A stretch of 64,000 bases of DNA from Candidatus Falkowbacteria bacterium (GTDB taxonomy: Bacteria > Patescibacteriota > Patescibacteriia > Patescibacteriales > Patescibacteriaceae), in NCBI GenBank assembly GCA_026396835.1, contig JAPLWA010000004.1, forward strand, positions 62,001 through 126,000, written 5' to 3'. Position numbers and translations under genes: made by a program. This document shows positions 1 to 64,000 of this stretch, in pieces (the first letter of the stretch is position 1; each line of letters begins with the position of its first letter). A model generated the notes under the pieces. That model did not search any database. It saw only the letters and a list, made by a program, of their open reading frames with translations, and had not been told where the DNA came from.

Positions 1-123
1 ATTGTTTCTTTGCCTCCTGAGCCTAATACTTTAAATAATCTGTATTACTTGGCGGCCGGCCTCATTATTATATTAGTCACAGCTGCTTTCGTAATATACC
101 GTTTTATAAAAAATAAAAAATGA
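1..123 (+). CDS. C-terminal end of an unidentified membrane-anchored protein (5' partial)
   Basis: An open frame enters from the left edge and ends with TGA at 121-123. The 40 visible residues contain one hydrophobic segment (about residues 18-34, rich in Ile, Leu, Val and Ala) followed by a short basic tail ending in KNKK. This is the pattern of a C-terminal membrane anchor with the bulk of the protein outside the cell. The stop overlaps the next ATG in an ATGA arrangement, so the two genes are translationally coupled. The family cannot be named from this fragment. Confidence 0.6.
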   Translation: MVSLPPEPNTLNNLYYLAAGLIIILVTAAFVIYRFIKNKK

Positions 124-1433
124 AATTTTTTAGATTAAATCTTTTATTTACTTTTTTTGTCGCTATTATAATGGTGACTTTTTTTGCTAACTCGGCGAGC
201 GCCGCTAATTTTTACTTTAGAATGGACAAGACCGCCTATAAAACTGGGGAGTCTGGCTATGTCACACTTAACATTGATACACAAAATAAAACAGTTAATG
301 CTGTTGAGGCAGTTGTTGATTTTGATCCTAGTCTTATTGAGGTGACAAAATATGTACCTGATAAATGTATTATTAATTTCTGGGTGCAGTCACCAGCAAT
401 TGATAATATTAACGGCAAAATTACTTTTAAGGGCGTGATTCTTAATCCAGCCTATAATGGCCCTCAAGGTAGATTGATCGGTTTTAATTTTAAATCTAAG
501 GCACCCGGTTCTATGCCTTTTAAAGCAACTAGTCTAGTGGCCTTGGCGCATGACGGCAAGGGAACAGGTCTGGCAAGTGCAGGGACTAATCGTTCTATTT
601 CTATCGCCGGAAAACCCTTGGCTTCTGCGGCTAACCTTGCTTTAAGTTCTTCAAGTCATCCTGACCAGTCAAAATGGTATAATAAAACAACCGCTTCAAT
701 TTTTTGGAAAGCGGATAAAGGCGTAACTGCTGTGGCTTATGCTTTTAATCAAATTGCTAATTTTGAAGTTCCTGATTCCGCAGTAACAGAATTTTCATCA
801 GCTATTGAAAGAGACTTAACTAGTGGCACCTGGTACGCTCATGTTCGGGCTAAAGATCAAAACTCTACCTGGTTAAAGACGCTTCACTTCAAGATAAATA
901 TTGATAACGAAATGCCATCATCCAATGCTATTACTGTTTTACCCCGTCAAAATGATTCTTTCTTGCCCGTGATTAGAGCTAAGGCGACTGATAGATTGTC
1001 AGGTGTTGTTATTTATGAGATTTGGAATGGAACGAAGATGATTTTTAAAGATAAGGAAATAAATAATTTGCGTCTTAAGAGTTTGGTGGTTGGTAAAAAC
1101 GTTATTGAGATAAAAGCTTTTGATGCCGCTGGAAATGTCCGAAGTGACAAGTTTACTGTGCTTTATAATCCATTGCAGCCATCTAAAAAAGCAGCCACAC
1201 CAGCAGCGCCTGTAGAGCCGTCTGCTCCGGTGGTTCCTAAAATTACACCAAGTGCGCCTTCGACTGCGACCAAGCCGACCACTACTAAAAAAACAACAAC
1301 AAATCTAAAGATTGTTCAGCCAGCACCAGTTAAGCCAAAAGCACCCGTAGTAACTCCAGCTAAACCAGCCCCAGTAAGCACTCCGACCGTCACGCCAAAG
1401 CCAAAGAAAAACTACTCAGTTCTATTTGATTAA
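120..1433 (+). CDS. Secreted surface protein with cohesin-like and Ig-like domains
   Basis: A 437-residue protein. Residues 1-28 form a signal peptide (basic start, long hydrophobic core, ASA cleavage motif). Residues about 31-165 have the pattern of the cohesin fold (YKTGESGYVTLNI, then AVEAVVDFDPSLIEV), a beta-sandwich used in extracellular binding. Residues about 260-350 look like a bacterial Ig-like domain ending in DAAGNVRSDKFTV. The last 85 residues are a Pro/Ala/Lys/Thr-rich linker that may span or attach to the envelope. It overlaps the upstream membrane-anchored gene by 4 bases, so both may belong to one surface complex. The ligand is unknown. No dockerin is visible in the window. 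Confidence 0.75.
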   Translation: MKFFRLNLLFTFFVAIIMVTFFANSASAANFYFRMDKTAYKTGESGYVTLNIDTQNKTVNAVEAVVDFDPSLIEVTKYVPDKCIINFWVQSPAIDNINGKITFKGVILNPAYNGPQGRLIGFNFKSKAPGSMPFKATSLVALAHDGKGTGLASAGTNRSISIAGKPLASAANLALSSSSHPDQSKWYNKTTASIFWKADKGVTAVAYAFNQIANFEVPDSAVTEFSSAIERDLTSGTWYAHVRAKDQNSTWLKTLHFKINIDNEMPSSNAITVLPRQNDSFLPVIRAKATDRLSGVVIYEIWNGTKMIFKDKEINNLRLKSLVVGKNVIEIKAFDAAGNVRSDKFTVLYNPLQPSKKAATPAAPVEPSAPVVPKITPSAPSTATKPTTTKKTTTNLKIVQPAPVKPKAPVVTPAKPAPVSTPTVTPKPKKNYSVLFD

Positions 1434-1449
1434 TTTATATAGACTTCAC

Positions 1450-2019
1450 ATGAAAATGATTCTAGTACGCCATGGGCAAAGTAATTATAATCTTAAAGAT
1501 CTTTGTAATGGCTTGCCAAGCAAAAAGGTGTACCTAACCCCACTAGGCAAAAAACAGGCAAGCGAGGTAGCGTTAAAATTGGCTAAGAAAAAAATTGATG
1601 TAATTTATATTTCTAAGCTTTTTCGTTCCGAACAAACCGCTAAAATAATCAACCGCTATCATAAAGTAAAAATGATAGCTGATAAAAGATTGAATGATAG
1701 GTTGATGGGGGAGTTTGAAAATAAAAGCGCGGCTTTATTTTATGCTTGGCGAGACAAAAGCAAAGAGCCGTGGGCGATCGCACCCAAAGGAGGCGAGTCT
1801 TATATTGATTTAGAAAAAAGGGTTAAATTATTTTTAAATGATTTAATCGCCAAAGATTATAAAACAGTTTTAGTTGTTTCGCATTTAACAGTTATTGCGG
1901 TAATTCAAGGATATTTTAAACGTCTAAGTAATAGAACGATTGATCGTTTGAATGAAAAGGATATTCCAAATTGTAAAGTCGTAATAGTTGATTTGCCTAA
2001 GAAGGCAATTAAGATTTAG
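1450..2019 (+). CDS. Histidine phosphatase superfamily protein (phosphoglycerate-mutase-like)
   Basis: About 189 residues. The N-terminal motif ILVRHGQS (catalytic His 8) and the second conserved histidine in VVSHLT (near residue 143) define the histidine phosphatase fold (GpmB/CobC type). The substrate cannot be deduced. An upstream TTG at 1426 lies inside the previous gene. I prefer ATG 1450 because family members begin a few residues before the RHG motif. The gene follows the surface-protein gene closely and is probably cotranscribed with it. Confidence 0.8.
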   Translation: MKMILVRHGQSNYNLKDLCNGLPSKKVYLTPLGKKQASEVALKLAKKKIDVIYISKLFRSEQTAKIINRYHKVKMIADKRLNDRLMGEFENKSAALFYAWRDKSKEPWAIAPKGGESYIDLEKRVKLFLNDLIAKDYKTVLVVSHLTVIAVIQGYFKRLSNRTIDRLNEKDIPNCKVVIVDLPKKAIKI

Positions 2020-2033
2020 TTTTTTTGGAAAAG

Positions 2034-2094
2034 AAAAAAGACTCGAAGCGTAGGGTTGTATATATGTAAAGATATACTAGCTATGCGACGAGTC
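2034..2094 (-). terminator. Intrinsic terminator of the 2093-2398 gene
   Basis: An imperfect stem pairs 2040-2053 with 2081-2094 (GACTCG/CGAGTC base). Read on the minus strand it is followed by a T-rich run. It overlaps the stop codon of the minus-strand gene. Confidence 0.6.
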
Positions 2095-2398
2095 AATTTA
2101 AATTCAGTCTCTTTAAACCTTCTTTGGTTAAAATTAGAGTTACTGAATCGAAAATCTTATCGATGACATCGGTGATGTCAAATTTATTTAGGCAATGAAT
2201 ATTTAGATCATTACCAAAATCTGTCAGAATAAACACTTGTTTGTAGTCATTATTGGTTTTGATTTTTTCTAGAACGGCTTCACCAATAACGCCAGTATTC
2301 TTTTTTCTGTTTGGATCGTTTGACCTGAACGCTGGGTTGTATTCTTGTAACAGTTCTTCAATAGTGAAGTCCTTCAGTTGTTTTTTTGTATTTTTCAT
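2093..2398 (-). CDS. Hypothetical small protein
   Basis: 101 residues if started at ATG 2398; the frame stays open three codons further, to TTG 2407. The protein is charged and apparently soluble, with no membrane segment or signal peptide. A helix-rich start (DFTIEELLQEYNP) is followed by an alternating beta/alpha pattern, including VFILTDFGNDL. I do not recognise a family. A strong Shine-Dalgarno-like GAAGGAGG (plus 2433-2440) lies about 36 bases before the ATG, separated from it by a GC-rich palindrome, which is too far for ordinary use. A possible promoter TTGACA lies at 2476-2481 on the minus strand. Confidence 0.55.
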   Translation of the reverse strand: MKNTKKQLKDFTIEELLQEYNPAFRSNDPNRKKNTGVIGEAVLEKIKTNNDYKQVFILTDFGNDLNIHCLNKFDITDVIDKIFDSVTLILTKEGLKRLNLN

Positions 2399-2558
2399 AA
2401 TTGTCAAAGAACGATTTTTTGGGGCCCCCGGGGCCTCCTTCGTCCTACTTATGGTTTACTACTAATAATTACTGTTGTCAACATTGTTTCTTGTCTATAT
2501 CTATGTTATTCTATAATTAGTTGAAAAAGCCCTAAAATAAGCATATTTTAGATGCCTA

Positions 2559-2587
2559 TTGACAAGATATATCAAACGTGATATAAA
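2559..2587 (+). promoter_or_regulatory. Sigma70-type promoter for the 2626 gene
   Basis: TTGACA at 2559-2564, a 17-base spacer and TATAAA at 2582-2587. The predicted transcript starts near 2594, about 30 bases before the ATG. Confidence 0.8.
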
Positions 2588-2625
2588 TAAAATATTAATA
2601 AATTAATTAAATATTCACTAACAAT

Positions 2626-3048
2626 ATGAAAACTATGGACAATGCATTAAACACAATGACACCTCCTGTTGTCGATAAAGACAAGAAGGATGAAGTAGCA
2701 GAAGATGGCAATCCAGCCGTTAGAGCTGCTGCAGATGATGTTCTAGATGGTGTGCACTTTGACCACGATAAGGAACTATTTGACAAAATGGACACTGCTA
2801 CTGAGGGTATAAAGCAGGCCCAAAAAGACTATGAAGATGCTCTTAGGGTTATAGAAGCTAGTAGAGCTATTTCAGCTGAAGCCGCAGCAAAAGCTTTAAA
2901 AGAATACGAAGATGAATGGGAAGATAAAAGATTTAAAGCTATTAAAGCAATGGAAGCAATAGACCCAGGTCTCGAGGAAAGACGAGCAAACGCTATAAAA
3001 GCAATTGACGAAATTAATAAAGAACTAGAAGAACTTAAAAAGATGTAA
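2626..3048 (+). CDS. Acidic coiled-coil protein, unknown function
   Basis: 140 residues with no signal peptide or membrane segment. The first 45 residues are polar and probably disordered. From about residue 50 to the end the sequence is almost continuous amphipathic helix, with charged heptad-like repeats (KQAQKDYEDALRVIEA, then KALKEYEDEWEDKRFKAIKAMEAI). I do not recognise the family. The gene is a complete monocistronic unit with a near-consensus promoter at 2559-2587 and a perfect terminator at 3062, so it is probably well expressed. A structural or scaffold-like role is possible, but only as inference. Confidence 0.65.
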   Translation: MKTMDNALNTMTPPVVDKDKKDEVAEDGNPAVRAAADDVLDGVHFDHDKELFDKMDTATEGIKQAQKDYEDALRVIEASRAISAEAAAKALKEYEDEWEDKRFKAIKAMEAIDPGLEERRANAIKAIDEINKELEELKKM

Positions 3049-3061
3049 GCATTTTTTTAAA

Positions 3062-3093
3062 GACGAGCCCTAGCTAGGGCTCGTCTTTTTTTT
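3062..3093 (+). terminator. Intrinsic terminator after the 2626 gene
   Basis: A perfect 24-base palindrome (3062-3085, stem GACGAGCCCTAG) followed by eight T residues. Confidence 0.92.
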
Positions 3094-3103
3094 GCGCTGT
3101 GCC

Positions 3104-3132
3104 TTGACTTTTAAGGCATTTTCTGATACTAT
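3104..3132 (+). promoter_or_regulatory. Promoter of the first small-gene module
   Basis: TTGACT at 3104-3109, a 17-base spacer and TACTAT at 3127-3132. Transcription should begin near 3139, downstream of the ATG at 3136, so the start codon must be the ATG at 3163. Confidence 0.75.
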
Positions 3133-3162
3133 TTAATGGTAAATAATTTTTTATTCATCCCT

Positions 3163-3411
3163 ATGCCTGATTATTCTCAAGCCGTCGATACGCTTGTCGA
3201 ACGTCTAATGAAAGAGCAAAATCTTGACCCATCTGATGAAGTAGCTAAACAGGCCTTCAAAACAGATGCGATTGAAAAGATTAACCACTTTATTATTAGT
3301 CGTATTCCTGATGACAAGCTAGAAATATTTGAGGAGCTTTTAGGAGAGAACAACTCCGAAAAGATTTCTCATTTTTTAGAAGAAGTTTTAACTGGAAATG
3401 ACGAGGAATAG
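3163..3411 (+). CDS. DUF5663-like small acidic protein (module 1, gene A)
   Basis: 82 residues starting MPDYSQAVDTLVERLM. The core IISRIPDDKLEIFEELLGE followed by KISHFLEEVL matches the pattern I associate with DUF5663 proteins common in Patescibacteria; the family name is from memory. The protein is helical and acidic, with no signal or membrane segment. An upstream in-frame ATG (3136) is rejected because it lies before the predicted transcription start. The gene is followed 28 bases later by a 57-codon gene. The related gene at 3719 has the same type of neighbour, suggesting a duplicated two-gene unit. Confidence 0.65.
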   Translation: MPDYSQAVDTLVERLMKEQNLDPSDEVAKQAFKTDAIEKINHFIISRIPDDKLEIFEELLGENNSEKISHFLEEVLTGNDEE

Positions 3412-3439
3412 TCTTAATTAATTTTTATATAATAAAAAT

Positions 3440-3613
3440 ATGGGATTTAATGAATTTGAGAATCTATCTAAGACTGAAAATTTAAATAACTCTTTTAGTT
3501 TTCCGACTGAGAAGCATAATGAGTTTTATAATAATTTAACAACTGAGAATAAGGCCACGATTGCTGAACTAGCTGTTAAGAATTCTCGAGTTGTAGAAAT
3601 GCTAGAGAAATAA
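3440..3613 (+). CDS. Hypothetical 57-residue protein (module 1, gene B)
   Basis: An open frame MGFNEFENLSKTENLNNSFS to VVEMLEK, polar, with a helical C-terminal third. It lies between the DUF5663-like gene and a strong terminator, so it is transcribed with gene A. No family is recognised and there is no clear Shine-Dalgarno site (upstream sequence ATAATAAAAAT). Support comes from position and from the equivalent small frame at 4039 in the second module. Confidence 0.5.
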   Translation: MGFNEFENLSKTENLNNSFSFPTEKHNEFYNNLTTENKATIAELAVKNSRVVEMLEK

Positions 3614-3637
3614 TCCTAATTTAAACTTTGAAATTAC

Positions 3638-3670
3638 AATAGTCCCGTACCTTATGGTACGGGACTATTT
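3638..3670 (+). terminator. Intrinsic terminator of module 1
   Basis: A long stem (ATAGTCCCGTACC pairing with GGTACGGGACTAT) closed by a 3-base loop, followed by a short T run. Confidence 0.85.
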
Positions 3671-3676
3671 TGTTGA

Positions 3677-3704
3677 TTGAGAATATTTTATAATATGTTA
3701 TACT
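3677..3704 (+). promoter_or_regulatory. Promoter of the second small-gene module
   Basis: TTGAGA at 3677-3682, a 16-base spacer and TATACT at 3699-3704. The predicted start near 3711 decides for ATG 3719 over the upstream TTG in the same frame. Confidence 0.65.
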
Positions 3705-3718
3705 GTGTGGATAAAGCT

Positions 3719-4030
3719 ATGGACCCTCTACAAAATCAAACTGAACTTGCTAATTATTTAGCCGAATCATTAATCAACGAATCAATTAAAGACTCAATGG
3801 ATGAGCCTAGTTTTGAATCGTTTAAGCAAGACTTGGTTGATAAGATTAACCGTGAAATTAGTCAGACTATATTTGATAATTTAACCGATGATCAGCTAGA
3901 GCAGTTGGAAGAGCTTTTAGAAGAAGGTGACGGCGCAGGTACAAGTGAATTCTTGCGTTTAGCAATTCCTGATTTGCGTCGTCTGATCTTAGAGAAAATT
4001 GTTAACTTAAAAGAAGAAATTAATTTTTAA
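3719..4030 (+). CDS. DUF5663-like small acidic protein (module 2, gene A)
   Basis: 103 residues from ATG 3719. The central segment INREISQTIFDNLTDDQLEQ followed by a run of Leu and Glu aligns with the corresponding part of the 3163 protein (INHFIISRIPDDKLEIFEEL), so the two are paralogs. The C-terminal segment (FLRLAIPDLRRLILEKIV) is the better preserved version of the family pattern. The protein is helical, acidic and has no signal peptide. It is followed 8 bases later by a 49-codon gene and then a terminator, repeating the layout of module 1. The function is unknown. Confidence 0.65.
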   Translation: MDPLQNQTELANYLAESLINESIKDSMDEPSFESFKQDLVDKINREISQTIFDNLTDDQLEQLEELLEEGDGAGTSEFLRLAIPDLRRLILEKIVNLKEEINF

Positions 4031-4038
4031 TTAAACCT

Positions 4039-4188
4039 ATGAATCTTGAAAACCCATCTTTCAGTTCAGGTCGTGTTAGAGATCGTTTAGATAGTCAGTC
4101 TAATTCTATTGCTGATGCAGCGATTGGAAGTGTCTTTAATGATTCGGATGATTTAAGAAAAGCTTTAGCTGAGGTTTTTGAAGATTAG
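4039..4188 (+). CDS. Hypothetical 49-residue protein (module 2, gene B)
   Basis: An open frame MNLENPSFSSGRVRDRLDSQ to LAEVFED, acidic and probably helical in its C-terminal half. It lies directly after gene A of the module and before a terminator. It has no recognisable sequence similarity to gene B of module 1. The call rests on position and intact reading. Confidence 0.45.
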   Translation: MNLENPSFSSGRVRDRLDSQSNSIADAAIGSVFNDSDDLRKALAEVFED

Positions 4189-4207
4189 TTTAATAGTTTA
4201 TAGGCAA

Positions 4208-4242
4208 TAAAAAACTACCATTGAATCCTGGTAGTTTTTTTT
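4208..4242 (+). terminator. Intrinsic terminator of module 2
   Basis: Stem AAAAACTACCA (4210-4220) pairs with TGGTAGTTTTTT (4229-4240) around an 8-base loop and runs into T residues. Confidence 0.85.
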
Positions 4243-4248
4243 GTATTA

Positions 4249-4455
4249 CTCACCCCTAGCCCCTCTCTACGCTTACGCGTAAAGAGGGGAAATTTTCATT
4301 TAACATTTTTATATTTGATGTCATTGGTAATGTTATAAAAAATAAACTATCAGCGGATATTAAAATAATTAAAGTATATATTACTTTTATAAAATAGAAC
4401 AAATATTTATAATTTCCCCTCTTTGCCCGAAGGGGCAGAGAGGGGTTGGGGTGAG
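4249..4455. repeat. R2 element, copy a (MITE-like, 207 bp)
   Basis: The ends are near-perfect inverted repeats: CTCACCCCTAGCCCCTCTC on the left, and GAGAGGGG followed by TTGGGGTGAG on the right. Each end also carries its own hairpin built from CCCCTCT/AGAGGGG. The 100-base AT-rich centre has no open frame. A 208 bp copy lies at 20850-21057 in the same orientation. TTA flanks both sides. The right end abuts the metG stop codon, so the element supplies its 3' untranslated region. Confidence 0.75.
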
Positions 4456-6135
4456 TTAGGCGTATTTTTCGTTAAAGTTTTCTGCCTCTGCGTCGGCTTC
4501 GATTTTCTTAAAGAGTGGTTCTATATTGTTTATTCTTATTTTCTTAATCAACTCAAAGATAGTTTCTTCATCTGGCCAATCAGCTACTTCTAGGCCAAGC
4601 ATTTTTTCTAATTTATCGGCCGCCTCAGGAGCAATCGGTTTAATCATGGTTGCTAAAGCAACAATAATGGCCATAGGAGTAAACATTATTTCTAGATATT
4701 TATTAGCATCATCTTTTATTTTCCAAGGAGTTTCTTTAGAAAGATATAAGTTGCCTTCGGCTGATAAGGCCAGTATGTTTTCAGCGTAATCTCTAAATTG
4801 GCAGTTGCTAATTAGTTTTTTGCCAAGTTCCATCTTCTTAAGATAAAGCTTTACTATTTCCATAACATCTTTGTTGGTCATCATTGAAAAATCTAAGCCT
4901 TCTGCTAATTTCAAGGTTCTATTAATAAGATTTCCTAGGTTAGCAATAAGTAGGTTGTTGGTTTTAACAATAAAATCTGACCAAGTAAAATCACTGTCAG
5001 AGTTTTCCGGCATGATTAAGGTTAAATAGAAGCGAACTACATCTAGGCCGAAACTGTCGGAAATTTTTCTTGGATCAATTGTTATACCGCGGCTCTTAGA
5101 AAAACCTCGATTGTTTAAAGTTAGAAATTGGTTAATGGCGGGGAAGTTGGGTAGATTTAGTTTTTCGTCATAGCTATGAAGCTGGCCTGGCCAAAAAAGT
5201 GTGTGGAAAACTAAGTTGTCTTTACCCATGAAATAATAATGACCAGCTTCTTGATTGTACCAAAAATCTTTCCATGATTCATTATTATGTTCTCGTGAAT
5301 ATTGAATAGAAGCTGAGAGATAACCAATAACCGCTTCAAACCAAACATAGATTCTTTTTTGTCCAGCTCCTTCAATTATTTCATCGGGTGCTAAACGATC
5401 AATCGGGATTTCAATACCCCAATCAAGGTCGCGTGTAATAGCCCGGCTTTTTAAACCTTCGTTCAGCCAGCGCGTTGCTTCGTTTTTAATCCATTCGCGC
5501 CAAGCGCCACTATAATTTTTAAGATAATCTTTTAGGAAATCTTCTAGCTTTGCCCAGGCAAAGAAATAGTGTTCACTAGATTTAATTGTAACCGGCGCTT
5601 TGGTTAATTTGCTAATTGGATTCTTTAATTCACCTTGCGCTAAGAGGGAATCGCAATTATCGCATTGGTCACCTCTAGCTTCAGCAAAACCACAACGTGG
5701 ACAAGTTCCTTCAACATAACGATCAGGTAAAAATTTATTTTCGCTCTCAGAATAATATTGTTCAGAGCTATCTTTGTAGATAAAACCTTTTTTAACTAAA
5801 GTCACAAAAACATCCTGCACAACTTCTTTGTGAACTGGGTTGTCGGTTTTGGTATAAATATCAAAACTAAGATTAAGGTGATTAAATAAATCAACGTTTT
5901 TAGTGTGATATTCTTCCACGACTGTGGCTGGCGCTAATTTGCGCTTATCAGCTTCTAAAGCAATTGGCGTACCGAAGCAATCAGATCCACTAACCATTAA
6001 AACATCATTACCAATTAAACGATTAAAGCGCGCAAAAATATCAGCTGGTAATAAATAACCAGCCAAATGGCCTAAGTGTAGATTGCCGTTAACATAAGGC
6101 CAGGCTACACCGATAAATACTTTCTTCTTTAACAT
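4456..6135 (-). CDS. metG: Methionyl-tRNA synthetase
   Basis: 559 residues. It charges tRNA-Met for initiation and elongation in the cytoplasm. Class I motifs are visible: YVNGNLHLGHLAG (HIGH motif, residues about 14-26) and FSKSRG (KMSKS variant, near 345). A knuckle with two CxxC pairs (CPRC, CDNC, near 140-160) should bind zinc. The enzyme stops after the helical anticodon domain and has no C-terminal EMAP/OB domain, so it is the short form. An extended -10 box (TGTTATAAT) ends only 6 bases before the ATG, which implies a leaderless mRNA. The 3' flank is repeat R2. Confidence 0.97.
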   Translation of the reverse strand: MLKKKVFIGVAWPYVNGNLHLGHLAGYLLPADIFARFNRLIGNDVLMVSGSDCFGTPIALEADKRKLAPATVVEEYHTKNVDLFNHLNLSFDIYTKTDNPVHKEVVQDVFVTLVKKGFIYKDSSEQYYSESENKFLPDRYVEGTCPRCGFAEARGDQCDNCDSLLAQGELKNPISKLTKAPVTIKSSEHYFFAWAKLEDFLKDYLKNYSGAWREWIKNEATRWLNEGLKSRAITRDLDWGIEIPIDRLAPDEIIEGAGQKRIYVWFEAVIGYLSASIQYSREHNNESWKDFWYNQEAGHYYFMGKDNLVFHTLFWPGQLHSYDEKLNLPNFPAINQFLTLNNRGFSKSRGITIDPRKISDSFGLDVVRFYLTLIMPENSDSDFTWSDFIVKTNNLLIANLGNLINRTLKLAEGLDFSMMTNKDVMEIVKLYLKKMELGKKLISNCQFRDYAENILALSAEGNLYLSKETPWKIKDDANKYLEIMFTPMAIIVALATMIKPIAPEAADKLEKMLGLEVADWPDEETIFELIKKIRINNIEPLFKKIEADAEAENFNEKYA

Positions 6136-6141
6136 AGTAAA

Positions 6142-6150
6142 ATTATAACA
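6142..6150 (-). promoter_or_regulatory. Extended -10 promoter of metG
   Basis: On the minus strand TGTTATAAT ends at 6142, and ATG starts at 6135. The expected transcription start falls on the start codon. Confidence 0.6.
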
Positions 6151-6153
6151 TAT

Positions 6154-6234
6154 TTAGTTAGTTGTTGGTTGTTAGTTGTTGGGGAAATGTACGTTTTTAC
6201 TGCCCTAACGACTAATTACTATCAACTAACAACT
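6154..6234. repeat. R1 hairpin repeat, copy a
   Basis: A left arm of TTGTTGGTTGTTAGTTGTTG type and a right arm with CAACTAACAAC form an imperfect inverted repeat. The right arm encodes the last seven residues and the stop codon of the ABC transporter gene. Related copies lie at 8088, 23479 and 43055. Confidence 0.7.
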
Positions 6235-7978
6235 GGTTCTCTTCGCCTTTTTGCTGGCGCCACAAGGCATTGTAAAGCCCTGGCTCTTTTAAGAGGTTTT
6301 CATGGCTACCAGATTCAGAGATTGAGCCTTTTTCAAGCACATAAATCTCATCAGCATGCATAATAGTGGATAAACGATGAGCAATTAAAATAGTGATTAG
6401 CTCAGGTTTGGCTTTAGTAATAGCTTTGATTGTTTCTGTTATTTCATGTTCAGTGATGCTATCTAAGCTAGAAGTCGCTTCATCAAAAATTATTAAGTCA
6501 GGTTGTCTTAATAAGGCGCGAGCAATTGCTAAACGCTGTTTTTCGCCGCCTGATAATTTAAGACCACCTTCGCCGATTTTAGTATCAAGGCCATCAGTGC
6601 CGCGGCTAATAATACTCAAGGCCGCCGCTTGCTCTAAAGCTTCTAAACAATCTTTATCTGAGGCAATAGGTTTTACAAATAATAAGTTATCTTTAATTGT
6701 ACCGGCAAAAAGTTGTGTATCCTGTGATACATAACTAATTTTTTGTTTAAAAGTAATTGGATTAAAATCAAAAAGATTTTCTTGGTTAATTTTTATTGAG
6801 CCTTTACTTGGTTGATATAGTCCGAGTAGTAATTTTATTAAACTGGTTTTACCAGCACCTGATGGTCCAACAAAGGCCACGGTTTGTCCGGCTTTAATAG
6901 TTAAATTAATATTAGCTAGAGCTGGCTTTGCTTCAGATCCATATTTAAAATCTAGGTTTTCAAAAGCCAAGGTTTGTATTTTACTAAGTTCCTTAGTTCT
7001 GCCTTCGGTTTTTTCTGGTGGCATTTTAAGAATCTTATCTAAAACTTCGTTGCTGGCTTTGGCTTCTTGATATTGGGAGGCTACGTCACTTAATTGATAG
7101 AGTGGGTTGAAAATAAAGAAAGAATAGAAAAGTAAACTCATGAATTGTCCTACTGAGATAGTCTCTTTAAAAATTAACCAAAACATAAGGAATAAAATTC
7201 CTGAGCGGCAAAGGTTGATTAAAGTTCCTTGAATAAAGCTTAACTTTCTAATTAATTTTATCTTAGTTAATTCTAGACCAAGAATTTGTAAGTTAACTTC
7301 GTTCAGACGATCGGTCTCTTGTTTTTCTAAGCCAAGACTTTTAACTAATTCAACGTTACGCAAAGTTTCAGTAGTTGAACCAGCTAGAGAGCCCATGCGC
7401 ATAACAATATTTTGCTGAGCTTGTTTTATTTTTTTACTGATAAAGAAAGTTAAACCACCAAGCGTTGGCAATAACAAAAAGAACATCAAGAAGATCGACC
7501 AGTGGACGGTTAAGGCGTAAATTAACACAAACAATAGACCAATGATTGAAACAAATAAAATGTTAATTGAACTAGTAATGATAGTTTCATTATCAATTCT
7601 AGCCTTTTGAATCTTTTGTAGAATCTCGCCGGACTTTTGATCTTCAAACACAGAGTAGGGAAGACTCATGGAATGTTCAATGGCTTTTGAATATAAAGTT
7701 GTGCCAATGGTTTTGGTTAGATAATTTGCGTAGTAGTCTTGAAAATTCTTAGCAATGCGAGAAAAAAGCGCGGCTGTGACTGAACCAAGTAATAAAAGTG
7801 CAACCCCACTAATAAAAGCAGAAGAACTAAGCTCTTTTACATGGCCAATATAGTTATCGATGATTAAACGAAAAAACTGTGGGTCTAGTAAAGAGAAGAC
7901 TTGGTTGATTGTGGCTAATCCAAGGATGAGCGCTAATCTTTTCTTATATTTTTTTAGATAATTTAGAATTAAGGTCAT
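6212..7978 (-). CDS. ABC exporter, fused permease and ATPase (ABCB/MsbA-like)
   Basis: 588 residues. The N-terminal half (about 1-310) holds six membrane helices of an exporter domain. The C-terminal half has Walker A GPSGAGKTSL, the signature LSGGEKQRLAIARALL, Walker B LIIFDEATSSLD and the switch histidine in IAHRLSTI. It should work as a homodimer that exports a lipid, peptide or drug; the substrate cannot be told. The last residues (QLLVDSN) and the stop codon are written by repeat R1, so a repeat insertion has changed the natural C-terminus. A minus-strand promoter lies at 8003-8031. Confidence 0.93.
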   Translation of the reverse strand: MTLILNYLKKYKKRLALILGLATINQVFSLLDPQFFRLIIDNYIGHVKELSSSAFISGVALLLLGSVTAALFSRIAKNFQDYYANYLTKTIGTTLYSKAIEHSMSLPYSVFEDQKSGEILQKIQKARIDNETIITSSINILFVSIIGLLFVLIYALTVHWSIFLMFFLLLPTLGGLTFFISKKIKQAQQNIVMRMGSLAGSTTETLRNVELVKSLGLEKQETDRLNEVNLQILGLELTKIKLIRKLSFIQGTLINLCRSGILFLMFWLIFKETISVGQFMSLLFYSFFIFNPLYQLSDVASQYQEAKASNEVLDKILKMPPEKTEGRTKELSKIQTLAFENLDFKYGSEAKPALANINLTIKAGQTVAFVGPSGAGKTSLIKLLLGLYQPSKGSIKINQENLFDFNPITFKQKISYVSQDTQLFAGTIKDNLLFVKPIASDKDCLEALEQAAALSIISRGTDGLDTKIGEGGLKLSGGEKQRLAIARALLRQPDLIIFDEATSSLDSITEHEITETIKAITKAKPELITILIAHRLSTIMHADEIYVLEKGSISESGSHENLLKEPGLYNALWRQQKGEENQLLVDSN

Positions 7979-8002
7979 AATAATTTATAGTTATGTTCGT
8001 AT

Positions 8003-8031
8003 AGAATACAGTAAATTAGGGGTTTTGTCTA
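8003..8031 (-). promoter_or_regulatory. Promoter of the ABC exporter gene
   Basis: On the minus strand TAGACA, a 17-base spacer and TATTCT. Confidence 0.55.
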
Positions 8032-8065
8032 GGTTGTTTGGGTAGAAAAGAAATGGTAATTATTG

Positions 8066-8071
8066 TATAAT
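8066..8071 (+). promoter_or_regulatory. Probable -10 box of eno
   Basis: TATAAT lies about 108 bases before the enolase ATG. No good -35 hexamer is seen. The resulting leader would contain repeat R1 copy b. Confidence 0.4.
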
Positions 8072-8087
8072 TGTTTTGTAGATATAC

Positions 8088-8170
8088 AGTTGTTAGTTGT
8101 TAGATGTTAGTTGTTAGTCGCTTAACACCTAACTACCAACAACTAGCAACCAACAACTAACCACTAACAA
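8088..8170. repeat. R1 hairpin repeat, copy b
   Basis: Direct TTGTTAGTTGTTAGATGTTA units on the left and CCAACAACTAGCAACCAACA-type units on the right form an inverted repeat ending about 10 bases before the eno start codon. If transcribed it would fold into a long hairpin in the eno leader. Confidence 0.7.
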
Positions 8171-8179
8171 TTTATCTTT

Positions 8180-9442
8180 ATGAAGATTTCATCTATTGTC
8201 GCCCGAGAGATTTTGGATAGCCGCGGTAATCCAACCGTTAGTACAACTATTACTCTTGAGTCCGGACTTAGCGTAAGTGCGGCTGTGCCCTCAGGCGCTT
8301 CGACTGGTCAGTATGAAGCAGTCGAATTAAGAGACGGTAAAGAAAGATATGCTGGTCAAGGCGTGCTTCATGCAGTAAAAAATGTTAATGAGACCCTGGC
8401 TCCAGCTTTGATTGGCAAAGAGGTTGAGCATCAGGCTGAGATTGATCAACTAATGATTGATTTAGATGGTACTCCTAATAAGGCTAAAATCGGAGCTAAC
8501 GCTATTCTGTCCGTGTCTTTGGCCTGCGCTAGAGCTGCTGCTACAGAGCTTAAAATGCCTTTATACCGTTATTTGCGTCAGATAGGTGACTTTGGACCTT
8601 TGCCAATTATGCCTGTGCCCTTGATGAATATAATCAATGGTGGACGTCACGCTGATTGGGCAACCGATATTCAAGAATATATGGTTCTGCCGATCGGCGC
8701 CGCTTCTTTTAGTGAAGCTTTGCGTATGGGTACAGAAATCTATCATGCTTTGAAAAAAATTATTTCAGAAACCGGTTTAGCCATGGTTGGTGATGAAGGT
8801 GGTTTTGTGCCAGTGTCTGAAAATAATGAAACACCGTTTAAATTGATTACTCAAGCCATAGAACAGACCGGTTATGAATTAGGTAAAGATGTTGTCTTTG
8901 GAATTGATGCGGCTGCCTCTGAGTGGTACAAGAATGGTCAGTATCATCTTAAGAAAGAGGGAACCCGTGATGCTGCAAAATTAGTTGAATGGTACGCTGA
9001 TTTAACTAAGCGCTATAAATTAGTTTCAATCGAAGATCCTTTTGGTGATGATGATTGGCAGTCTTTTAGTAATTTAACCAGTTCACTAGGTAAGAATACT
9101 CAAATTATTGGTGATGATTTGTATGTAACCAATGTAAGTCGCTTAGAAAGAGGAATTCAAGTCAAAGCTAGTAATGCTATCTTAGTTAAGCTTAATCAAA
9201 TTGGAACTTTGACTGAAACTATTGCCACAATTAATTTAGCACAAAGAAATAACATGAAAGTTATTATCTCGCACCGCTCTGGCGAAACTAGTGATGACTT
9301 TATTGCTGATTTGGCCGTTGCCTGCGGCGCTGGTCAAATTAAAACTGGAGCTCCTGCGCGCGGCGAAAGAGTCGCTAAGTATAATCGCTTGTTAGAAATT
9401 GAAGCTGAGCTCGGAGCAAATGCTAAGTATAGTAGTCTTTAG
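8180..9442 (+). CDS. eno: Enolase
   Basis: 420 residues. It converts 2-phosphoglycerate to phosphoenolpyruvate in glycolysis. It starts MKISSIVAREILDSRGNPTV, the standard enolase N-terminus. Also visible are the substrate loop PSGASTGQYEA, GDEGGFVP, the metal ligands in GIDAAASEW and SIEDPF, and SHRSGET before the C-terminus. The length is normal. Together with gap at 43188 it shows that lower glycolysis is present. It stands alone, preceded by an R1 hairpin. The prepilin genes follow after 35 bases. Confidence 0.98.
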   Translation: MKISSIVAREILDSRGNPTVSTTITLESGLSVSAAVPSGASTGQYEAVELRDGKERYAGQGVLHAVKNVNETLAPALIGKEVEHQAEIDQLMIDLDGTPNKAKIGANAILSVSLACARAAATELKMPLYRYLRQIGDFGPLPIMPVPLMNIINGGRHADWATDIQEYMVLPIGAASFSEALRMGTEIYHALKKIISETGLAMVGDEGGFVPVSENNETPFKLITQAIEQTGYELGKDVVFGIDAAASEWYKNGQYHLKKEGTRDAAKLVEWYADLTKRYKLVSIEDPFGDDDWQSFSNLTSSLGKNTQIIGDDLYVTNVSRLERGIQVKASNAILVKLNQIGTLTETIATINLAQRNNMKVIISHRSGETSDDFIADLAVACGAGQIKTGAPARGERVAKYNRLLEIEAELGANAKYSSL

Positions 9443-9477
9443 TCTAATGATTTGTTGTTAGTGAATTTTATATTGCG

Positions 9478-10545
9478 ATGAAAAATAAAAAATTTGGTTT
9501 TACTCTTATTGAGCTACTCGTAGTAATAGCAATTATTGGCGTACTTTCTACCATGGCTATAATCGCTCTAAGTAATGCTAGAGCTAAGGCTAGAGATAGT
9601 AAGAGAGTAGCTGATATAAAGCAAATATCTACTGCATTGGAATTATATTATTCTGACTACAATTATTACCCAACTATAATCACGCCAGGTAGTAGTCTAA
9701 CATCTCCTGATGGCACTAAGGTTTACATGGCTGCTATTCCTAATAACCCTACACCTAGAAATGACTCAGGGTGCGGTGATAATAATTATACCTACGCTTC
9801 TACTTCAGATAATACTAATTATAGTCTCAATTTTTGTTTGGGTAATCCAGTTAGCTCAACTCCGTCTGGCATTAATTCGGCTTCTAGCTCTGGCATGGGA
9901 ACTGTTCCTGGTTTAATTGGCTGGTGGAAAATGGATGAGGGGACTGGTACGACTACAGCTGATTCATCAGGTAATGGAAATATAGGAACTTTAACTAACG
10001 GTCCAGTTTGGCAAGATCCGGCTAATTGTAAAGTCGGCAGTTGCTTAAGTTTTGACGGAATTAATGATTACGTAAATGCAACTGGAAATGTGAATGCTTT
10101 AAATACGCAATCTGCTATAACGGTTTCATATTGGGCAAAACTAAGAAGTTGTAATGGTCCTGGTGGCGGACCTCATCCTGGTATTGTTGGTAGAAGTGGT
10201 ATTTTTATAGAACGTATATCAGAAGGTTGTTCTAGTTCAACTCATTATTTTTATGGAGATGTTTCAATGCGAGCTTTAAATGGATCTGTGGCTACTTTAA
10301 ATTCTTGGTATTTTTTTGTTCATACGTATGATAAAAGCGGGCCAATACAAAGACTCTATATAAATAGCAATCTTGTTGGTACGGACACTGGAAATGTGGG
10401 AAATCTTTATACAGCCGCAAACCCTCTGCTTATTGGTATAAGCTACGCTTCTTCTTATGCAGATGCTTTAATTGATGACGTTCGTCTTTATAATCGAGCT
10501 TTATCCGCCACAGAAGTATTAGCTTTATACAATGCTACAAAATAA
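9478..10545 (+). CDS. Type IV prepilin-like protein with LamG domain
   Basis: 355 residues. A short basic leader ending at G7 and the FTLIELLVVIAIIGVLSTMA helix form a class III (type IV pilin/pseudopilin) signal cleaved by prepilin peptidase. A pilin-like head follows (LELYYSDYNYYPT). Residues about 145-350 form a LamG/concanavalin-A-like beta-sandwich (GLIGWWKMDEGTGT, ending LIDDVRLYNRALSATEVLAL), usually a glycan- or protein-binding fold. It is the first of three tandem prepilins sharing the first 100 residues almost exactly at DNA level. The stop region overlaps the next start by 14 bases. Confidence 0.9.
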   Translation: MKNKKFGFTLIELLVVIAIIGVLSTMAIIALSNARAKARDSKRVADIKQISTALELYYSDYNYYPTIITPGSSLTSPDGTKVYMAAIPNNPTPRNDSGCGDNNYTYASTSDNTNYSLNFCLGNPVSSTPSGINSASSSGMGTVPGLIGWWKMDEGTGTTTADSSGNGNIGTLTNGPVWQDPANCKVGSCLSFDGINDYVNATGNVNALNTQSAITVSYWAKLRSCNGPGGGPHPGIVGRSGIFIERISEGCSSSTHYFYGDVSMRALNGSVATLNSWYFFVHTYDKSGPIQRLYINSNLVGTDTGNVGNLYTAANPLLIGISYASSYADALIDDVRLYNRALSATEVLALYNATK

Positions 10546-11596
10546 AAAATTACAATTTGGTTTCACTTTAATTGAGCTACTCGTAGTAATAGCAATTATT
10601 GGCGTACTCTCTACCATGGCTATAATAGCTCTTGGTAATGCTAGAGCTAAAGCTAGAGATAGTAAAAGAGTGGCTGATATAAAACAAATATCTACAGCAT
10701 TAGAGCTATATTATAGTGACTACAATACCTACCCTACTATTATCACCCCGGGTAATAGCCTAACATCACCAGACGGTACTAAAGTGTATATGTCTACCAT
10801 ACCTAATAACCCTACACCTAGAAATGACGGTAACTGCGGTAACGTAGATTATAGTTATCAATCTTCTTTAACTGGCACAAACTATAGCTTAGGCTCTTGT
10901 CTTGGTTCTGGCTCTGGCAACATGAGCGCTGGTGCTTTCTTCACTAGTAATAACAGTGGTCCTTTAGCTCAAGCAACTGTTATAGATATAGACGGCAACA
11001 CTTACAATACCGTGCAGATTGGTACACAATGTTGGATGAAAGAAAATTTGAGAAACAAAAGTAAACCGGATAGAACTTGTATCAATAGTGGTAGTCAACC
11101 CTGTTCTGATGCTTCAGTAGCTGACAATGGTCTGGGTAGAGCTTGCTATAATAATATTGAATCAAATTGTCTCGTTTACGGAGCTCTTTATAGGTGGACG
11201 GCGGCAATGGATAATTCAATTATTGTTGGTGCTCAAGGTATTTGTCCTAATGGTTGGCACATTCCGACCAATAGTGAATGGACTATTTTAGAAAATTATT
11301 TATGGGACGGAACTGGCGCTTGTTCTTATCCTCGTATAACATGGGAATGTAACTCTGCTGGTATAAAATTAAAGCCAGGTGGTTCAAGCAATTTCCAAGG
11401 GATTCTTTCTGGCACTCGTGGCAATGACGGTATAACTTTTCTTGCGCCTGGTACTTCTTATGGTGTCTATACTGTTTCGGAACGTCCTTATGGTGGCACC
11501 GCTTATTACTTTTATTTGAATGCAGCTCAAACAACAACTTGGAGATATCAAGACGGAGCTACTAATAATGTGTCGGTACGTTGTATCAAAAATTAA
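10532..11596 (+). CDS. Type IV prepilin-like protein with FISUMP domain
   Basis: 354 residues. The N-terminal pilin module (GFTLIELLVVIAIIGVLSTM and the following head to about residue 110) is nearly identical to the preceding gene. The C-terminal part instead has the Fibrobacter succinogenes major paralogous (FISUMP) pattern: YNTVQIGTQCWMKENLR, CPNGWHIPTNSEW, then VSVRCIKN at the end, with paired cysteines. The domain is extracellular and of unknown ligand. It should be displayed on the surface through the pilus machinery. Translation is coupled to the upstream gene by overlap. Confidence 0.88.
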   Translation: MLQNKKLQFGFTLIELLVVIAIIGVLSTMAIIALGNARAKARDSKRVADIKQISTALELYYSDYNTYPTIITPGNSLTSPDGTKVYMSTIPNNPTPRNDGNCGNVDYSYQSSLTGTNYSLGSCLGSGSGNMSAGAFFTSNNSGPLAQATVIDIDGNTYNTVQIGTQCWMKENLRNKSKPDRTCINSGSQPCSDASVADNGLGRACYNNIESNCLVYGALYRWTAAMDNSIIVGAQGICPNGWHIPTNSEWTILENYLWDGTGACSYPRITWECNSAGIKLKPGGSSNFQGILSGTRGNDGITFLAPGTSYGVYTVSERPYGGTAYYFYLNAAQTTTWRYQDGATNNVSVRCIKN

Positions 11597-11597
11597 A

Positions 11598-12680
11598 ATG
11601 ATTTTAGCTAATAACAAAAAAGCTTTCACCTTAATCGAACTACTCGTAGTAATAGCAATTATTGGTGTACTCTCTACCATGGCCATAATAGCTCTAGGTA
11701 ATGCACGTACTAAAGCTAGAGATGCTAAAAGAGTTGCTGACATAAAACAGATAAGTACTGCGCTGGAATTATATTACGCCGATAATAATAGCTATCCTAC
11801 TATTATTACTCCTGGTAACAGTTTAGTTTCACCATCCGGCTCTATTACCTACATGGGAACTATTCCGTCTAACCCAAATCCTAGAAATGATGGAACTTGT
11901 TCGACTAATGATTATAGCTATTCATCTAATTCTAACAATTCTTTTTTCTCTATTTCAACATGCTTAGGTTCTGGCTCTAATGGTATTAATGCTGGCGTTG
12001 TTTCTTATTCTCCCGAAGGAAACTTTAACTGTGGTCAAAAAATATCTGACGCTGACTCTAGCCAATATGACACTGTACAGATTGGTTCGCAATGTTGGAT
12101 GAAACAAAATCTTAATACCGGAACGATGGTTAATAGTAATACTACTGGCTCAACTCATTCCGACCAAACTAATGATTCTGTTATTGAAAAATATTGTTAT
12201 AGCAATACTGCTTCAAATTGCGTTAGTTATGGAGCGTTATATGAATGGCATGAAGCGTTGGCTTTGCCTGTTGCTTGTGACAGTACTACCTGTATTTCTC
12301 AGATAAGTACGGTGCATAAAGGTATTTGTCCTAACGGCTGGCATGTGCCAAGTGACAGCGAAGTTAAGACCATGGAAATGTATCTGGGCATGAATCAAAC
12401 AGAAGCTGATACAGTTGGTTTGCGAGGGACTCATAATGAAGGCACGCAGTTAAAAGTTGGCGGGACTTCGGGCTTTGAGGCAATTAAAGCAGGCTCACGT
12501 GATAGTGCAGGAAGTTTTACGGGCGTGTCTAACTATGCATATTTTTGGCAAACTAACCAAAGTGTAAATGCTCCAACTACGCTTAGTTGGGCTAGGGGAT
12601 TTAACACTAACTGGACCACTGTCTATCGTGACACTTTACCTAAGCCATCTGGGTTTCCGCTTCGATGTCTTAAAAATTAA
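11598..12680 (+). CDS. Type IV prepilin-like protein with FISUMP domain, second copy
   Basis: 360 residues from ATG 11598, one base after the previous stop. A longer open frame begins at 11520 inside the upstream gene and is not used, because the pilin leader MILANNKKAFTLIELL starts here. The pilin module is shared with the two upstream genes. The FISUMP part (YDTVQIGSQCWMKQNLN, CPNGWHVPSDSEVKTMEMYL, PLRCLKN) is related to the previous one but clearly diverged. It is the last gene of the prepilin operon and is followed by a terminator. Confidence 0.88.
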   Translation: MILANNKKAFTLIELLVVIAIIGVLSTMAIIALGNARTKARDAKRVADIKQISTALELYYADNNSYPTIITPGNSLVSPSGSITYMGTIPSNPNPRNDGTCSTNDYSYSSNSNNSFFSISTCLGSGSNGINAGVVSYSPEGNFNCGQKISDADSSQYDTVQIGSQCWMKQNLNTGTMVNSNTTGSTHSDQTNDSVIEKYCYSNTASNCVSYGALYEWHEALALPVACDSTTCISQISTVHKGICPNGWHVPSDSEVKTMEMYLGMNQTEADTVGLRGTHNEGTQLKVGGTSGFEAIKAGSRDSAGSFTGVSNYAYFWQTNQSVNAPTTLSWARGFNTNWTTVYRDTLPKPSGFPLRCLKN

Positions 12681-12686
12681 AATAAT

Positions 12687-12722
12687 AAAAAAACCTGCGC
12701 CAATTAAGACGCAGGTTTTTTT
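12687..12722 (+). terminator. Terminator of the prepilin operon
   Basis: ACCTGCG pairs with CGCAGGT around a 10-base loop, flanked by A and T runs. It resembles the gyrB terminator at 13031, supporting a segmental duplication. Confidence 0.85.
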
Positions 12723-12735
12723 GATTCCAAATTAT

Positions 12736-12769
12736 ATGTCTAGGTTCTCAACTTTCTTGGCGTGAGTCT
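12736..12769 (-). pseudogene. Duplicated 3' end of gyrB (34 bp remnant)
   Basis: Bases 12736-12769 are identical to 13077-13110, the last codons of gyrB. The copy ends abruptly and passes into GC-rich sequence leading to repeat R3. It is a non-coding relic of a local duplication around the inserted repeat. Confidence 0.85.
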
Positions 12770-12773
12770 AGCC

Positions 12774-12814
12774 CTACCCCCAGCCCCTCCCCGCGCGGAG
12801 CGCAGGGAGGGGTG
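12774..12814. repeat. GC-rich hairpin related to the R2 ends
   Basis: CCCCAGCCCCTCCC pairs with GGGAGGGG. This resembles one end of R2 and lies between the duplicated gyrB tail and repeat R3. Confidence 0.5.
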
Positions 12815-12828
12815 ACTTGTATTCACGT

Positions 12829-13012
12829 AAACACTGAGATTGATATTTGTATAGACTAAGAGCTATTAAGGTATTAGAAGAGACAAGGGGTTTGGGGGCT
12901 GAATCGAGCGCCGTGATTGAAGATATAAAAAGTGAACAGAAATACTAGCGAGTTGAAGCCCCCAAAGCTTTTGTTACTTTTGGCTACAAAAGTAAGCCCT
13001 AGCGGCAGCGTA
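12829..13012 (+). repeat. R3 dispersed repeat, copy a
   Basis: About 184 bases running from TATTCACGTAAACACTGA to CCCTAGCGGCAGCGTA. The reverse complement of 32635-32831 matches along its length with scattered differences, for example GAGACAAGGGGTTTGGGGGC in both. No open frame. This repeat, the duplicated gyrB tail and two terminators account for the gene-free stretch 12681-13072. Confidence 0.85.
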
Positions 13013-13030
13013 AAAGATAAATTTTAAAAC

Positions 13031-13063
13031 AAAAAAACCGCACCATTTAAGATACGGTTTTTT
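13031..13063 (-). terminator. Terminator of gyrB
   Basis: On the minus strand AAAAAACCG pairs with CGGTTTTTTT around a loop, just after the gyrB stop. Confidence 0.75.
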
Positions 13064-13072
13064 AGATAAAAG

Positions 13073-15118
<2,046 letters not shown>

Positions 15119-15241
15119 TTAGATTTTAGCCCTTGTTTTATAAAAAATAAAATCAGTCTTTAGGTGGGCTGTACAGCTATAATAATAGCAATTATTTTAC
15201 CTAAAAGCAAGGCAAAATTTATGGCTAAAAATAGTTTTTTA

Positions 15242-15250
15242 TGTTATAAT
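15242..15250 (+). promoter_or_regulatory. Extended -10 promoter of the DUF3160 gene
   Basis: TGTTATAAT ends 18 bases before ATG 15269. It excludes the upstream in-frame start at 15164. Confidence 0.6.
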
Positions 15251-15268
15251 CTAAGAAACTATTTTCCT

Positions 15269-17611
15269 ATGTTTATAGACCAACCAACTACTTCTAATTC
15301 AAGTCAGTCTAATCCACAGAACACACCAGCTAAGCCAATGCTTGGCCGCAAGGAATTGTTTATTGTTGGCAGTCTGGCTTTTTTAGTTGTTATTATTGCT
15401 GGAGGCTGGTGGTATTATACTAAGATTTTTAAAGCGCCTAAAAATACGCCAGTAGTTGTTGAAGAAAAAAAACCTGACACTAGTTTGCCGGGAACTTTAG
15501 GTAGTGAAGATCCTAATAATAAACCCACGACAAACGAGGAAACTAATATAAAGAGCGAGAATCTAACTTTCGGTTCCTTTTATAAAGAAATAAATGATCC
15601 TGTAACTATTAATGTCACCGGCGTTAAGCTGCCGCTTAATGTTAAGAGTCAGGTGTCAAACTATTATGAAGCTGCTCGTAAGATTAACCTTGATCCAGTG
15701 CTTAATAATCTTAATCAAAATGGTTTCGGGGTAATAAACAATCCTTTTGCTAAGCCTAATAATAATTTTTTTGGAATATATTCCGAGCTTAATCAGAGAT
15801 CTATTCCGTCCTTAGTAACTAGTGATTTTTTGACTTATTATTATCAGAATTCATTAAAGCAAATTTATAAAGAAGTCGAAGCATCATTTTTTTATGATAG
15901 TGTTTGGCGTGTAACTAACGAGCTTTATAATACAGCTAACGGTCGTTATCAAGAGAGAAGGCAAAAGCTTGGCGTGGCCAGTGATTCATTGCTAGAAGCT
16001 GAAAGATTAGAAGCAGCCTATTTTGCTGCTGGCTTAGTGTTACTTCGACCAGAGAAAGATCAAATTAACTCAACTGAAGATATTAATGATTCAAAGAAAT
16101 TTAAGCCTAGCGAAGCAGCTCGTTTTGACTTCTCAGTTCCAGGCTATTTAGCAGACGACTTAGATCAAGAGATTAAACTTATCAAAGCCGCTCAACAAAC
16201 AGTTAAGTCTCCTTTATTGTTGTATGAAAGAAATTACCAAGACTTTAAAATACCAGATGAATATTCCACTAGTGCTAAGCTAAGAAACTTTTATTTAGTT
16301 AGTCGCTGGTACAGTTCTTTGTTCCCACTTTATTATAAAGACTCAACTTGTCCAAATTGTTTGCTTGATCGTGAAGATTGGATAATTAATCAAAGCTCAG
16401 CGCATTTGATTGCTAGTGATTTATCCAGTAGTCAGTCATTAAAAAATGAATGGGCTAAAATTTATAAAGTAATTTCATTCTTCTCTGGCTTGCGAAGTGA
16501 GTTAACTTATCTTCATTATCAGAATTTGCGTCTTGAAATATTTAAAGACGCCTCACTGGAAGAGGTCTTTGGTGTAGGTAGTTTTGATCGTTTAATCAAG
16601 TTACGTGAGGGGCTGGCTAAACTCGAGTTTAAGGCCGCTGAGGGGGCTTATTCTCGCCAATCAGCCGCTGATAAGCCTATATTGGGCATGAGATTGCTGC
16701 AAACAGCTTATTGGCCTAGCCGCTCATTTTATAGCCAATTAACCAATGATCCGGTTGGTAACCACAATCTGCCAAAAGATGCGAAGGGGGCGCAGTTTAG
16801 CTATCTCACTTCATGTCAATTTGCTGGCAACCTTTACCGTTGCCGTGGTCTTGGTTTTGATATTCTTAATTTAGTATTAGATCGTTTGCCGAAAAGTAAG
16901 TTTATTTTAGACAATATTAATTATGAAAAGTATTTAACCCAAGTTGATGCTATTAAAAAACAGCTTAAATCTTTTAATACTATCGACTGGCATAACAATA
17001 ATTTCTGGGTAACACTTAGCATTGCTGGCGCCTATGTTAATGAGAAATTATCAGTCTTCCCTTATAGTAATACTGAACAATGGTTTGAGCGCAAATTATC
17101 TTCAGCTTTGGCCTCGATGACTAATTTAGTTATACCAGCAGATACTTGGCAGGTTTCGCGCGAGAAAAGTGGTAGCGGCTTAGAAGTTTCTGGAAGTACC
17201 GCCTCATTAAATTATATTGAGCCAAACACAAAATTAGCCGATGAGTTAGTAGCGAATACTAAAATGTTATTTGGCGCCTTAACTGGCTTAGGGGTTGTTA
17301 AAGACAATGATGTTCGTTTTCTTGACTTGTTGAATAAGATGGAAACTAGTCGCACGATTATGCGGAAAGAATTAGCTAAAGAAAATGTTACAAGCGAAGA
17401 TTATCAATTTATTAGTGATCTAACTAGTCAATTTAAAATAGATAAAGAGGGGACTAAAACTACGCTGACTGAGTTTTATGACACCAAAACAAAACAAAAT
17501 CAAAAGATTAGACAAACAATTGATTCGCCTAAAATTATTTTGCTAATATATGAAAAAGATGGCAAAAAAATTCTTACGGCTGGGCCAGTTTTTAGCTATA
17601 AAGAACAATAG
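15269..17611 (+). CDS. Membrane-anchored DUF3160 protein
   Basis: 780 residues from ATG 15269, chosen because an extended -10 box lies just upstream. Residues 1-28 are polar, about 29-52 form one membrane helix (FIVGSLAFLVVIIAGGWWYY), and the rest should lie outside the cell. The large domain has the DUF3160 pattern: SLVTSDFLTYYYQNSLKQIY, a long helical middle, LLQTAYWPSRSFYSQLTNDP, and LVIPADTWQVSREKSGSGLE near the C-terminus. DUF3160 proteins are widespread in Patescibacteria and of unknown function. The next gene follows after 6 bases. Confidence 0.85.
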   Translation: MFIDQPTTSNSSQSNPQNTPAKPMLGRKELFIVGSLAFLVVIIAGGWWYYTKIFKAPKNTPVVVEEKKPDTSLPGTLGSEDPNNKPTTNEETNIKSENLTFGSFYKEINDPVTINVTGVKLPLNVKSQVSNYYEAARKINLDPVLNNLNQNGFGVINNPFAKPNNNFFGIYSELNQRSIPSLVTSDFLTYYYQNSLKQIYKEVEASFFYDSVWRVTNELYNTANGRYQERRQKLGVASDSLLEAERLEAAYFAAGLVLLRPEKDQINSTEDINDSKKFKPSEAARFDFSVPGYLADDLDQEIKLIKAAQQTVKSPLLLYERNYQDFKIPDEYSTSAKLRNFYLVSRWYSSLFPLYYKDSTCPNCLLDREDWIINQSSAHLIASDLSSSQSLKNEWAKIYKVISFFSGLRSELTYLHYQNLRLEIFKDASLEEVFGVGSFDRLIKLREGLAKLEFKAAEGAYSRQSAADKPILGMRLLQTAYWPSRSFYSQLTNDPVGNHNLPKDAKGAQFSYLTSCQFAGNLYRCRGLGFDILNLVLDRLPKSKFILDNINYEKYLTQVDAIKKQLKSFNTIDWHNNNFWVTLSIAGAYVNEKLSVFPYSNTEQWFERKLSSALASMTNLVIPADTWQVSREKSGSGLEVSGSTASLNYIEPNTKLADELVANTKMLFGALTGLGVVKDNDVRFLDLLNKMETSRTIMRKELAKENVTSEDYQFISDLTSQFKIDKEGTKTTLTEFYDTKTKQNQKIRQTIDSPKIILLIYEKDGKKILTAGPVFSYKEQ

Positions 17612-17617
17612 TCAAAT

Positions 17618-18526
17618 ATGATTAAACAAAACGAACAAGTTGATGAGCGTTTACGTAAATATCGCGACACCGGTGGTCTTACTACAAACCAACTAGATTT
17701 TGGTTTGTGGTACATTAGAAACCGAAAAAAGTTTTTTATTGCCTTGGTAGTAGTCTTGATTATCACTGCAGCAGGAACAATTGGTTATTCTCTGTATCAA
17801 TTTTCTTCTTATCTTTTTGTTGGCGCTGGTCAAGATAAGCAAACATTCATTGACTTAACTTCCTCAACTAGCCTAGTTACTAATAAGATGAATTTAGGTA
17901 GTAACGTTAGTTATTCAGACGTCAGAGTTTTGCCAACGCAAAATAATAATTCGGATTTAGTTGCCGCTGTTACCAATGCTAATCCTCGTTTAGCCGTAAA
18001 TATAAGCTATTATTTTGATGTTAATGGTCAGAGGATCGGCGCGACAAATGATTTTGTTCTTCCGGGCGACACTAAATATTTAATGGCTCTAAACCAAAGC
18101 ATCTCTAGTAATTCCTCGGCTAGTTTAGTAGTTGAACATTTGAGTTTTGTTCGACTGGATCGTCATTCAATTAGCGACTGGGACCAGTATCGTTTAGAGC
18201 ATTTTAATTTCTTAATTCAAAATGCTAAATTTACAACTAGCGTGGAAAGTGGTTTATCGGAGAAAATAAGTCTTGGGCAGTTAGATTTTAAAATCACTAA
18301 CAATAGTGCCTATGGCTATATTACTGTTCCTTTAACAATTGTTTTAAAGAGTCAAGGGCAAATTGTCGCAGTTAATCGTTATATGATTAATAATTTTAAA
18401 TCCGGGGAAGAGAAAAGTGTTCAGATTAGCTGGCCGGGAAGATTGCCGAGTGTTAATGAAGTAGAAATATTACCTGATCTTAACATTATTGACGATTCGA
18501 TCTATCTAAAGTACTCTACATTGTAG
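17618..18526 (+). CDS. Single-pass membrane protein, unknown function
   Basis: 302 residues. A cytoplasmic segment of about 37 residues (with LTTNQLDFGLWYIRNRKK) is followed by one membrane helix at 38-62 and an extracellular beta-rich domain with repeated SSTSLV/NSSASLV-type stretches. No family is recognised. It lies 6 bases after the DUF3160 gene, so the two probably form an operon and perhaps an envelope complex. A hairpin at 18544-18576 ends the unit before rodA. Confidence 0.7.
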   Translation: MIKQNEQVDERLRKYRDTGGLTTNQLDFGLWYIRNRKKFFIALVVVLIITAAGTIGYSLYQFSSYLFVGAGQDKQTFIDLTSSTSLVTNKMNLGSNVSYSDVRVLPTQNNNSDLVAAVTNANPRLAVNISYYFDVNGQRIGATNDFVLPGDTKYLMALNQSISSNSSASLVVEHLSFVRLDRHSISDWDQYRLEHFNFLIQNAKFTTSVESGLSEKISLGQLDFKITNNSAYGYITVPLTIVLKSQGQIVAVNRYMINNFKSGEEKSVQISWPGRLPSVNEVEILPDLNIIDDSIYLKYSTL

Positions 18527-18543
18527 TTATTAGCATTTTACTT

Positions 18544-18584
18544 GCTCCGGCCTTAATAATATTATTTAGCCGGAGCGATTTTAT
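18544..18584 (+). terminator. Hairpin between the membrane-protein gene and rodA
   Basis: GCTCCGGC (18544-18551) pairs with GCCGGAGC (18569-18576), followed by ATTTTAT immediately before the rodA ATG. It is either a weak terminator or a structure controlling rodA translation. Confidence 0.55.
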
Positions 18585-19682
18585 ATGAAAGCATTTTTCT
18601 ATTTTTTTAAAAAAATTGACTGGCTCTACGCGGCGCCGATCATTATTTTACTATGTCTTAGCTTGGCTGAGATATATAGTATTAGTTTAGGTCAGGGCGG
18701 AGCTAATACGGAGTTTTTTCAAAAGCAAATTATTTTCGTGGTCGTTGGTTTAGCTATTTTCTTTTTCTTAGCCTTAACTGATTTTCATAATTTTTATAGT
18801 TATTCAAATTATTTGTATTTAGCAGCTGTGATTTTGCTTATTAGCGTTTTGTTGTTTGGTAAGGTTATTAACGGTACTAGAGGTTGGTTTGGATTGTTTG
18901 GCTTGGGTTTACAGCCAGTCGAATTAGTGAAGACTATTTTAATTATTTGCTTAGCGCGTTATTTTTCTAAAACCTCAATCATTGCTCAACCCTTAAAGCA
19001 TTTATTTGTCACTGGTTTTTTCTCAGCTATTTTAATGGTATTGGTTATGTTACAGCCAGACCTTGGTTCGGCAGCTTTATTGTTTGCTGTTTGGGTTATC
19101 TTTATCTCAGCTGTTGATATTCCTAAAAAATATCTATTATCCATTGCTGGTATTTTGTTAGTACTCTTTGCTTTAGCCTGGCAGTTTGCTTTTAAGGATT
19201 ATCAACGAGAAAGATTAATGACCTACCTAAAGCCATCAGCCTCTTCTTCTAACTACAATGTTAAGCAGGCGATTATCGCGGTTGGTGCTGGTGGAATGTT
19301 TGGTCGCGGTCTTGGTTTCGGCTCTCAATCGCAGTTAAAATTCTTGCCAGAAGCCAATACCGACTTTATTTTCGCGGTTATTGCTGAGGAACTAGGCTTT
19401 TTAGGCGTTTTGGTGGTTATTGGCTGTTTTGCTCTTTTGCTATTTAGACTCTTTTCTGGTTTAGCTAGAAGTCGCAACTATTTCGGCTCTTTAATCATTG
19501 TTGGGGGTGCGGGCTTGATTTTTATAGAAATGTTTACTAATATTGGTATGAATATGGGGATTCTTCCGGTCGTAGGAATACCATTGCCCTTTGTTAGTTA
19601 TGGTGGCAGTGCGCTTGTTAGCCACTTAGCCCTTGCTGGGATTATCCACAGTGTTACTCAGCGTACGGTTGCTAAACAATAG
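18585..19682 (+). CDS. rodA: RodA/FtsW-family peptidoglycan glycosyltransferase
   Basis: 365 residues with about ten membrane helices. SEDS-family landmarks are PVELVKTILIICLARYFS, MLQPDLGSAALLF, FLPEANTDFIFAVIAEELGF and GIPLPFVSYGGSALVSHLA. These proteins polymerise peptidoglycan glycan strands from lipid II together with a class B PBP. The short N-terminus and overall length favour RodA (cell elongation) over FtsW, but the distinction is not certain. No pbp gene is adjacent. Confidence 0.9.
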   Translation: MKAFFYFFKKIDWLYAAPIIILLCLSLAEIYSISLGQGGANTEFFQKQIIFVVVGLAIFFFLALTDFHNFYSYSNYLYLAAVILLISVLLFGKVINGTRGWFGLFGLGLQPVELVKTILIICLARYFSKTSIIAQPLKHLFVTGFFSAILMVLVMLQPDLGSAALLFAVWVIFISAVDIPKKYLLSIAGILLVLFALAWQFAFKDYQRERLMTYLKPSASSSNYNVKQAIIAVGAGGMFGRGLGFGSQSQLKFLPEANTDFIFAVIAEELGFLGVLVVIGCFALLLFRLFSGLARSRNYFGSLIIVGGAGLIFIEMFTNIGMNMGILPVVGIPLPFVSYGGSALVSHLALAGIIHSVTQRTVAKQ

Positions 19683-19745
19683 TCCTTCGTTAAAACTTCG
19701 GACTATAAATAATTTTATTTAGTTTTATTGATTAAAGAATAAAGT

Positions 19746-20393
19746 ATGACAGAATCTATTAAATTGACGGCATCTTTACGTCAAGAAAAAGTTAGAGATT
19801 TAAAAGAAAATATTCCTGCCGTTGTTTACGGTTCCGGAACAGAAAATCAATCACTTGTTGTTGGACGAGTTGATTTTGAAAAAGTTTTTAAGCAGAGCGG
19901 AGAATCCGGACTTATTTCTTTGAAGTTGGCTGATGGAAAAGAATTGCCAGTAATTGTTAAAGACGTTCAATTTGAAGCTGTTAAGCATCGTATTATTCAC
20001 GTTGATTTCTTTAAGGTTAACATGGATGAAACAGTTATTGCCGAAGCCTCAATTAATTTTGTTGGTGAAGCTCCAGCAGTTAAAAATCATGGTGGTGTAG
20101 TTGTTGAACACTTTGACCACATGGAAATAGAATGTTTGCCAAACGACTTGATCAAGAGCATTGAGATTGATTTGTCAGGCTTAGAAAATATTGGTGATGC
20201 TATTCATGTTAAAGACATTGTATTGCCTAAGGGTGTTGTTTCTAAGCATGAAGCAACTGATGTTGTCGTTAACGTTATTGAATTGCGTAAGAAAGTTGAA
20301 GAAGCTCCGGTTGCCGACGCAGCCGCTGCAGCTCCTGCTGCTGACGCAAAATCAGGTGATAAGCCAGAAGAGAAGAAGGAAGAGAAGAAATAA
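19746..20393 (+). CDS. rplY: 50S ribosomal protein bL25 (CTC form)
   Basis: 215 residues. The N-terminal half is the 5S-rRNA-binding L25 domain (KLTASLRQEKVRDLKENIPA, VVYGSG, VDFFKVNMDETVIAEASINF). The second half is the CTC beta domain. A tail of about 35 residues is Ala/Lys/Glu-rich (VADAAAAAPAADAKSGDKPE). It binds the central protuberance of the large subunit. Monocistronic, with a terminator 15 bases downstream. A small hairpin (AGTCC/GGACT, 19681-19707) precedes it. Confidence 0.93.
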   Translation: MTESIKLTASLRQEKVRDLKENIPAVVYGSGTENQSLVVGRVDFEKVFKQSGESGLISLKLADGKELPVIVKDVQFEAVKHRIIHVDFFKVNMDETVIAEASINFVGEAPAVKNHGGVVVEHFDHMEIECLPNDLIKSIEIDLSGLENIGDAIHVKDIVLPKGVVSKHEATDVVVNVIELRKKVEEAPVADAAAAAPAADAKSGDKPEEKKEEKK

Positions 20394-20407
20394 TTTTTTA
20401 ATTATTC

Positions 20408-20437
20408 AAAAAGCCTCGTCGATGACGGGGCTTTTTT
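20408..20437 (+). terminator. Terminator of rplY
   Basis: AAAGCCTCGTC pairs with GACGGGGCTTT around a 3-base loop, followed by T residues. Confidence 0.85.
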
Positions 20438-20439
20438 GT

Positions 20440-20727
20440 TTAAACATTTCTATTACGGTAAAAGAATATGCCTAAGACTAAAGTTATAACTAAAGTAATT
20501 AAGCAAAATATGGCTAGGTTTTGACTGTCATCATAACGAAGAAATTCAAGTTGAGTGTTATATGTAACTATTTTAGCGAAATGAACAATTGCTAAGAATA
20601 GAAAATTTAGAGAGCATAACACAATCAAATAAATACCAACTTTGAATTCAGCTGCGAAAAGCATTATTCCTATGAATATTAATATCCAGCCAACCCGGAA
20701 CATATACGTTAGTACTTCAATGTTCAT
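20440..20727 (-). CDS. Small membrane protein, unknown function
   Basis: 95 residues with three predicted membrane helices (about 7-25, 28-52 and 70-90) and a short basic end (YRNRNV). No family is recognised. The reading frame is intact and a minus-strand promoter lies at 20782-20810, so it is probably a real gene. It converges on rplY, whose terminator lies immediately beyond its stop. Confidence 0.55.
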   Translation of the reverse strand: MNIEVLTYMFRVGWILIFIGIMLFAAEFKVGIYLIVLCSLNFLFLAIVHFAKIVTYNTQLEFLRYDDSQNLAIFCLITLVITLVLGIFFYRNRNV

Positions 20728-20781
20728 TATTATTTTCCTTATGAAATTTTTTTAAAAAGATCAATTCAAAATTAATAATTT

Positions 20782-20810
20782 AAATTAACTTATATCTAAA
20801 TTATTGTCAA
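20782..20810 (-). promoter_or_regulatory. Promoter of the 95-residue membrane-protein gene
   Basis: On the minus strand TTGACA, a 17-base spacer and TAATTT. Confidence 0.5.
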
Positions 20811-20849
20811 TTTTTAATTTATCTCACTCCCTGATCTTTTTGGGGCTAA

Positions 20850-21057
20850 CTCACCCCTAACCCCTCTCTGTGCTAACGCACAAAGAGGGGAAGTTTATAT
20901 ATCAAATTTTTAGATTTAACTATTGTTAGTAACAATATTAAAACTAATCTATCGGTGGTTATTATATAAATCAAAACAAAAAAGTCTAATATAAATATAG
21001 CTGTTATCTATAGTTCCCCTCTTTGCCCCGGAGGGGCAGAGAGGGGTTAGGGGTGAG
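20850..21057. repeat. R2 element, copy b (MITE-like, 208 bp)
   Basis: Inverted ends CTCACCCCTAACCCCTCTC and GAGAGGGGTTAGGGGTGAG are exact complements. Each end has an inner hairpin (CTCTGTGCTAACGCACAAAGAG on the left, CCCCGGAGGGG on the right; sequence shown in parts). The AT-rich centre is alignable with copy a at 4249, including CTATCRGYGG. No open frame. With two promoters this fills the gene-free stretch 20728-21167. Confidence 0.8.
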
Positions 21058-21070
21058 TGGGGTGGAGTAA

Positions 21071-21099
21071 TTGACAAATATAAATAAAAAGTCTAAAGT
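21071..21099 (+). promoter_or_regulatory. Promoter of the 21168 gene
   Basis: TTGACA at 21071-21076, a 17-base spacer and TAAAGT at 21094-21099, immediately right of repeat R2. Confidence 0.55.
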
Positions 21100-21167
21100 G
21101 GTGATTAATTAATAGTTCTTAATAATTAAATAAACATTTTTTAACAAATTTAGAGGAGTATAATATT

Positions 21168-21539
21168 TTGAAAAATGAAACAAAGAAAAGGAAAAAAGAA
21201 GAAGAAATAGAATTTGTTAGAAGTCATCTCTCCGATAGACAACATTATTTTATTATCAATGGACCATGTAAAAGTAGGTTTTTACGTAATTCTTCGTTTT
21301 TAACATTTACAGTCAAGGACGGTCTACTAAGTTTTTTTGATGTATGTTTTTTTAAATTTACTTCTAAAAAAGTAAGGTTAAAAATTAAGTTTATTGATGG
21401 CCACATTATTAAAGATGGATTTTACGAAGTTCGTGCATTTTTTAATAGTAATCATACTGGAAAATGTAAGTTTCAACTTATATATAATCCAGACAAGAAA
21501 GTGGGGTTTATACGCTGCTTAAAATATTTCGTGGCTTAA
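21168..21539 (+). CDS. Hypothetical basic protein
   Basis: 123 residues starting at TTG 21168. The start is decided by a clear Shine-Dalgarno site (GAGGAG, 21153-21158) nine bases upstream; no in-frame ATG exists nearby. The N-terminus is highly charged (KKRKKEEEIEF), and the rest is rich in Phe and Lys with alternating strand-like segments (SFLTFTVKDGLLSFFDVCFF). No membrane helix or known family. It has its own promoter and terminator. Confidence 0.6.
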   Translation: MKNETKKRKKEEEIEFVRSHLSDRQHYFIINGPCKSRFLRNSSFLTFTVKDGLLSFFDVCFFKFTSKKVRLKIKFIDGHIIKDGFYEVRAFFNSNHTGKCKFQLIYNPDKKVGFIRCLKYFVA

Positions 21540-21550
21540 TAGATATGTAT

Positions 21551-21586
21551 AAAAAACGATTTTCTAATAGAGAATCGTTTTTATAA
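21551..21586. terminator. Bidirectional terminator between the 21168 gene and prmC
   Basis: AAAACGATTTTCT pairs with AGAGAATCGTTTT with A and T runs on both sides, so it can serve both converging genes. Confidence 0.8.
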
Positions 21587-22456
21587 TTTTACAATTCCTA
21601 ATCTAGTTTTTTTGGCGAGATCTTTTAAAAACTTAGTTTTGGGCCAGATCTTTTTTAAACCATTTTTTTGTCCTGGATTAATTTCACAAATTAAAGTAAT
21701 TGGTTTTAAGTAATCTTCTTTGATTAAGTTTAATTGATTTTCTAATTTTTTATATAAACTTAAACCATCAGCTCCACCAAGCAAGGCTTTACTTGGTTCA
21801 TGTTTAATAGATGGCTCTTTCATTCCACTTGGTTTAAGATAGGGCAGGTTAGCTAGAATAATAAGCTCGTCGGTTTTAGAATCATCTTCAAGATAAATAT
21901 CTTGTAAAAGATTATTTTTAATAAATTTAATTTTTTTAGTTAAATTGTTGTTTTTAGCATTAGTTTTAGCGATTACTAGAGCCTGGCTAGATATGTCAAT
22001 CGCTATGGCTTGGTTAATGTTTTGGTTCTTGTTATTAGCTAAAATACTAATAATTAAACAACCGGAACCAGTGCCAATATCAATTAAAGAAAATGTTTTA
22101 GAGCTATTATTAATTTTATCTAAAACAGTCTCAACTATTAATTCACTTTCTGGGCGGGGAATTAGAACTTTTGGGGTCACTAAAAATGATTTATTATAAA
22201 ACGCTTTTTCTTTAGTTAAATAAGCTACTGGCCACCATTTAGATCTTTTTTGTATAAGCTTTTTATAGAGTGAAATTTGCTTTTTGTTTAGTTCTTTTTC
22301 GTCATGCGCAATGAGCCAGCTTCTGTCTTGGTTGAACACAAAGCTTAATAAAATTTGCGAGTCTAAAAACGCTTCCGGAATTCGGGAGCGTTTTAGTTCA
22401 ATCATCGCGCTATTAAGCGCTTGTTTTATTGTTATTGGCAAAGTCTTTGAGTGCAT
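21581..22456 (-). CDS. prmC: Release factor glutamine methyltransferase
   Basis: 291 residues from the ATG at 22456; a TTG five codons upstream is also open. It methylates the glutamine of the GGQ motif of RF1 and RF2. The N-terminal helical domain binds the factor, and the Rossmann domain carries LIDIGTGSGCLIISIL (SAM site). The catalytic NPPY motif appears here as NLPY, a conservative variant. It overlaps prfA by 44 bases and is cotranscribed with it, the usual prfA-prmC pairing. Confidence 0.92.
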   Translation of the reverse strand: MHSKTLPITIKQALNSAMIELKRSRIPEAFLDSQILLSFVFNQDRSWLIAHDEKELNKKQISLYKKLIQKRSKWWPVAYLTKEKAFYNKSFLVTPKVLIPRPESELIVETVLDKINNSSKTFSLIDIGTGSGCLIISILANNKNQNINQAIAIDISSQALVIAKTNAKNNNLTKKIKFIKNNLLQDIYLEDDSKTDELIILANLPYLKPSGMKEPSIKHEPSKALLGGADGLSLYKKLENQLNLIKEDYLKPITLICEINPGQKNGLKKIWPKTKFLKDLAKKTRLGIVKL

Positions 22457-23465
22457 AAATAATTGGATCAAGTTCGCCTTCCATGACTAATTTAATAGAA
22501 TGCCAGTTCTGGTTTATTCTATGGTCGGTAATTCTGTCTTGAGGAAAATTATAAGTTCTGATTTTGTCGCTGCGATCACCACCACCAACCATTTCTTTAC
22601 GAGCGCTAGAATCTGCGGCGCGTTTCTCGTCTTCCATTTTTTGTAATAAACGTGAACGTAAAACCTGTAAAGCTTTTTCTTTATTTTGATGCTGTGACTT
22701 TTGGTCTTGGCAAGAAACAATCATGCCAGTAGGAATGTGTAAGATTCTGATCGCAGAGTAGGTAGTGTTAACGCTTTGTCCGCCAGGTCCAGAAGAACAA
22801 AATGTATCAATTCTAATATCAGCCGCTTTAATTTCAATATCAACTTCTTCAGCTTCAGGGAAAACAGCCACGGTAATAGTTGAAGTGTGGACGCGACCAG
22901 CCTTTTCAGTCTCGGGAACTCGCTGCACGCGATGAGTGCCGCCTTCATATTTTAATAAACCATAAACTCCGTCACCTTCAACCGTGAAAGTAACTTCTTT
23001 ATAACCGCCTATACCGTTTTGGCTTGAATCTAAGACATTAACTTTCCAACCTTGTCTTTCAGCAAAGCGAGTGTACATACGAAATATTTCCGCTGCAAAT
23101 AAAGCTGATTCGTCGCCGCCAGTACCAGCGCGAATTTCGACGATTGCATTTTTTCTGTCTAGTGGGTTAGCAGGGAAGAGTTCTTCTTTAAGCTCAATTT
23201 CTAGTTTTTTTATATTTTTACTTAATTCTTTATTTTCAGTTTCAGCCATGGCCTTAAATTCCTCATCACCACCTTCAGAAATTATTTTGTTGTTAGCTTC
23301 AAAATCAGTTGTCGCTTTTTCTAATTTTTCAATCATGTCGACAGCTTTTTTCAAGGCTGCATGTTTTTTAGCTATAACTTTCATCTTTTCTCGGTCAGCC
23401 TGAAGCTCCGGACTCATGAGTTCGCTTTCTAACTCTTTGAATTGTTGCTTTATGTCTTCGTGCAT
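22413..23465 (-). CDS. prfA: Peptide chain release factor 1
   Basis: 350 residues. It terminates translation at UAA and UAG. The GGQ loop is SSGPGGQSVNTTYSAIRILH. The decoding domain is present, although the PxT motif was not pinned down. IKTYNFPQDR-type sequence (IRTYNFPQDRITDHRI) and the helical N-terminal domain are standard. With prfB (45542) both bacterial release factors exist, which fits use of TGA as a stop. The upstream R1c hairpin lies 14 bases before the start. Confidence 0.96.
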   Translation of the reverse strand: MHEDIKQQFKELESELMSPELQADREKMKVIAKKHAALKKAVDMIEKLEKATTDFEANNKIISEGGDEEFKAMAETENKELSKNIKKLEIELKEELFPANPLDRKNAIVEIRAGTGGDESALFAAEIFRMYTRFAERQGWKVNVLDSSQNGIGGYKEVTFTVEGDGVYGLLKYEGGTHRVQRVPETEKAGRVHTSTITVAVFPEAEEVDIEIKAADIRIDTFCSSGPGGQSVNTTYSAIRILHIPTGMIVSCQDQKSQHQNKEKALQVLRSRLLQKMEDEKRAADSSARKEMVGGGDRSDKIRTYNFPQDRITDHRINQNWHSIKLVMEGELDPIIYALKDFANNNKTSA

Positions 23466-23478
23466 AGATGTTTAGTGC

Positions 23479-23542
23479 TTAGTTGTTGGTTGTTAGTTGA
23501 TAGGTGCTCGTCGTCTAGCAACTAACAACCAACAACGAGTAA
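23479..23542. repeat. R1 hairpin repeat, copy c
   Basis: TTAGTTGTTGGTTGTTAG, a central TAGGTGCTCGTCGTCTAG and CAACTAACAACCAACAAC form a hairpin. The centre is shared exactly with copy d at 43055. Confidence 0.8.
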
Positions 23543-23543
23543 C

Positions 23544-23604
23544 AAAAAAACCGACCCATGATTAATGATAGCATAAACTATCAATCAATCGCAGATCGGT
23601 TTTA
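23544..23604 (-). terminator. Terminator of rpmE
   Basis: On the minus strand AAAACCGA pairs with TCGGTTTTTTT, enclosing a smaller internal hairpin (GATAGTTTATGCTATC). Confidence 0.7.
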
Positions 23605-23610
23605 GAGTAG

Positions 23611-23913
23611 TTATTTCTTAGCCTTTGTAGTTTTGGTTTTCTTAACAGCTGCTTTAACAGTTGCCTTAGCAGCGCGCTTGGCGGTTTTACCACGAACAGT
23701 CTTAAGACCAGCCTTGGCTGTAACTTTGGCGTGGAATTTCTCAACACGACGAGCTGTGTCAACCAATTTCTGCTTACCAGTATAGAAAGGGTGGCAAGCT
23801 GAACATAATTCAGTTTTTAGCTCATTTATAGTTGAACCAACTTCAATAACATTGCCGCAAGCACATTCAACTTTGGCTTTAGGGTAATATTGTGGGTGAA
23901 TATCCTTTTTCAT
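23611..23913 (-). CDS. rpmE: 50S ribosomal protein bL31
   Basis: 100 residues. The N-terminal 65 residues are a zinc-type bL31 ([10 protein letters not shown], the ligands in CACGN and [13 protein letters not shown]). About 35 extra residues at the C-terminus form a Lys/Ala-rich tail ([20 protein letters not shown]) that probably contacts rRNA. Monocistronic, followed by a terminator. Confidence 0.95.
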
Positions 23914-23989
23914 AGATTTTTTACTGATTTAAATACCACAGGATTGTAACATAAGATTTGGTTAATGTCAAAGGTTATGAAACAATTTG

Positions 23990-24071
23990 TGCCTCGAGAG
24001 AGAATCGAACTCTCATGGATTGCTCCGCACGATTTTGAGTCGTGTGCGTCTACCAATTCCGCCATCGAGGC
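23990..24071 (-). tRNA. tRNA-Leu (anticodon CAA)
   Basis: On the minus strand the acceptor arms GCCTCGA and TCGAGGC pair. The anticodon stem CACGA/TCGTG closes the loop CTCAAAA, giving anticodon CAA (codon UUG). A variable arm of the leucine type and the T arm GAGAG-TTCGATT-CTCTC follow. The discriminator is A, and CCA is not encoded. It is divergent from parA. Confidence 0.93.
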
Positions 24072-24104
24072 TAACGGGGTCAATTGTAAATAAAAAATAG
24101 TTAA

Positions 24105-24133
24105 TTGTCAAAGCCACTCGTAGAAGCTATAAT
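24105..24133 (+). promoter_or_regulatory. Promoter of parA
   Basis: TTGTCA, a 17-base spacer and TATAAT. The ATG lies only 9 bases after the -10 box, so the mRNA is leaderless or nearly so. Confidence 0.75.
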
Positions 24134-24142
24134 AAACATGCT

Positions 24143-24922
24143 ATGGGATCAATTATTTCTATTGTAAATCAAAAAGGCGGCGTTGGTAAAACAACGACCG
24201 CTGTTAATCTTGCTTCATATTTAGCTCATCTTGGAAAACATGTGCTTTTGGTTGATATTGACCCGCAAGCTAATGCTACTTCTGGTTTAGGTATTGATCA
24301 TAATAAACTAGAGTTTGGCGTTTACGAAGCTTTGATTGGTTTGCGTGATTTGGCCAGTGTTTTAAAAAGAACTGTTCAAGATCGTTTGACCGTGGCGCCC
24401 TCCACTGTTTCCTTAGCCGGCGCTGGTATCGAATTAGTTTCCGTAGATAATAGAGAATCAAGACTTTTGAATTTATTAGAAACAGTCAGAAATGATTATG
24501 ATTATATTATTATTGATGGTCCGCCTTCTTTAGGTTTATTAACTATTAATAGTTTGGTGGCCGCTGATCAAGTTTTAATTCCAGTGCAGAGTGAATACTA
24601 TGCTTTGGAAGGTTTAGGTCAGTTATTAAATACTATTAATCTAGTTCAGAATCATTTGAAACCAACCTTAGGTATTTTAGGAGCGGTTATAACAATGTAT
24701 GATAAAAGAAACCGTTTATCAGAATCCGTCATGAATGAGCTGTATCAGTATTTTCCAAATCGTATTTTTCGCAGTGTTATTCCACGAAGTGTTAAGCTGG
24801 CTGAATCACCAAGCTATGGTCGTTCGATTTTACATTATGATCCAAAATCAAAAGGCGGTCGCGCCTATGAAAAGTTAGCACTGGAGCTAATCCATTTGTA
24901 TGATAATAAGTCAGGTGCTTGA
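24143..24922 (+). CDS. parA: Chromosome partitioning ATPase ParA/Soj
   Basis: 259 residues. The deviant Walker A KGGVGKTTTAVNLA, the switch DIDPQANATSG and Walker B DYIIIDGPPSLG identify a chromosomal ParA/Soj. It works with ParB on parS sites to segregate the origin region. The gene is followed by parB after a 153-base AT-rich gap holding repeat R4a. No parS consensus (TGTTTCACGTGAAACA) was seen in the window. Confidence 0.95.
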   Translation: MGSIISIVNQKGGVGKTTTAVNLASYLAHLGKHVLLVDIDPQANATSGLGIDHNKLEFGVYEALIGLRDLASVLKRTVQDRLTVAPSTVSLAGAGIELVSVDNRESRLLNLLETVRNDYDYIIIDGPPSLGLLTINSLVAADQVLIPVQSEYYALEGLGQLLNTINLVQNHLKPTLGILGAVITMYDKRNRLSESVMNELYQYFPNRIFRSVIPRSVKLAESPSYGRSILHYDPKSKGGRAYEKLALELIHLYDNKSGA

Positions 24923-24950
24923 AATATAGTTTGATGATATAATGAACATA

Positions 24951-25072
24951 GAATTTTATAGTTTTTAATTTTTAATTTTATAATTAATGTACAAATTTTT
25001 ATTTTTTAAACTAAAAATTAAGACATTAAAAATTAACTAAAAATTATAAAATTATAAAATTATAAAATTAAC
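24951..25072. repeat. R4 AT-rich inverted repeat, copy a
   Basis: TTTTTAATTTTTAATTTTAT on the left and repeated AAAATTATAAAATTATAAAA on the right. It ends directly before the parB ATG. A matching element precedes the HtrA gene at 44213-44335. Confidence 0.6.
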
Positions 25073-25075
25073 TTT

Positions 25076-25939
25076 ATGAACACTGGCCTTGGTCGGGGAC
25101 TTGGCTCCCTGATTCCTCAAAAACAAAATAACGATTTGGCAAGCGATACTTTGATCGACTCTGATTTACCAGTTGATGGTCAAGTTTTGAAAATTAGTCC
25201 AGCTTTAATTAAAGCTAATCCACGCCAGCCACGAACTAATTTTTCTCATCCGGCAATAAATGAATTAGTGCAATCAATTCGCGAGTACGGCATTATTCAA
25301 CCTTTGGTTGTGACTAAGACGAGTAATGGTTATGAGTTGATTGCCGGAGAAAGAAGGTTGCGCGCCGCTTTAGTTGTTGGCTTAAAAGAAGTACCGGTTA
25401 TTGTTCGCGAAGCGCATGATCAAGAAAAATTAGAAATTGCTTTGATTGAAAATATTCAAAGAGAAGATCTAAACGTAGTGGAATTAGCTTTGGCCTATAA
25501 ACAATTAGCTGAAGAATTTAATCTTAATCAAGAGCAATTAGCTAAAAAACTTGGTAAATCACGACCAGTGGTAGCTAATACTTTACGTATTTTAAATTTG
25601 CCTGGTGAAATTCAGTTGGCGCTAGTTAACGGTGAAATTACTGAAGGGCATGCCAAAATTTTAGTTGGTTTAGATTCTGAAGCTAAACAGTTTGAATTAT
25701 TTAATCGCATAAAAACTCGTCGTCTCACAGTTGATGATACAATTTTAGAAGCTCGTCGCATGGGCGGAACAAAACAAGCACGCGTTAAAATAGATTATGC
25801 AGACAAAGATAAAGAATTGCGTTTGCGACAATTTTTTGGCGCTAAGACTGAAATCAAACGCGGGAAAAAAGGCGGACAGGTTATTGTTCATTTTTACTCA
25901 GATGATGAGTTGAATGAAGTTATGAAAAAATTAGATTAA
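25076..25939 (+). CDS. parB: Chromosome partitioning protein ParB
   Basis: 287 residues. The N-terminus (GLGRGLGSLIP) is the ParA-stimulating peptide region. The ParB/sulfiredoxin domain holds NPRQPRTNF and the CTPase motif GERRLRAA. A helix-turn-helix follows (QEQLAKKLGKSRPVVANTLR), with a C-terminal dimerisation part. It binds parS and loads as a CTP-dependent clamp. A terminator lies 12 bases after the stop. Confidence 0.95.
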   Translation: MNTGLGRGLGSLIPQKQNNDLASDTLIDSDLPVDGQVLKISPALIKANPRQPRTNFSHPAINELVQSIREYGIIQPLVVTKTSNGYELIAGERRLRAALVVGLKEVPVIVREAHDQEKLEIALIENIQREDLNVVELALAYKQLAEEFNLNQEQLAKKLGKSRPVVANTLRILNLPGEIQLALVNGEITEGHAKILVGLDSEAKQFELFNRIKTRRLTVDDTILEARRMGGTKQARVKIDYADKDKELRLRQFFGAKTEIKRGKKGGQVIVHFYSDDELNEVMKKLD

Positions 25940-25951
25940 TTTAGCAAAAAG

Positions 25952-25985
25952 AAAAGTACCGGTTCATTTGAACTGGTACTTTTTT
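25952..25985. terminator. Terminator after parB
   Basis: AGTACCGGTTC pairs with GAACTGGTACT, flanked by A and T runs. It may also serve the converging 26004 gene. Confidence 0.85.
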
Positions 25986-26003
25986 AAAATTGTGCAAATA
26001 ATA

Positions 26004-26453
26004 TTATGATCGCTTGAGCTCGATTATTTTTTTATCAAGACAATCAATCATAACTGCTTCGCCGGGTTCGATTTCATCAATCTCTTTGTCTGTGGCCCAT
26101 TCCACAAAAGAAAAAAATTGTGGAAAGAAGCGAACATGTTGAACATGAGTGGCCAAGATTACGATTTCGGCTTGAGCTTCTTCACTCTTAATAAAATCGT
26201 AAATTTTGTCTTCATCAATATCATCTTCACCTATGATATTAATTGTGGTAATTTTTTCGACTTTAAGGCCTTGCGCAATAATTTCTGCACTCATTTTGGT
26301 TCTGGCGAATGTTGAGGTAAATATTTTTATGTCTTGGCTCTTGCCAATAAAAATATCTAATTTTTGCATTAATTCATGAATCTGTTTTTTGCCCTCGTTA
26401 GTCAGGCAATCATCTTCATGCTCGCCGTGTCTAAAAAGAATAATTTTATTCAT
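26004..26453 (-). CDS. SixA-like histidine phosphatase
   Basis: 149 residues. ILFRHGEHED carries the catalytic RHG, and the second histidine lies in ATHVQHVRFF near residue 100. The short length resembles SixA-type phosphatases, which act on phosphohistidine proteins, but the substrate is not known. It is only distantly similar to the histidine phosphatase at 1450. Monocistronic. Confidence 0.75.
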   Translation of the reverse strand: MNKIILFRHGEHEDDCLTNEGKKQIHELMQKLDIFIGKSQDIKIFTSTFARTKMSAEIIAQGLKVEKITTINIIGEDDIDEDKIYDFIKSEEAQAEIVILATHVQHVRFFPQFFSFVEWATDKEIDEIEPGEAVMIDCLDKKIIELKRS

Positions 26454-26552
26454 TATTAATTATATTAAATTATTAAAATGTACGTTAATTTGTTGTATAT
26501 TTTAACCTGAATATAACAGCTAAATTTGGTCTTGTCAATTAAATTTTAGGCC

Positions 26553-26582
26553 TTGCTTGTGACACAAAAATCGTGATAAAAT
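26553..26582 (+). promoter_or_regulatory. Promoter of dnaE
   Basis: TTGCTT, an 18-base spacer and TAAAAT, 22 bases before the ATG. Confidence 0.5.
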
Positions 26583-26604
26583 AGGGTATCTTTATAGCTC
26601 CCTT

Positions 26605-29600
26605 ATGTCATTTGTCCACCTCCATGTTCATAGTCATTATTCGCTTTTAGACGGCTTAACTAAGATTGATGATTTAGTTGAAGCAGCTAAGGCTGAGGGC
26701 TCTCCAGCAGTTGCTCTAACCGATCACGGCGTTATGTACGGCGTGGTCGAATTTTATGAGAAATGTAAGAAGGCTGGCATCAAGCCAATTATTGGTGTTG
26801 AATCTTATTTAGCTCCTGCCGCTCGTAGTGATAAAACCACTAAGGCAATTAATGATAGAAATTACTATCATCTTCTTTTATTAGCCAAAAATAATATTGG
26901 TTATCAGAATTTGATTAAACTAACTTCTATCGCACACTTAGAAGGTTACTATTATCGTCCGCGTATTGACTGGGAAGTATTGACTGAAAATTGCGAAGGT
27001 TTGATCGCGACCAGTTCTTGTTTAGCCGGAGAAATTCCTCGTTTATTAATGGCTGGAAAAATTGATCGCGCGCAAAATAAAATTGAAGAGTATAGCAAAT
27101 TATTTGGTCCTGATAATTTTTATCTTGAATTACAAGATCATCCAGAACTACCTGACCAAGTTAAGCTAAATAAATTGTTAGTTGATTTAGCACGTGAACA
27201 TAAATTACCTTTGATAGGAACTAATGATACGCACTATTTGCGCGCTGATGATAATGAAGCGCAAGATATTTTATTGTGCTTACAAAATAAAAGTAAAAAA
27301 GAAGATACTAACCGCATGTCCATGTTGGGCGTCAATTATTCTTTGAAATCAAATAAAGAAATGATTGAAGCTTTTAAGGAAACGCCTGAAGCAATTACTA
27401 ATACTTTGAAAATCGCTGAAGCCTGCGAGGTTGAATTAGAATTAGGCAAAATTCAATTACCATATTTTGAAGTGCCTTCTGGCTTTGACGGTAATTCTTA
27501 TTTGCGTCATTTAGCATTAGAAGGTTTGATTAAGCGTTATGGAAAAAATTATGATGAAGTTGATCAGCTTTATCGTGATCGTCTTGATTATGAATTAAGC
27601 GTGGTCGCGAAAATGGGTTGGCCATCTTATTTCTTAATTGTGGCTGACTTTGTTAACTGGTCTAAGGATCAGGGAATTGTAGTTGGACCAGGTCGTGGTA
27701 GTGCAGCCGGATCTTTAGTCTGCTACTTAGTTGGTATTACTAACTTGTGTCCAATAAAATATAATTTATTGTTTGAACGTTTTCTTAACCCTGATCGTGT
27801 ATCCATGCCTGATATTGATTTGGATTTCGCTGATGCACGCCGCGATGAGGTTTTAGAATATGTTAAAAATAAATATGGTCATGACCATGTTTCACAAATT
27901 ATCACTTTTGGAACCATGGCGGCACGCGCCGCAGTCCGCGACGTCGGTCGCGTTTTGAATTATCCTTACGATTATTGCGATCGATTATCCAAAGCTATTC
28001 CACCAATGATGAAAATTAAGGATGCGTTGGAAAGATCGCCTGAGTTTAAAGCAATTTACGAAGAACCAGAAGCACGACGAATTGTTGATTACGCTTTGAA
28101 ATTAGAAGGTGTAGCGCGCCACTCCTCAGTTCATGCTTGCGGTGTTTTGATTACTAAAGATCCGCTAACTAATAATGTTCCGATTCAATATGCGTCTTCA
28201 TCTGATAGAACAATTGTTTCTCAATATTCATTACATCCAATTGAAGATCTTGGTCTTTTGAAAATGGACTTTTTAGGTTTGAAAAACCTAACCATTATTG
28301 AATCAGCTATTAACATTATTAAAAATACACGCGGCATTGAAATCGATATTGATAAGATTCCACTGGATGATAAAAAAACCTATCGCTTATTCCAAACTGG
28401 TGAAACAACTGGTGTTTTCCAATTTGAATCAAGCGGCATGAAACGTTATCTTAAAGAATTAAAGCCAAGCGAATTTGAAGATATTATTGCTATGGTAGCT
28501 TTGTATCGTCCAGGACCAATGGAATGGATTCCAGATTATATTACTGGTAAACATGGCAAGAAGCCGCAGTATCTTCATCCAAAACTAGAACCAATTTTGA
28601 ACGTAACTTACGGTGTGGCTGTTTATCAAGAACAGGTTATGGAAATTGCGAGGTCTTTAGCTGGTTTCACTATGGCTGAAGCTGATGTGTTGCGTAAAGC
28701 AGTCGGTAAAAAAATTGCCAAACTTTTGGGTGAGCAAAAAATTAAATTTATAGAAGGTTGTGTTAAAAATGGTTTATCAACTAAGTTAGCTTCAGATATT
28801 TTTGCTTTCATTGAGCCATTTGCTGGTTATGGTTTTAACCGTTCTCACGCGGCCTGTTACGCGATGATCGGTTATCAAACCGCTTATCTTAAAGCTAATT
28901 TTCCAGCTGAGTTTATGGCCGCTTTGCTAACCTCGGATCAGCAAGATACTGATCGTATTGCGATTGAGATTGAAGAGTGCCGCCATATGAAAATTTCTAT
29001 TCAGCAACCAGATCTTAATCAATCATTTGATAATTTCACGGTTGTAACAAGCGGTACCGCTGAAAATCATGCCGCTTCGGCAAGTGAAAATCCAACCACT
29101 ATTCGTTTTGGTTTGAAAGCTATTAAAAATGTTGGTGAACATATTTCGGAAATTATTATTAAAGAAAGAAAAGCTAATGGACCTTATCAAGATATTGCTA
29201 ACTTCCTAGAACGTATTGAAGATAAAGATTTAAATCGTAAGTCATTAGAAAGTTTAATTAAGAGCGGAGGCTTTGATAGTTTAGGTGAGCGTGGTCAAAT
29301 GCTTGCCAATATTGATTTGATGATTAATTTCCACAAGGATTTTAGTCAACGTAAAACTAATCGTCAGGTCAGTCTTTTCTCAACTATGACTGAATCAACC
29401 GGCATGCCGCAGATCAGATTAGTTAGTGCCCCAGAAGCAACGCGTGATGAAAAATTAACTTGGGAAAAAGAATTATTAGGTTTGTATATTACCGAGCATC
29501 CTTTTTCTACTTTCCGTGAAGCCTTAAAAGATTCAATTATTCCGCTTAGTAAGATTTCAGCAGAAGTAGTCAATAAAGAAATAACTGTTGGCGGCGTAAT

Positions 29601-30159
29601 TGCCACTATGAAAAAAATATTAACTCGTCGTAATGAAACTATGTTGTTTGTAAAGATTGAAGACGGCGTTGGTAATATGGAAGTTATTGTTTTCCCTAAG
29701 TTGTTAGCTGAAAATAGCGGTTTATGGCAAGCCGGTAGAGCTATTCTTTGTCAGGGGACTTTATCTGATAAAGATAGTGAGTTTAAGCTATTAGCTAATA
29801 AGGCTGTCGAGCTAACTTCACAGAACGTAAATATTTTAGCGCGTGAATTTAGGCCGATTGTTAGTAGTAATAATAATGGTTACAATGGTTATAGAAATAA
29901 ATTTAATAATAAAAGCGAAACCGTGACAAAACCAGCGGTTAATAATGAAGTTTTAAAATTAGTTGTTAAACAACTTGAGCTGTTGCCAGACACATTAGAG
30001 AGATTAAAGGCTTTGTTAAGTGAATATCCTGGTAAGCATAAAGTTTATTTGAAAATAGGGGACAAGATAGTTGAAACTGATTTTCGCGTTAAGAAGGATG
30101 ATGATTTAGTTAATGCCTTGAAAGATCAGCTTAGCAGCGTTATCCAAATTGTTGCCTAA
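26605..30159 (+). CDS. dnaE: DNA polymerase III subunit alpha
   Basis: 1184 residues. It is the replicative polymerase. It has an N-terminal PHP domain (FVHLHVHSHYSLLDGLTK), palm motifs GPGRGSAAGSLVCY and PDIDLDFADARRDEV, then RHSSVHACGV, YGFNRSHAACYA, a helix-hairpin-helix region and a C-terminal OB fold (ITVGGVIATMKKILTRRNET). No PolC-type exonuclease is inserted, so this is the DnaE1 type. The final 100 residues (after about 1080) are less conserved. Length is typical. Confidence 0.97.
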   Translation: MSFVHLHVHSHYSLLDGLTKIDDLVEAAKAEGSPAVALTDHGVMYGVVEFYEKCKKAGIKPIIGVESYLAPAARSDKTTKAINDRNYYHLLLLAKNNIGYQNLIKLTSIAHLEGYYYRPRIDWEVLTENCEGLIATSSCLAGEIPRLLMAGKIDRAQNKIEEYSKLFGPDNFYLELQDHPELPDQVKLNKLLVDLAREHKLPLIGTNDTHYLRADDNEAQDILLCLQNKSKKEDTNRMSMLGVNYSLKSNKEMIEAFKETPEAITNTLKIAEACEVELELGKIQLPYFEVPSGFDGNSYLRHLALEGLIKRYGKNYDEVDQLYRDRLDYELSVVAKMGWPSYFLIVADFVNWSKDQGIVVGPGRGSAAGSLVCYLVGITNLCPIKYNLLFERFLNPDRVSMPDIDLDFADARRDEVLEYVKNKYGHDHVSQIITFGTMAARAAVRDVGRVLNYPYDYCDRLSKAIPPMMKIKDALERSPEFKAIYEEPEARRIVDYALKLEGVARHSSVHACGVLITKDPLTNNVPIQYASSSDRTIVSQYSLHPIEDLGLLKMDFLGLKNLTIIESAINIIKNTRGIEIDIDKIPLDDKKTYRLFQTGETTGVFQFESSGMKRYLKELKPSEFEDIIAMVALYRPGPMEWIPDYITGKHGKKPQYLHPKLEPILNVTYGVAVYQEQVMEIARSLAGFTMAEADVLRKAVGKKIAKLLGEQKIKFIEGCVKNGLSTKLASDIFAFIEPFAGYGFNRSHAACYAMIGYQTAYLKANFPAEFMAALLTSDQQDTDRIAIEIEECRHMKISIQQPDLNQSFDNFTVVTSGTAENHAASASENPTTIRFGLKAIKNVGEHISEIIIKERKANGPYQDIANFLERIEDKDLNRKSLESLIKSGGFDSLGERGQMLANIDLMINFHKDFSQRKTNRQVSLFSTMTESTGMPQIRLVSAPEATRDEKLTWEKELLGLYITEHPFSTFREALKDSIIPLSKISAEVVNKEITVGGVIATMKKILTRRNETMLFVKIEDGVGNMEVIVFPKLLAENSGLWQAGRAILCQGTLSDKDSEFKLLANKAVELTSQNVNILAREFRPIVSSNNNGYNGYRNKFNNKSETVTKPAVNNEVLKLVVKQLELLPDTLERLKALLSEYPGKHKVYLKIGDKIVETDFRVKKDDDLVNALKDQLSSVIQIVA

Positions 30160-30218
30160 AATTTCTAGCCTCATCTTATATTGTGGTGTACAATATAAGT
30201 ATATTTAGTAAAAATAAT

Positions 30219-31523
30219 ATGCCTGAAAAAAGAAAAGTTCCAGTGCGTCGTACACGCCGCGTTGCTAGCGGTAATATTACTGTTAAAAAACAGTTAGACG
30301 ACGAAACTATTCATGTGGTTAATCTAAAAAAACCTTTAGTTAGTGCGCGGGTTATTGAAGAACCAATTATGAGAACTCCAACTTCAGTTGGTCCTGGCCA
30401 CTGGTCTTTTAGGCTTTATCGCAAAATTGCTATTTCTTTTATTTTGGTAGCCATTGCTATTTTGGGCCTGGTGGCATATTTTGCAACTGTTAAATTAGAA
30501 ATTGATATTACGCCAAAAGTTGTAGCAGTTAAAGCCAGTTCTTCTTTTGAAGTTTATGATAGACCGGAAACTTATACTTTACCTGCCAGTAGTATTTTAG
30601 GAATTGTTAGAGAAATGGAACTTGAGTATAGCGGCACTTATCCGACAAGTGGCGGTGAGGTGACCGGCGCCGAAGTTTCAGGCCATGTTATTATTGTTAA
30701 TAATTATATTAAAGATCAGCCTTTGGTGGCTACAACTAGATTATTAACGGCTAGCAATCAAATGTTGCGTCTTAAAAATAATGTTGTTGTACCAGCCGGC
30801 GGTTCAGTTGAAGCTGAAGTTTACGGAGAATCAGCTGATCCATCTTTTGCTTTGGCTGACGCTAAGTTAACGATTCCTGGGTTATGGGCTGGTTTACAAG
30901 ATAAAATTTATGCTCAAGCTAAGGCTGGTGATGTAACTTATCGCGAAACTAAAAAAACAATTGTCACACAAGATGATTTAGATAAAGCATTGGCTGGCGC
31001 TAAACAAGCCTTACTAGAGAAGGCTACGGCAGATATTGAAAGTGTTTACAGTGCTTATGATGAAAAGCTATATGAGTTAGATGATAAATCTATTTCATTT
31101 TCTTTTGATTCAAAAGTTGGTGATGATAAGTCAGAAATTAAAATATCAATGAATAGTAAAGTTATTGTTGTGGCGTTCAAGAAGGATTCATTGGTTAATC
31201 TAAATAAAACAACTTTAGAATCAGGCTTGAAAGATGGGCAAGCTTTAGTGGACGATGCTAATACTAAGCCTACCTTTAAAGTTACCTCAGCTGATCCAAT
31301 AAACAATATTGCTCAAGTAGAATTATTGGTTGACGGAACCTCGACTGCAAAATCAGAAACTGATTTGATTGATCGTGGCAAATTAGTTGGTTTGAATCGT
31401 AAACAGGTTGAAAGTTATCTTGATGGATTAGATGGTATTGCTAGTTATGAATTGCATTTTACACCCTCTTTCTTAGAAATTGCCCCTCAGTTAGCTGATA
31501 GAATTACGGTAAAGTTAAAGTAG
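30219..31523 (+). CDS. Membrane-anchored extracellular protein (baseplate-J-like annotation family)
   Basis: 434 residues from ATG 30219; GTG 30183 is in frame but lies at the putative promoter. The first 65 residues are basic and cytoplasmic, residues 70-90 form a membrane helix, and the rest is an extracellular beta-rich domain. The segment GHVIIVNNYIKDQPLVATTR followed by VVPAGGSVEAEVYGES and LTIPGLWAGLQDKIY matches a protein type frequent in Patescibacteria and sometimes annotated baseplate J/gp47-like; that link is from memory. The function is unknown. Confidence 0.65.
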   Translation: MPEKRKVPVRRTRRVASGNITVKKQLDDETIHVVNLKKPLVSARVIEEPIMRTPTSVGPGHWSFRLYRKIAISFILVAIAILGLVAYFATVKLEIDITPKVVAVKASSSFEVYDRPETYTLPASSILGIVREMELEYSGTYPTSGGEVTGAEVSGHVIIVNNYIKDQPLVATTRLLTASNQMLRLKNNVVVPAGGSVEAEVYGESADPSFALADAKLTIPGLWAGLQDKIYAQAKAGDVTYRETKKTIVTQDDLDKALAGAKQALLEKATADIESVYSAYDEKLYELDDKSISFSFDSKVGDDKSEIKISMNSKVIVVAFKKDSLVNLNKTTLESGLKDGQALVDDANTKPTFKVTSADPINNIAQVELLVDGTSTAKSETDLIDRGKLVGLNRKQVESYLDGLDGIASYELHFTPSFLEIAPQLADRITVKLK

Positions 31524-31547
31524 CTTGCTTCAATCAAATTATTACTT

Positions 31548-31576
31548 AAAATCAGCTCTTTTCGGGCTGATTTTTG
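31548..31576 (+). terminator. Terminator after the 30219 gene
   Basis: AAAATCAGC pairs with GCTGATTTTT. Confidence 0.8.
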
Positions 31577-31580
31577 TTAT

Positions 31581-31614
31581 AAAAAAAGATTCAAACCTTA
31601 CGGAGTGAATCTTT
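31581..31614 (-). terminator. Terminator of the 31613 gene
   Basis: On the minus strand AAAGATTCA pairs with TGAATCTTT and runs into seven T residues. Confidence 0.8.
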
Positions 31615-32494
31615 ATAAGCGTTTGCTTATTTCGAGTTGTCTTGAGATAGCCACAATTGCAGTTGCTGTAGAAAATATTTTATTATTATCTTCTACTAAT
31701 TCTATTTCTTCTTCAGAAGACATAGAATATTGTAGTAGTGGTCGAGGGAGTTGTAATTGATAAGAAGATGGAAAAGAGCCATCAGGAAATTGCCATTTAC
31801 AGAAATTAGTTATTTTACATTCAGGTACTCGTTGCTTTAGCTTAGCGTATAAAAGAAACTCTAAACCTGTTGAAATTGAGTCATCCGTTTTTTCATTAAA
31901 CATTTTACCAACTTCATAGGCAACGTAGTAATTAGTTCGCCACCAATAAGATTTGAAAGTATTTTTAATTTGAGAAAAAACGTACTCTGATATTTTTTCT
32001 TTTCGTTCACTCTCAGGTAAAACATTTAAAGCGAGTGCACTGACATCTAAATGAGGCATGGCATAACGAATACGTTCTGGGCGCCCCATAGAAGCGAGTT
32101 CATCTAAAGTAAAAGTACAAATTCCTCCAGACACATCTTGATGTTGATAAATAAATTCTATAGCCGGATTTATTATGGCTACATCAGAGAAACCAATTTT
32201 ATTAAAAAATTGGAGTACACGTAAAGTAGTATCAGCATCAGCAGAAGCAAGGTGATTATAAGCCCAGCCACCTGAATCACGCTGTAATTTTAAAAGTGAA
32301 AATAAAATATCACTTCTTACTTTTCCGATTGTAGCTAAAGTTGAACCAATACAGGCGGAAGTCCAGGCATCGCTAGGACCACGTCTGAATTGATGAAAAG
32401 ACGTACATAATCCATCTACTATTAGAGATTCCAGATAATTTTTACCTTTATCAATAATAATTTGATATTGCTTGTCTGTATTATTTTTTTTCAT
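31613..32494 (-). CDS. Alpha/alpha-toroid protein resembling squalene-hopene/terpene cyclases
   Basis: 293 residues, soluble. Repeats of the prenyltransferase/squalene-oxidase type are visible: LLKLQRDSGGWAYN (a QW-like motif) followed at once by SADADTTLRVLQF, where DADTT resembles the DxDD/DxDTT acid motif of class II cyclases. Further repeats include YQHQDVSGGICTFT and CKWQFPDGSFPSS. The protein is about half the length of squalene-hopene cyclase. It could be a single-domain cyclase or a non-catalytic toroid. No isoprenoid genes are nearby. It has its own promoter and terminator and adjoins repeat R3b, which would fit lateral acquisition. Confidence 0.6.
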   Translation of the reverse strand: MKKNNTDKQYQIIIDKGKNYLESLIVDGLCTSFHQFRRGPSDAWTSACIGSTLATIGKVRSDILFSLLKLQRDSGGWAYNHLASADADTTLRVLQFFNKIGFSDVAIINPAIEFIYQHQDVSGGICTFTLDELASMGRPERIRYAMPHLDVSALALNVLPESERKEKISEYVFSQIKNTFKSYWWRTNYYVAYEVGKMFNEKTDDSISTGLEFLLYAKLKQRVPECKITNFCKWQFPDGSFPSSYQLQLPRPLLQYSMSSEEEIELVEDNNKIFSTATAIVAISRQLEISKRL

Positions 32495-32579
32495 GATTAT
32501 TTAAGTTAGTTTTCTCTGGTCTAAAAAAGATCAAAGAAAACCAACCTAATCTAATATTTTTCAAAGGACTTAATAAGCT

Positions 32580-32608
32580 AAATTATCATTTTTTACTTAC
32601 TGTGTCAA
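32580..32608 (-). promoter_or_regulatory. Promoter of the 31613 gene
   Basis: On the minus strand TTGACA, a 17-base spacer and TAATTT. The leader is about 80 bases. Confidence 0.6.
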
Positions 32609-32634
32609 TCTAGCCTAGATGACTTAATTAACTC

Positions 32635-32831
32635 TAACGCTGCCGCTAGGGCTTGCTTTTGTAACCAAAAGCAACAAAAGTTTTGGGGTCTTCAATTCGC
32701 TATTATTTTTGTTCACCTCATATATCGCCAATCACGGCGCTCAATTCAGCCCCCAAACCCCTTGTCTCTTTTAATGCCTTAATAGTTCTTAGTCTATACA
32801 ACTTATTTATATCAGTGTTTACGTGAATATG
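32635..32831 (-). repeat. R3 dispersed repeat, copy b
   Basis: The reverse complement aligns with 12829-13012 from CGTAAACACTGA to CCCTAGCGGCAGCGTTA, with roughly one difference every five to ten bases. It occupies most of the gene-free stretch between the toroid gene and the thrS leader. Confidence 0.85.
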
Positions 32832-32853
32832 GGTTAGGAATTGGGGGGGGTAG

Positions 32854-32883
32854 TTGACTTGTCGCAGCCAAGAGCTCTATAAT
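32854..32883 (+). promoter_or_regulatory. Promoter of the thrS leader
   Basis: TTGACT, an 18-base spacer and TATAAT. The transcript should start near 32890, giving a leader of about 200 bases. Confidence 0.75.
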
Positions 32884-32889
32884 TTGTTT

Positions 32890-33057
32890 ATATCAACGAT
32901 TGCCATGGCTACCAACTATGGTTTATCTAATTTATTAGACTAAGTTGATTTTAAAGAGAGCCTGGCCATTTGGCTGGGAAATCAGGTGGAACCGCGAGGT
33001 ATTAAAACCCCGTCCTGAAAACCAAATTTTGTGTTTGGTTATCAAGGCGGGTTTTTT
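32890..33057 (+). promoter_or_regulatory. T-box riboswitch controlling thrS
   Basis: The T-box core TCAGGTGGAACCGCG (32982-32996) holds the UGGN bulge that contacts the tRNA acceptor end. Stem I is reduced: an outer helix ATCAAC/GTTGAT (32892-32897 with 32944-32949) encloses a 6-bp hairpin, CCATGG/CTATGG (32903-32921), with the 7-base loop CTACCAA containing ACC, a threonine codon. A stem III-like hairpin lies at 32962-32977. Antiterminator pairing TCAGG/CCTGA competes with the terminator stem (CCCGTCCTGA with the segment ending GGCGGG, then six T; 33008-33057). Uncharged tRNA-Thr should allow readthrough. Confidence 0.85.
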
Positions 33058-33091
33058 ATATACTGATAAATAAATTATAAAATATAAACAT

Positions 33092-34843
33092 ATGATTCCT
33101 CTAACAACGAAGCGCCATTCTTTAGCTCATGTTATGGCACATGCTGTACAAGAGCTTTGGCCTAAAGCTAAGTTCGCAATCGGTCCGGATATTGATACGG
33201 GTTGGTATTATGATATTGATTTTGGTAATGAAAAAATTGTTGAAGAAGATTTTAAGAAAATTGAAAAGAAGATGCAAGAGTTAGTCAGAAAAGATTTACC
33301 CTTTGAAAAAATTGAAGTTTCGATTGCTGAAGCTCTGAAGTGGGCTAAAGAAAATGATCAGCCTTATAAAATTGAAATTATTGAGGAGCTACGCGATCAA
33401 GGAGAAACTAAAGTTAGTTTCTATACTGTAGGAGAATTTAAAGATTTATGTCGCGGTCCTCACGTTGAAAGTACAAAACAAATTGGCTTGAACGGTTTTA
33501 AGTTGCATAAGTTAGCTGGTGCTTATTGGCGCGGTGATGAAAAGAATAAGATGTTAACACGTATTTATGGATTGAGCTTTGAAAACAAAGAAGCTTTAGA
33601 TGAATATATATTAATGCTAGCTGAAGCTGAAAAAAGAGATCACCGTAAATTAGGTAAAGAGTTATCGATTTTTGCTTTTGACGAAGATGTGGGGCCAGGG
33701 CTTCCTTTGTGGTTGCCGAATGGTACTGTCTTAATTGATGAGTTAGAAAAATTGGCGAAAGAAACTGAAACTGAGGCTAACTACCTAAGGGTTAGGACGC
33801 CGCATATTGCTAAAGAATCAATGTATAAAAAAAGTGGTCATTTGCCATACTATGAAGAAAGTATGTTCCCGCCAATGGAAATGGACGGAGAAAAATATTA
33901 TCTTAAGGCCATGAATTGTCCTCATCACCATAAGATTTTTGAAAATTTACATGTTAGTTATCGTGATTTGCCAATTCGTTTAGCTGAATACGGCACTGTT
34001 TACCGTTACGAGCAATCAGGTGAATTGTTCGGTTTAATGCGCGTTCGCTCATTACAGATGAACGACGCTCATATCTATTGTTCCAAAGAACAGTTTGCTT
34101 CTGAATTCAGAGCTGTTAATGAAATGTATTTGAAATATTTCAAGATCTTTGGAATTGATAAATATGTCATGCGATTTTCAACTCATGCTGCGGAAAAATT
34201 AGGCAAAAAATATGTTGACAACGCTCCGCTTTGGAAAGAGACAGAAGATATGGTGCGTCAGGTTTTGATTGACTCAAATATTCCTTATGTTGAAATTCCT
34301 GATGAAGCCGCTTTTTATGGGCCAAAAATTGACGTTCAAGTTTGGAGTGCAATTGGTCGTGAATTTACTTTAGCTACCAACCAAGTTGACTTTGCAGTGC
34401 CAGAGCGTTTTGGTTTGCAGTACAAAGCTTCAGGCGGTGATTTTGCTACACCAATTTGTATTCATCGCGCGCCACTTGGTACGCACGAAAGATTTATCGG
34501 CTTTTTAATCGAACACTACGCTGGCTCTTTCCCACTTTGGTTATCGCCGGTACAAGTTAAATTATTATCAGTTGCTGAAACTCACAATGAATTTTGCCAC
34601 AAACTAGCGGCTGAGTTAAAGGCTCAAGATATTAGAGTTATAGTTGATGCCAGCAACGAAACAGTTGGTAACAAGATTAGAAAGGCGGCTAATGAAAAAG
34701 TGCCTTACATGCTAGTAATTGGTGATAAGGAAATGAACTCTGATAAATTATTTGTTCGCGAAAGAGGGGAGCAAGAAGCCAAAGAATGGTCTAAAGAAGA
34801 TTTCCTCAAAACTATTTTAGAAAAAATAAAAGATAGAAAATAA
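33092..34843 (+). CDS. thrS: Threonyl-tRNA synthetase (without TGS domain)
   Basis: 583 residues. The protein begins directly with the editing/SAD domain (HSLAHVMAHAVQELWP, residues 9-24) and so lacks the N-terminal TGS domain of the 640-residue enzymes. The class II core shows motif 1-2 regions (MNCPHHHKIFENLHVSYRDL, YRYEQSGELFGLMRVR) with the zinc Cys in MNCPHH, and motif 3 HRAPLGTHERF. The anticodon domain ends the protein. ATG 33092 is kept because nothing upstream in the T-box terminator is coding. Expression should respond to threonine supply through the T-box. Confidence 0.96.
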   Translation: MIPLTTKRHSLAHVMAHAVQELWPKAKFAIGPDIDTGWYYDIDFGNEKIVEEDFKKIEKKMQELVRKDLPFEKIEVSIAEALKWAKENDQPYKIEIIEELRDQGETKVSFYTVGEFKDLCRGPHVESTKQIGLNGFKLHKLAGAYWRGDEKNKMLTRIYGLSFENKEALDEYILMLAEAEKRDHRKLGKELSIFAFDEDVGPGLPLWLPNGTVLIDELEKLAKETETEANYLRVRTPHIAKESMYKKSGHLPYYEESMFPPMEMDGEKYYLKAMNCPHHHKIFENLHVSYRDLPIRLAEYGTVYRYEQSGELFGLMRVRSLQMNDAHIYCSKEQFASEFRAVNEMYLKYFKIFGIDKYVMRFSTHAAEKLGKKYVDNAPLWKETEDMVRQVLIDSNIPYVEIPDEAAFYGPKIDVQVWSAIGREFTLATNQVDFAVPERFGLQYKASGGDFATPICIHRAPLGTHERFIGFLIEHYAGSFPLWLSPVQVKLLSVAETHNEFCHKLAAELKAQDIRVIVDASNETVGNKIRKAANEKVPYMLVIGDKEMNSDKLFVRERGEQEAKEWSKEDFLKTILEKIKDRK

Positions 34844-34866
34844 TATAATCATTAAAGATTTTTTCT

Positions 34867-35370
34867 ATGTTTGATTTGACGCTGCCGTTTATTATTTCTC
34901 AAATTGCTGTAAGTATCGCAATGGGTTTTGATTTTTTAAGCATGCAGTTTAAAAAACGACAATATACTTTTTTATGTTTGATTGTTTCTGCAAGTTTAAT
35001 CAGTACTCATTACTTTCTCTTAAATAAGATTGCGGCAGGCGTTATTGTTTTTATTTCTGTTTTAAGGTTTATCACTTGCTACTTTACTACCAATAAGAAG
35101 TATTTATATATTTTTATTGCTCTAAATACAATTTCTTTGTTCTTTACCTATAAAAGTTTAACGGATCTAATAATTTATGTTGGTTTAGTTATATTTATAG
35201 TCGGTAATTTTCAAGAAGATAATAAATTAATGAGGAAATTAATGATGGTCGGCACATCTATTGTTGCTATATATAATGCTGTAATACTTTCACCAATGGG
35301 TTTTATTACTGAGGCCTCGTTTCTTGTGAGCGGAATAATTGGTTATTATCGGTATTATATAAAAAAGTAA
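34867..35370 (+). CDS. YgjV-family inner membrane protein
   Basis: 167 residues with about five membrane helices and short loops (KKRQY, TTNKKY, QEDNK). The pattern of paired helices with ISQIAVSIAMGFDFLSMQFK near the start and SFLVSGIIGYYRY at the end fits the YgjV family, whose function is unknown. It starts 23 bases after thrS and may be read through from the T-box promoter. A strong terminator follows. Confidence 0.65.
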   Translation: MFDLTLPFIISQIAVSIAMGFDFLSMQFKKRQYTFLCLIVSASLISTHYFLLNKIAAGVIVFISVLRFITCYFTTNKKYLYIFIALNTISLFFTYKSLTDLIIYVGLVIFIVGNFQEDNKLMRKLMMVGTSIVAIYNAVILSPMGFITEASFLVSGIIGYYRYYIKK

Positions 35371-35408
35371 TTGAAAATAAATTCTCAATTTAAATTGTAA
35401 GTTGGTTT

Positions 35409-35445
35409 AAATAAAAACACCCTAGAAATTAGGGTGTTTTTATTT
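35409..35445. terminator. Bidirectional terminator
   Basis: AAATAAAAACACCCTA (35409-35424) pairs perfectly with TAGGGTGTTTTTATTT (35430-35445). It serves both the ygjV-like gene and the converging prepilin gene, whose stop it overlaps. Confidence 0.9.
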
Positions 35446-36502
35446 AAGGCTTAATTGAGTTATATAATGCTAAGACTTCTGCGGCTGACAGAGCTCTGTT
35501 GTAAATTCTGACATCATCAACTGATAAGCTCCAGCCGCTGTTGTCACCGCCAATAGTAATTGGAGTGGCAACGCTTGGCATGGCGCCGGTTAACCAAGGA
35601 TCAGCTCCAGCTAAAACTCCGTTTTTATAAGATTTAAGTTCAGGATCATTTATTGGGTCATAAATTTGTACAAAATGAAACCAAACATTGTCAGTAAAGG
35701 CGCAACCCGTGTAACCCCTAGGGAAGTCAGCATATACATATGGGATAGTATAAGTTCCTCCGCCTTCAATAGCTCTAATAAAAAAAACTGAGCTACGCCT
35801 TATTATTTCGTGATTACCAGCCGCTAGAACATATTTTGCCCAAAAAGAAATTGTTGTTCCACTTGGAGTATCTAGATTTGTATTATAAGGAATATTTACA
35901 TAATCACCTGAGCCGTTAAATTTTATGCAGCCACCGTTTTTACAGTCAGCTGATGTTTGCCAGCTTGGGCTACTAACTAACGTTCCTATATTGTTATTGC
36001 CCGATGAATCACTAGCTGTCGTACCAGAGCCCTCATCAAATTTCCACCAACCAACAAGACCAGGCGCAGTGCCTACGCCGGTACTAGAACTAGAGTTGAT
36101 ACCAGCCGGGGTTGAAGAGACGTTGTTACCAAGACAGAAGTTAAGACTATAGTTAGTGTTGTCTGGGGTAGAAGCGTAAGTATAGTTATTATCACCACAA
36201 CCACTATCATTTCTTGGTGTAGGGTTATTAGGAATAGTAGCCATATAAGTCTTAGTTCCGTCAGGTGAAACAATGCTATTACCAGGAGTAATAATAGTAG
36301 GATAACTATTATTATCTGCATAATACAATTCTAAAGCAGTACTGATTTGTTTTATATCAGCGACTCTTTTACTATCTCTAGCTTTAGCTCTAGCATTTCC
36401 TAGAGCTATTATAGCCATGGTAGATAAAACACCGATTATCGCGATGACAACTAGAAGTTCTATTAAAGTAAAACCTTTTTTATGCGAGAAAATAAATCGC
36501 AT
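35444..36502 (-). CDS. Type IV prepilin-like protein with LamG domain, distant copy
   Basis: 352 residues. After MRFIFSHKKG comes FTLIELLVVIAIIGVLSTMA and the same pilin head as the 9478 gene. The two also share the stretch NNPTPRNDSGCGDNNYTYAS. The LamG-like domain (GLVGWWKFDEGSGT, ending VDDVRIYNRALSAAEVLALY) is homologous to but diverged from that of 9478. It lies 6 bases after the ROK-kinase gene in the same direction, away from the tandem prepilins, so it is a dispersed copy of the module. Confidence 0.88.
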   Translation of the reverse strand: MRFIFSHKKGFTLIELLVVIAIIGVLSTMAIIALGNARAKARDSKRVADIKQISTALELYYADNNSYPTIITPGNSIVSPDGTKTYMATIPNNPTPRNDSGCGDNNYTYASTPDNTNYSLNFCLGNNVSSTPAGINSSSSTGVGTAPGLVGWWKFDEGSGTTASDSSGNNNIGTLVSSPSWQTSADCKNGGCIKFNGSGDYVNIPYNTNLDTPSGTTISFWAKYVLAAGNHEIIRRSSVFFIRAIEGGGTYTIPYVYADFPRGYTGCAFTDNVWFHFVQIYDPINDPELKSYKNGVLAGADPWLTGAMPSVATPITIGGDNSGWSLSVDDVRIYNRALSAAEVLALYNSIKP

Positions 36503-36508
36503 GATATT

Positions 36509-37378
36509 TTATTTTATTAGTAGTGCGGCGCCGATCGCCCCTGCCAAAGGTCCGAGTTTACCTTTTATTAATTTCACAGAGTGAGCTTCGCGAGCAAAGG
36601 TATGTTTTTTCAAAGCTTCTTTAGCGGCGTTTAAGAAAAGATCACTTGAAGCTAAAGCTCCACCAAATAAAATAATCATTTCTGGATCAAATAAATTAAC
36701 GATAGTAGAAAAGGCGATACCTAAATAAGCTCCAATTTCTGCAAATTTTTGTCCAGCTAAAATATCTCCTTTATAAGCTTCTTCAGCTAAAATTGCTGGA
36801 TTGTTTTGAGTTAGTTTATGGTAAGCTTGTTCTAAAGTAATTAAATTATCAAAATCTACAATAATATGACCAGGCTCAGAACCTGAACCATGACCACCAT
36901 GATAAATATCACCGTTATACCACCAGCCGCCGCCGATGCCAGTGCCAATGCCAATACCAAAAAAGTTATTTGATTTAGCGCCAGCTCCTAAAATACCTTC
37001 AGCTCTAACAAAGCAATTAGCATCATTATCCAGTAAATAGGGGAGATTAGGCTGGTTGATTTGTTTTAATATTAATTCACCTAATTTTACTTTATTTAAT
37101 AAAGGCAAATTTGGCGCAACAATAACTTGATTCTTTGCATGATCAATCGGACCAGGTGCGCCAATACCAATACCAACTAGATGACCTTTCTTTTTTTCAA
37201 TTGTTTTTAGCAAAGGATCAACCGCGGCGCTAACCATGATTAGAAAATGTTCTAAACTGTCTTTTGGTGTAGCTAGAGTAAGATGTTCGATGGTTTTATG
37301 TTTTTCATCTAATAACACGCTGGCAATTTTTGTTCCACCAACATCAATTCCAATGTAAAAATTTTTATTAATCGCCAT
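36509..37378 (-). CDS. ROK-family sugar kinase
   Basis: 289 residues. ATP-binding IGIDVGGTKIASVLLDEKH at the N-terminus, GIGAPGPIDHAKN, the catalytic Asp in LLDNDANCFVRAEG, and GIGIGTGIGGGWW identify the ROK family (glucokinase, fructokinase or N-acetyl-sugar kinase). After EPGHIIVDF the usual zinc motif CxCGxxGC is absent, so this is a zinc-free variant, and the sugar cannot be predicted. It lies in a run of minus-strand genes with a glycoside hydrolase, consistent with sugar use. Confidence 0.85.
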   Translation of the reverse strand: MAINKNFYIGIDVGGTKIASVLLDEKHKTIEHLTLATPKDSLEHFLIMVSAAVDPLLKTIEKKKGHLVGIGIGAPGPIDHAKNQVIVAPNLPLLNKVKLGELILKQINQPNLPYLLDNDANCFVRAEGILGAGAKSNNFFGIGIGTGIGGGWWYNGDIYHGGHGSGSEPGHIIVDFDNLITLEQAYHKLTQNNPAILAEEAYKGDILAGQKFAEIGAYLGIAFSTIVNLFDPEMIILFGGALASSDLFLNAAKEALKKHTFAREAHSVKLIKGKLGPLAGAIGAALLIK

Positions 37379-37388
37379 ATATTATTTT

Positions 37389-38402
37389 TTACTTAGTGGC
37401 AGATTGATTAAATAGTTTTTTCGCTTCTTCCCAATAAAACGGATTGTTGTTGACTGTTTTTTCCCAATACCAAAATTCTATACCCCACCAATAAAAAGTT
37501 TTAAAACCAGTTTTTTGAATGAATTTAACTGTATCTTGAAATTTAGCTGGCGTCATCGTTTTATCTCGTTCAGCTTGGCTCAAATCTTGAAAAGCTTTTT
37601 TGCCCCAAGGTTCGCCTTGTAATTCAATTACTATCCAATCTTGTGGGTGAGCAAATAAGTTGGCAATATTTCTTTTAACACGGAAGAAAACTGGTTCAAT
37701 TGGATAATGTATGTAGCTATTAAAAACTTTAGAGTAAGTATCACGATACATCGTTGTGCCAAAAACATCAGCGCGACGAGCCGCTGGAATCCATAAAGAA
37801 AGTTCACCAGAATCAGTTACAACGATTGGTCTAGTGTCTAATGACTTAGCCTCAGCAATTTCTTTATCTAAGAAGTTTTTATCAAAAGTTGGGCAAACAC
37901 CAAAATATTTTAAGAAAGGTTCGTTTTCGATTTGCCAATATTTAATATTAGCGTGTCGTTTATAGCGGCTAATAACTTGTTTGATATAGCTAAGAGTAGC
38001 CGATTGTCGATCTTCAGTGTTGGCATTTTCTGCCCAATCTGGCATATGGCATTCTGGCCAGCGCGGCACTCTTTGACCGATAACTAAAATCAATTCAACG
38101 TTCCTTTTTTCAGCTTCGCTAATTTGCCAATCAAGTTCATCCCAATTATATTCGTTTTGTTTTAATTCAAGTTGATCCCAGTAAGCAGCTAAGCGCAATT
38201 TTTTTACGCCTAAGTCATCAAACATGGCTAAATAGACGGTTTTTGGATCAAGTCCTAGGTCTTTACTTTGCTGGCTTGAAAAAGTTACGCCATATTCTAA
38301 CTCACTGGCCTTATAGATATGAGTCCAGCTGAGTACAAAAAGTATAAAAAACAGACCAATGATGGTCAAAAATATGTATTTTGCCCAAGTAAGAATTCGC
38401 AT
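37389..38402 (-). CDS. Membrane-anchored glycoside hydrolase (clan GH-A-like)
   Basis: 337 residues. One N-terminal membrane helix (about 8-25) anchors an extracellular TIM barrel. IKYWQIENEPF contains the Asn-Glu pair typical of the acid/base in clan GH-A enzymes, and IVIELQGEPWG at the end of a late strand is a plausible nucleophile. VKKLRLAAYWDQLE and FYWWGIEFWYW also fit. The substrate (beta-linked glycan) is unknown. It is followed after 10 bases by the ROK kinase and preceded by the T4SS-pilin-like gene, forming one minus-strand unit. Confidence 0.8.
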   Translation of the reverse strand: MRILTWAKYIFLTIIGLFFILFVLSWTHIYKASELEYGVTFSSQQSKDLGLDPKTVYLAMFDDLGVKKLRLAAYWDQLELKQNEYNWDELDWQISEAEKRNVELILVIGQRVPRWPECHMPDWAENANTEDRQSATLSYIKQVISRYKRHANIKYWQIENEPFLKYFGVCPTFDKNFLDKEIAEAKSLDTRPIVVTDSGELSLWIPAARRADVFGTTMYRDTYSKVFNSYIHYPIEPVFFRVKRNIANLFAHPQDWIVIELQGEPWGKKAFQDLSQAERDKTMTPAKFQDTVKFIQKTGFKTFYWWGIEFWYWEKTVNNNPFYWEEAKKLFNQSATK

Positions 38403-38406
38403 GTTT

Positions 38407-38805
38407 TTATTTCATTATGGTTGGAATCGCCTTTAGAGTAACGTAATAGGTAATTGAATAAGCTACTACTACTATCAAAAGTCCAATTATGGCATTTCTG
38501 ATTTGCCCAACGGCTTCCTTGATTTTTTCTTCATCTCCAGCTGATGTCATATATTTAAAACCTGCAAGAATCAATAGAACCACAAAGACAGTTCCTAGAA
38601 GTCCGAGCATGACTTTAATAACTCTGGCTATGATTGAGTAAATACTTTTTTGTGGCGCTCCGCTTTCACCAAAGGCCTGAGAGCCAATGACATTGAGTCC
38701 ACCTTCCTCAATTCGATTCGTCCAGGTGTTGGCGCTAACTAAGGCTGGGCTAAAAGCAAAACCAGTGATTAAAACTGACAGTAATAATGTTTTAGCTTTG
38801 AACAT
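38407..38805 (-). CDS. T4SS-pilin-like small membrane protein (TrbC/VirB2-type)
   Basis: 132 residues. A signal peptide (1-25, ending VSANT), a short linker and two membrane helices (about 62-84 and 103-125) separated by the polar loop TSAGDEEKIKEAVGQI. This is the TrbC/VirB2-like T4SS_pilin pattern common in Patescibacteria. No VirB4 or other secretion gene is visible here, so the role (conjugative pore, surface fibre) remains open. It is the first gene of the minus-strand unit containing the hydrolase, kinase and prepilin. Confidence 0.75.
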   Translation of the reverse strand: MFKAKTLLLSVLITGFAFSPALVSANTWTNRIEEGGLNVIGSQAFGESGAPQKSIYSIIARVIKVMLGLLGTVFVVLLILAGFKYMTSAGDEEKIKEAVGQIRNAIIGLLIVVVAYSITYYVTLKAIPTIMK

Positions 38806-38881
38806 AAAGTTATGGTATAATAGCTTATAATTGTTATGTTTTTATTATACTACAAGGTAGTTTTAAGGTCTATTATTTTTT

Positions 38882-40318
38882 ATGGCTCTATCCTCGAAAA
38901 TAGCATTTAATACGGCTATCCAAGTTATTACCAAGGTCATAGGAACACTGCTTAGTTTAGCGGCGCTGGCTTTAATTACGCGCTATTTAGGTAGCTATGG
39001 TTTTGGTTATTACACCACAGCTATTACTTTTGTTACTTTTTTCAGTATTGCAGCTGATTTGGGCTTAACTTTGGTGACCACGCAGTTAATTAGTCGTCCT
39101 GGCGCTAATCAGAACAAGCTATTGAGCAACTTGTTTACTTTTAGAGTTGTGACCGCTGCCGCAATTTTAGTGCTTGCGCCAATTGCCGCTGTTTTTTCGC
39201 CTTATGACATACTAATTAGGCAAGGCATCGCTATTTCTAGCATAGCTTTCTTTTTTATTTTGTTAAATCAAATTTTTACAAGTTTATTTCAAAAAGAGTT
39301 AAGAGCCGACAAAATGGCTTATGCTGAAATAATTAGCCGAGTTGTTATGTTCGTTATGACCGCCGTAGCCGCTTTGTTTGATTGGGGTTTGTCAGGTATC
39401 TTGTGGGCCATGGCAATTGCCAACGTTGTAAGTTTCTTACTGCATTATTATTATTCTCGTATTCATGCTTCAATCAAGATGGCCTTTGATAAAGCAATTT
39501 GGAAAGAAATACTTCAGCTGTCTTGGCCATTCATGTTAACAATTGTCCTTAATCTAGTTTATCTTAAAACTGATATCTTGCTTTTGTCGTTTTTGAAAAG
39601 CCCAGTTGACGTTGGTTTATACGGCGCGTCTTATAAAGTAATCGATGTTCTAGTAACTATACCCTTTATGCTTGGCGGAACGGTTTTGCCGATTCTATCA
39701 AAACGTTGGCAAGCTAAGCAGCATGTTGAATATCAAAGAGCCTGGACTAAAATTTTTAATGCTACATCGGTACTTGTTTGGCCAATTGTCGTTGGTGGTT
39801 TTGTTTTAGCTTCGCCAATTATGGTTTTGATTGCGGGTGAAGATTTTGCTAAATCAGGTGATATATTAAAAGTTTTAATTTTTGCCGTTGGTGGAGTTTT
39901 CTTTAGTGCTTTATTTAGCTACACCATGATTAGCTTTGGTGAACAACGCCGCTTAATCGGAGCTTATCTTTTCACCGCAATCTCTTCGTTAATTTTGTAT
40001 TTTATTTTAATTCCTCGCTTTTCTTATATTGGCGCGGCTTGGGTTACAGTTTATAGTGAAGTCATTATGTGTTTATTTGCCTGGTTTTTGGTGCGACGTT
40101 ATTCAAAGCTTAAAACCAATTTCATTGTCTTCCTAAAGTCCTTCGGCGCCGCTATAATTATGGGTTTGGTAGTTTATTATTTGCCAATTGAAACAGTCAG
40201 CGCCTTTGGTTTGAGTTTAGCAGTTTTCATTGGTATGATAGTTTACGGCTTGATCGCTTGGTTTGGCCGAGCTGTTAGCAAAGCAGAGCTTAAAGAACTG
40301 CTTAACTGGCGTAATTGA
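38882..40318 (+). CDS. Polysaccharide flippase (Wzx/MATE-like)
   Basis: 478 residues with 12-14 membrane helices. KIAFNTAIQVITKVIGTLLS at the N-terminus, ALITRYLGSYGFGYYTTAIT and the mid-protein YLKTDILLLSFLKSPVDVGL are typical of the MOP-superfamily flippases that move undecaprenyl-linked oligosaccharides across the membrane. It is followed 7 bases later by a glycosyltransferase, so the pair probably makes or exports a cell-surface glycan. A -10-like TATTAT ends 5 bases before the ATG, which suggests a leaderless mRNA. Confidence 0.88.
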   Translation: MALSSKIAFNTAIQVITKVIGTLLSLAALALITRYLGSYGFGYYTTAITFVTFFSIAADLGLTLVTTQLISRPGANQNKLLSNLFTFRVVTAAAILVLAPIAAVFSPYDILIRQGIAISSIAFFFILLNQIFTSLFQKELRADKMAYAEIISRVVMFVMTAVAALFDWGLSGILWAMAIANVVSFLLHYYYSRIHASIKMAFDKAIWKEILQLSWPFMLTIVLNLVYLKTDILLLSFLKSPVDVGLYGASYKVIDVLVTIPFMLGGTVLPILSKRWQAKQHVEYQRAWTKIFNATSVLVWPIVVGGFVLASPIMVLIAGEDFAKSGDILKVLIFAVGGVFFSALFSYTMISFGEQRRLIGAYLFTAISSLILYFILIPRFSYIGAAWVTVYSEVIMCLFAWFLVRRYSKLKTNFIVFLKSFGAAIIMGLVVYYLPIETVSAFGLSLAVFIGMIVYGLIAWFGRAVSKAELKELLNWRN

Positions 40319-40325
40319 TAATCTT

Positions 40326-41426
40326 ATGGTGAATCGTTTGCTAATTGTTTCTACGTCATCAAGCAAGCAGATCTTATTAGGAGATTTGCTAAGCCATTTT
40401 AAGGCTACGCGTCAGCCATTTTTTTTGTTAACTAAATCTCGCCGTTTATTACATCGCGGCAAGAATGAACATTGGGATATTAAGAGTAGCTCGCTGCCTT
40501 CTGTTTCACCTTTAATATTTGTTATTTTATCGCCTTTAATTTGGCTATTTTTTGGCTTATCTTTTATGGTTAGTCTTTGGCGCTGGCGACCAAATACAGT
40601 AATTCTGGCCCACTGGCCTGAGAAAATAATTTTTTCTCCATTGGTTAGTTTGTTCGGCAAGCGTTTAATTTGGTTAGAGTATCCTGAAAAAGATTTAAGT
40701 AAAATGTCGCCCTTCATTAAGTTTTTTTACAAACGTTTTAGTAAAAATGTTAGTTTTGTTGTTTTCGGTAATAAGTCATCTGAAATACTACGCAAAATTG
40801 TGGGAGACAAAGATATTTCAGTATTTTTGCCAACGGCTGCTTCGGCCCATTTACAGCAGCATTCAATTTTTAAAACTTTAGCTGAGCAAACAAATCGCGG
40901 TCGCTTTGTTATTGGTTCAGTTTTGTATGGTCTGCCGCGTGATCAGGCTGAGCGTCTATTGTCGGCTTTATCGATTGCGCAAACAGTTTGTCCAAATATT
41001 GAATTAGTCATTATTGGAGAAGGTAAAAATCGTCGCCAAATTCAGTGGTTAGCTCGTCGTATGAATTTAGAGAGAAGAGTTTGGTTAGCTGGTCCGACTG
41101 TAGATTTCCAGCGCTGGGTTGGTCAACTCGATGTTTATGTTATTGCCAATAAACGACCAAGCTTAGAAGATGCGTCTTGGGCAATTAGTGCCATGGCTTC
41201 AAACTTACCAGTCATTGCACCTCAGCAAGCTTGGTTAGAAGATGTTGTTAATTCTAAAACTGGTATCATGACTGATATTGATGATCCTGAAACTTTAGCT
41301 CGTCAATTTATAAATCTCCAACAAGAAACTGAGCTTTGTCAGCAGATCGGCAAGGAAGCGCGTTTAATGTCACAAAAACTAACATTTGAAAATTTCGTTG
41401 ATTCATTTACTAAATTATTATCATGA
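40326..41426 (+). CDS. GT-B type glycosyltransferase
   Basis: 366 residues from ATG 40326; a longer frame to 40263 overlaps the flippase and is rejected. The N-terminal half has hydrophobic stretches (FVILSPLIWLFFGLSFMVSL) that may bind the membrane. The C-terminal half is the family 4 type nucleotide-sugar domain: ELVIIGEGKNRRQIQWLAR, RRVWLAGPTVDFQRWVGQLD, then SLEDASWAISAMASNLPVIA. The E-x7-E acceptor motif is altered. It likely adds a sugar to the lipid-linked glycan moved by the adjacent flippase. Its stop overlaps the next start by 4 bases. Confidence 0.82.
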   Translation: MVNRLLIVSTSSSKQILLGDLLSHFKATRQPFFLLTKSRRLLHRGKNEHWDIKSSSLPSVSPLIFVILSPLIWLFFGLSFMVSLWRWRPNTVILAHWPEKIIFSPLVSLFGKRLIWLEYPEKDLSKMSPFIKFFYKRFSKNVSFVVFGNKSSEILRKIVGDKDISVFLPTAASAHLQQHSIFKTLAEQTNRGRFVIGSVLYGLPRDQAERLLSALSIAQTVCPNIELVIIGEGKNRRQIQWLARRMNLERRVWLAGPTVDFQRWVGQLDVYVIANKRPSLEDASWAISAMASNLPVIAPQQAWLEDVVNSKTGIMTDIDDPETLARQFINLQQETELCQQIGKEARLMSQKLTFENFVDSFTKLLS

Positions 41427-42346
41427 CAAATATTAAAGTTGCTAAAGGAGTAGGACAAAGACTTGATACTTGGCTTTCGCTTGAGCTTGCTTTGTCACGT
41501 AGTTTAGTTCAAAAAATGATTAAGAGTGGTGAAGTTTTAGTTAATGATAAAATTGTGTCAGCTCACCGTTTAATAAAAGCCGATGATATTTTAAAAACTG
41601 TTAAACTAAAATCAAAGGTAGTCGAAGTTAAAGTTGAAAAAGTTGTTTTACCTAAAATTAAAATTATTAAAGAGACTGATGATTACTTAGTGATAAATAA
41701 ACCAGCTGGTCTGTTAATGCATGGCAATGATAATGAAACTAGAACTTCTTTAGTCGATTGGTTGGTAAAATATTATCCAAAGATAAAAAAAGTTGGTGAT
41801 GATCCGATTCGACCAGGTATTGTGCATCGACTTGATAAAGATGTCAGTGGTTTAGTTGTGGTAGCTAAAAATCAAAAGTCATTTGATGATCTTAAAAAAC
41901 AATTCAAGGGTAGGAAAGTTGTTAAACAATATAAAGCCCTTGTTTATGGAGCTGATTTGCCACAAGACGGAGAAATAAGATTTAAAATGGGCCGTTCTAG
42001 TAAGGGTTATCGTATGGCCGCCCGACCCTTAAATCAGCCAGGTAAAGTAGCTATTACTGACTTTACAGTTGATCATTATTACCATAACTATGCTTTGTTA
42101 ACTGTGACGATTAAGACTGGCCGTACACACCAAATTAGGGCTCATATGGGGGCTTATAACCATCCAGTGGTAGGTGATGACCTTTATGGCACAGCGCGTC
42201 ATAAAAGCTTAAATAAGAAGCTAAAATTAGGTCGAGTATTTCTAATGGCAGCTCATTTATCCTTTATTGATTTAAAAGGCGAACGACAAGAATTTTCAAT
42301 TGACTTGCCGACTGGCCTTAAAAAAGTTTTAGAAACTATTAAATAA
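41423..42346 (+). CDS. rluD: RluA/RluD-family pseudouridine synthase
   Basis: 307 residues. An N-terminal S4 RNA-binding domain (RLDTWLSLELALSRSLVQKM) and the catalytic domain with GIVHRLDKDVSGLVVVAKN (catalytic Asp in HRLD) and KTGRTHQIRAHM. It isomerises uridines in 23S rRNA (RluD) or a related RNA; the exact target is inferred from domain layout. The T of the common HRLDxxTSG motif is V here. The start overlaps the glycosyltransferase stop (ATGA). Confidence 0.9.
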   Translation: MTNIKVAKGVGQRLDTWLSLELALSRSLVQKMIKSGEVLVNDKIVSAHRLIKADDILKTVKLKSKVVEVKVEKVVLPKIKIIKETDDYLVINKPAGLLMHGNDNETRTSLVDWLVKYYPKIKKVGDDPIRPGIVHRLDKDVSGLVVVAKNQKSFDDLKKQFKGRKVVKQYKALVYGADLPQDGEIRFKMGRSSKGYRMAARPLNQPGKVAITDFTVDHYYHNYALLTVTIKTGRTHQIRAHMGAYNHPVVGDDLYGTARHKSLNKKLKLGRVFLMAAHLSFIDLKGERQEFSIDLPTGLKKVLETIK

Positions 42347-42358
42347 ATATTAAGAACT

Positions 42359-42452
42359 AGACCTCACCCTCTCTCCGTCAAATCGGCGGACTGGCGAGGG
42401 TATAAATTTTTCCCTTCTCCAACGAAGTTGGAGAAGGGTCGGGGATGAGGTC
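42359..42452. repeat. R2-related hairpin repeat
   Basis: ACCTCACCCTCTCTCC on the left and GGGTCGGGGATGAGGTC on the right form inverted ends around two smaller hairpins (CCGTCAAATCGGCGG and CTTCTCCAACGAAGTTGGAG). It is shorter than R2 but built the same way. Confidence 0.6.
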
Positions 42453-42463
42453 GTGATAAAATT

Positions 42464-43018
42464 ATGATTATTTCTTTTGGCGGCTCAGCTGGTTCTGGAA
42501 AATCTAGCTTGGCATTAAAAATAGCTGAACGTCTTAATTATTCATACTATGATATGGGCGCTTTGCGACGCCATATGGCCTTAGAGCAGGGCATAACTTT
42601 AGCTGAGCTTAATAAGAAAGGCGAAACTGACCCAGAATCAGATTTAATTGTTGATCGTTATCAAGAAAATTTAGGCAAGACGTCTGATAATTTTGTTATT
42701 ACAGGTCGTACTTCCTGGCATTTTATTCCGCACTCATTAAAAATATTTTTAGCCGTTGATGTTGAAGAAGGCGCACGCCGTATTATGGCTGATAAAAATC
42801 ATCAAACACAAGGCGAGGCTTTTTCTTCTTTAGAAGAAGCAATTCAAGCACAAAAAGAAAGAATGGAATCTGATAAATTACGCTATGAGAAATATTTTCA
42901 AATTGACGTCTACGATAAAAATAATTACGACTGGTATTTTGATACTACTCATTTAGGTAAAGATGAGGTGTTTGATGCAGTCTGGGGATTTATTCAATCA
43001 AAAATTATCCCCAAGTAG
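42464..43018 (+). CDS. Cytidylate-kinase-like P-loop kinase
   Basis: 184 residues. P loop FGGSAGSGKSSLALKIAERL, the substrate region YDMGALRRHMALEQG and the LID-like IMADKNHQTQGEAF place it with the short, archaeal-type (d)CMP kinases (Cmk/AAA_17 group). It would phosphorylate CMP or dCMP. The exact nucleotide is uncertain, since TITGR-type residues are only partly kept (FVITGRTSWHF). Monocistronic. Confidence 0.75.
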   Translation: MIISFGGSAGSGKSSLALKIAERLNYSYYDMGALRRHMALEQGITLAELNKKGETDPESDLIVDRYQENLGKTSDNFVITGRTSWHFIPHSLKIFLAVDVEEGARRIMADKNHQTQGEAFSSLEEAIQAQKERMESDKLRYEKYFQIDVYDKNNYDWYFDTTHLGKDEVFDAVWGFIQSKIIPK

Positions 43019-43054
43019 GCTTAAAATTTATTAAAAATTTGCTTCCTCTATTAC

Positions 43055-43113
43055 TCGCCGCTAGTTGTTAGTTGATAGGTGCTCGTCGTCTAGCAACCAA
43101 CAACCAACAACTA
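43055..43113. repeat. R1 hairpin repeat, copy d
   Basis: CTAGTTGTTAGTTGATAGG, the centre TGCTCGTCGTCTAG and CAACCAACAACCAACAACTA. The core is identical to copy c at 23479 apart from one base. Confidence 0.8.
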
Positions 43114-43135
43114 ATTCCATCGTATTTATATTTTA

Positions 43136-43144
43136 TGTTATAAT
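43136..43144 (+). promoter_or_regulatory. Extended -10 promoter of gap
   Basis: TGTTATAAT, 43 bases before the ATG; no good -35 box. Confidence 0.5.
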
Positions 43145-43187
43145 AATATAGTAAATCTAATTAAATTTTTACTATAAATATACCTTT

Positions 43188-44195
43188 ATGAATATTGCTA
43201 TAAATGGTTTTGGTCGTATCGGCCGAGCCGTGTTCAAAGCTCTCTTAGAAAAACCTGGTGTGCATGTTGTCGCAATTAATGATTTAACTGACACTAAAAC
43301 CCTAGCGCATCTTTTAACTTATGATAGTTGCTATGGAATTTATTCTAAAAAAGTAAAAGCCACGGCTGATTCATTAGTTGTTGATGGCGTAAAATACCCA
43401 GTTTTGGCCGAAAAAGATCCTTTAATGTTGCCTTGGAAGAAAATGAACGTAGATATCGTAATAGAATCAACGGGTCGTTTCACTGATCCAGTTGAAGCCA
43501 TGAAGCATGTTAAGGCTGGTGCCAAGAAAGTCGTTTTGTCAGCTCCAGCTAAAGGCAAGGGTGCTAATACCTATGTCTTGGGTGTTAATGAACAAAAAAT
43601 TAAAAAGTCAGACAAGATTCTTTCCATGGCATCTTGTACAACTAATTGTTTAGCCCCAACCACAGATATTATTCGCCGTGCTTTTGGAATTGAAAAAGCG
43701 ATCATGACAACAATTCACTCATATACCGCTGATCAGAATTTAGTTGATGGTCCACATAAAGATTTACGCCGTGCTCGCGCCGCAGCTTTAAGTATGATCC
43801 CAACCACGACCGGTGCCGCGATTGCTGTTACGCAAACCATTCCTGAATTAACTAATAAATTTGATGGTTTGTCGGTCCGTGTTCCAACTCCAGTGGCTTC
43901 TTTATGTGATGCAGTTTATGTACTTAAGAAAAAAACTACTGCTGATGCGGTAAACAAAGTTATTGTAAAAGCCGCTCAATCTCCTCGCTATAAGGGAATT
44001 GTTGTTACAACCGAAGATCCGATTGTTTCAATTGATATTGTCGGTAATCCAGCTAGCACAATTGTTGACTTGCCTTTAACTAAAGTTGTTGCCGGAAACT
44101 TATTGAAAGTTATTTCTTGGTATGACAACGAGTGGGGCTACAGTAACCGCTTGGCTGACTTATGTGTATATCTTAAGAAAAGAAAGTTAATCTAG
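43188..44195 (+). CDS. gap: Glyceraldehyde-3-phosphate dehydrogenase
   Basis: 335 residues. NAD-binding MNIAINGFGRIGRAVFKAL, the catalytic Cys in SMASCTTNCLAP, TTIHSYTADQNLVDGPHKDL, and SWYDNEWGYSNRLADL near the C-terminus. It oxidises glyceraldehyde-3-phosphate in glycolysis, complementing eno in this window. The region after the first strand (AINDLTDTKTL) suggests NAD preference, as inference. Monocistronic, with an R1 hairpin before its promoter. Confidence 0.97.
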   Translation: MNIAINGFGRIGRAVFKALLEKPGVHVVAINDLTDTKTLAHLLTYDSCYGIYSKKVKATADSLVVDGVKYPVLAEKDPLMLPWKKMNVDIVIESTGRFTDPVEAMKHVKAGAKKVVLSAPAKGKGANTYVLGVNEQKIKKSDKILSMASCTTNCLAPTTDIIRRAFGIEKAIMTTIHSYTADQNLVDGPHKDLRRARAAALSMIPTTTGAAIAVTQTIPELTNKFDGLSVRVPTPVASLCDAVYVLKKKTTADAVNKVIVKAAQSPRYKGIVVTTEDPIVSIDIVGNPASTIVDLPLTKVVAGNLLKVISWYDNEWGYSNRLADLCVYLKKRKLI

Positions 44196-44212
44196 TTAAA
44201 ATCTTTGTAGCA

Positions 44213-44335
44213 AAATTTTTAATTTCCAATTTTTAATTTTTAAATAATTCTTAATGTTTTAATTACTATTTTAGAAATTGGTAATTAGTAAATTAACTTC
44301 AAAATTAAAAATTATAAAATTATAAAATTCTAATT
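44213..44335. repeat. R4 AT-rich inverted repeat, copy b
   Basis: TTTTTAATTTCCAATTTTTA on the left and AAAATTAAAAATTATAAAAT on the right, ending just before the HtrA start codon, as copy a does before parB. Confidence 0.6.
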
Positions 44336-44337
44336 TT

Positions 44338-45540
44338 ATGACAATAAAAGAAAAACAAATATACGCTTTTATCTTAGCTACCGCAATTATTGTTGGTGGT
44401 TTGGTTGGTGGTTTCGCCGGCTTCTTTGCTGCTCAGTCAGTCACTACTAGTCAATCATTTTTTAAGAATGTTACTAGTTTAGTTGGTGATCAAAAAGTAA
44501 AATCAGAAGCTGAGGCTGATCCAGTTGTTAAAGTGGTTGAAAAATCTTCACCAGCTGTGGTTAGTATTATTGTTAGCAAAGACTTACCAAAAATTGACCA
44601 AGGTCAGTTACCTGATCTTTTTAAACAATTTTTTGGAAATAATCTTGGTACAGGAACAGGCGAAACACAAAAACAAGAAGTTGGCGGTGGTAGCGGTTTC
44701 ATTATTACAGGCGACGGTTTAATCGTGACAAACAAACACGTTGTCGCTGATGAAGTAGCTGAATATACCGTGCTATTAAATGATGGCAATAAATATCCAG
44801 CTAAAGTTTTAGCGCGTGATCCTTTAAATGATTTAGCGATTTTGAAAATTGAAGCAAAAGATTTACCAACCCTAGATTTTGGTAAAAGTGATGATTTAAA
44901 AGTTGGCCAAAAAGTAATTGCAATTGGAAATGCTTTAGGAGAATTTCGTAATACAGTTTCAACTGGTGTAATTTCCGGCTTAGCTCGTTCGATTACAGCT
45001 TCCAATGGAGCATTTAGCAGTGAAAAATTAGTTGGTTTAATTCAAACCGATGCTTCAATTAATCCAGGTAATTCAGGTGGACCATTGCTTGATACAGCTG
45101 GACGCGTAGTTGGCATAAACGTCGCCGTGGCTCAAGGCGCTCAGAACATTGGCTTTACTATTCCGATTGATCAGATTAAAGAAACGATTGAAGCTGTTAA
45201 GAAAGACGGGCGTTTAGTTAGAGCTTGGTTTGGTGTGCGTTATGTTGTTGTAACACCAGAAATAGCTAAAACCGATAACTTAGCTCATGATTACGGTGTG
45301 TTGGTTGTGCCTGGACAGAATCCTGAAGATTTAGCAGTTGTTCCTGGTTCGCCGGCTGATAAGTCTGGCCTTGAAGAAGGCGACATTATTCTAGAAATTG
45401 ATGGTAAACAGTTAAATCAAGATAATCCATTGTCCTTAGTAATTGCCAAACACAAGCCAGGTGATGTTATTAAACTCAAAATAGTTCACAAGGGCCGAGA
45501 AAAAGATACAACCATTGTTTTGGAAGAACTAAAACAATAA
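44338..45540 (+). CDS. HtrA/DegP-like serine protease with PDZ domain
   Basis: 400 residues. An N-terminal membrane anchor (about 10-32) is followed by a trypsin-like domain with triad His in VTNKHVVAD, Asp in NDLAILKIE and Ser in NPGNSGGPLL. One PDZ domain (GVLVVPG...SPADKSGLEEGDIILEID) ends the protein. It acts outside the cytoplasmic membrane in quality control of surface proteins. prfB starts 2 bases after the stop, so the two are probably cotranscribed. Confidence 0.95.
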   Translation: MTIKEKQIYAFILATAIIVGGLVGGFAGFFAAQSVTTSQSFFKNVTSLVGDQKVKSEAEADPVVKVVEKSSPAVVSIIVSKDLPKIDQGQLPDLFKQFFGNNLGTGTGETQKQEVGGGSGFIITGDGLIVTNKHVVADEVAEYTVLLNDGNKYPAKVLARDPLNDLAILKIEAKDLPTLDFGKSDDLKVGQKVIAIGNALGEFRNTVSTGVISGLARSITASNGAFSSEKLVGLIQTDASINPGNSGGPLLDTAGRVVGINVAVAQGAQNIGFTIPIDQIKETIEAVKKDGRLVRAWFGVRYVVVTPEIAKTDNLAHDYGVLVVPGQNPEDLAVVPGSPADKSGLEEGDIILEIDGKQLNQDNPLSLVIAKHKPGDVIKLKIVHKGREKDTTIVLEELKQ

Positions 45541-45541
45541 A

Positions 45542-46640
45542 ATGGAAAACTTACTAAAAAACATTGAAGAACTCCGGGAGCGAATTATCGCTACCTGGAG
45601 TTTACTTTGACCTAGATCGTAAAACAGCCAAAGCAGTTGAGTTGCGAACTTTAAGTTCGGAACCTAGTTTTTGGCAAGATCAGGCTAAAGCCGTAACAAT
45701 CGGTCGTCAGCTAGAAGCTTTAGAATCTGAAGTGAATGAATGGCAAAAATTGTTAGATGACACACGTCAACTTGAAGCTTTGGTTTCTTTGGCCATGAAA
45801 GAAGCTGATGACTCCTTGGGCGATGAACCAATTAAAACTTTACAAGTTCTACAAGAGCGTTTTGCTAAGTTAGAATTTTTTGTAATGTTTGCCGGTAAGT
45901 ATGATGAAAAAAATGCTATTCTTTCAATTCACGCTGGAACTGGCGGCGTCGATGCACAAGATTGGACAGAAATGTTAGAGCGAATGTTTATTCGTATGGC
46001 TGAAAGGCATGATTGGAAAGTAGAAGTAATTGATCGTTTAGTCGGTAATGAAGCTGGTATAAAAAGCGTGTCTTTAAGTATCACTGGCCATTATGCATAT
46101 GGCTATTTGAAAAGCGAAGCTGGTGTTCATCGTTTAGTTCGTATTTCACCCTTTGACAGTGAAGGCATGCGTCATACATCTTTTGCTTTAGTAGAAGTTT
46201 TACCTGAGTTAGATGAAGACGATGATTTAATAATTAAACCAGAAGATTTAGAAATAGATTTTTTCCGCTCCTCTGGTCCTGGTGGTCAAAACGTCAACAA
46301 AACTTCAAGCGCCGTTCGTTTAACACATAAACCAAGTGGCATTGTTGTTGCTTGCCAAAGTGAAAGATCGCAACATCAGAATAGGGAATTGGCTATGAAA
46401 ATGCTGCGTGGTAAATTAATTGCCATGCGTCAATCTGAGCGCGACGAGACCAATGCCGAAATTAAAGGAAAACACGAGAAAGCGGCTTGGGGAAAACAAA
46501 TTAGATCTTATGTTTTACAACCATATCAATTAGTGAAAGATCATCGCACTAACTATGAAACAACAGATGTTAATTCTGTCTTGGATGGTAAAATCGATGA
46601 ATTTATTGAAGCTTATTTGAGAAATAAAGTTAAAAACTAA
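45542..46640 (+). CDS. prfB: Peptide chain release factor 2 (programmed +1 frameshift)
   Basis: Frame 0 starts at ATG 45542 and reads 22 codons to CTT followed by the in-frame TGA at 45608. Translation continues in +1 from GAC at 45609 and ends at 46640, giving 365 residues. The GGQ loop is RSSGPGGQNVNKTSSAVRL. RF2 recognises UAA and UGA, so low RF2 favours frameshifting and restores its own level. Without the frameshift only a 22-residue peptide is made. The HtrA gene lies 2 bases upstream and a terminator follows. Confidence 0.95.
45597..45611 (+). other. RF2 +1 programmed frameshift site
   Basis: GGAG (internal Shine-Dalgarno) lies 4 bases before CTT TGA C. Slippage of tRNA-Leu on CUUU moves the ribosome to the GAC codon. 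This is the conserved bacterial prfB signal. Confidence 0.95.
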
Positions 46641-46668
46641 AATTTTAAAATTCTTAGCATAAACATCT

Positions 46669-46703
46669 TAACAACCTATGTTATAAAGCAGGGTTGTTTT
46701 TTT
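46669..46703 (+). terminator. Terminator of prfB
   Basis: AACAACC pairs with GGGTTGTT, followed by T residues. Confidence 0.75.
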
Positions 46704-46708
46704 ATCTA

Positions 46709-46737
46709 TTGACAAAATAATAAATAAACTGGATAAT
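46709..46737 (+). promoter_or_regulatory. Promoter of the 46808 gene
   Basis: TTGACA, a 17-base spacer and GATAAT. The transcript would begin with a 5'-terminal hairpin TTATGAG/CTCATAA (46744-46763). Confidence 0.7.
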
Positions 46738-46807
46738 TATATGTTATGAGAATAAGCTCATAATAAAAGTTGGTGCTAAAAGTACCTTGAAAAAGAAAGG
46801 AATCGTC

Positions 46808-47500
46808 ATGTCAGAAATAATACGTAACAATAAGTATTCTGTCGCAGTCGGTCAGTATCTTACAATCGATGGTCAAATCGATGCTATTCGGGAGAAACTT
46901 CGTCTTGGTTATAGAAATAAAGGTTCGCGTTGTCCTCTTGATCCTGATTTAGTGATTGATGCGCTTCAGAATATTATAGAAGGTAAGTTCTCCATTAACA
47001 ATGAAATTCTAAAATTATTATGTGCTAATGAAATTATTACGATCGATGCTGTCTACGGGAACCAAACATTTAAAATTATTGCAGAAGATATTTTTAAAGG
47101 AGGTATTTCATATTGCTTCGAAGAATGGAGTATTTTGCTAGATAGAGTTAGTAAAGCTACAGAGAAAACCCCAGTACAAATTACCAAGCTGGTTGCCGAC
47201 AGTTCTTTGCATACTATATTTAATTCATTATCAAAATCAAAGGATTTAGAAAAGCTCTGTTTAACTCAATCTCAAATCAGAAATTTTTGCTTAAAGTATA
47301 AAAAGAGATTTTGGCAGGACAATTCCTCAGTATTTTTCTTGTTTATGGAAAACAAACAGTATTTTGTAGCACATGTATCTTCAACATTTTTTGGATTACA
47401 TGTTAATGTACAAGGCATTCTTTTTGAACATGTCTGGAAAGCAAAAGATAACTGTATAATAGTAACGCCAAAGAAAATTTACAAAGAAGATAAATATTAG
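46808..47500 (+). CDS. Hypothetical protein, unknown function
   Basis: 230 residues from ATG 46808, seven bases after the Shine-Dalgarno sequence AAAGG; a TTG at 46787 is rejected. Soluble, mixed alpha/beta, with no signal peptide. The first half is helical (DGQIDAIREKLRLGY, LDPDLVIDALQNIIEGKF). The last 60 residues look beta-rich (SVFFLFMENKQYFVAHVSST). No family is recognised. Complete transcription unit with promoter, 5' hairpin and terminator, resembling the accessory genes at 58-63 kb in layout. Confidence 0.65.
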   Translation: MSEIIRNNKYSVAVGQYLTIDGQIDAIREKLRLGYRNKGSRCPLDPDLVIDALQNIIEGKFSINNEILKLLCANEIITIDAVYGNQTFKIIAEDIFKGGISYCFEEWSILLDRVSKATEKTPVQITKLVADSSLHTIFNSLSKSKDLEKLCLTQSQIRNFCLKYKKRFWQDNSSVFFLFMENKQYFVAHVSSTFFGLHVNVQGILFEHVWKAKDNCIIVTPKKIYKEDKY

Positions 47501-47511
47501 TTTTAAAATTT

Positions 47512-47549
47512 ATCCCCCGGTCTCGTTGTCTGAGTTAGGGGGATTTTTT
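47512..47549 (+). terminator. Terminator of the 46808 gene
   Basis: ATCCCCC pairs with GGGGGAT, followed by T residues. Confidence 0.8.
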
Positions 47550-47559
47550 ATTTGCTCTA

Positions 47560-47618
47560 CCATCAGCCCCTCTTCATCCGCCGAATCGGCGGATGAAGAG
47601 GGATGGGGGCGGAGTGCG
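47560..47618. repeat. R2-related hairpin repeat
   Basis: CAGCCCCTCTTCATCCGCCG pairs with CGGCGGATGAAGAGGGATGG, a nearly perfect hairpin whose outer bases match the ends of R2. Confidence 0.6.
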
Positions 47619-47678
47619 AGAAATTTGAATTTAAGATTGTTATTTTATATAATAAAATAACAATTTAAGTTAATTTTC

Positions 47679-49190
47679 ATGGAGGGAGAATATAAACCAA
47701 AAGGAGGGTGGTTTATTAAGTTTTGCCTCGGCTTTATCGCCGGGGTGGCTTTGTATCCATTAATAAAAGAAAACTTAACTTATTTATTAGTATTTGTAAT
47801 TTTAATATTCATAGCTTCATTGCTTTACTTTTATGTAAATAAAAAGTTATTAGTTATAGTAAGTCTAATTTGTTTTGTTTTAGGTTTTATAATTGGTTGT
47901 TGGCGCTTTGAAAATAATATTCATTATCCAACTAAACTAGATATTGATTATTATCTTGATCAAACAGTGAATTTTTCAGGAGAAATAATTTCCGAGCCAA
48001 AAACTAAAAATAAGACACTTGAATTAGATGTTAGAGCTGACAAATTTATAAATGGCGATCTGCTTATAGGAGTTGTTCGCTTAAGAACCAATCTTTATCC
48101 AGCTTTTTCTTATGGCGATAAGGTTAGTGTTAAATGTCGCTTGCAGGCTCCGGAAAATACTGAGTTTAATTATCAAAGATATTTAGCGCGCTATGATATT
48201 TATAGTTTATGTTTCAATGCTAGATTAAATAAATTAAGTCCGGCGTCCAACAACTTATTTGTATATTTATTAAATTTCAAACAAAAAATACTAAGCCTAA
48301 TAGAAGTAAATATTGGTGAACCAGAATCATCTTTGGTTGGTCCAATTTTATTTGGGGGTAGTGAAGAAATTGATGATGATATTGTTACTATTTTTCGTCG
48401 TACTGGTTTAACGCATATTATGGCCGTATCTGGCTTTAATGTTGGTATCTTGGCTCTTGGTTTAGCTTATGTATTATTTGCTTTTAGTTTGAGCAGAAAA
48501 ACAGTCTTTATTTTAACGGTTATCATTGTTGTGACTTATGTTTTTATTGTTGGCTTACCAGCCTCAGCTGTGCGCGCTGGTATCATGAGTCTTCTAACTT
48601 TATATGCTCTGCTCATCGGACGGCCGCTGCGTTTTATAAATATTATTGTTTTGACCGCTGCCAGCACATTATTTATTAACCCACTTTTATTATCAGCTGA
48701 TATTGGTTGGCAATTATCGTTTTTAGCGCTCTTAGGTTTAATTTATTATCAGCCAATTTTAAAACAGGGGATGGAGAAAGTATTTTTTAATAAACTCGTT
48801 TGGTTAGTAGAAATTTTAGCTGCCACAATAGCCGCACAGATTGCGACCATACCTATAACGCTTTATAATTTCGGTCAGGTTTCAGTTATCTCACCTTTAG
48901 CAAATATTTTAGTTGTTGGTTTAATTCCGTTTTTTACGGCCGTGACTATTATTGCTTTGCCCTTGGCGTATTTGGTCCCAATGATTGGCAACATTGTTTT
49001 TCTGCCATCGTATTTTATTGCTAAATATATTATTACTGTCGTTAAGTTTGCCGCGAGTTTTTCTTGGGCTACACTTGGTTCAAATAAGGTTTCTTTAAAT
49101 GCCATGATTTTATTATATGTTTTATTAGTTTCGATTGTATTGATAAATAATTTTTACAAGGCAAGAAGCTTAAAGAACAGTAACCGTTGA
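47679..49190 (+). CDS. comEC: ComEC/Rec2-like DNA uptake channel, without hydrolase domain
   Basis: 503 residues. Three N-terminal membrane helices, an OB-like DUF4131 segment (about 85-180; VNFSGEIISEPKTKNKTLEL), and the competence domain with the signature GLTHIMAVSGFNVGILALGL and PASAVRAGIMSLLTLYALLI. It forms the inner-membrane channel for single-stranded DNA import. The C-terminal metallo-beta-lactamase domain of full-length ComEC is absent. With the prepilins this supports natural competence as an inference. The Met start at 47679 has GGAGGGAG nearby. Confidence 0.88.
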   Translation: MEGEYKPKGGWFIKFCLGFIAGVALYPLIKENLTYLLVFVILIFIASLLYFYVNKKLLVIVSLICFVLGFIIGCWRFENNIHYPTKLDIDYYLDQTVNFSGEIISEPKTKNKTLELDVRADKFINGDLLIGVVRLRTNLYPAFSYGDKVSVKCRLQAPENTEFNYQRYLARYDIYSLCFNARLNKLSPASNNLFVYLLNFKQKILSLIEVNIGEPESSLVGPILFGGSEEIDDDIVTIFRRTGLTHIMAVSGFNVGILALGLAYVLFAFSLSRKTVFILTVIIVVTYVFIVGLPASAVRAGIMSLLTLYALLIGRPLRFINIIVLTAASTLFINPLLLSADIGWQLSFLALLGLIYYQPILKQGMEKVFFNKLVWLVEILAATIAAQIATIPITLYNFGQVSVISPLANILVVGLIPFFTAVTIIALPLAYLVPMIGNIVFLPSYFIAKYIITVVKFAASFSWATLGSNKVSLNAMILLYVLLVSIVLINNFYKARSLKNSNR

Positions 49191-49215
49191 CAAAAAGTAG
49201 ATTTAATGTTTATAT
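49187..49215 (+). promoter_or_regulatory. Promoter of the small-peptide operon
   Basis: TTGACA overlaps the comEC stop codon; a 17-base spacer and TTATAT follow. Confidence 0.55.
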
Positions 49216-49269
49216 TTGATTTAACAGTGGTTCTTTTATAAACAATTATTTAATCGGAAGGAGATTAAA

Positions 49270-49407
49270 ATGAAAAATATTTTTAATCTAAAGCGATTAA
49301 AAATTAATAAATTACCTATCATTTTATTGGCCATAGTACTTAACTTACTCGCTTTTTGGCCAATAGTATGGAATATAGTAAAAATAATCATTAATTTTTT
49401 TAAGTAA
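49270..49407 (+). CDS. 45-residue single-pass membrane peptide
   Basis: An open frame with a near-perfect Shine-Dalgarno sequence GGAAGGAG ending 6 bases before the ATG. A basic N-terminus (MKNIFNLKRLKINK) precedes a hydrophobic helix to about residue 38. It is the first of three genes in a row with strong ribosome sites before a common terminator. No family is recognised. The topology resembles small toxin-like or regulatory membrane peptides, but nothing shows toxicity. Confidence 0.55.
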   Translation: MKNIFNLKRLKINKLPIILLAIVLNLLAFWPIVWNIVKIIINFFK

Positions 49408-49422
49408 AAGCAAGGGAGAGAA

Positions 49423-49575
49423 ATGAAGAAACTAAATAAAGCTGCAGCAATTGCCGTGGGTAGTTCAATCTTTGCCTGGGGTTTTATAATTTACGGTCTT
49501 TATAGCTTTGGCTGGCTTAGCTGGGTTCGTCCTTTAGGCAAGCTCGTTTTGGCTGGTCTCTCAGCATTAAGATAA
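49423..49575 (+). CDS. 50-residue membrane peptide
   Basis: Starts MKKLNKAAAIAVGSSIFAWG after the Shine-Dalgarno AAGGGAGAG. A hydrophobic helix rich in Gly, Trp and aromatic residues spans most of the peptide, with a basic patch WVRPLGK near the end. Cotranscribed with its neighbours. No family is recognised. Confidence 0.55.
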   Translation: MKKLNKAAAIAVGSSIFAWGFIIYGLYSFGWLSWVRPLGKLVLAGLSALR

Positions 49576-49597
49576 ACGATAAAAGAAAGGGGATGTT

Positions 49598-49888
49598 TTG
49601 ATTTATAGTATTATGGCCTTTAAGGGGAATTCGCCGACTCTAGAAATCATGCAATCGCAAAAGGTTGACGTTGGAATATTTTCATATTCATACAAAGAAA
49701 GCCACATTTTTATTAAAAAAGAAGGAAGCAAGGATCTTTTGAAGTTAATTAAAGCTATCATTGATGTTCCGATGTATTTTAAAGAAAATGTTGATGGATT
49801 AGTTTGTTTTGAAGCTAAAGAGGCATTCCCTTATTTAATAAGGTGCCTTGAAAAAAATTCAAGCTTCACTGTTATAGAAGAATTTTAA
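49598..49888 (+). CDS. Hypothetical 96-residue protein
   Basis: The best start is TTG 49598, placed 5 bases after the Shine-Dalgarno AAGGGG; the ATG at 49613 lies too far from it. Soluble with alternating strands and helices (VDVGIFSYSYKESHIFIKKE, LLKLIKAIIDVPMYF), suggesting a small alpha/beta domain. No family is recognised. Third gene of the small operon, followed by a terminator. Confidence 0.55.
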   Translation: MIYSIMAFKGNSPTLEIMQSQKVDVGIFSYSYKESHIFIKKEGSKDLLKLIKAIIDVPMYFKENVDGLVCFEAKEAFPYLIRCLEKNSSFTVIEEF

Positions 49889-49898
49889 GAGTCAGCAA

Positions 49899-49936
49899 AA
49901 GAGCCTGTTGTTCTATCGCAGGCTCTTCTTTTTTTT
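49899..49936 (+). terminator. Terminator of the small-peptide operon
   Basis: AAGAGCCTG pairs with CAGGCTCTT, followed by a long T run. Confidence 0.9.
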
Positions 49937-49996
49937 ACTTAAATCGACAGGCAGCTTAACATTTGTTATGATTAAAAAATAATATGTAAATTGTAT

Positions 49997-50239
49997 ATGC
50001 CTGAATCAATTGAAAATATAGCTCAAAATAATATAGCAGAGGAGTCAATGGTAGAAAAATTATTGGCGACTAAAGAGCGTTTGGCTTCTGATTTGGTTGA
50101 CGTAGAATCTAAGCTAGAAAATACTGAACTTGAAATGGAATATAAAAATTTCTATTATATAAAACGCGATAATCTTAGAAATGTTTTAGTAGAAATAGAT
50201 AAGAGTATAGTTGAGTTTAAGGCGACTGAAGTTGCTTAG
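49997..50239 (+). CDS. Small acidic coiled-coil protein
   Basis: 80 residues from ATG 49997; a TTG two codons upstream is also open. After a short polar start, the rest is a long charged helix with heptad spacing (VEKLLATKERLASDLVDVES, LENTELEME, LRNVLVEIDKSIVEF), consistent with a helical hairpin. No membrane segment, no known family. Confidence 0.55.
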   Translation: MPESIENIAQNNIAEESMVEKLLATKERLASDLVDVESKLENTELEMEYKNFYYIKRDNLRNVLVEIDKSIVEFKATEVA

Positions 50240-50246
50240 GGAAATA

Positions 50247-50288
50247 AAAAAAGTAGAGGCACGGCTAGCGTGTCTCTATTTTTTTTTA
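50247..50288. terminator. Bidirectional terminator before hisS
   Basis: TAGAGGCACG pairs with CGTGTCTCTA, with A and T runs on the two sides. It serves the 49997 gene and the converging hisS. Confidence 0.85.
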
Positions 50289-50293
50289 TTTAT

Positions 50294-51595
50294 TTAAATC
50301 ATTTTCTTAACCGTTGCTGTTGCTTTGCTGAGTGGGATTGTTATTTGTTTGCCGCTTTTCATGTTTTTAATGGTGATTGATTTTTTCTTGACTTCATCTT
50401 CGCCAATCAAAATCGCTAGAGGAATCTTTAATTTATCAACATAAGATAATTGTTTACCAGCTTTAGCAAAGGCCGGGTAAACAAAAGCATTGATATTGGC
50501 TTGGTTTAGAGTTGCGGCGACGTTCAAGCAATAATTAGCAACTTCTTTAGAGAAGGGAATAATCAAGGCCTTAGCTGGGCTAGCTGAACCAGTGCTTAAT
50601 CTATCTTTAATAGCGCTAAATAATCGAGAGATTCCGATTGAAATACCAACGCCCGATAGGTTTTCTTTACTGTAATGGCTAACTAAGTTGTCATAACGAC
50701 CGCCGCCACCAACACTACCAATTTCAGGATTTTTACTTAAAGTTGTTTCAAAAACTACGCCAGTATAATAATCAAGACCGCGAGCAATCTTTAAATCAAG
50801 CACAAAATCCTTAGCCTTTAGTCCGCTAGTTAGTAGGTATTGATTAAGTTCTTTAAGATCAGCTAAAGCTTTTTCAAAATCAGTATGTTTAATAGCTAAG
50901 CTGTCTAATTTTTCTAAAACCTTTTTAGCTTCTCCGTTAATATTAACAAACTCAAAAATTTCTTTAATATCATTTTGCTTTAAGCCAGCTTCAATTAATT
51001 CTTCTTCAACTGCTTTGGCTGGTTTTTTGTTTAACTTATCAATGGCGCGTAAGACAGCGCTGGTAAAAGAAGATAACTTTTTATTAGCCAGGAACCCGCC
51101 TAGTAAGCCGCGGTGACTAATATTGAAAATAGTATCAGTTAGGCCAAGGTTAATAAAAGCCTCATGCGCAGTCAATAAAACATCAGCGTCAGCTAAAGTG
51201 TCGTTACTGCCAATAATATCGATGTCGCATTGATAGAACTGTCTAAATCTTCCAGCTTGAGCTTTTTCAGCACGCCAAACTTCTTGAATTTGATAACGAC
51301 GAAATGGCATTGCTAATTCATGGTAATGTTCGGCGACATAGCGAGCCAGGGGAATAGTTAAGTCAAAGCGCATAGCCAAGTCATTGTCGCCCTTGTTAAA
51401 GCGATAAACTTGTTTAGCGGTTTCGCCGCCTTCTTTAGCTAATAATACGCTAGCTAATTCTAGAGCTGGTGTCTCAATTGGGGAATAGCCGTGTTTTTCA
51501 TAAGCTAGTCGAATAGCAGAAATCATGGCGTTAAAAGCCATCTGATCAGCTGGCAAAAACTCATTAAAACCACTAGGACGTTTTGGTGTAATCAT
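50294..51595 (-). CDS. hisS: Histidyl-tRNA synthetase
   Basis: 433 residues. Class II synthetase. Visible are the N-terminal KRPSGFNEFLPADQMAFN, motif 2 region FRRYQIQEVWRAEKAQAGRF with FYQCDIDIIG, the histidine-binding ARGLDYYTGVVFE and motif 3 GVGISIGISRLF. A C-terminal anticodon domain follows. Length is normal. A near-consensus minus-strand promoter ends 9 bases before the ATG, so the mRNA should be almost leaderless. Confidence 0.97.
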   Translation of the reverse strand: MITPKRPSGFNEFLPADQMAFNAMISAIRLAYEKHGYSPIETPALELASVLLAKEGGETAKQVYRFNKGDNDLAMRFDLTIPLARYVAEHYHELAMPFRRYQIQEVWRAEKAQAGRFRQFYQCDIDIIGSNDTLADADVLLTAHEAFINLGLTDTIFNISHRGLLGGFLANKKLSSFTSAVLRAIDKLNKKPAKAVEEELIEAGLKQNDIKEIFEFVNINGEAKKVLEKLDSLAIKHTDFEKALADLKELNQYLLTSGLKAKDFVLDLKIARGLDYYTGVVFETTLSKNPEIGSVGGGGRYDNLVSHYSKENLSGVGISIGISRLFSAIKDRLSTGSASPAKALIIPFSKEVANYCLNVAATLNQANINAFVYPAFAKAGKQLSYVDKLKIPLAILIGEDEVKKKSITIKNMKSGKQITIPLSKATATVKKMI

Positions 51596-51603
51596 ATGGC
51601 TTT

Positions 51604-51632
51604 ATTATATAGCAAAAACAAGGTCTAGACAA
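51604..51632 (-). promoter_or_regulatory. Promoter of hisS
   Basis: On the minus strand TTGTCT, a 17-base spacer and TATAAT, nine bases before ATG 51595. Confidence 0.75.
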
Positions 51633-52061
51633 CGAGTCTTATTTTAGCCTAATTGGAAAGATTGTTTTAATAATGATCTCTAATTAAAATAATTTTAAAA
51701 ATATTTTTTATTTTTTATGATAAAATATTTTCTTTTATAAACAAAAAATAATTTTCTGTTTTAAAAAAATAAATTAAATAAACATGAATTAGTGATAATT
51801 ATTTTTTTTAGCATTAGTAAAAAAATGTTAAAAAATTAATTTTCTTGTGGAAAACTGTTGATAACTTTTTCTTAACACTAGTTTAGTATATTGGTAGTTT
51901 TTTGATATTAATATTTATTTTTTTGTTAATTTTTTTGCTTTGTTTAATTTTATTAAAAAATAAGCCAATTTCGCAAAAAATCATAAAAATATTTTTTAAT
52001 TAGTATTTTTTTGTTAATTAATTTCAGTTTATACAAAAACTAAAAATGTTTGTATCTTTCA
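51633..52061. other. Gene-free AT-rich region with DnaA-box-like sequence
   Basis: About 430 bases of extremely AT-rich, T-run-dense sequence without a credible gene. At 51846-51867 it contains TTGTGGAAAACTGTTGATAACT, given here as two near-matches to the DnaA box: TGTGGAAAA and TGTTGATAA (complement TTATCAACA). It could be a replication origin or simply a spacer between divergent genes. Confidence 0.3.
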
Positions 52062-52090
52062 TTGTTTAGTTACTGTATTATTGGTATAAT
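52062..52090 (+). promoter_or_regulatory. Promoter of the lysine-rich mini-protein
   Basis: TTGTTT, a 17-base spacer and TATAAT with an upstream TGG (extended -10). The leader holds a small hairpin GCGAG/CTCGC (52119-52132). Confidence 0.8.
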
Positions 52091-52162
52091 TAATAGTAAG
52101 AAATGATAACACAATCAAGCGAGATTACTCGCAAGATCATTTCTACGAAAGGGGGTGACATT

Positions 52163-52288
52163 ATGCCTGCTAAGAAAAAAGCCAAGAAGACAGTTAAAAA
52201 GGCTGTCAAGAAAGTAGCTAAGAAGAAAACAGTTAAAAAGGCTGTTAAGAAAGTTGCTAAGAAAAAAGCTACCAAAAAGAAGAAATAG
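52163..52288 (+). CDS. Lysine-rich histone-H1-like mini-protein
   Basis: 41 residues, 23 of them lysine, the rest mainly Ala, Val and Thr. The unit TVKKAVKKVAKKK occurs twice exactly, reflecting a 39-base tandem repeat in the DNA. The start at ATG 52163 is set by a strong Shine-Dalgarno AAAGGGGGTG; the longer frame from 52103 is rejected. It resembles the tails of bacterial H1-like proteins and should bind DNA or RNA, a role inferred from composition only. Strong promoter and terminator suggest high expression. Confidence 0.75.
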   Translation: MPAKKKAKKTVKKAVKKVAKKKTVKKAVKKVAKKKATKKKK

Positions 52289-52303
52289 TTTTTAATTTGG
52301 AAC

Positions 52304-52331
52304 AAAAACCCTGCCTTTGGGCGGGGTTTTT
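52304..52331 (+). terminator. Terminator of the lysine-rich gene
   Basis: AAAAACCCTGCC pairs with GGGCGGGGTTTTT. Confidence 0.85.
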
Positions 52332-52346
52332 GTATTAGTAGAATAA

Positions 52347-52375
52347 TGGACTTTTTAGCCCTGCTTAGATATACT
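52347..52375 (+). promoter_or_regulatory. Promoter of tyrS
   Basis: TGGACT, a 17-base spacer and TATACT; the ATG is 23 bases downstream. Confidence 0.5.
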
Positions 52376-52397
52376 GAAAATATCTAATTTTTAAAAT

Positions 52398-53606
52398 ATG
52401 TCTAAAGAATTACAGTCTAAAATAAAGGAAATAACTGAGCGCGGCGTTGAACGGGTTTATCCTAGTAAAGAAGTAATGGAGAAAGCTTTGGCTAGTGGAA
52501 AGACTCTTACTTTTTATGCTGGCTTTGATCCAAATGCCAAATCGCTTCATATTGGTAACGCTATTCAGTTAGCTAAATTGTCTCAACTACAAGCTGCTGG
52601 TCATAAGGTGATTTTTTTGGTTGGAGATTTTACAGCCATGATTGGTGATCCAACTGATAAGAAAGCTGCGCGCAAGCAACTTGATCGCGCCACTGTAAAA
52701 GAAAATTGTAAGGTTTGGAAAAAGCAGGCCAGTGCTTGGTTAAAATTTTCTGGAATTAATGCCGCTGAAATTAAATATAATAGTAAGTGGTACGATAAAA
52801 TGTCGATTGAAGAGTTCATTCGTCTTGGTTCTAACTTCACAGTTCAGCAAATGATTATCCGTGATATGTTCCAAGAAAGAATTAAAGAAGAAAAACCAAT
52901 TTATCTTCATGAATTTTTATATCCTTTGATTCAAGCTTATGATAGCGTGGCTATGGAAGTTGATGGCGAAGTTGGTGGTAATGATCAAACTTTTAATATG
53001 TTAGCTGGTCGTGATCTTATGAAAGCTTTAACTGGTAAAGAAAAGTTTGTTATTACCAGTAAATTATTAGTTGATAATGAAGGTAAGAAAATGGGTAAGT
53101 CTGAAGGCAACATTGTTAACTTAGACGAAACACCAGTCAATATGTATGGCAAAATTATGTCTTGGCCTGACGGCGTTTTGGCTTCAGCTTTTGAGCTTTG
53201 TACTCAATTAAGTTGGGATGAAGTTAAGAAAGTTCAAGAAAGACTTAAGAATACCACCTTAAATCCTCGTGATTTCAAAATGAAGCTAGCTCATGAAATA
53301 ACTAAAATTTATCATGGTGCTAAACAAGCTGACGCGGCTGAAGAGAATTTTGTTAAAACTGTACAGAATAAAGAAGCTCCAGCTGAAATGGAAGTGATTA
53401 AAGCTAGTGACATGAATATTATTGATTTATTAATTCACGCTAAATTAACTGAATCTAAGAGTGAAGCTCGTCGTTTACTTGAGCAAGGCGGAATTAAAAT
53501 TAATAATGAAGCGATTAAAGATGTAAATTATAAAGTAACTATTCCAGCTGAGGGTTTAACTATTCAAAAAGGCAAAAGAGAATATAGGAAGATTATAAAA
53601 TTATAA
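52398..53606 (+). CDS. tyrS: Tyrosyl-tRNA synthetase
   Basis: 402 residues. Class I. GFDPNAKSLHIGNAIQLAKL holds the HIGH motif as HIGN, and KMGKSEGNIV the KMSKS motif. The tyrosine pocket is YPLIQAYDSVAMEVDGEVGG followed by NDQTFN. A C-terminal S4 RNA-binding domain (LIHAKLTESKSEARRLLEQG) contacts the tRNA variable arm. It is of the TyrRS-S/Z type with an S4 domain. Monocistronic. Confidence 0.96.
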   Translation: MSKELQSKIKEITERGVERVYPSKEVMEKALASGKTLTFYAGFDPNAKSLHIGNAIQLAKLSQLQAAGHKVIFLVGDFTAMIGDPTDKKAARKQLDRATVKENCKVWKKQASAWLKFSGINAAEIKYNSKWYDKMSIEEFIRLGSNFTVQQMIIRDMFQERIKEEKPIYLHEFLYPLIQAYDSVAMEVDGEVGGNDQTFNMLAGRDLMKALTGKEKFVITSKLLVDNEGKKMGKSEGNIVNLDETPVNMYGKIMSWPDGVLASAFELCTQLSWDEVKKVQERLKNTTLNPRDFKMKLAHEITKIYHGAKQADAAEENFVKTVQNKEAPAEMEVIKASDMNIIDLLIHAKLTESKSEARRLLEQGGIKINNEAIKDVNYKVTIPAEGLTIQKGKREYRKIIKL

Positions 53607-53651
53607 TTTTTTGTGTCAGCGTGCTAGGTATTTAAATAGGATTATTTATTG

Positions 53652-53686
53652 ACTTCCGCTGGGTCCCCGCTTTCGCGGGGATGACA
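53652..53686. repeat. REP-like palindrome (widespread GTCATCCCCGCGAAAGC type)
   Basis: GGGTCCCCGCTTTCGCGGGG followed by ATGACA. The core CCCCGCTTTCGCGGGG is a hairpin known as a dispersed repeat in many unrelated bacteria. It sits between a TTGACT (53649-53654) and the TATAAT (53687-53692) before argS, a 32-base distance. Confidence 0.7.
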
Positions 53687-53700
53687 TATAATAATGAAAC

Positions 53701-55416
53701 ATGTACGCGCTAGATAGAATAAAACATGAGCTAGCGTCCGAGCTCGGACACTTATTAAAAGCTAATATAAAAGCCGTTGATTTTGTGGCGCCACCACAAG
53801 AAGATTTAGGTGATTTAAGTTTGCCTTGTTTTGTTTTAGCTAAAGAGCTTAAGCAAAACCCGACGGAAGTTGCTAAAGACATAGCCAAAAATTTTAAACA
53901 TAAATTTATTAAAGATTGTTCAGCGGCTGGCCCTTATTTGAATATTTCTTTGAGCGATGTTGCTTTTAATATTATTTTAGCTAACTTAGTTAAGTTTGAT
54001 GCTAATTTTGGTTTTAACAAGAACGGCGCTGCCAAACGCGTCATGATTGAATATGCCAACCAAAACACTCATAAAGAATTGCATGTTGGTCACCTACGTA
54101 ATTTAGCTTATGGTAATGCAATTAATCGAATTTTAACAGCCAATGGTTATAAAGTAATTCCCGTGTCTTATATAAATGATTTTGGAATTAACGTTGCTAA
54201 AACAATTTGGTGGCTTTATCACAAAGAAAATATTGAAGCCAGAAAGATATTAGCTATGGGGCCTGAGAATAAAGGTTATTTCTTGGGTCAGCAATATGCT
54301 CAATCAGTTGAACAGATTGAAAAAAATCCTGAGCAAAAAGGTGAAGTAGCGGAAGTTATGAAGCAACTTGAAAGTCGCCGGGGTGAGATTTATAAATTAT
54401 GGAAGAAAACTAGACAGTGGAATATCAATCAGTTCGCTTTAGCCTATAAAGAGCTAGACATTAAATTCAAAACCATTTTTTATGAAAGTGATTTTATTAA
54501 AGAAGGTTTGAAAATGGTTAATGATCTAAAAAATAAGAAATTCTTAATTGATAGCGAAGGAGCTGTAATAGCTGATTTAGAACAGTACAAATTGGGTGTT
54601 TTAGTAGTTTTACGCTCTGATGGCACGGCTTTATACCCTGTAGCTGACCTAGCTTTGGCTGTAGAAAAGATAAAACGCTATAAGCTAGATGAATCGCTTT
54701 ACATTGTTGATATGCGTCAGGAGCTATATTTTGACCAATTATTTAAGTTATTAGAACTATTAGGCTATGCTACTAAATTTGAACATTTGTCATATGACTA
54801 TGTAAAATTGCCTTCTGGCATGATATCTTCGCGCAGTGGAAATATTATTCCTTATGAAGACTTGAAAGACATGGCTTTAGAAAAAGCTAAAGCTGAAATT
54901 GCGAAACGTCATGAAACTTGGACTAAAAAACAAATTAATGAAACTGCGCGCGTGATTGCTTTTGGTGCTTTGAAATTTGAGATGGTTAAAGTCGGATCAT
55001 TAAAACAAATTACTTTTGATATTGATACAGCTTTACGCTTTGATGGTTTTACGGCCGCTTATTTACAATATACTTATGCTCGTATTCAAAGTATTAATCA
55101 CAAAGCTGATAAAAAATTAAAACAGACTAAAGTTGATTGGAGTAAATTGATTGATAAGAAAGAAAAAGTTTTAATCATGCATTTAAGCAATTTCCCTGAT
55201 ACTATAGTTTTAGCTGGTGATAAAAAAGATCCAGCAGAAATTGCTAAATATTTATTTGATCTTGCACAGAAGACAAATGATTATTATCATGCCGTTTCGG
55301 TTTTGAAAGCTGATACCGTGACCGGCGCCGCACGTTTAGCTCTGTTAAATTCTGTTGCTTCAATTATTAAACAAGGACTTAAGTTGTTAGGCATTGAAAC
55401 AATTAATGAAATGTAA
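53701..55416 (+). CDS. argS: Arginyl-tRNA synthetase
   Basis: 571 residues. An N-terminal Add-1 domain (about 1-110) contacts the tRNA D loop. The class I core has NTHKELHVGHLRNLAYGNAI (HIGH motif as HVGH), LYPVADLALAVEKI and MSSRSGNII in place of KMSKS. The C-terminal DALR domain includes DGFTAAYLQYTYARIQSI. TATAAT ends 8 bases before the ATG, so translation is probably leaderless. The Nudix gene starts 2 bases after the stop. Confidence 0.96.
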   Translation: MYALDRIKHELASELGHLLKANIKAVDFVAPPQEDLGDLSLPCFVLAKELKQNPTEVAKDIAKNFKHKFIKDCSAAGPYLNISLSDVAFNIILANLVKFDANFGFNKNGAAKRVMIEYANQNTHKELHVGHLRNLAYGNAINRILTANGYKVIPVSYINDFGINVAKTIWWLYHKENIEARKILAMGPENKGYFLGQQYAQSVEQIEKNPEQKGEVAEVMKQLESRRGEIYKLWKKTRQWNINQFALAYKELDIKFKTIFYESDFIKEGLKMVNDLKNKKFLIDSEGAVIADLEQYKLGVLVVLRSDGTALYPVADLALAVEKIKRYKLDESLYIVDMRQELYFDQLFKLLELLGYATKFEHLSYDYVKLPSGMISSRSGNIIPYEDLKDMALEKAKAEIAKRHETWTKKQINETARVIAFGALKFEMVKVGSLKQITFDIDTALRFDGFTAAYLQYTYARIQSINHKADKKLKQTKVDWSKLIDKKEKVLIMHLSNFPDTIVLAGDKKDPAEIAKYLFDLAQKTNDYYHAVSVLKADTVTGAARLALLNSVASIIKQGLKLLGIETINEM

Positions 55417-55417
55417 T

Positions 55418-55864
55418 ATGCCAGAGAAAGATTTATATCAAGTTTCATTAAAGTTGATATTAAAAAATGATCAGGGCGAAATCCTTATTTTAAAATCTTT
55501 GGATGATAATGGTGTATTTTCAGGGTTTTACGATCTACCTGGCGGAAGGATTGACGACAATGAGTTTAATATTGATTTTACAGATATATTAAAAAGGGAA
55601 GTAGCCGAAGAAATTGGTGAAGTGAAAGTTTCGATTGTTAACAAACCAGTTGCTTTGGGTAGAGCACAATCGCACCGACTAAATAGTAGAGGAACCTATT
55701 CTCGTGTGTTGTATGTTTTTTTTGAAGCAGACTATCACGCTGGAGATATTACAATAAGTGAGGAGCATCTTGCCTATAAATGGATTAAGTTAGACGATGT
55801 AAAAATAGAAGATTATTTTGTTTCAGGAATTTTAGAAGGCATTAAAATGTACTTAGATTTATGA
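55418..55864 (+). CDS. Nudix hydrolase, first of a tandem pair
   Basis: 148 residues from ATG 55418 (earlier in-frame starts lie within argS). The Nudix box is LPGGRIDDNE, then REVAEEIGE, with three extra residues between the two halves compared with the standard GX5EX7REUXEEXGU. All metal-binding glutamates are kept. The substrate is a nucleoside diphosphate linked to another group and cannot be specified. It is cotranscribed with argS and overlaps the following paralog by 4 bases. Confidence 0.85.
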   Translation: MPEKDLYQVSLKLILKNDQGEILILKSLDDNGVFSGFYDLPGGRIDDNEFNIDFTDILKREVAEEIGEVKVSIVNKPVALGRAQSHRLNSRGTYSRVLYVFFEADYHAGDITISEEHLAYKWIKLDDVKIEDYFVSGILEGIKMYLDL

Positions 55865-56304
55865 TTAAGGAAAAAGATTTATATTTTTTAGCAGTTAAAG
55901 TTTTTCTTGAGAATAAGGGGAAGCTTTTTATTTCCAAAGATCGTTTTGGAGATTGGGACTTACCCGGCGGACGATTGTTGCCAGCTGAGTTTAATACATC
56001 TTTTGAAAAAGTTTTAGCTAGAAAAATTAAAGAAGAATTAGGAAAAAATGTAAAATATAAGTTAGGTCAGCCAATTGTTTTCATGCGCCATGAGCGTACT
56101 GAAATATTGCTTGACGGCAAAAAATCTAAACGTCGCATTTTTGCCATTGGTTATCAAGCAAAATATTTAGGCGGAGCAATTCAATTAGGTAAAAATCATG
56201 AACAAAGTAAGTGGTTGGAGATAAATAAATTAAAGCCCGAGATTTATTTTAAGGGCGGGTGGCTTAAAGGAATCAAGGACTATCTTAAAAAGACAAAAAA
56301 ATAA
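55861..56304 (+). CDS. Nudix hydrolase, second of a tandem pair (variant box)
   Basis: 147 residues. Start MIKEKDLYFLAVKVFL parallels MPEKDLYQVSLKLIL of the preceding protein, and the box LPGGRLLPAE then RKIKEELGK aligns with it. The first glutamate of the REUXEE part is lysine, so one metal ligand is missing. Activity may be reduced or altered. The pair arose by tandem duplication and is translationally coupled (ATGA). Confidence 0.8.
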   Translation: MIKEKDLYFLAVKVFLENKGKLFISKDRFGDWDLPGGRLLPAEFNTSFEKVLARKIKEELGKNVKYKLGQPIVFMRHERTEILLDGKKSKRRIFAIGYQAKYLGGAIQLGKNHEQSKWLEINKLKPEIYFKGGWLKGIKDYLKKTKK

Positions 56305-56354
56305 CCCTGTTAATAAAGTCGTTTTTTATTTTAGATTAGATATAATTCTAGTCG

Positions 56355-56383
56355 TTGTCGTAGTAAAATATTTTTGTTATACT
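56355..56383 (+). promoter_or_regulatory. Promoter of the 56417 gene
   Basis: TTGTCG, a 17-base spacer and TATACT. The transcript starts near 56390 and begins at a palindrome. Confidence 0.65.
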
Positions 56384-56394
56384 GCTTCTAACCC

Positions 56395-56415
56395 CTCTTT
56401 TATATTATAAAAGAG
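56395..56415 (+). promoter_or_regulatory. Perfect palindrome directly before a start codon
   Basis: CTCTTTTATA, T, TATAAAAGAG: a 10-bp inverted repeat one base before ATG 56417. It covers the ribosome-binding position and could act as an operator or an RNA hairpin. Confidence 0.6.
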
Positions 56416-56416
56416 T

Positions 56417-56725
56417 ATGAAAGATGAAATATCTATGCCAGAACTCCTTCCGCTAATTCTCGAATCAGTGCAGGGTCTCCAGAATCAATTTAATGAATTC
56501 AGGAGTGATTTTTCTGATTTTAAAAATGAAGTAAATCAACGTTTTGATAAAATTGATCAAACTCTTAACTATCATGAAACTAGGTTAAGCAATATTGATA
56601 ATCGTTTAGATGGCATGGTAGATAAAAACGATTTTAGAAGTTTAGTTAAAATTTTAGAAAGAAAAGAAATAATTTCTAAATACGAATCAGCTCATGTATT
56701 AAATACTATAAAAACAACCCCATAA
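56417..56725 (+). CDS. Small coiled-coil protein
   Basis: 102 residues. Residues about 15-70 have clear heptads (LQNQFNEFRSDFSDFKNEVN, then RFDKIDQTLNYHETRLSNID) ending with NRLDGMVDKNDF, the pattern of phage-tail or structural coiled-coil linkers found in many small bacterial proteins. The remaining 30 residues are a charged helix. No signal peptide. Complete unit with its own promoter and terminator; its translation may be controlled by the palindrome at 56395. Confidence 0.65.
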   Translation: MKDEISMPELLPLILESVQGLQNQFNEFRSDFSDFKNEVNQRFDKIDQTLNYHETRLSNIDNRLDGMVDKNDFRSLVKILERKEIISKYESAHVLNTIKTTP

Positions 56726-56741
56726 TCTGGGGTTGTTTTAA
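56711..56741. terminator. Terminator after the 56417 gene
   Basis: AAAACAACCCCA pairs with TGGGGTTGTTTT. The stop codon lies within it. It may also serve the converging pheS. Confidence 0.88.
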
Positions 56742-56759
56742 AATTTAAAATTTAATTGT

Positions 56760-57938
56760 TTAACGAACCACCGCGCCAAATCTTTCAATTGTTACTTCTT
56801 CTAGTTTCTTGTGTTTGGCATCAACCTCTTCATTAGTTAGAGTTCGATCAAGATGGCGATAAGTTGTACGGAAAGTATAGCTTTTTTTGTCTTTACCAAA
56901 CTTTTCTTCGTTTTCATATTCATCAAGTAGTTTTACTTCTTCGACCATATCGCTACCAGCGATTTCGCGAACTAATTCATAATAGCCATTAAGATCAAAG
57001 CTTTTATCAACGATAAAGGAAATATCACGTACAACTGGCGGATATTTGCTAACAGCTTGGAAAACATGATCAATGTCAGCTAATTGCTTGGTCACGCGTT
57101 CATCAGTTGAGTAGAGTAGGCGAATATCAGGCAACTTTAATTTAATCATAGCTAAGCGGTCGGAGCCGAAACCAAAAGCCCAGGCATTATACTTTTCAGG
57201 ATTAATGCCGAGATTTTTTATGACATTTGGGTGAGCGATACCGGCACCGAGAATTTCAATTAATTGTCCGTCCCATTCAATATTCATTTCTACGCTGGGG
57301 TCAGTGTAAGGGAAGTGGTCGACAATGAATTTATATTTAACGTCTTTGCCGTATAAGGCTTCACAAACTTCAATTAAAATTGCTTCAAGATCTGCCTGTT
57401 CTAAAACTTTAATGTCTTTTCTAATTACAAAGAAACCGTCAATCTGGTGCAAAATATTGGAATGTTGCCAATCGATTTCGTCGCGACGGTAACATTTACC
57501 AAAACTTAAAACTCCGATTGAGCCATTAGTCTCTAAGCGCTCTCTGATTTCAGGAATATCTAAATAGTATTTCCACATCAAGCTAGTGTGTGGGCGTAAT
57601 ACGTGATTTTCATCTAGGAAGTAGCTATCGCTAGCCGATCTGGCTGGATGATCTTTAGGAAAGTTAAACAAATCAAACACAACTTCGGGTGTAATTACCT
57701 CTGGTGTTTCAATTACATCTAGGTTTTTTAGACTAGGTAAGTTGAGCACGCGTTCAGTAACAATCTTTACTGGACTGCCATCTTGTTTACTTAAATCAGG
57801 CATGGCGATATAACGCTTTAAGCGCTGGCTCTCAGCGTCAGTTTTTTTATCTAATTCAGCGAACATTCTTTCTTGTTCGCTCATATCAGTTTTATAGTAG
57901 TGGCGTTGTAAGTGCGGAGCGTCGTACATTGATGACAT
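56760..57938 (-). CDS. pheS: Single-chain phenylalanyl-tRNA synthetase (PheS core with FDX-ACB domain)
   Basis: 392 residues. The class II core has HPARSASDSYF, motif 2 FGKCYRRDEIDWQHSNILHQ, EILGAGIAHPNVIKN and motif 3 GFGSDRLAMIKLKLPDIRLL. The last 95 residues (from YPPVVRDISFIVDKSFDL to RFGAVVR) form a ferredoxin-like anticodon-binding domain, which bacteria normally carry on the beta subunit. No N-terminal coiled coil is present and no pheT is adjacent. The architecture equals that of the monomeric mitochondrial enzyme. A leader with alternative hairpins precedes it. Confidence 0.88.
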   Translation of the reverse strand: MSSMYDAPHLQRHYYKTDMSEQERMFAELDKKTDAESQRLKRYIAMPDLSKQDGSPVKIVTERVLNLPSLKNLDVIETPEVITPEVVFDLFNFPKDHPARSASDSYFLDENHVLRPHTSLMWKYYLDIPEIRERLETNGSIGVLSFGKCYRRDEIDWQHSNILHQIDGFFVIRKDIKVLEQADLEAILIEVCEALYGKDVKYKFIVDHFPYTDPSVEMNIEWDGQLIEILGAGIAHPNVIKNLGINPEKYNAWAFGFGSDRLAMIKLKLPDIRLLYSTDERVTKQLADIDHVFQAVSKYPPVVRDISFIVDKSFDLNGYYELVREIAGSDMVEEVKLLDEYENEEKFGKDKKSYTFRTTYRHLDRTLTNEEVDAKHKKLEEVTIERFGAVVR

Positions 57939-57965
57939 AAATTTGAAATTGATAAGTAAAATAAA

Positions 57966-58024
57966 AGACCCTTTCTTTGGGTCTAGTGGTTTCTTATATA
58001 AAATATATTACCATAGACCCCTCT
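57966..58024 (-). promoter_or_regulatory. Candidate attenuator leader of pheS
   Basis: On the minus strand: AGAGGGG, then a mini-ORF at 58014-57994 (Met-Val-Ile-Tyr-Phe-Ile), then the terminator AGACCC-loop-GGGTCT followed by TTTTATTTT (57984-57966). GGGTCTATGGT, covering the mini-ORF start, can instead pair with ACCACTAGACCC (one bulge), which destroys the terminator. The two structures are mutually exclusive. Confidence 0.5.
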
Positions 58025-58081
58025 GTCTAAAGGGAAAGCTAAAGAAATTTAGAGTAAAGCTATGATTTATCATATACGATT

Positions 58082-58110
58082 AGTTTAGCTTATTGCTATT
58101 ATATTTTCAA
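58082..58110 (-). promoter_or_regulatory. Promoter of the pheS leader
   Basis: On the minus strand TTGAAA, a 17-base spacer and TAAACT; leader of about 135 bases. Confidence 0.5.
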
Positions 58111-58166
58111 GTAATCATATTTTTTTAAATAAATGTTTAATATTAGGTATATTTTAATTACATATA

Positions 58167-58195
58167 TTGACAAAATTAAGATAATATGATATATT
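58167..58195 (+). promoter_or_regulatory. Promoter of cluster gene 1
   Basis: TTGACA, a 17-base spacer and TATATT. Confidence 0.75.
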
Positions 58196-58212
58196 TTAAA
58201 ATCTTTTTATTG

Positions 58213-58293
58213 TTAGTTTTTTGAAAAATACTTGTCATTAAGTTAATCATTGAGTCTATTCTTTAGCTAAAGTAGGTTTGATAATTAACTTAA
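58213..58293 (+). promoter_or_regulatory. Structured leader of cluster gene 1
   Basis: TTAAGTTAAT (58238-58247) pairs with ATTAACTTAA (58284-58293), enclosing an inner palindrome CTTTAGCTAAAG. The base stem is the same sequence as in the leader of gene 4. A degenerate boxA-like stretch (TTTTTTGAAAAATA) precedes it. Confidence 0.5.
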
Positions 58294-58324
58294 TAACAAC
58301 AAAAATAATTGAAAGGAAAATTCA

Positions 58325-59053
58325 ATGTTAATAGCAATTTGGACATTGTCCGTGCTACTTTTAGTAGCTACTGTAACTCTTTACGGGCTTAATCGTAAAA
58401 GGAGTCTTTATAAAACTAAGTATGAGTGTTGTCTTGATAAGACAATGGAAGATCAAAATCGCTATGATGAGTTAAAAAATCGATACTATGCAATATCTAA
58501 CTTAATACAGGCTTCGGAGGTTACTATTTTAGCAGTTTTTTCTCGTCTTGCTGATGTTGTAAAAACTAAAGAGAACAACAGCGATATAATGTTTATTCGT
58601 GCTTTAACTTATAAATATTTTGTAGGTCTTATAAACAGTAAATCAAAAGGCGGTAATTACAAATTTAAGGGTTTAGTTAATATGCTTATAATACATAAAG
58701 ACGACGCAATGCCCTTTGACTTAATAACTATCTTCAATGATGTATTAGCAAAAGAATTTTCTCTATCTGATCTGGCCATTATTTACGCAGGGCTTATAAT
58801 AGCGCACCCTGATAAATTTGTTCGCGGAGAAGAATCAAAGTTTTTTATCAATACATTTAGACATTCCATTTTGTCGGATCAGCTTTCTGAGAAACAACAT
58901 TTTAATCAGCTTGTATCAAATATTCTTTCCGAGCACATTAATAATCCTGAAATTAAACTCGGCGAAGCAAGAAAAGCTATGCTTGCGTCTGATAAAGTTA
59001 TGGTTTCAGAACTCCTAGGCCTTGAGACTGATAAATATGATGCAGAAATATAA
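58325..59053 (+). CDS. Cluster gene 1: membrane-anchored helical protein
   Basis: 242 residues. One N-terminal membrane helix (residues 2-22) and a basic stop-transfer patch (NRKRSLYKTK) are followed by about 215 mostly helical residues predicted to face the cytoplasm. IRALTYKYFVGLIN and LAIIYAGLIIAHPDKFVRGE resemble VLARSYFLGVFN and AGILLQLIINCPSSFAEN of gene 3, so the two are probably distant paralogs. GAAAGGA lies about 8 bases before the ATG. No known family. Separate promoter, leader and terminator. Confidence 0.7.
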   Translation: MLIAIWTLSVLLLVATVTLYGLNRKRSLYKTKYECCLDKTMEDQNRYDELKNRYYAISNLIQASEVTILAVFSRLADVVKTKENNSDIMFIRALTYKYFVGLINSKSKGGNYKFKGLVNMLIIHKDDAMPFDLITIFNDVLAKEFSLSDLAIIYAGLIIAHPDKFVRGEESKFFINTFRHSILSDQLSEKQHFNQLVSNILSEHINNPEIKLGEARKAMLASDKVMVSELLGLETDKYDAEI

Positions 59054-59080
59054 AATAGCGAAGTAATTCTAAAGTTTAAA

Positions 59081-59117
59081 GCGTCACAATCATAACTGGT
59101 TGTGACGCGTTTTTTTA
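59081..59117 (+). terminator. Terminator of cluster gene 1
   Basis: GCGTCACAA pairs with TTGTGACGC, followed by a T run. Confidence 0.92.
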
Positions 59118-59152
59118 TTATTTTAGTTAGCTTTTTTAGATATTTTTACTTA

Positions 59153-59181
59153 TTGACAATCTGACCGCATGCTCCTAAGAT
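59153..59181 (+). promoter_or_regulatory. Promoter of cluster gene 2
   Basis: TTGACA, a 17-base spacer and TAAGAT. Confidence 0.7.
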
Positions 59182-59188
59182 ATCCTCA

Positions 59189-59265
59189 TGATCTTTGAAA
59201 ACAATTAGTTAGGTTAAATACTAAAGGTCTTTATCTTAAGGACTTTGAGTTTTTAATCTAACTAA
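59189..59265 (+). promoter_or_regulatory. Structured leader of cluster gene 2 with boxA-like element
   Basis: TGATCTTTGAAAACAA (59189-59204) lies at the predicted 5' end and resembles rRNA boxA. A hairpin follows: TTAGTTAG (59205-59212) pairs with CTAACTAA (59258-59265), continued by TTAA/TTAA and CTAAAGGTC/GACTTTGAG. The Shine-Dalgarno AAGGAG comes directly after. Confidence 0.6.
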
Positions 59266-59278
59266 AAAAGGAGTAGAA

Positions 59279-60031
59279 ATGTTTAATGAGTTTAAACATA
59301 TTCTTCGAGCCTCTATCTTACCGCTCGTTGATAAAATAGACAAAACACCTTGGTATGTTCCACTCATACTTGGTATTTTGCTGCTAGTATTTATTTTTGC
59401 GTACTTAAAAATGAGAAGAGAAGTGGACAATTCGTCTTTGAGAGTCAGCTACTTTATCCTAAGAAATAGTTTGACTGAAAGCTTATTGCATTATAAAGAT
59501 CTTGTTTTAGTACTCGCTAATTTAAACAAAGTCGTTAGTGTAGGCAATCGTCTATTTGCAAGAAAAATTCATGATTTAGATGTCTTTAATCTGGCAAGCA
59601 ATTTAAAGCTATATTACAGACGACTTATAGCAGATAGAAATGTCGTCATCTCAAGCGTTATTTACGAATCATGTAAAGCAAGTTATTTGAACGATAAAGA
59701 CATTTCGCCAAAAGAAGTGCTGGCTTCCACTATTTGCGACTTGCCGAAAACAAAAGATGTTGTGTTTCTTTATTATATAATTATAAATGAAATTACAACT
59801 CCTTTGGTGTTTAATGTTCAAAACTCGTCTTTGGTTGTTACTTTTATGAGAGATGATGTTTTCGAGAAGTTTTATAAGCCAGCTGATATTAGTTTATTCA
59901 TAGCTTCTTTGGAAGCTGTTTTGAAAGAAGATTTGTATAAACTTGAATATCAAGACATAGCAGAAATAGTTGAAAGTAGTATAGAAAATTTAAAACTTAA
60001 ATTATTAAAGCTTAACGAAAGCTTCGAGTAG
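59279..60031 (+). CDS. Cluster gene 2: membrane-anchored helical protein
   Basis: 250 residues. A 24-residue N-terminal segment precedes a membrane helix (about 25-45, YVPLILGILLLVFIFAYLKM), followed by a helical domain of about 200 residues ending in a leucine-rich charged helix (IENLKLKLLKLNESF). It has the size and layout of genes 1 and 3-5, but I see no convincing sequence match to them, so kinship is structural only. AAGGAG lies 5 bases before the ATG. Own promoter, leader hairpin and terminator. Confidence 0.68.
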   Translation: MFNEFKHILRASILPLVDKIDKTPWYVPLILGILLLVFIFAYLKMRREVDNSSLRVSYFILRNSLTESLLHYKDLVLVLANLNKVVSVGNRLFARKIHDLDVFNLASNLKLYYRRLIADRNVVISSVIYESCKASYLNDKDISPKEVLASTICDLPKTKDVVFLYYIIINEITTPLVFNVQNSSLVVTFMRDDVFEKFYKPADISLFIASLEAVLKEDLYKLEYQDIAEIVESSIENLKLKLLKLNESFE

Positions 60032-60043
60032 TTCATTTTTAAC

Positions 60044-60087
60044 GCCGCATAGTTCAACAAAATATAGTTATTCTATGCGGCTTTTTT
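60044..60087 (+). terminator. Terminator of cluster gene 2
   Basis: GCCGCATAG pairs with CTATGCGGC, followed by a T run. Confidence 0.92.
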
Positions 60088-60094
60088 ATTAGTA

Positions 60095-60123
60095 TTGACA
60101 AATAAGTAATAATATGATTTAAT
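60095..60123 (+). promoter_or_regulatory. Promoter of cluster gene 3
   Basis: TTGACA, a 17-base spacer and TTTAAT. Confidence 0.65.
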
Positions 60124-60132
60124 ATTTGATTG

Positions 60133-60204
60133 CGATCTTTAACATAATGTTGCTTGAATTAGTAGCCGAGTTCGTCATAGAGGTGAATTTAGCTATTAAT
60201 TCAA
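60133..60204 (+). promoter_or_regulatory. Structured leader of cluster gene 3 with boxA-like element
   Basis: CGATCTTTAACATAAT (60133-60148) resembles boxA. TTGAATTAGTAGC (60154-60166) then pairs with GCTATTAATTCAA (60192-60204) over 13 bp with one G-U. Confidence 0.6.
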
Positions 60205-60243
60205 ATAACAAAATATTCAATAAACCTAAACAAGGAGAAAAAA

Positions 60244-60939
60244 TTGGGAATTTCATTTCATGTAATTTGTTATAGTCTTTTGGCTATCGCTCTAACAGTT
60301 GTTAGTGGTTTTCTTTTGAGAGTGAGCTGGCAGAAAAAATGCTTAGAAAATCAAAAAAATCTTACAAAGAAAATTTCAGATTTAAGGTGTAACGAAATCA
60401 ACCTTATTAAAAAATTAATATTCTGGGAAGATGTTTCTGATGTGTTTAGTGCTGGAGCGCATATAATAGGTAGCCTCAAAAAGTTAAACACTGATCTACC
60501 GCCAGAAGAATCACATTTATTCAAGGTGCTGGCTAGAAGTTATTTTTTAGGTGTTTTTAATCAAATAGATAATCTTTTAGGTCAAGGATTATTCTTTGTT
60601 AAATTCTTTGCAGCTGCTAATTCAGGTTCAGGTATTGTTTGTGATAATATCTTTTTATCAAAATCAACACTCCTTGAGATACTGCAAAAGCTTAGTCCTG
60701 AAGATAAGGCAGGTATCTTATTGCAGTTAATAATAAATTGTCCTTCTAGCTTTGCAGAAAATAAAGACTATAAAACTTTTCTAATGTATATAGGGGAGGA
60801 CCGTGACAATAATGCGATCATACATAGTCTTGAAGGTTTATATAAAACGCATTCTCTTCATGAAGGAGTTAATGAACTTGAAGTGGTTTATGCTAAACTA
60901 TTACTTCTTTCATTAAAGCAGTCCATGCAAGCTAAGTAA
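60244..60939 (+). CDS. Cluster gene 3: membrane-anchored helical protein
   Basis: 231 residues starting at TTG 60244, set by the Shine-Dalgarno AAGGAG 6 bases upstream; no ATG fits. One membrane helix (about 5-26), then a basic coiled-coil-like stretch (KKCLENQKNLTKKISDLRCN) and a helical domain. Shares IxxLxxxYFxGxxN and LIIxxPxxF patterns with gene 1. No known family. Independent transcription unit. Confidence 0.68.
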   Translation: MGISFHVICYSLLAIALTVVSGFLLRVSWQKKCLENQKNLTKKISDLRCNEINLIKKLIFWEDVSDVFSAGAHIIGSLKKLNTDLPPEESHLFKVLARSYFLGVFNQIDNLLGQGLFFVKFFAAANSGSGIVCDNIFLSKSTLLEILQKLSPEDKAGILLQLIINCPSSFAENKDYKTFLMYIGEDRDNNAIIHSLEGLYKTHSLHEGVNELEVVYAKLLLLSLKQSMQAK

Positions 60940-60957
60940 TTTTGTTCTTTCAAACGA

Positions 60958-60986
60958 GTCGAATCTAATAAAGATTCGACTTTTTT
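60958..60986 (+). terminator. Terminator of cluster gene 3
   Basis: GTCGAATCT pairs with AGATTCGAC around a 5-base loop, followed by a T run. Confidence 0.92.
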
Positions 60987-61002
60987 GATACTTTGTATAT
61001 TA

Positions 61003-61031
61003 TTGACAAAACCGTAAAAATTTAATATAGT
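61003..61031 (+). promoter_or_regulatory. Promoter of cluster genes 4-6
   Basis: TTGACA, a 17-base spacer and TATAGT. Confidence 0.75.
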
Positions 61032-61040
61032 ATTTGATTA

Positions 61041-61113
61041 CGATCTTTGACAAGAACCTAATTAAGTTAATTATTAAGCTCGTTTTTTAGCGGGTTTAAT
61101 AATTAACTTAATT
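61041..61113 (+). promoter_or_regulatory. Structured leader of cluster genes 4-6 with boxA-like element
   Basis: CGATCTTTGACAAGAA (61041-61056) resembles boxA. AATTAAGTTAATTATTAA (61060-61077) pairs perfectly over 18 bp with TTAATAATTAACTTAATT (61096-61113). Confidence 0.65.
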
Positions 61114-61152
61114 AAATAATAATAAAAATTAAATTTATTGAAAGGATAGAAA

Positions 61153-61956
61153 ATGGGACAAGTAGATTTGTCAAATTATTGGCCAGTAATAGTCGTTGTT
61201 ACTATTTATATAATAGCTCTATTTGCTGTCATATTCTCTTTTAGTTTTTTATTAGGGAGAAAGAATGAACAAAATACGTGGCTTGAACGTGAAGTTAAGT
61301 CGTTGAAAGCCGAAATAAAATCAGACGAAGAAAAAGCCAAAGAAAATGTCAAAAAATTGGTTAAGATTTTTTCTTCAATATTCCTTTTTAAGGAAAACTT
61401 AGAGAAATGCAAAAGTATTGAAGATGCTTATGAAGTCACTCGTAATTTATGTCTGACTTATCAAGTTAGCGAATTTTCATTCAATAAAAATCCTAACATT
61501 AAGCTGCATGGGCAGGTTAAGGCATTTTTAGAGGAAGCGCTAGTTTCATATTTCAAGACGAACCTATTGAGCCTTGATAATTCAGAGCTTAAGATATCTG
61601 TATTAACCAAAGCGATCAACTTCGCATGTAACAATTCATCAGACCCTATCTGCTTAATGATTAATGTAAAAAGGGTTATCGGAAATGTATTTATGTTATT
61701 AGAGTACAAAGAAAAGCTTGATGTTTATATAGCCGTCATCAAGAACCAGATAGTCGACAAAAATCTCCATTATATAATGGATTTAGAATTGTTTGTTGGT
61801 TATATAAAGAGTGATGATGTCTTTAAGAATAAAAAGTTTCATGATGATGCTAAGGTCATGATAGATGAACTCACAAAGGAAGTTAAAGATCCAGGGGTTA
61901 TAAGATTCTTAGAAATGGTGGCCGGATTAACTGGCGTAAAACTTGGAGTTAAATAA
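61153..61956 (+). CDS. Cluster gene 4: membrane-anchored coiled-coil/helical protein
   Basis: 267 residues. A short MGQ start, a membrane helix (about 11-34), a charged coiled coil (LEREVKSLKAEIKSDEEKAK) and a helical C-terminal domain. Clearly paralogous to gene 5: both have SS(I/V)FLF, a (V/I)TRNLC motif, a KEKLDVYIAVIKNQI-type segment and an IKSD motif in the same order. AAAGGA precedes the ATG. No known family. First gene of the only multi-gene unit in the cluster. Confidence 0.72.
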   Translation: MGQVDLSNYWPVIVVVTIYIIALFAVIFSFSFLLGRKNEQNTWLEREVKSLKAEIKSDEEKAKENVKKLVKIFSSIFLFKENLEKCKSIEDAYEVTRNLCLTYQVSEFSFNKNPNIKLHGQVKAFLEEALVSYFKTNLLSLDNSELKISVLTKAINFACNNSSDPICLMINVKRVIGNVFMLLEYKEKLDVYIAVIKNQIVDKNLHYIMDLELFVGYIKSDDVFKNKKFHDDAKVMIDELTKEVKDPGVIRFLEMVAGLTGVKLGVK

Positions 61957-62004
61957 CAATAATTAATTAACAAAAAACATAAAATTTTTCGAAAGGGTAG
62001 TAAA

Positions 62005-62811
62005 ATGGGACAAAATAACCCATATGTATGCTGGACAATAATTACCACTATCATTGGCCCTGCAGTCGCATTACTGGTCGCTGTTTTCTTTCTAATATTA
62101 GACTCCAGAAATAAGTATGAAAAGAATAAAAGGCTGGAGGCTGATAATCAGGTCTTGAAAACAGAAATAAAGTTAAACGAAACAAAAGCACAAGAAAAGA
62201 TTGAAGAATATAGTAAAACTTCTTCATCAGTGTTTCTGTTTCACACTGAGTTAATGAATAGTACTAAAGTTGAAGAGGTTTTTATTATTACTCGCAATCT
62301 TTGTGTAAATCTTATAAAGAGCGATTATTATTACAAATGTAAAGCAAATCTTGATTGGTTTTTGAAGGTTTCTGATTATTTAGAGAACACTCTATATTTA
62401 TTCTATGTTAAGATTGCGTTAAAAAGTGTAAATTCGGTGATTCAATCACATAACTTGGCAGAGATGGCTAAACTAGTTTGCAGTAAATATAAAGATGATT
62501 ACATGCTGCTTAACGTAGTGAAAGTTGTTGCTAAAGTTTTCGCTTCACTGACTCATGAAGAAAAAGTAAATGCATATATCGAAATTGTTAAAAGACATAT
62601 AACTGAATTGCATATTGTAAATAATGACGATATGATTTTCTTTCTTGTCTCAATAAAAAGTGACGCTTCCGCTAACAAGAAATTTTGCGATAGCTTTAAG
62701 AAAATGATGGATAATATCACTGACAGAGAGAAAGACCTTGCACTTAACAACTTTCTTGAGCTGGCTTATTCTTTAGCCTGTGGAAATTTAGAGGTTGAAC
62801 AAAAAACATAA
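62005..62811 (+). CDS. Cluster gene 5: paralog of gene 4
   Basis: 268 residues with the same order of parts as gene 4: MGQ, a membrane helix (about 11-33), a coiled coil (LEADNQVLKTEIKLNETKAQ), KTSSSVFLF, ITRNLCVNL, HEEKVNAYIEIVKRHI and VSIKSDASANKKF. The membrane helix sequences differ while the soluble motifs are kept, suggesting that the soluble domain is the functional part. Lies 48 bases after gene 4 with GAAAGGG as ribosome site and no terminator between. Confidence 0.72.
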   Translation: MGQNNPYVCWTIITTIIGPAVALLVAVFFLILDSRNKYEKNKRLEADNQVLKTEIKLNETKAQEKIEEYSKTSSSVFLFHTELMNSTKVEEVFIITRNLCVNLIKSDYYYKCKANLDWFLKVSDYLENTLYLFYVKIALKSVNSVIQSHNLAEMAKLVCSKYKDDYMLLNVVKVVAKVFASLTHEEKVNAYIEIVKRHITELHIVNNDDMIFFLVSIKSDASANKKFCDSFKKMMDNITDREKDLALNNFLELAYSLACGNLEVEQKT

Positions 62812-62826
62812 AGAAAGGAGCTTGAT

Positions 62827-63135
62827 ATGACTCAGAAGAAAAAGAGATCTCAAGAAAAAGATCTCGGCTTCGAAATGTTTTTTCAGGTTCTCGGTTACGC
62901 GTTTGTGTCCTTAGTAATTTCTGCTCTCGTTTACTTATCGAGTAGTTGGACACTGGGTAAATGCGCTTGGTTGGCCCTTGGAATTTTTGTTTGTGCATGC
63001 ATATTTATTGATGTTGAAATTGAAGTAATACATGAAGCGCAGCCTGGCGGTAAGACAAAAAAGACAATTAAACGTACGTACTACTTGCTTGGTCACGCGT
63101 ATGAAGAGAACGAAGAAGAATTAGAAGAAGAATAA
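62827..63135 (+). CDS. Cluster gene 6: small membrane protein with acidic tail
   Basis: 102 residues. A basic N-terminus (MTQKKKRSQEKD), two membrane helices (about 18-40 and 45-63), then a soluble tail with RTYYLLGHAYEENEEELEEE, strongly acidic at the end. No known family. It starts 15 bases after gene 5 with AAGGAG and is the last gene of the unit. It may serve as membrane partner of the paralogs 4 and 5, as inference from the operon. Confidence 0.65.
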   Translation: MTQKKKRSQEKDLGFEMFFQVLGYAFVSLVISALVYLSSSWTLGKCAWLALGIFVCACIFIDVEIEVIHEAQPGGKTKKTIKRTYYLLGHAYEENEEELEEE

Positions 63136-63149
63136 TTTTAGTCATATTT

Positions 63150-63185
63150 GGGGTTTTGCTTTATTAGCAAAACCCCTCTTTTTTT
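63150..63185 (+). terminator. Terminator of cluster genes 4-6
   Basis: GGGGTTTTGC pairs with GCAAAACCCC, followed by a T run. Confidence 0.92.
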
Positions 63186-63187
63186 AC

Positions 63188-63193
63188 TATACT
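63188..63193 (+). promoter_or_regulatory. -10 box of uvrC
   Basis: TATACT ends 6 bases before the ATG, with a weak TTAGCA 18 bases upstream; predicts a leaderless mRNA. Confidence 0.5.
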
Positions 63194-63199
63194 ACTTAA

Positions 63200-64000
63200 A
63201 TGACATTAGATAATGTAAAAAAACTTAATATTCCTACAAATCCTGGCTGTTATCAGTATTATAATAAAGCAGGGGATTTGATTTATATTGGCAAGGCAGT
63301 TAATTTGCGTAGCCGTGTTTTGTCGTATTGGCGTGAAGGCACAGCCCATACGCCGGCCAAAGCTAAAATGGTTAAAGACATCGCTAAGATTATGTGGATT
63401 GAAGTTGATAGTGAAATTGAAGCTCTGTTGTTAGAGGCGAATTTAATTAAAAAACATCAGCCGTTTTATAATGTTGATTTACGCGACGATAAAAGATTTT
63501 TTTATGTAAATATTTCTTTAGAAGATGAAATTCCCGGCGTCTTTCTCAGTCGAAAAATCAACAAGTCTGGTCGCTATTTTGGACCTTTTGTTAGCTCACA
63601 AGCTTTAAAAGAAACCTTAAAAGCGGTTAGAAAAATTTGGCCATATTGCACGATGAGAAAAATTCAGAAAAAACCATGTTTCTATTATCAGATCGGTCGC
63701 TGCCTTGGACCTTGCGGAAATAAAGTTACAATCAAGGAATATAATGAAAAAGTTATTAAGCCTTTGATTTTATTTTTTGAAAATAAGAAAACCAAAGTTG
63801 TTAAGGATTTGGAGAAAGAAAAGAAACAACTTGAAAAATTGGGCAAGCTTGAAGAAGCCGGAGTTATTGCTTATCGTTTAGAGCAAATGAAACGCGTATT
63901 AGAAAACACACGAGTTTTAGGTGTTAGTGAAAAATACGCCAACGACGTAATTGAGTTAGCAAAAATTTTAGATTTACCAAAAATTCCAAAAAGAATTGAA
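63200..64000 (+). CDS. uvrC: Excinuclease ABC subunit C (3' partial)
   Basis: 267 codons visible, running off the right edge. The GIY-YIG nuclease domain is clear: PGCYQYYNKAGDLIYIGKAV then NLRSRVLSYW (residues about 14-45), and EIEALLLEANLIKKHQPFYN. Next come RDDKRFFYVNISLEDEIPGV, GRYFGPF and the Cys-rich KPCFYYQIGRCLGPC. UvrC makes the dual incision in nucleotide excision repair with UvrA and UvrB. The UvrB-binding, RNase-H-like and HhH parts lie beyond the window. Confidence 0.96.
   Translation, partial: MTLDNVKKLNIPTNPGCYQYYNKAGDLIYIGKAVNLRSRVLSYWREGTAHTPAKAKMVKDIAKIMWIEVDSEIEALLLEANLIKKHQPFYNVDLRDDKRFFYVNISLEDEIPGVFLSRKINKSGRYFGPFVSSQALKETLKAVRKIWPYCTMRKIQKKPCFYYQIGRCLGPCGNKVTIKEYNEKVIKPLILFFENKKTKVVKDLEKEKKQLEKLGKLEEAGVIAYRLEQMKRVLENTRVLGVSEKYANDVIELAKILDLPKIPKRIE

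Follow-up and report, generated by a model that had tools for sequence, protein, structure and literature searches.

The window analysed here, a 64,000-nt stretch of a Candidatus Falkowbacteria contig, contains the threonine--tRNA ligase gene thrS, preceded by a structured leader that ends 34 nt upstream of it. The features of this locus, in window coordinates, are as follows.

32854-32883, + strand: putative sigma-70 promoter, TTGACT-18-TATAAT, matching 11 of 12 consensus positions
32892-33057, + strand: leader assigned to the T-box family, upstream of thrS, about 165 nt
32892-32949, + strand: specifier domain, 58 nt, closed by an outer helix of six pairs, all with two-sided changes
32898-32902, + strand: junction element GAUUG, present in 72 of 82 model-fitted relatives
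32903-32921, + strand: specifier hairpin of 6 bp with the 7-nt loop CUACCAA (32909-32915), its pairing assessed in 94 leaders
32911-32913, + strand: ACC (Thr), read as the specifier codon, in the same place in 82 of 82 model-fitted thrS-type leaders
32926-32939, + strand: variable hairpin UCUAA-UUUA-UUAGA in the junction, from the predicted fold
32940-32944, + strand: junction element CUAAG, invariant in the seven family members, its G pairing in the outer helix
32956-32978, + strand: purine linker GAGAG (RRRNG-type) and Stem III (32961-32967/32972-32978), from sequence and fold
32982-33018, + strand: antiterminator, from the Rfam alignment, covariation and a predicted -8.7 kcal/mol
33009-33057, + strand: predicted intrinsic terminator, a hairpin (33009-33051; -22.3 kcal/mol fold) followed by a T6/U-tract (33052-33057)
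33092-34843, + strand: thrS, threonine--tRNA ligase, the putative regulated gene (NCBIfam TIGR00418, 649.9 bits against a cut-off of 383.65)

The promoter scan returned about as many matches as it did on shuffled sequences, so that the promoter is weak taken alone; its position suits a start at about 32890, and transcription from it would begin just 5' of the outer helix. A run of eight G lies just 5' of the putative promoter, at 32843-32850. The initial annotation, made from the letters alone, had called the leader a T-box riboswitch with a reduced Stem I, and the elements that it named (T-box core, hairpin, loop CUACCAA, outer helix, antiterminator and terminator) were all found in place. 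The Rfam T-box model RF00230, run in Infernal, aligned to the leader end to end with 38.0 bits and an E-value of 5.6e-7, far under the curated gathering cut-off of 93 bits. An Rfam scan of the window at the gathering threshold reported only a tRNA and no T-box, and the distance between 38 and 93 bits means that default annotation overlooks the thrS leader. The same threshold was reached by RF00230 in none of the 13 genomes of the same family. A separate RF00230 match (G000:C5:83768) was weak, at 17.4 bits, and was not accepted.

The outer helix that closes the specifier domain, AUCAAC/GUUGAU (32892-32897/32944-32949), had 84% of its cells paired among the 82 relatives, and the hairpins within the junction differed in length and number from one relative to another. 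When the whole leader was folded as a single sequence (fold z-score -3.15), the minimum free energy favoured a different 5' fold, and the centroid agreed with the covariation-supported structure; the competing 5' fold was rejected because covariation backs the other structure. Folding of the isolated domain gave pair probabilities of 0.93-0.95 for the specifier hairpin and 0.59-0.87 for the outer helix. About 70 nt lie between the likely transcription start and Stem III. The leader has no long Stem I apex with a distal double T-loop, its covarying helices being different ones, and neither an AGUA specifier loop nor the F-box motif CGUUA was present in it. No Stem II or IIA/B could be recognised in the leader either, the junction showing the variable hairpin only; a divergent equivalent of the Stem II S-turn or of IIA/B may sit in that junction.

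The 3' half carries the switching elements. The outer two pairs of Stem III covary, and AAA follows this stem. The T-box core GGUGGAACCGCG is present, with UGGA at 32987-32990 inside a UGGAACC bulge (32987-32993), and the UGGN bulge together with the conserved ACCGCG inside the antiterminator reads UGGAACCGCG at 32987-32996. Both antiterminator helices, A1 (32982-32986/33014-33018) and A2 (32994-32998/33009-33013), covary. Positions 33009-33018 are common to the 3' strand of the antiterminator and the 5' arm of the terminator, which makes the two structures mutually exclusive, and the terminator is predicted to be the stronger one (-22.3 versus -8.7 kcal/mol). An automatic terminator scan reported none in this stretch; direct folding does find the terminator hairpin. 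In a strict scan of the leaders of 94 relatives, at least 67 had a hairpin whose 3' end lies at a T run, and of eight inspected misses nearly all show a long hairpin there too. These terminator-type hairpins at T runs argue that the control mode of the compact element is transcriptional. In addition, the terminator with its U-tract lies well 5' of the thrS start, and the sequestration of a ribosome-binding site that goes with translational control was not found in the leader. In five outlying members (L245, L251, L252, L254 and L263) the tail ACCGCG...CGUCC has become ACCGCC(C)...GGGUCC, so that helix A2 seems to have been rewritten by compensatory change.

The leader is present in six other genomes of the same family, before thrS in all of them. 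A covariance model built from the seven family leaders (MAFFT alignment, with the variable insert shortened for building) matched 83 of 111 genomes of the order at E ≤ 0.01 and 91 of 381 genomes of the class at E ≤ 1e-3, with a few matches in other classes of the phylum. Counted in these tallies are some leaders of glyS and other T-boxes. Within the family and the order, some genomes gave no match. Compensatory, two-sided changes were found in 23 of the 24 base pairs among 82 model-fitted leaders, and 91.1% of cells were paired against 69.4% after shuffling, a value that 0 of 500 shuffles reached; slid controls stayed at or below 47%. Together with the RF00230 E-value and the fold z-score, these changes speak against a chance structure. 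Since an alignment fitted by a model is biased to that model's own structure, 94 thrS leaders retrieved with no helix requirement, a set free of this bias, were used as an independent check. They came from a pattern scan of GTDB genomes that fixes GATTG, ACCA, CYAA and TGGAACCGCG; thrS lay immediately 3' of the motif in 94 among the 113 matches listed. Matches at other genes (sdhA-like and others) were taken as chance. In the 94 leaders the specifier hairpin had 97.3% of its cells paired, against 58.2% with shuffled partners and no more than 45% in slid controls; for the outer helix the figures were 76%, 47% and no more than 40%, respectively.

The thrS-positive matches listed under a group name belong to Falkowbacteria, Komeilibacteria, Moranbacteria, Kaiserbacteria, Parcubacteria and other Patescibacteria. 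The specifier, UGGA, GAUUG and CUAAG are nearly invariant, and compensatory changes keep the helices across dozens of genera, which together indicate continuing selection. Two further observations concern individual relatives. A compact thrS-type leader from outside the class of the window (L307, about 1500-1640, - strand) appears to lack Stem III and to be closed by an outer helix of 8 bp. In some relatives (L228, L247 and L264) a GNAT acetyltransferase gene lies 3' of the compact T-box; in L228 this gene (1842-2390) is followed by thrS (2374-3147), which overlaps its end.

The genome encodes tRNA-Thr with the anticodons GGU, UGU and CGU, and ACC is fully Watson-Crick complementary to that of tRNA-Thr(GGU). 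All three tRNA-Thr carry U73, which complements the A of the UGGA bulge, so that the bulge matches a UCCA end; among 30 tRNAs examined, U73 was restricted to Thr and Gly. When the seven-base loop is numbered 32-38, with ACC in the anticodon's place, and only thrS leaders whose 7-nt loop is closed are counted, position 32 is a pyrimidine in 68 of 69, position 33 is U in 50 of 69 (C in 17), position 37 is a purine in 69 of 69 and position 38 is A in 61 of 69. The loop (Y-U-ACC-R-A) therefore appears to have the layout of a tRNA anticodon loop in which a codon replaces the anticodon. The matches of the model also include glyS leaders, and 16 of 18 carry GGC in the apical loop, usually as AGAUU-GGC-A, and have the UGGA bulge too. 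That the codon tracks the gene, ACC with thrS and GGC with glyS, speaks more strongly than any other evidence for the apical triplet as the specifier. The dimeric-type glyS leaders of the same order appear as a simpler T-box made of one hairpin (AGAUU-GGC-A), a linker, Stem III and the antiterminator (L094, L096, L097, L099, L100, L102, L103, L106, L109, L110 and others).

Two further claims of the initial annotation were borne out by these data. The reading of ACC in the terminal loop as a Thr specifier on a reduced Stem I agrees with the covariation, with tRNA-Thr(GGU), whose anticodon matches ACC and whose U73 matches the bulge, and with GGC in the glyS leaders; no structure emerged that would put another codon into a canonical specifier loop, ACC being constant in the 82 leaders and an AGUA-type loop absent. 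The identification as a T-box acting on transcription is likewise backed by the Infernal match, the compensatory changes in 82 relatives and the antiterminator/terminator overlap. We therefore consider the leader at 32892-33057 to be, very probably, a T-box riboswitch of a compact patescibacterial type that acts on transcription and feeds back on thrS. All T-box-defining features that can be read from sequence were found in the leader, which would place it in the T-box family and outside the canonical long one.

By analogy with the T-box family, we infer that the leader binds tRNA, senses its charging and controls readthrough. During transcription the specifier hairpin would present ACC in its anticodon-loop-like seven-base loop, where it would pair with the GGU anticodon of tRNA-Thr. 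If the tRNA is uncharged, its UCCA end would pair with the UGGA bulge and stabilise the antiterminator, and RNA polymerase would read into thrS. If the tRNA carries threonine, its end would be unable to pair, the stronger terminator would form and thrS would be turned off.

Other explanations were weighed against this one. The end-to-end alignment of RF00230 and the existence of canonical T-boxes in the same phylum could suggest a conventional class I T-box, complete with full Stem I and side-bulge specifier, that is simply poorly aligned, the ACC of the hairpin being incidental. Only about 70 nt lie before Stem III, and they hold no AGUA, no F-box CGUUA and no long distal arm. A side-bulge specifier finds no place among the covarying helices, and the apical ACC is invariant in 82 leaders; we regard this explanation as very improbable. 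That the leader is a degenerate relic, which has lost tRNA binding and persists as a constitutive attenuator, would fit the reduced domain and the family and order genomes that gave no match. It is highly unlikely in view of the compensatory changes across dozens of genera, the near-invariance of the specifier, UGGA, GAUUG and CUAAG, and the agreement of codon with gene.

A different kind of attenuation is also conceivable. In Escherichia coli, ThrRS binds a tRNA-Thr-like hairpin in the leader of its own thrS mRNA, and the resemblance of the specifier hairpin to an anticodon arm is compatible with such autogenous binding here. However, the loop carries the codon ACC where a copy of the tRNA would carry a Thr anticodon, for instance GGU, and the hairpin therefore complements the tRNA rather than copying it; moreover, neither the T-box bulge nor the antiterminator is disrupted, both being conserved, and the glyS leaders follow the same plan with GGC. 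Attenuation of this or another such kind therefore has very little probability, and the compact T-box is the reading that we retain.

The T-box model RF00230 matched 117 of 380 genomes of the phylum at E ≤ 1e-5, and 13 exceeded the curated cut-off. T-boxes are thus common in the phylum, and the novelty lies in the compact architecture. The suggestion that a compact T-box in a Patescibacteria-like genome is unusual accordingly holds for the architecture but not for the occurrence of T-boxes in Patescibacteria. In other Patescibacteria, T-boxes that score close to the Rfam cut-off or above it, and that apparently possess a long Stem I, precede amino-acid synthesis and aminoacyl-tRNA synthetase genes (L277-L306). 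T-box-like leaders with a UGGU bulge precede GNAT acetyltransferase genes at three loci, two of them copies on one contig (L092 and L093, both G028:C17) and the third before a gene resembling the N-acetylglutamate-synthase type (L095). Another T-box with a UGGU bulge lies before trpB (L108) in a genome, G071, that also has the compact thrS form. To our knowledge, gene regulation in Patescibacteria is almost unstudied, and a search of the open-access literature turned up no account of a T-box or riboswitch from this group or from the Candidate Phyla Radiation. Sequence evidence suggests that tRNA-sensing attenuation is common in Patescibacteria, in a form below the Rfam default cut-off. Compact T-boxes could supply small natural tRNA-responsive switches, and a leader of about 165 nt without apex or Stem II could be used to test which T-box parts tRNA sensing requires.

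The compact leader shares with canonical class I T-boxes (RF00230; the Bacillus thrS and tyrS leaders) the UGGN bulge and ACCGCG, the antiterminator/terminator switch, the purine linker and Stem III, a Thr codon ending in C and an aminoacyl-tRNA synthetase as target. Canonical members also have a long Stem I, an AGUA loop, an apical double T-loop, Stem II and a IIA/B pseudoknot, none of which is recognisable here. Whether any T-box functions without a K-turn is a question raised in PMC7583486, and the compact leader bears on it. The transcriptional T-boxes described so far need the Stem I apex (IDTM), and forms with a short Stem I are mostly translational (PMC7583486); for a leader without this apex, adequate affinity for tRNA needs explaining.

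Speculatively, the specifier hairpin may act as a mimic of an anticodon arm; its loop sequence suggests a loop-loop complex with the tRNA like that formed by tRNAs with complementary anticodons. In canonical T-boxes the Stem II S-turn braces the codon-anticodon duplex via A-minor-type contacts (PMC7583486). The UAA/GAN internal loop is described as GNRA-like, with an adenosine stack for long-range A-minor contacts (Lee et al. 2006, cited via PMC12550061). In the leader, a conserved GAU stands opposite UAA beside the covarying outer helix, a likeness in sequence and position only, and it sits at a multi-helix junction, unlike the known internal loop. The GAUUG/CUAA junction might, speculatively, give side support in place of Stem II and the Stem I apex; this role is proposed for the thrS form, the glyS form having no such junction. 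A K-turn reading of GAUUG/CUAA did not fit the K-turn consensus and was rejected. The combined idea, loop-loop recognition of tRNA by an anticodon-arm mimic (Y-U-codon-R-A) with a UAA/GAN-type A stack replacing S-turn and apex, as a minimal form widespread in Patescibacteria, is tentative and, in our estimate, somewhat short of an even chance. If true, it would be a third solution to tRNA docking, for transcriptional T-boxes with G+C-rich specifiers.

The actinobacterial ultrashort Stem I T-boxes (ileS) are described as having the specifier in the apical loop and no elbow-binding apex (Sherwood et al. 2015, cited via PMC7583486), and the thrS leader shares both traits. The likeness to the ultrashort form that had been pointed out initially thus stands for the apical specifier; it does not extend to identity of form, since the actinobacterial type is described as mostly translational and reliant on a Stem II S-turn and IIA/B, whereas the leader here would be transcriptional with a GAUUG/CUAA junction. 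Stem II is dispensable with a G+C-rich specifier duplex, as in glycine T-boxes (PMC7583486), and the ACC and GGC specifiers of the compact type fit this logic. Like the probable mode of the thrS leader, that of the glycine T-boxes (glyQS) is transcriptional, and they too have no Stem II domain and a G+C-rich specifier (GGC there, ACC here); glyQS still has the long Stem I, complete with K-turn and apex, that the compact thrS leader is missing. As far as the literature surveyed shows, a transcriptional T-box that lacks both the apex and a recognisable Stem II is a new combination.
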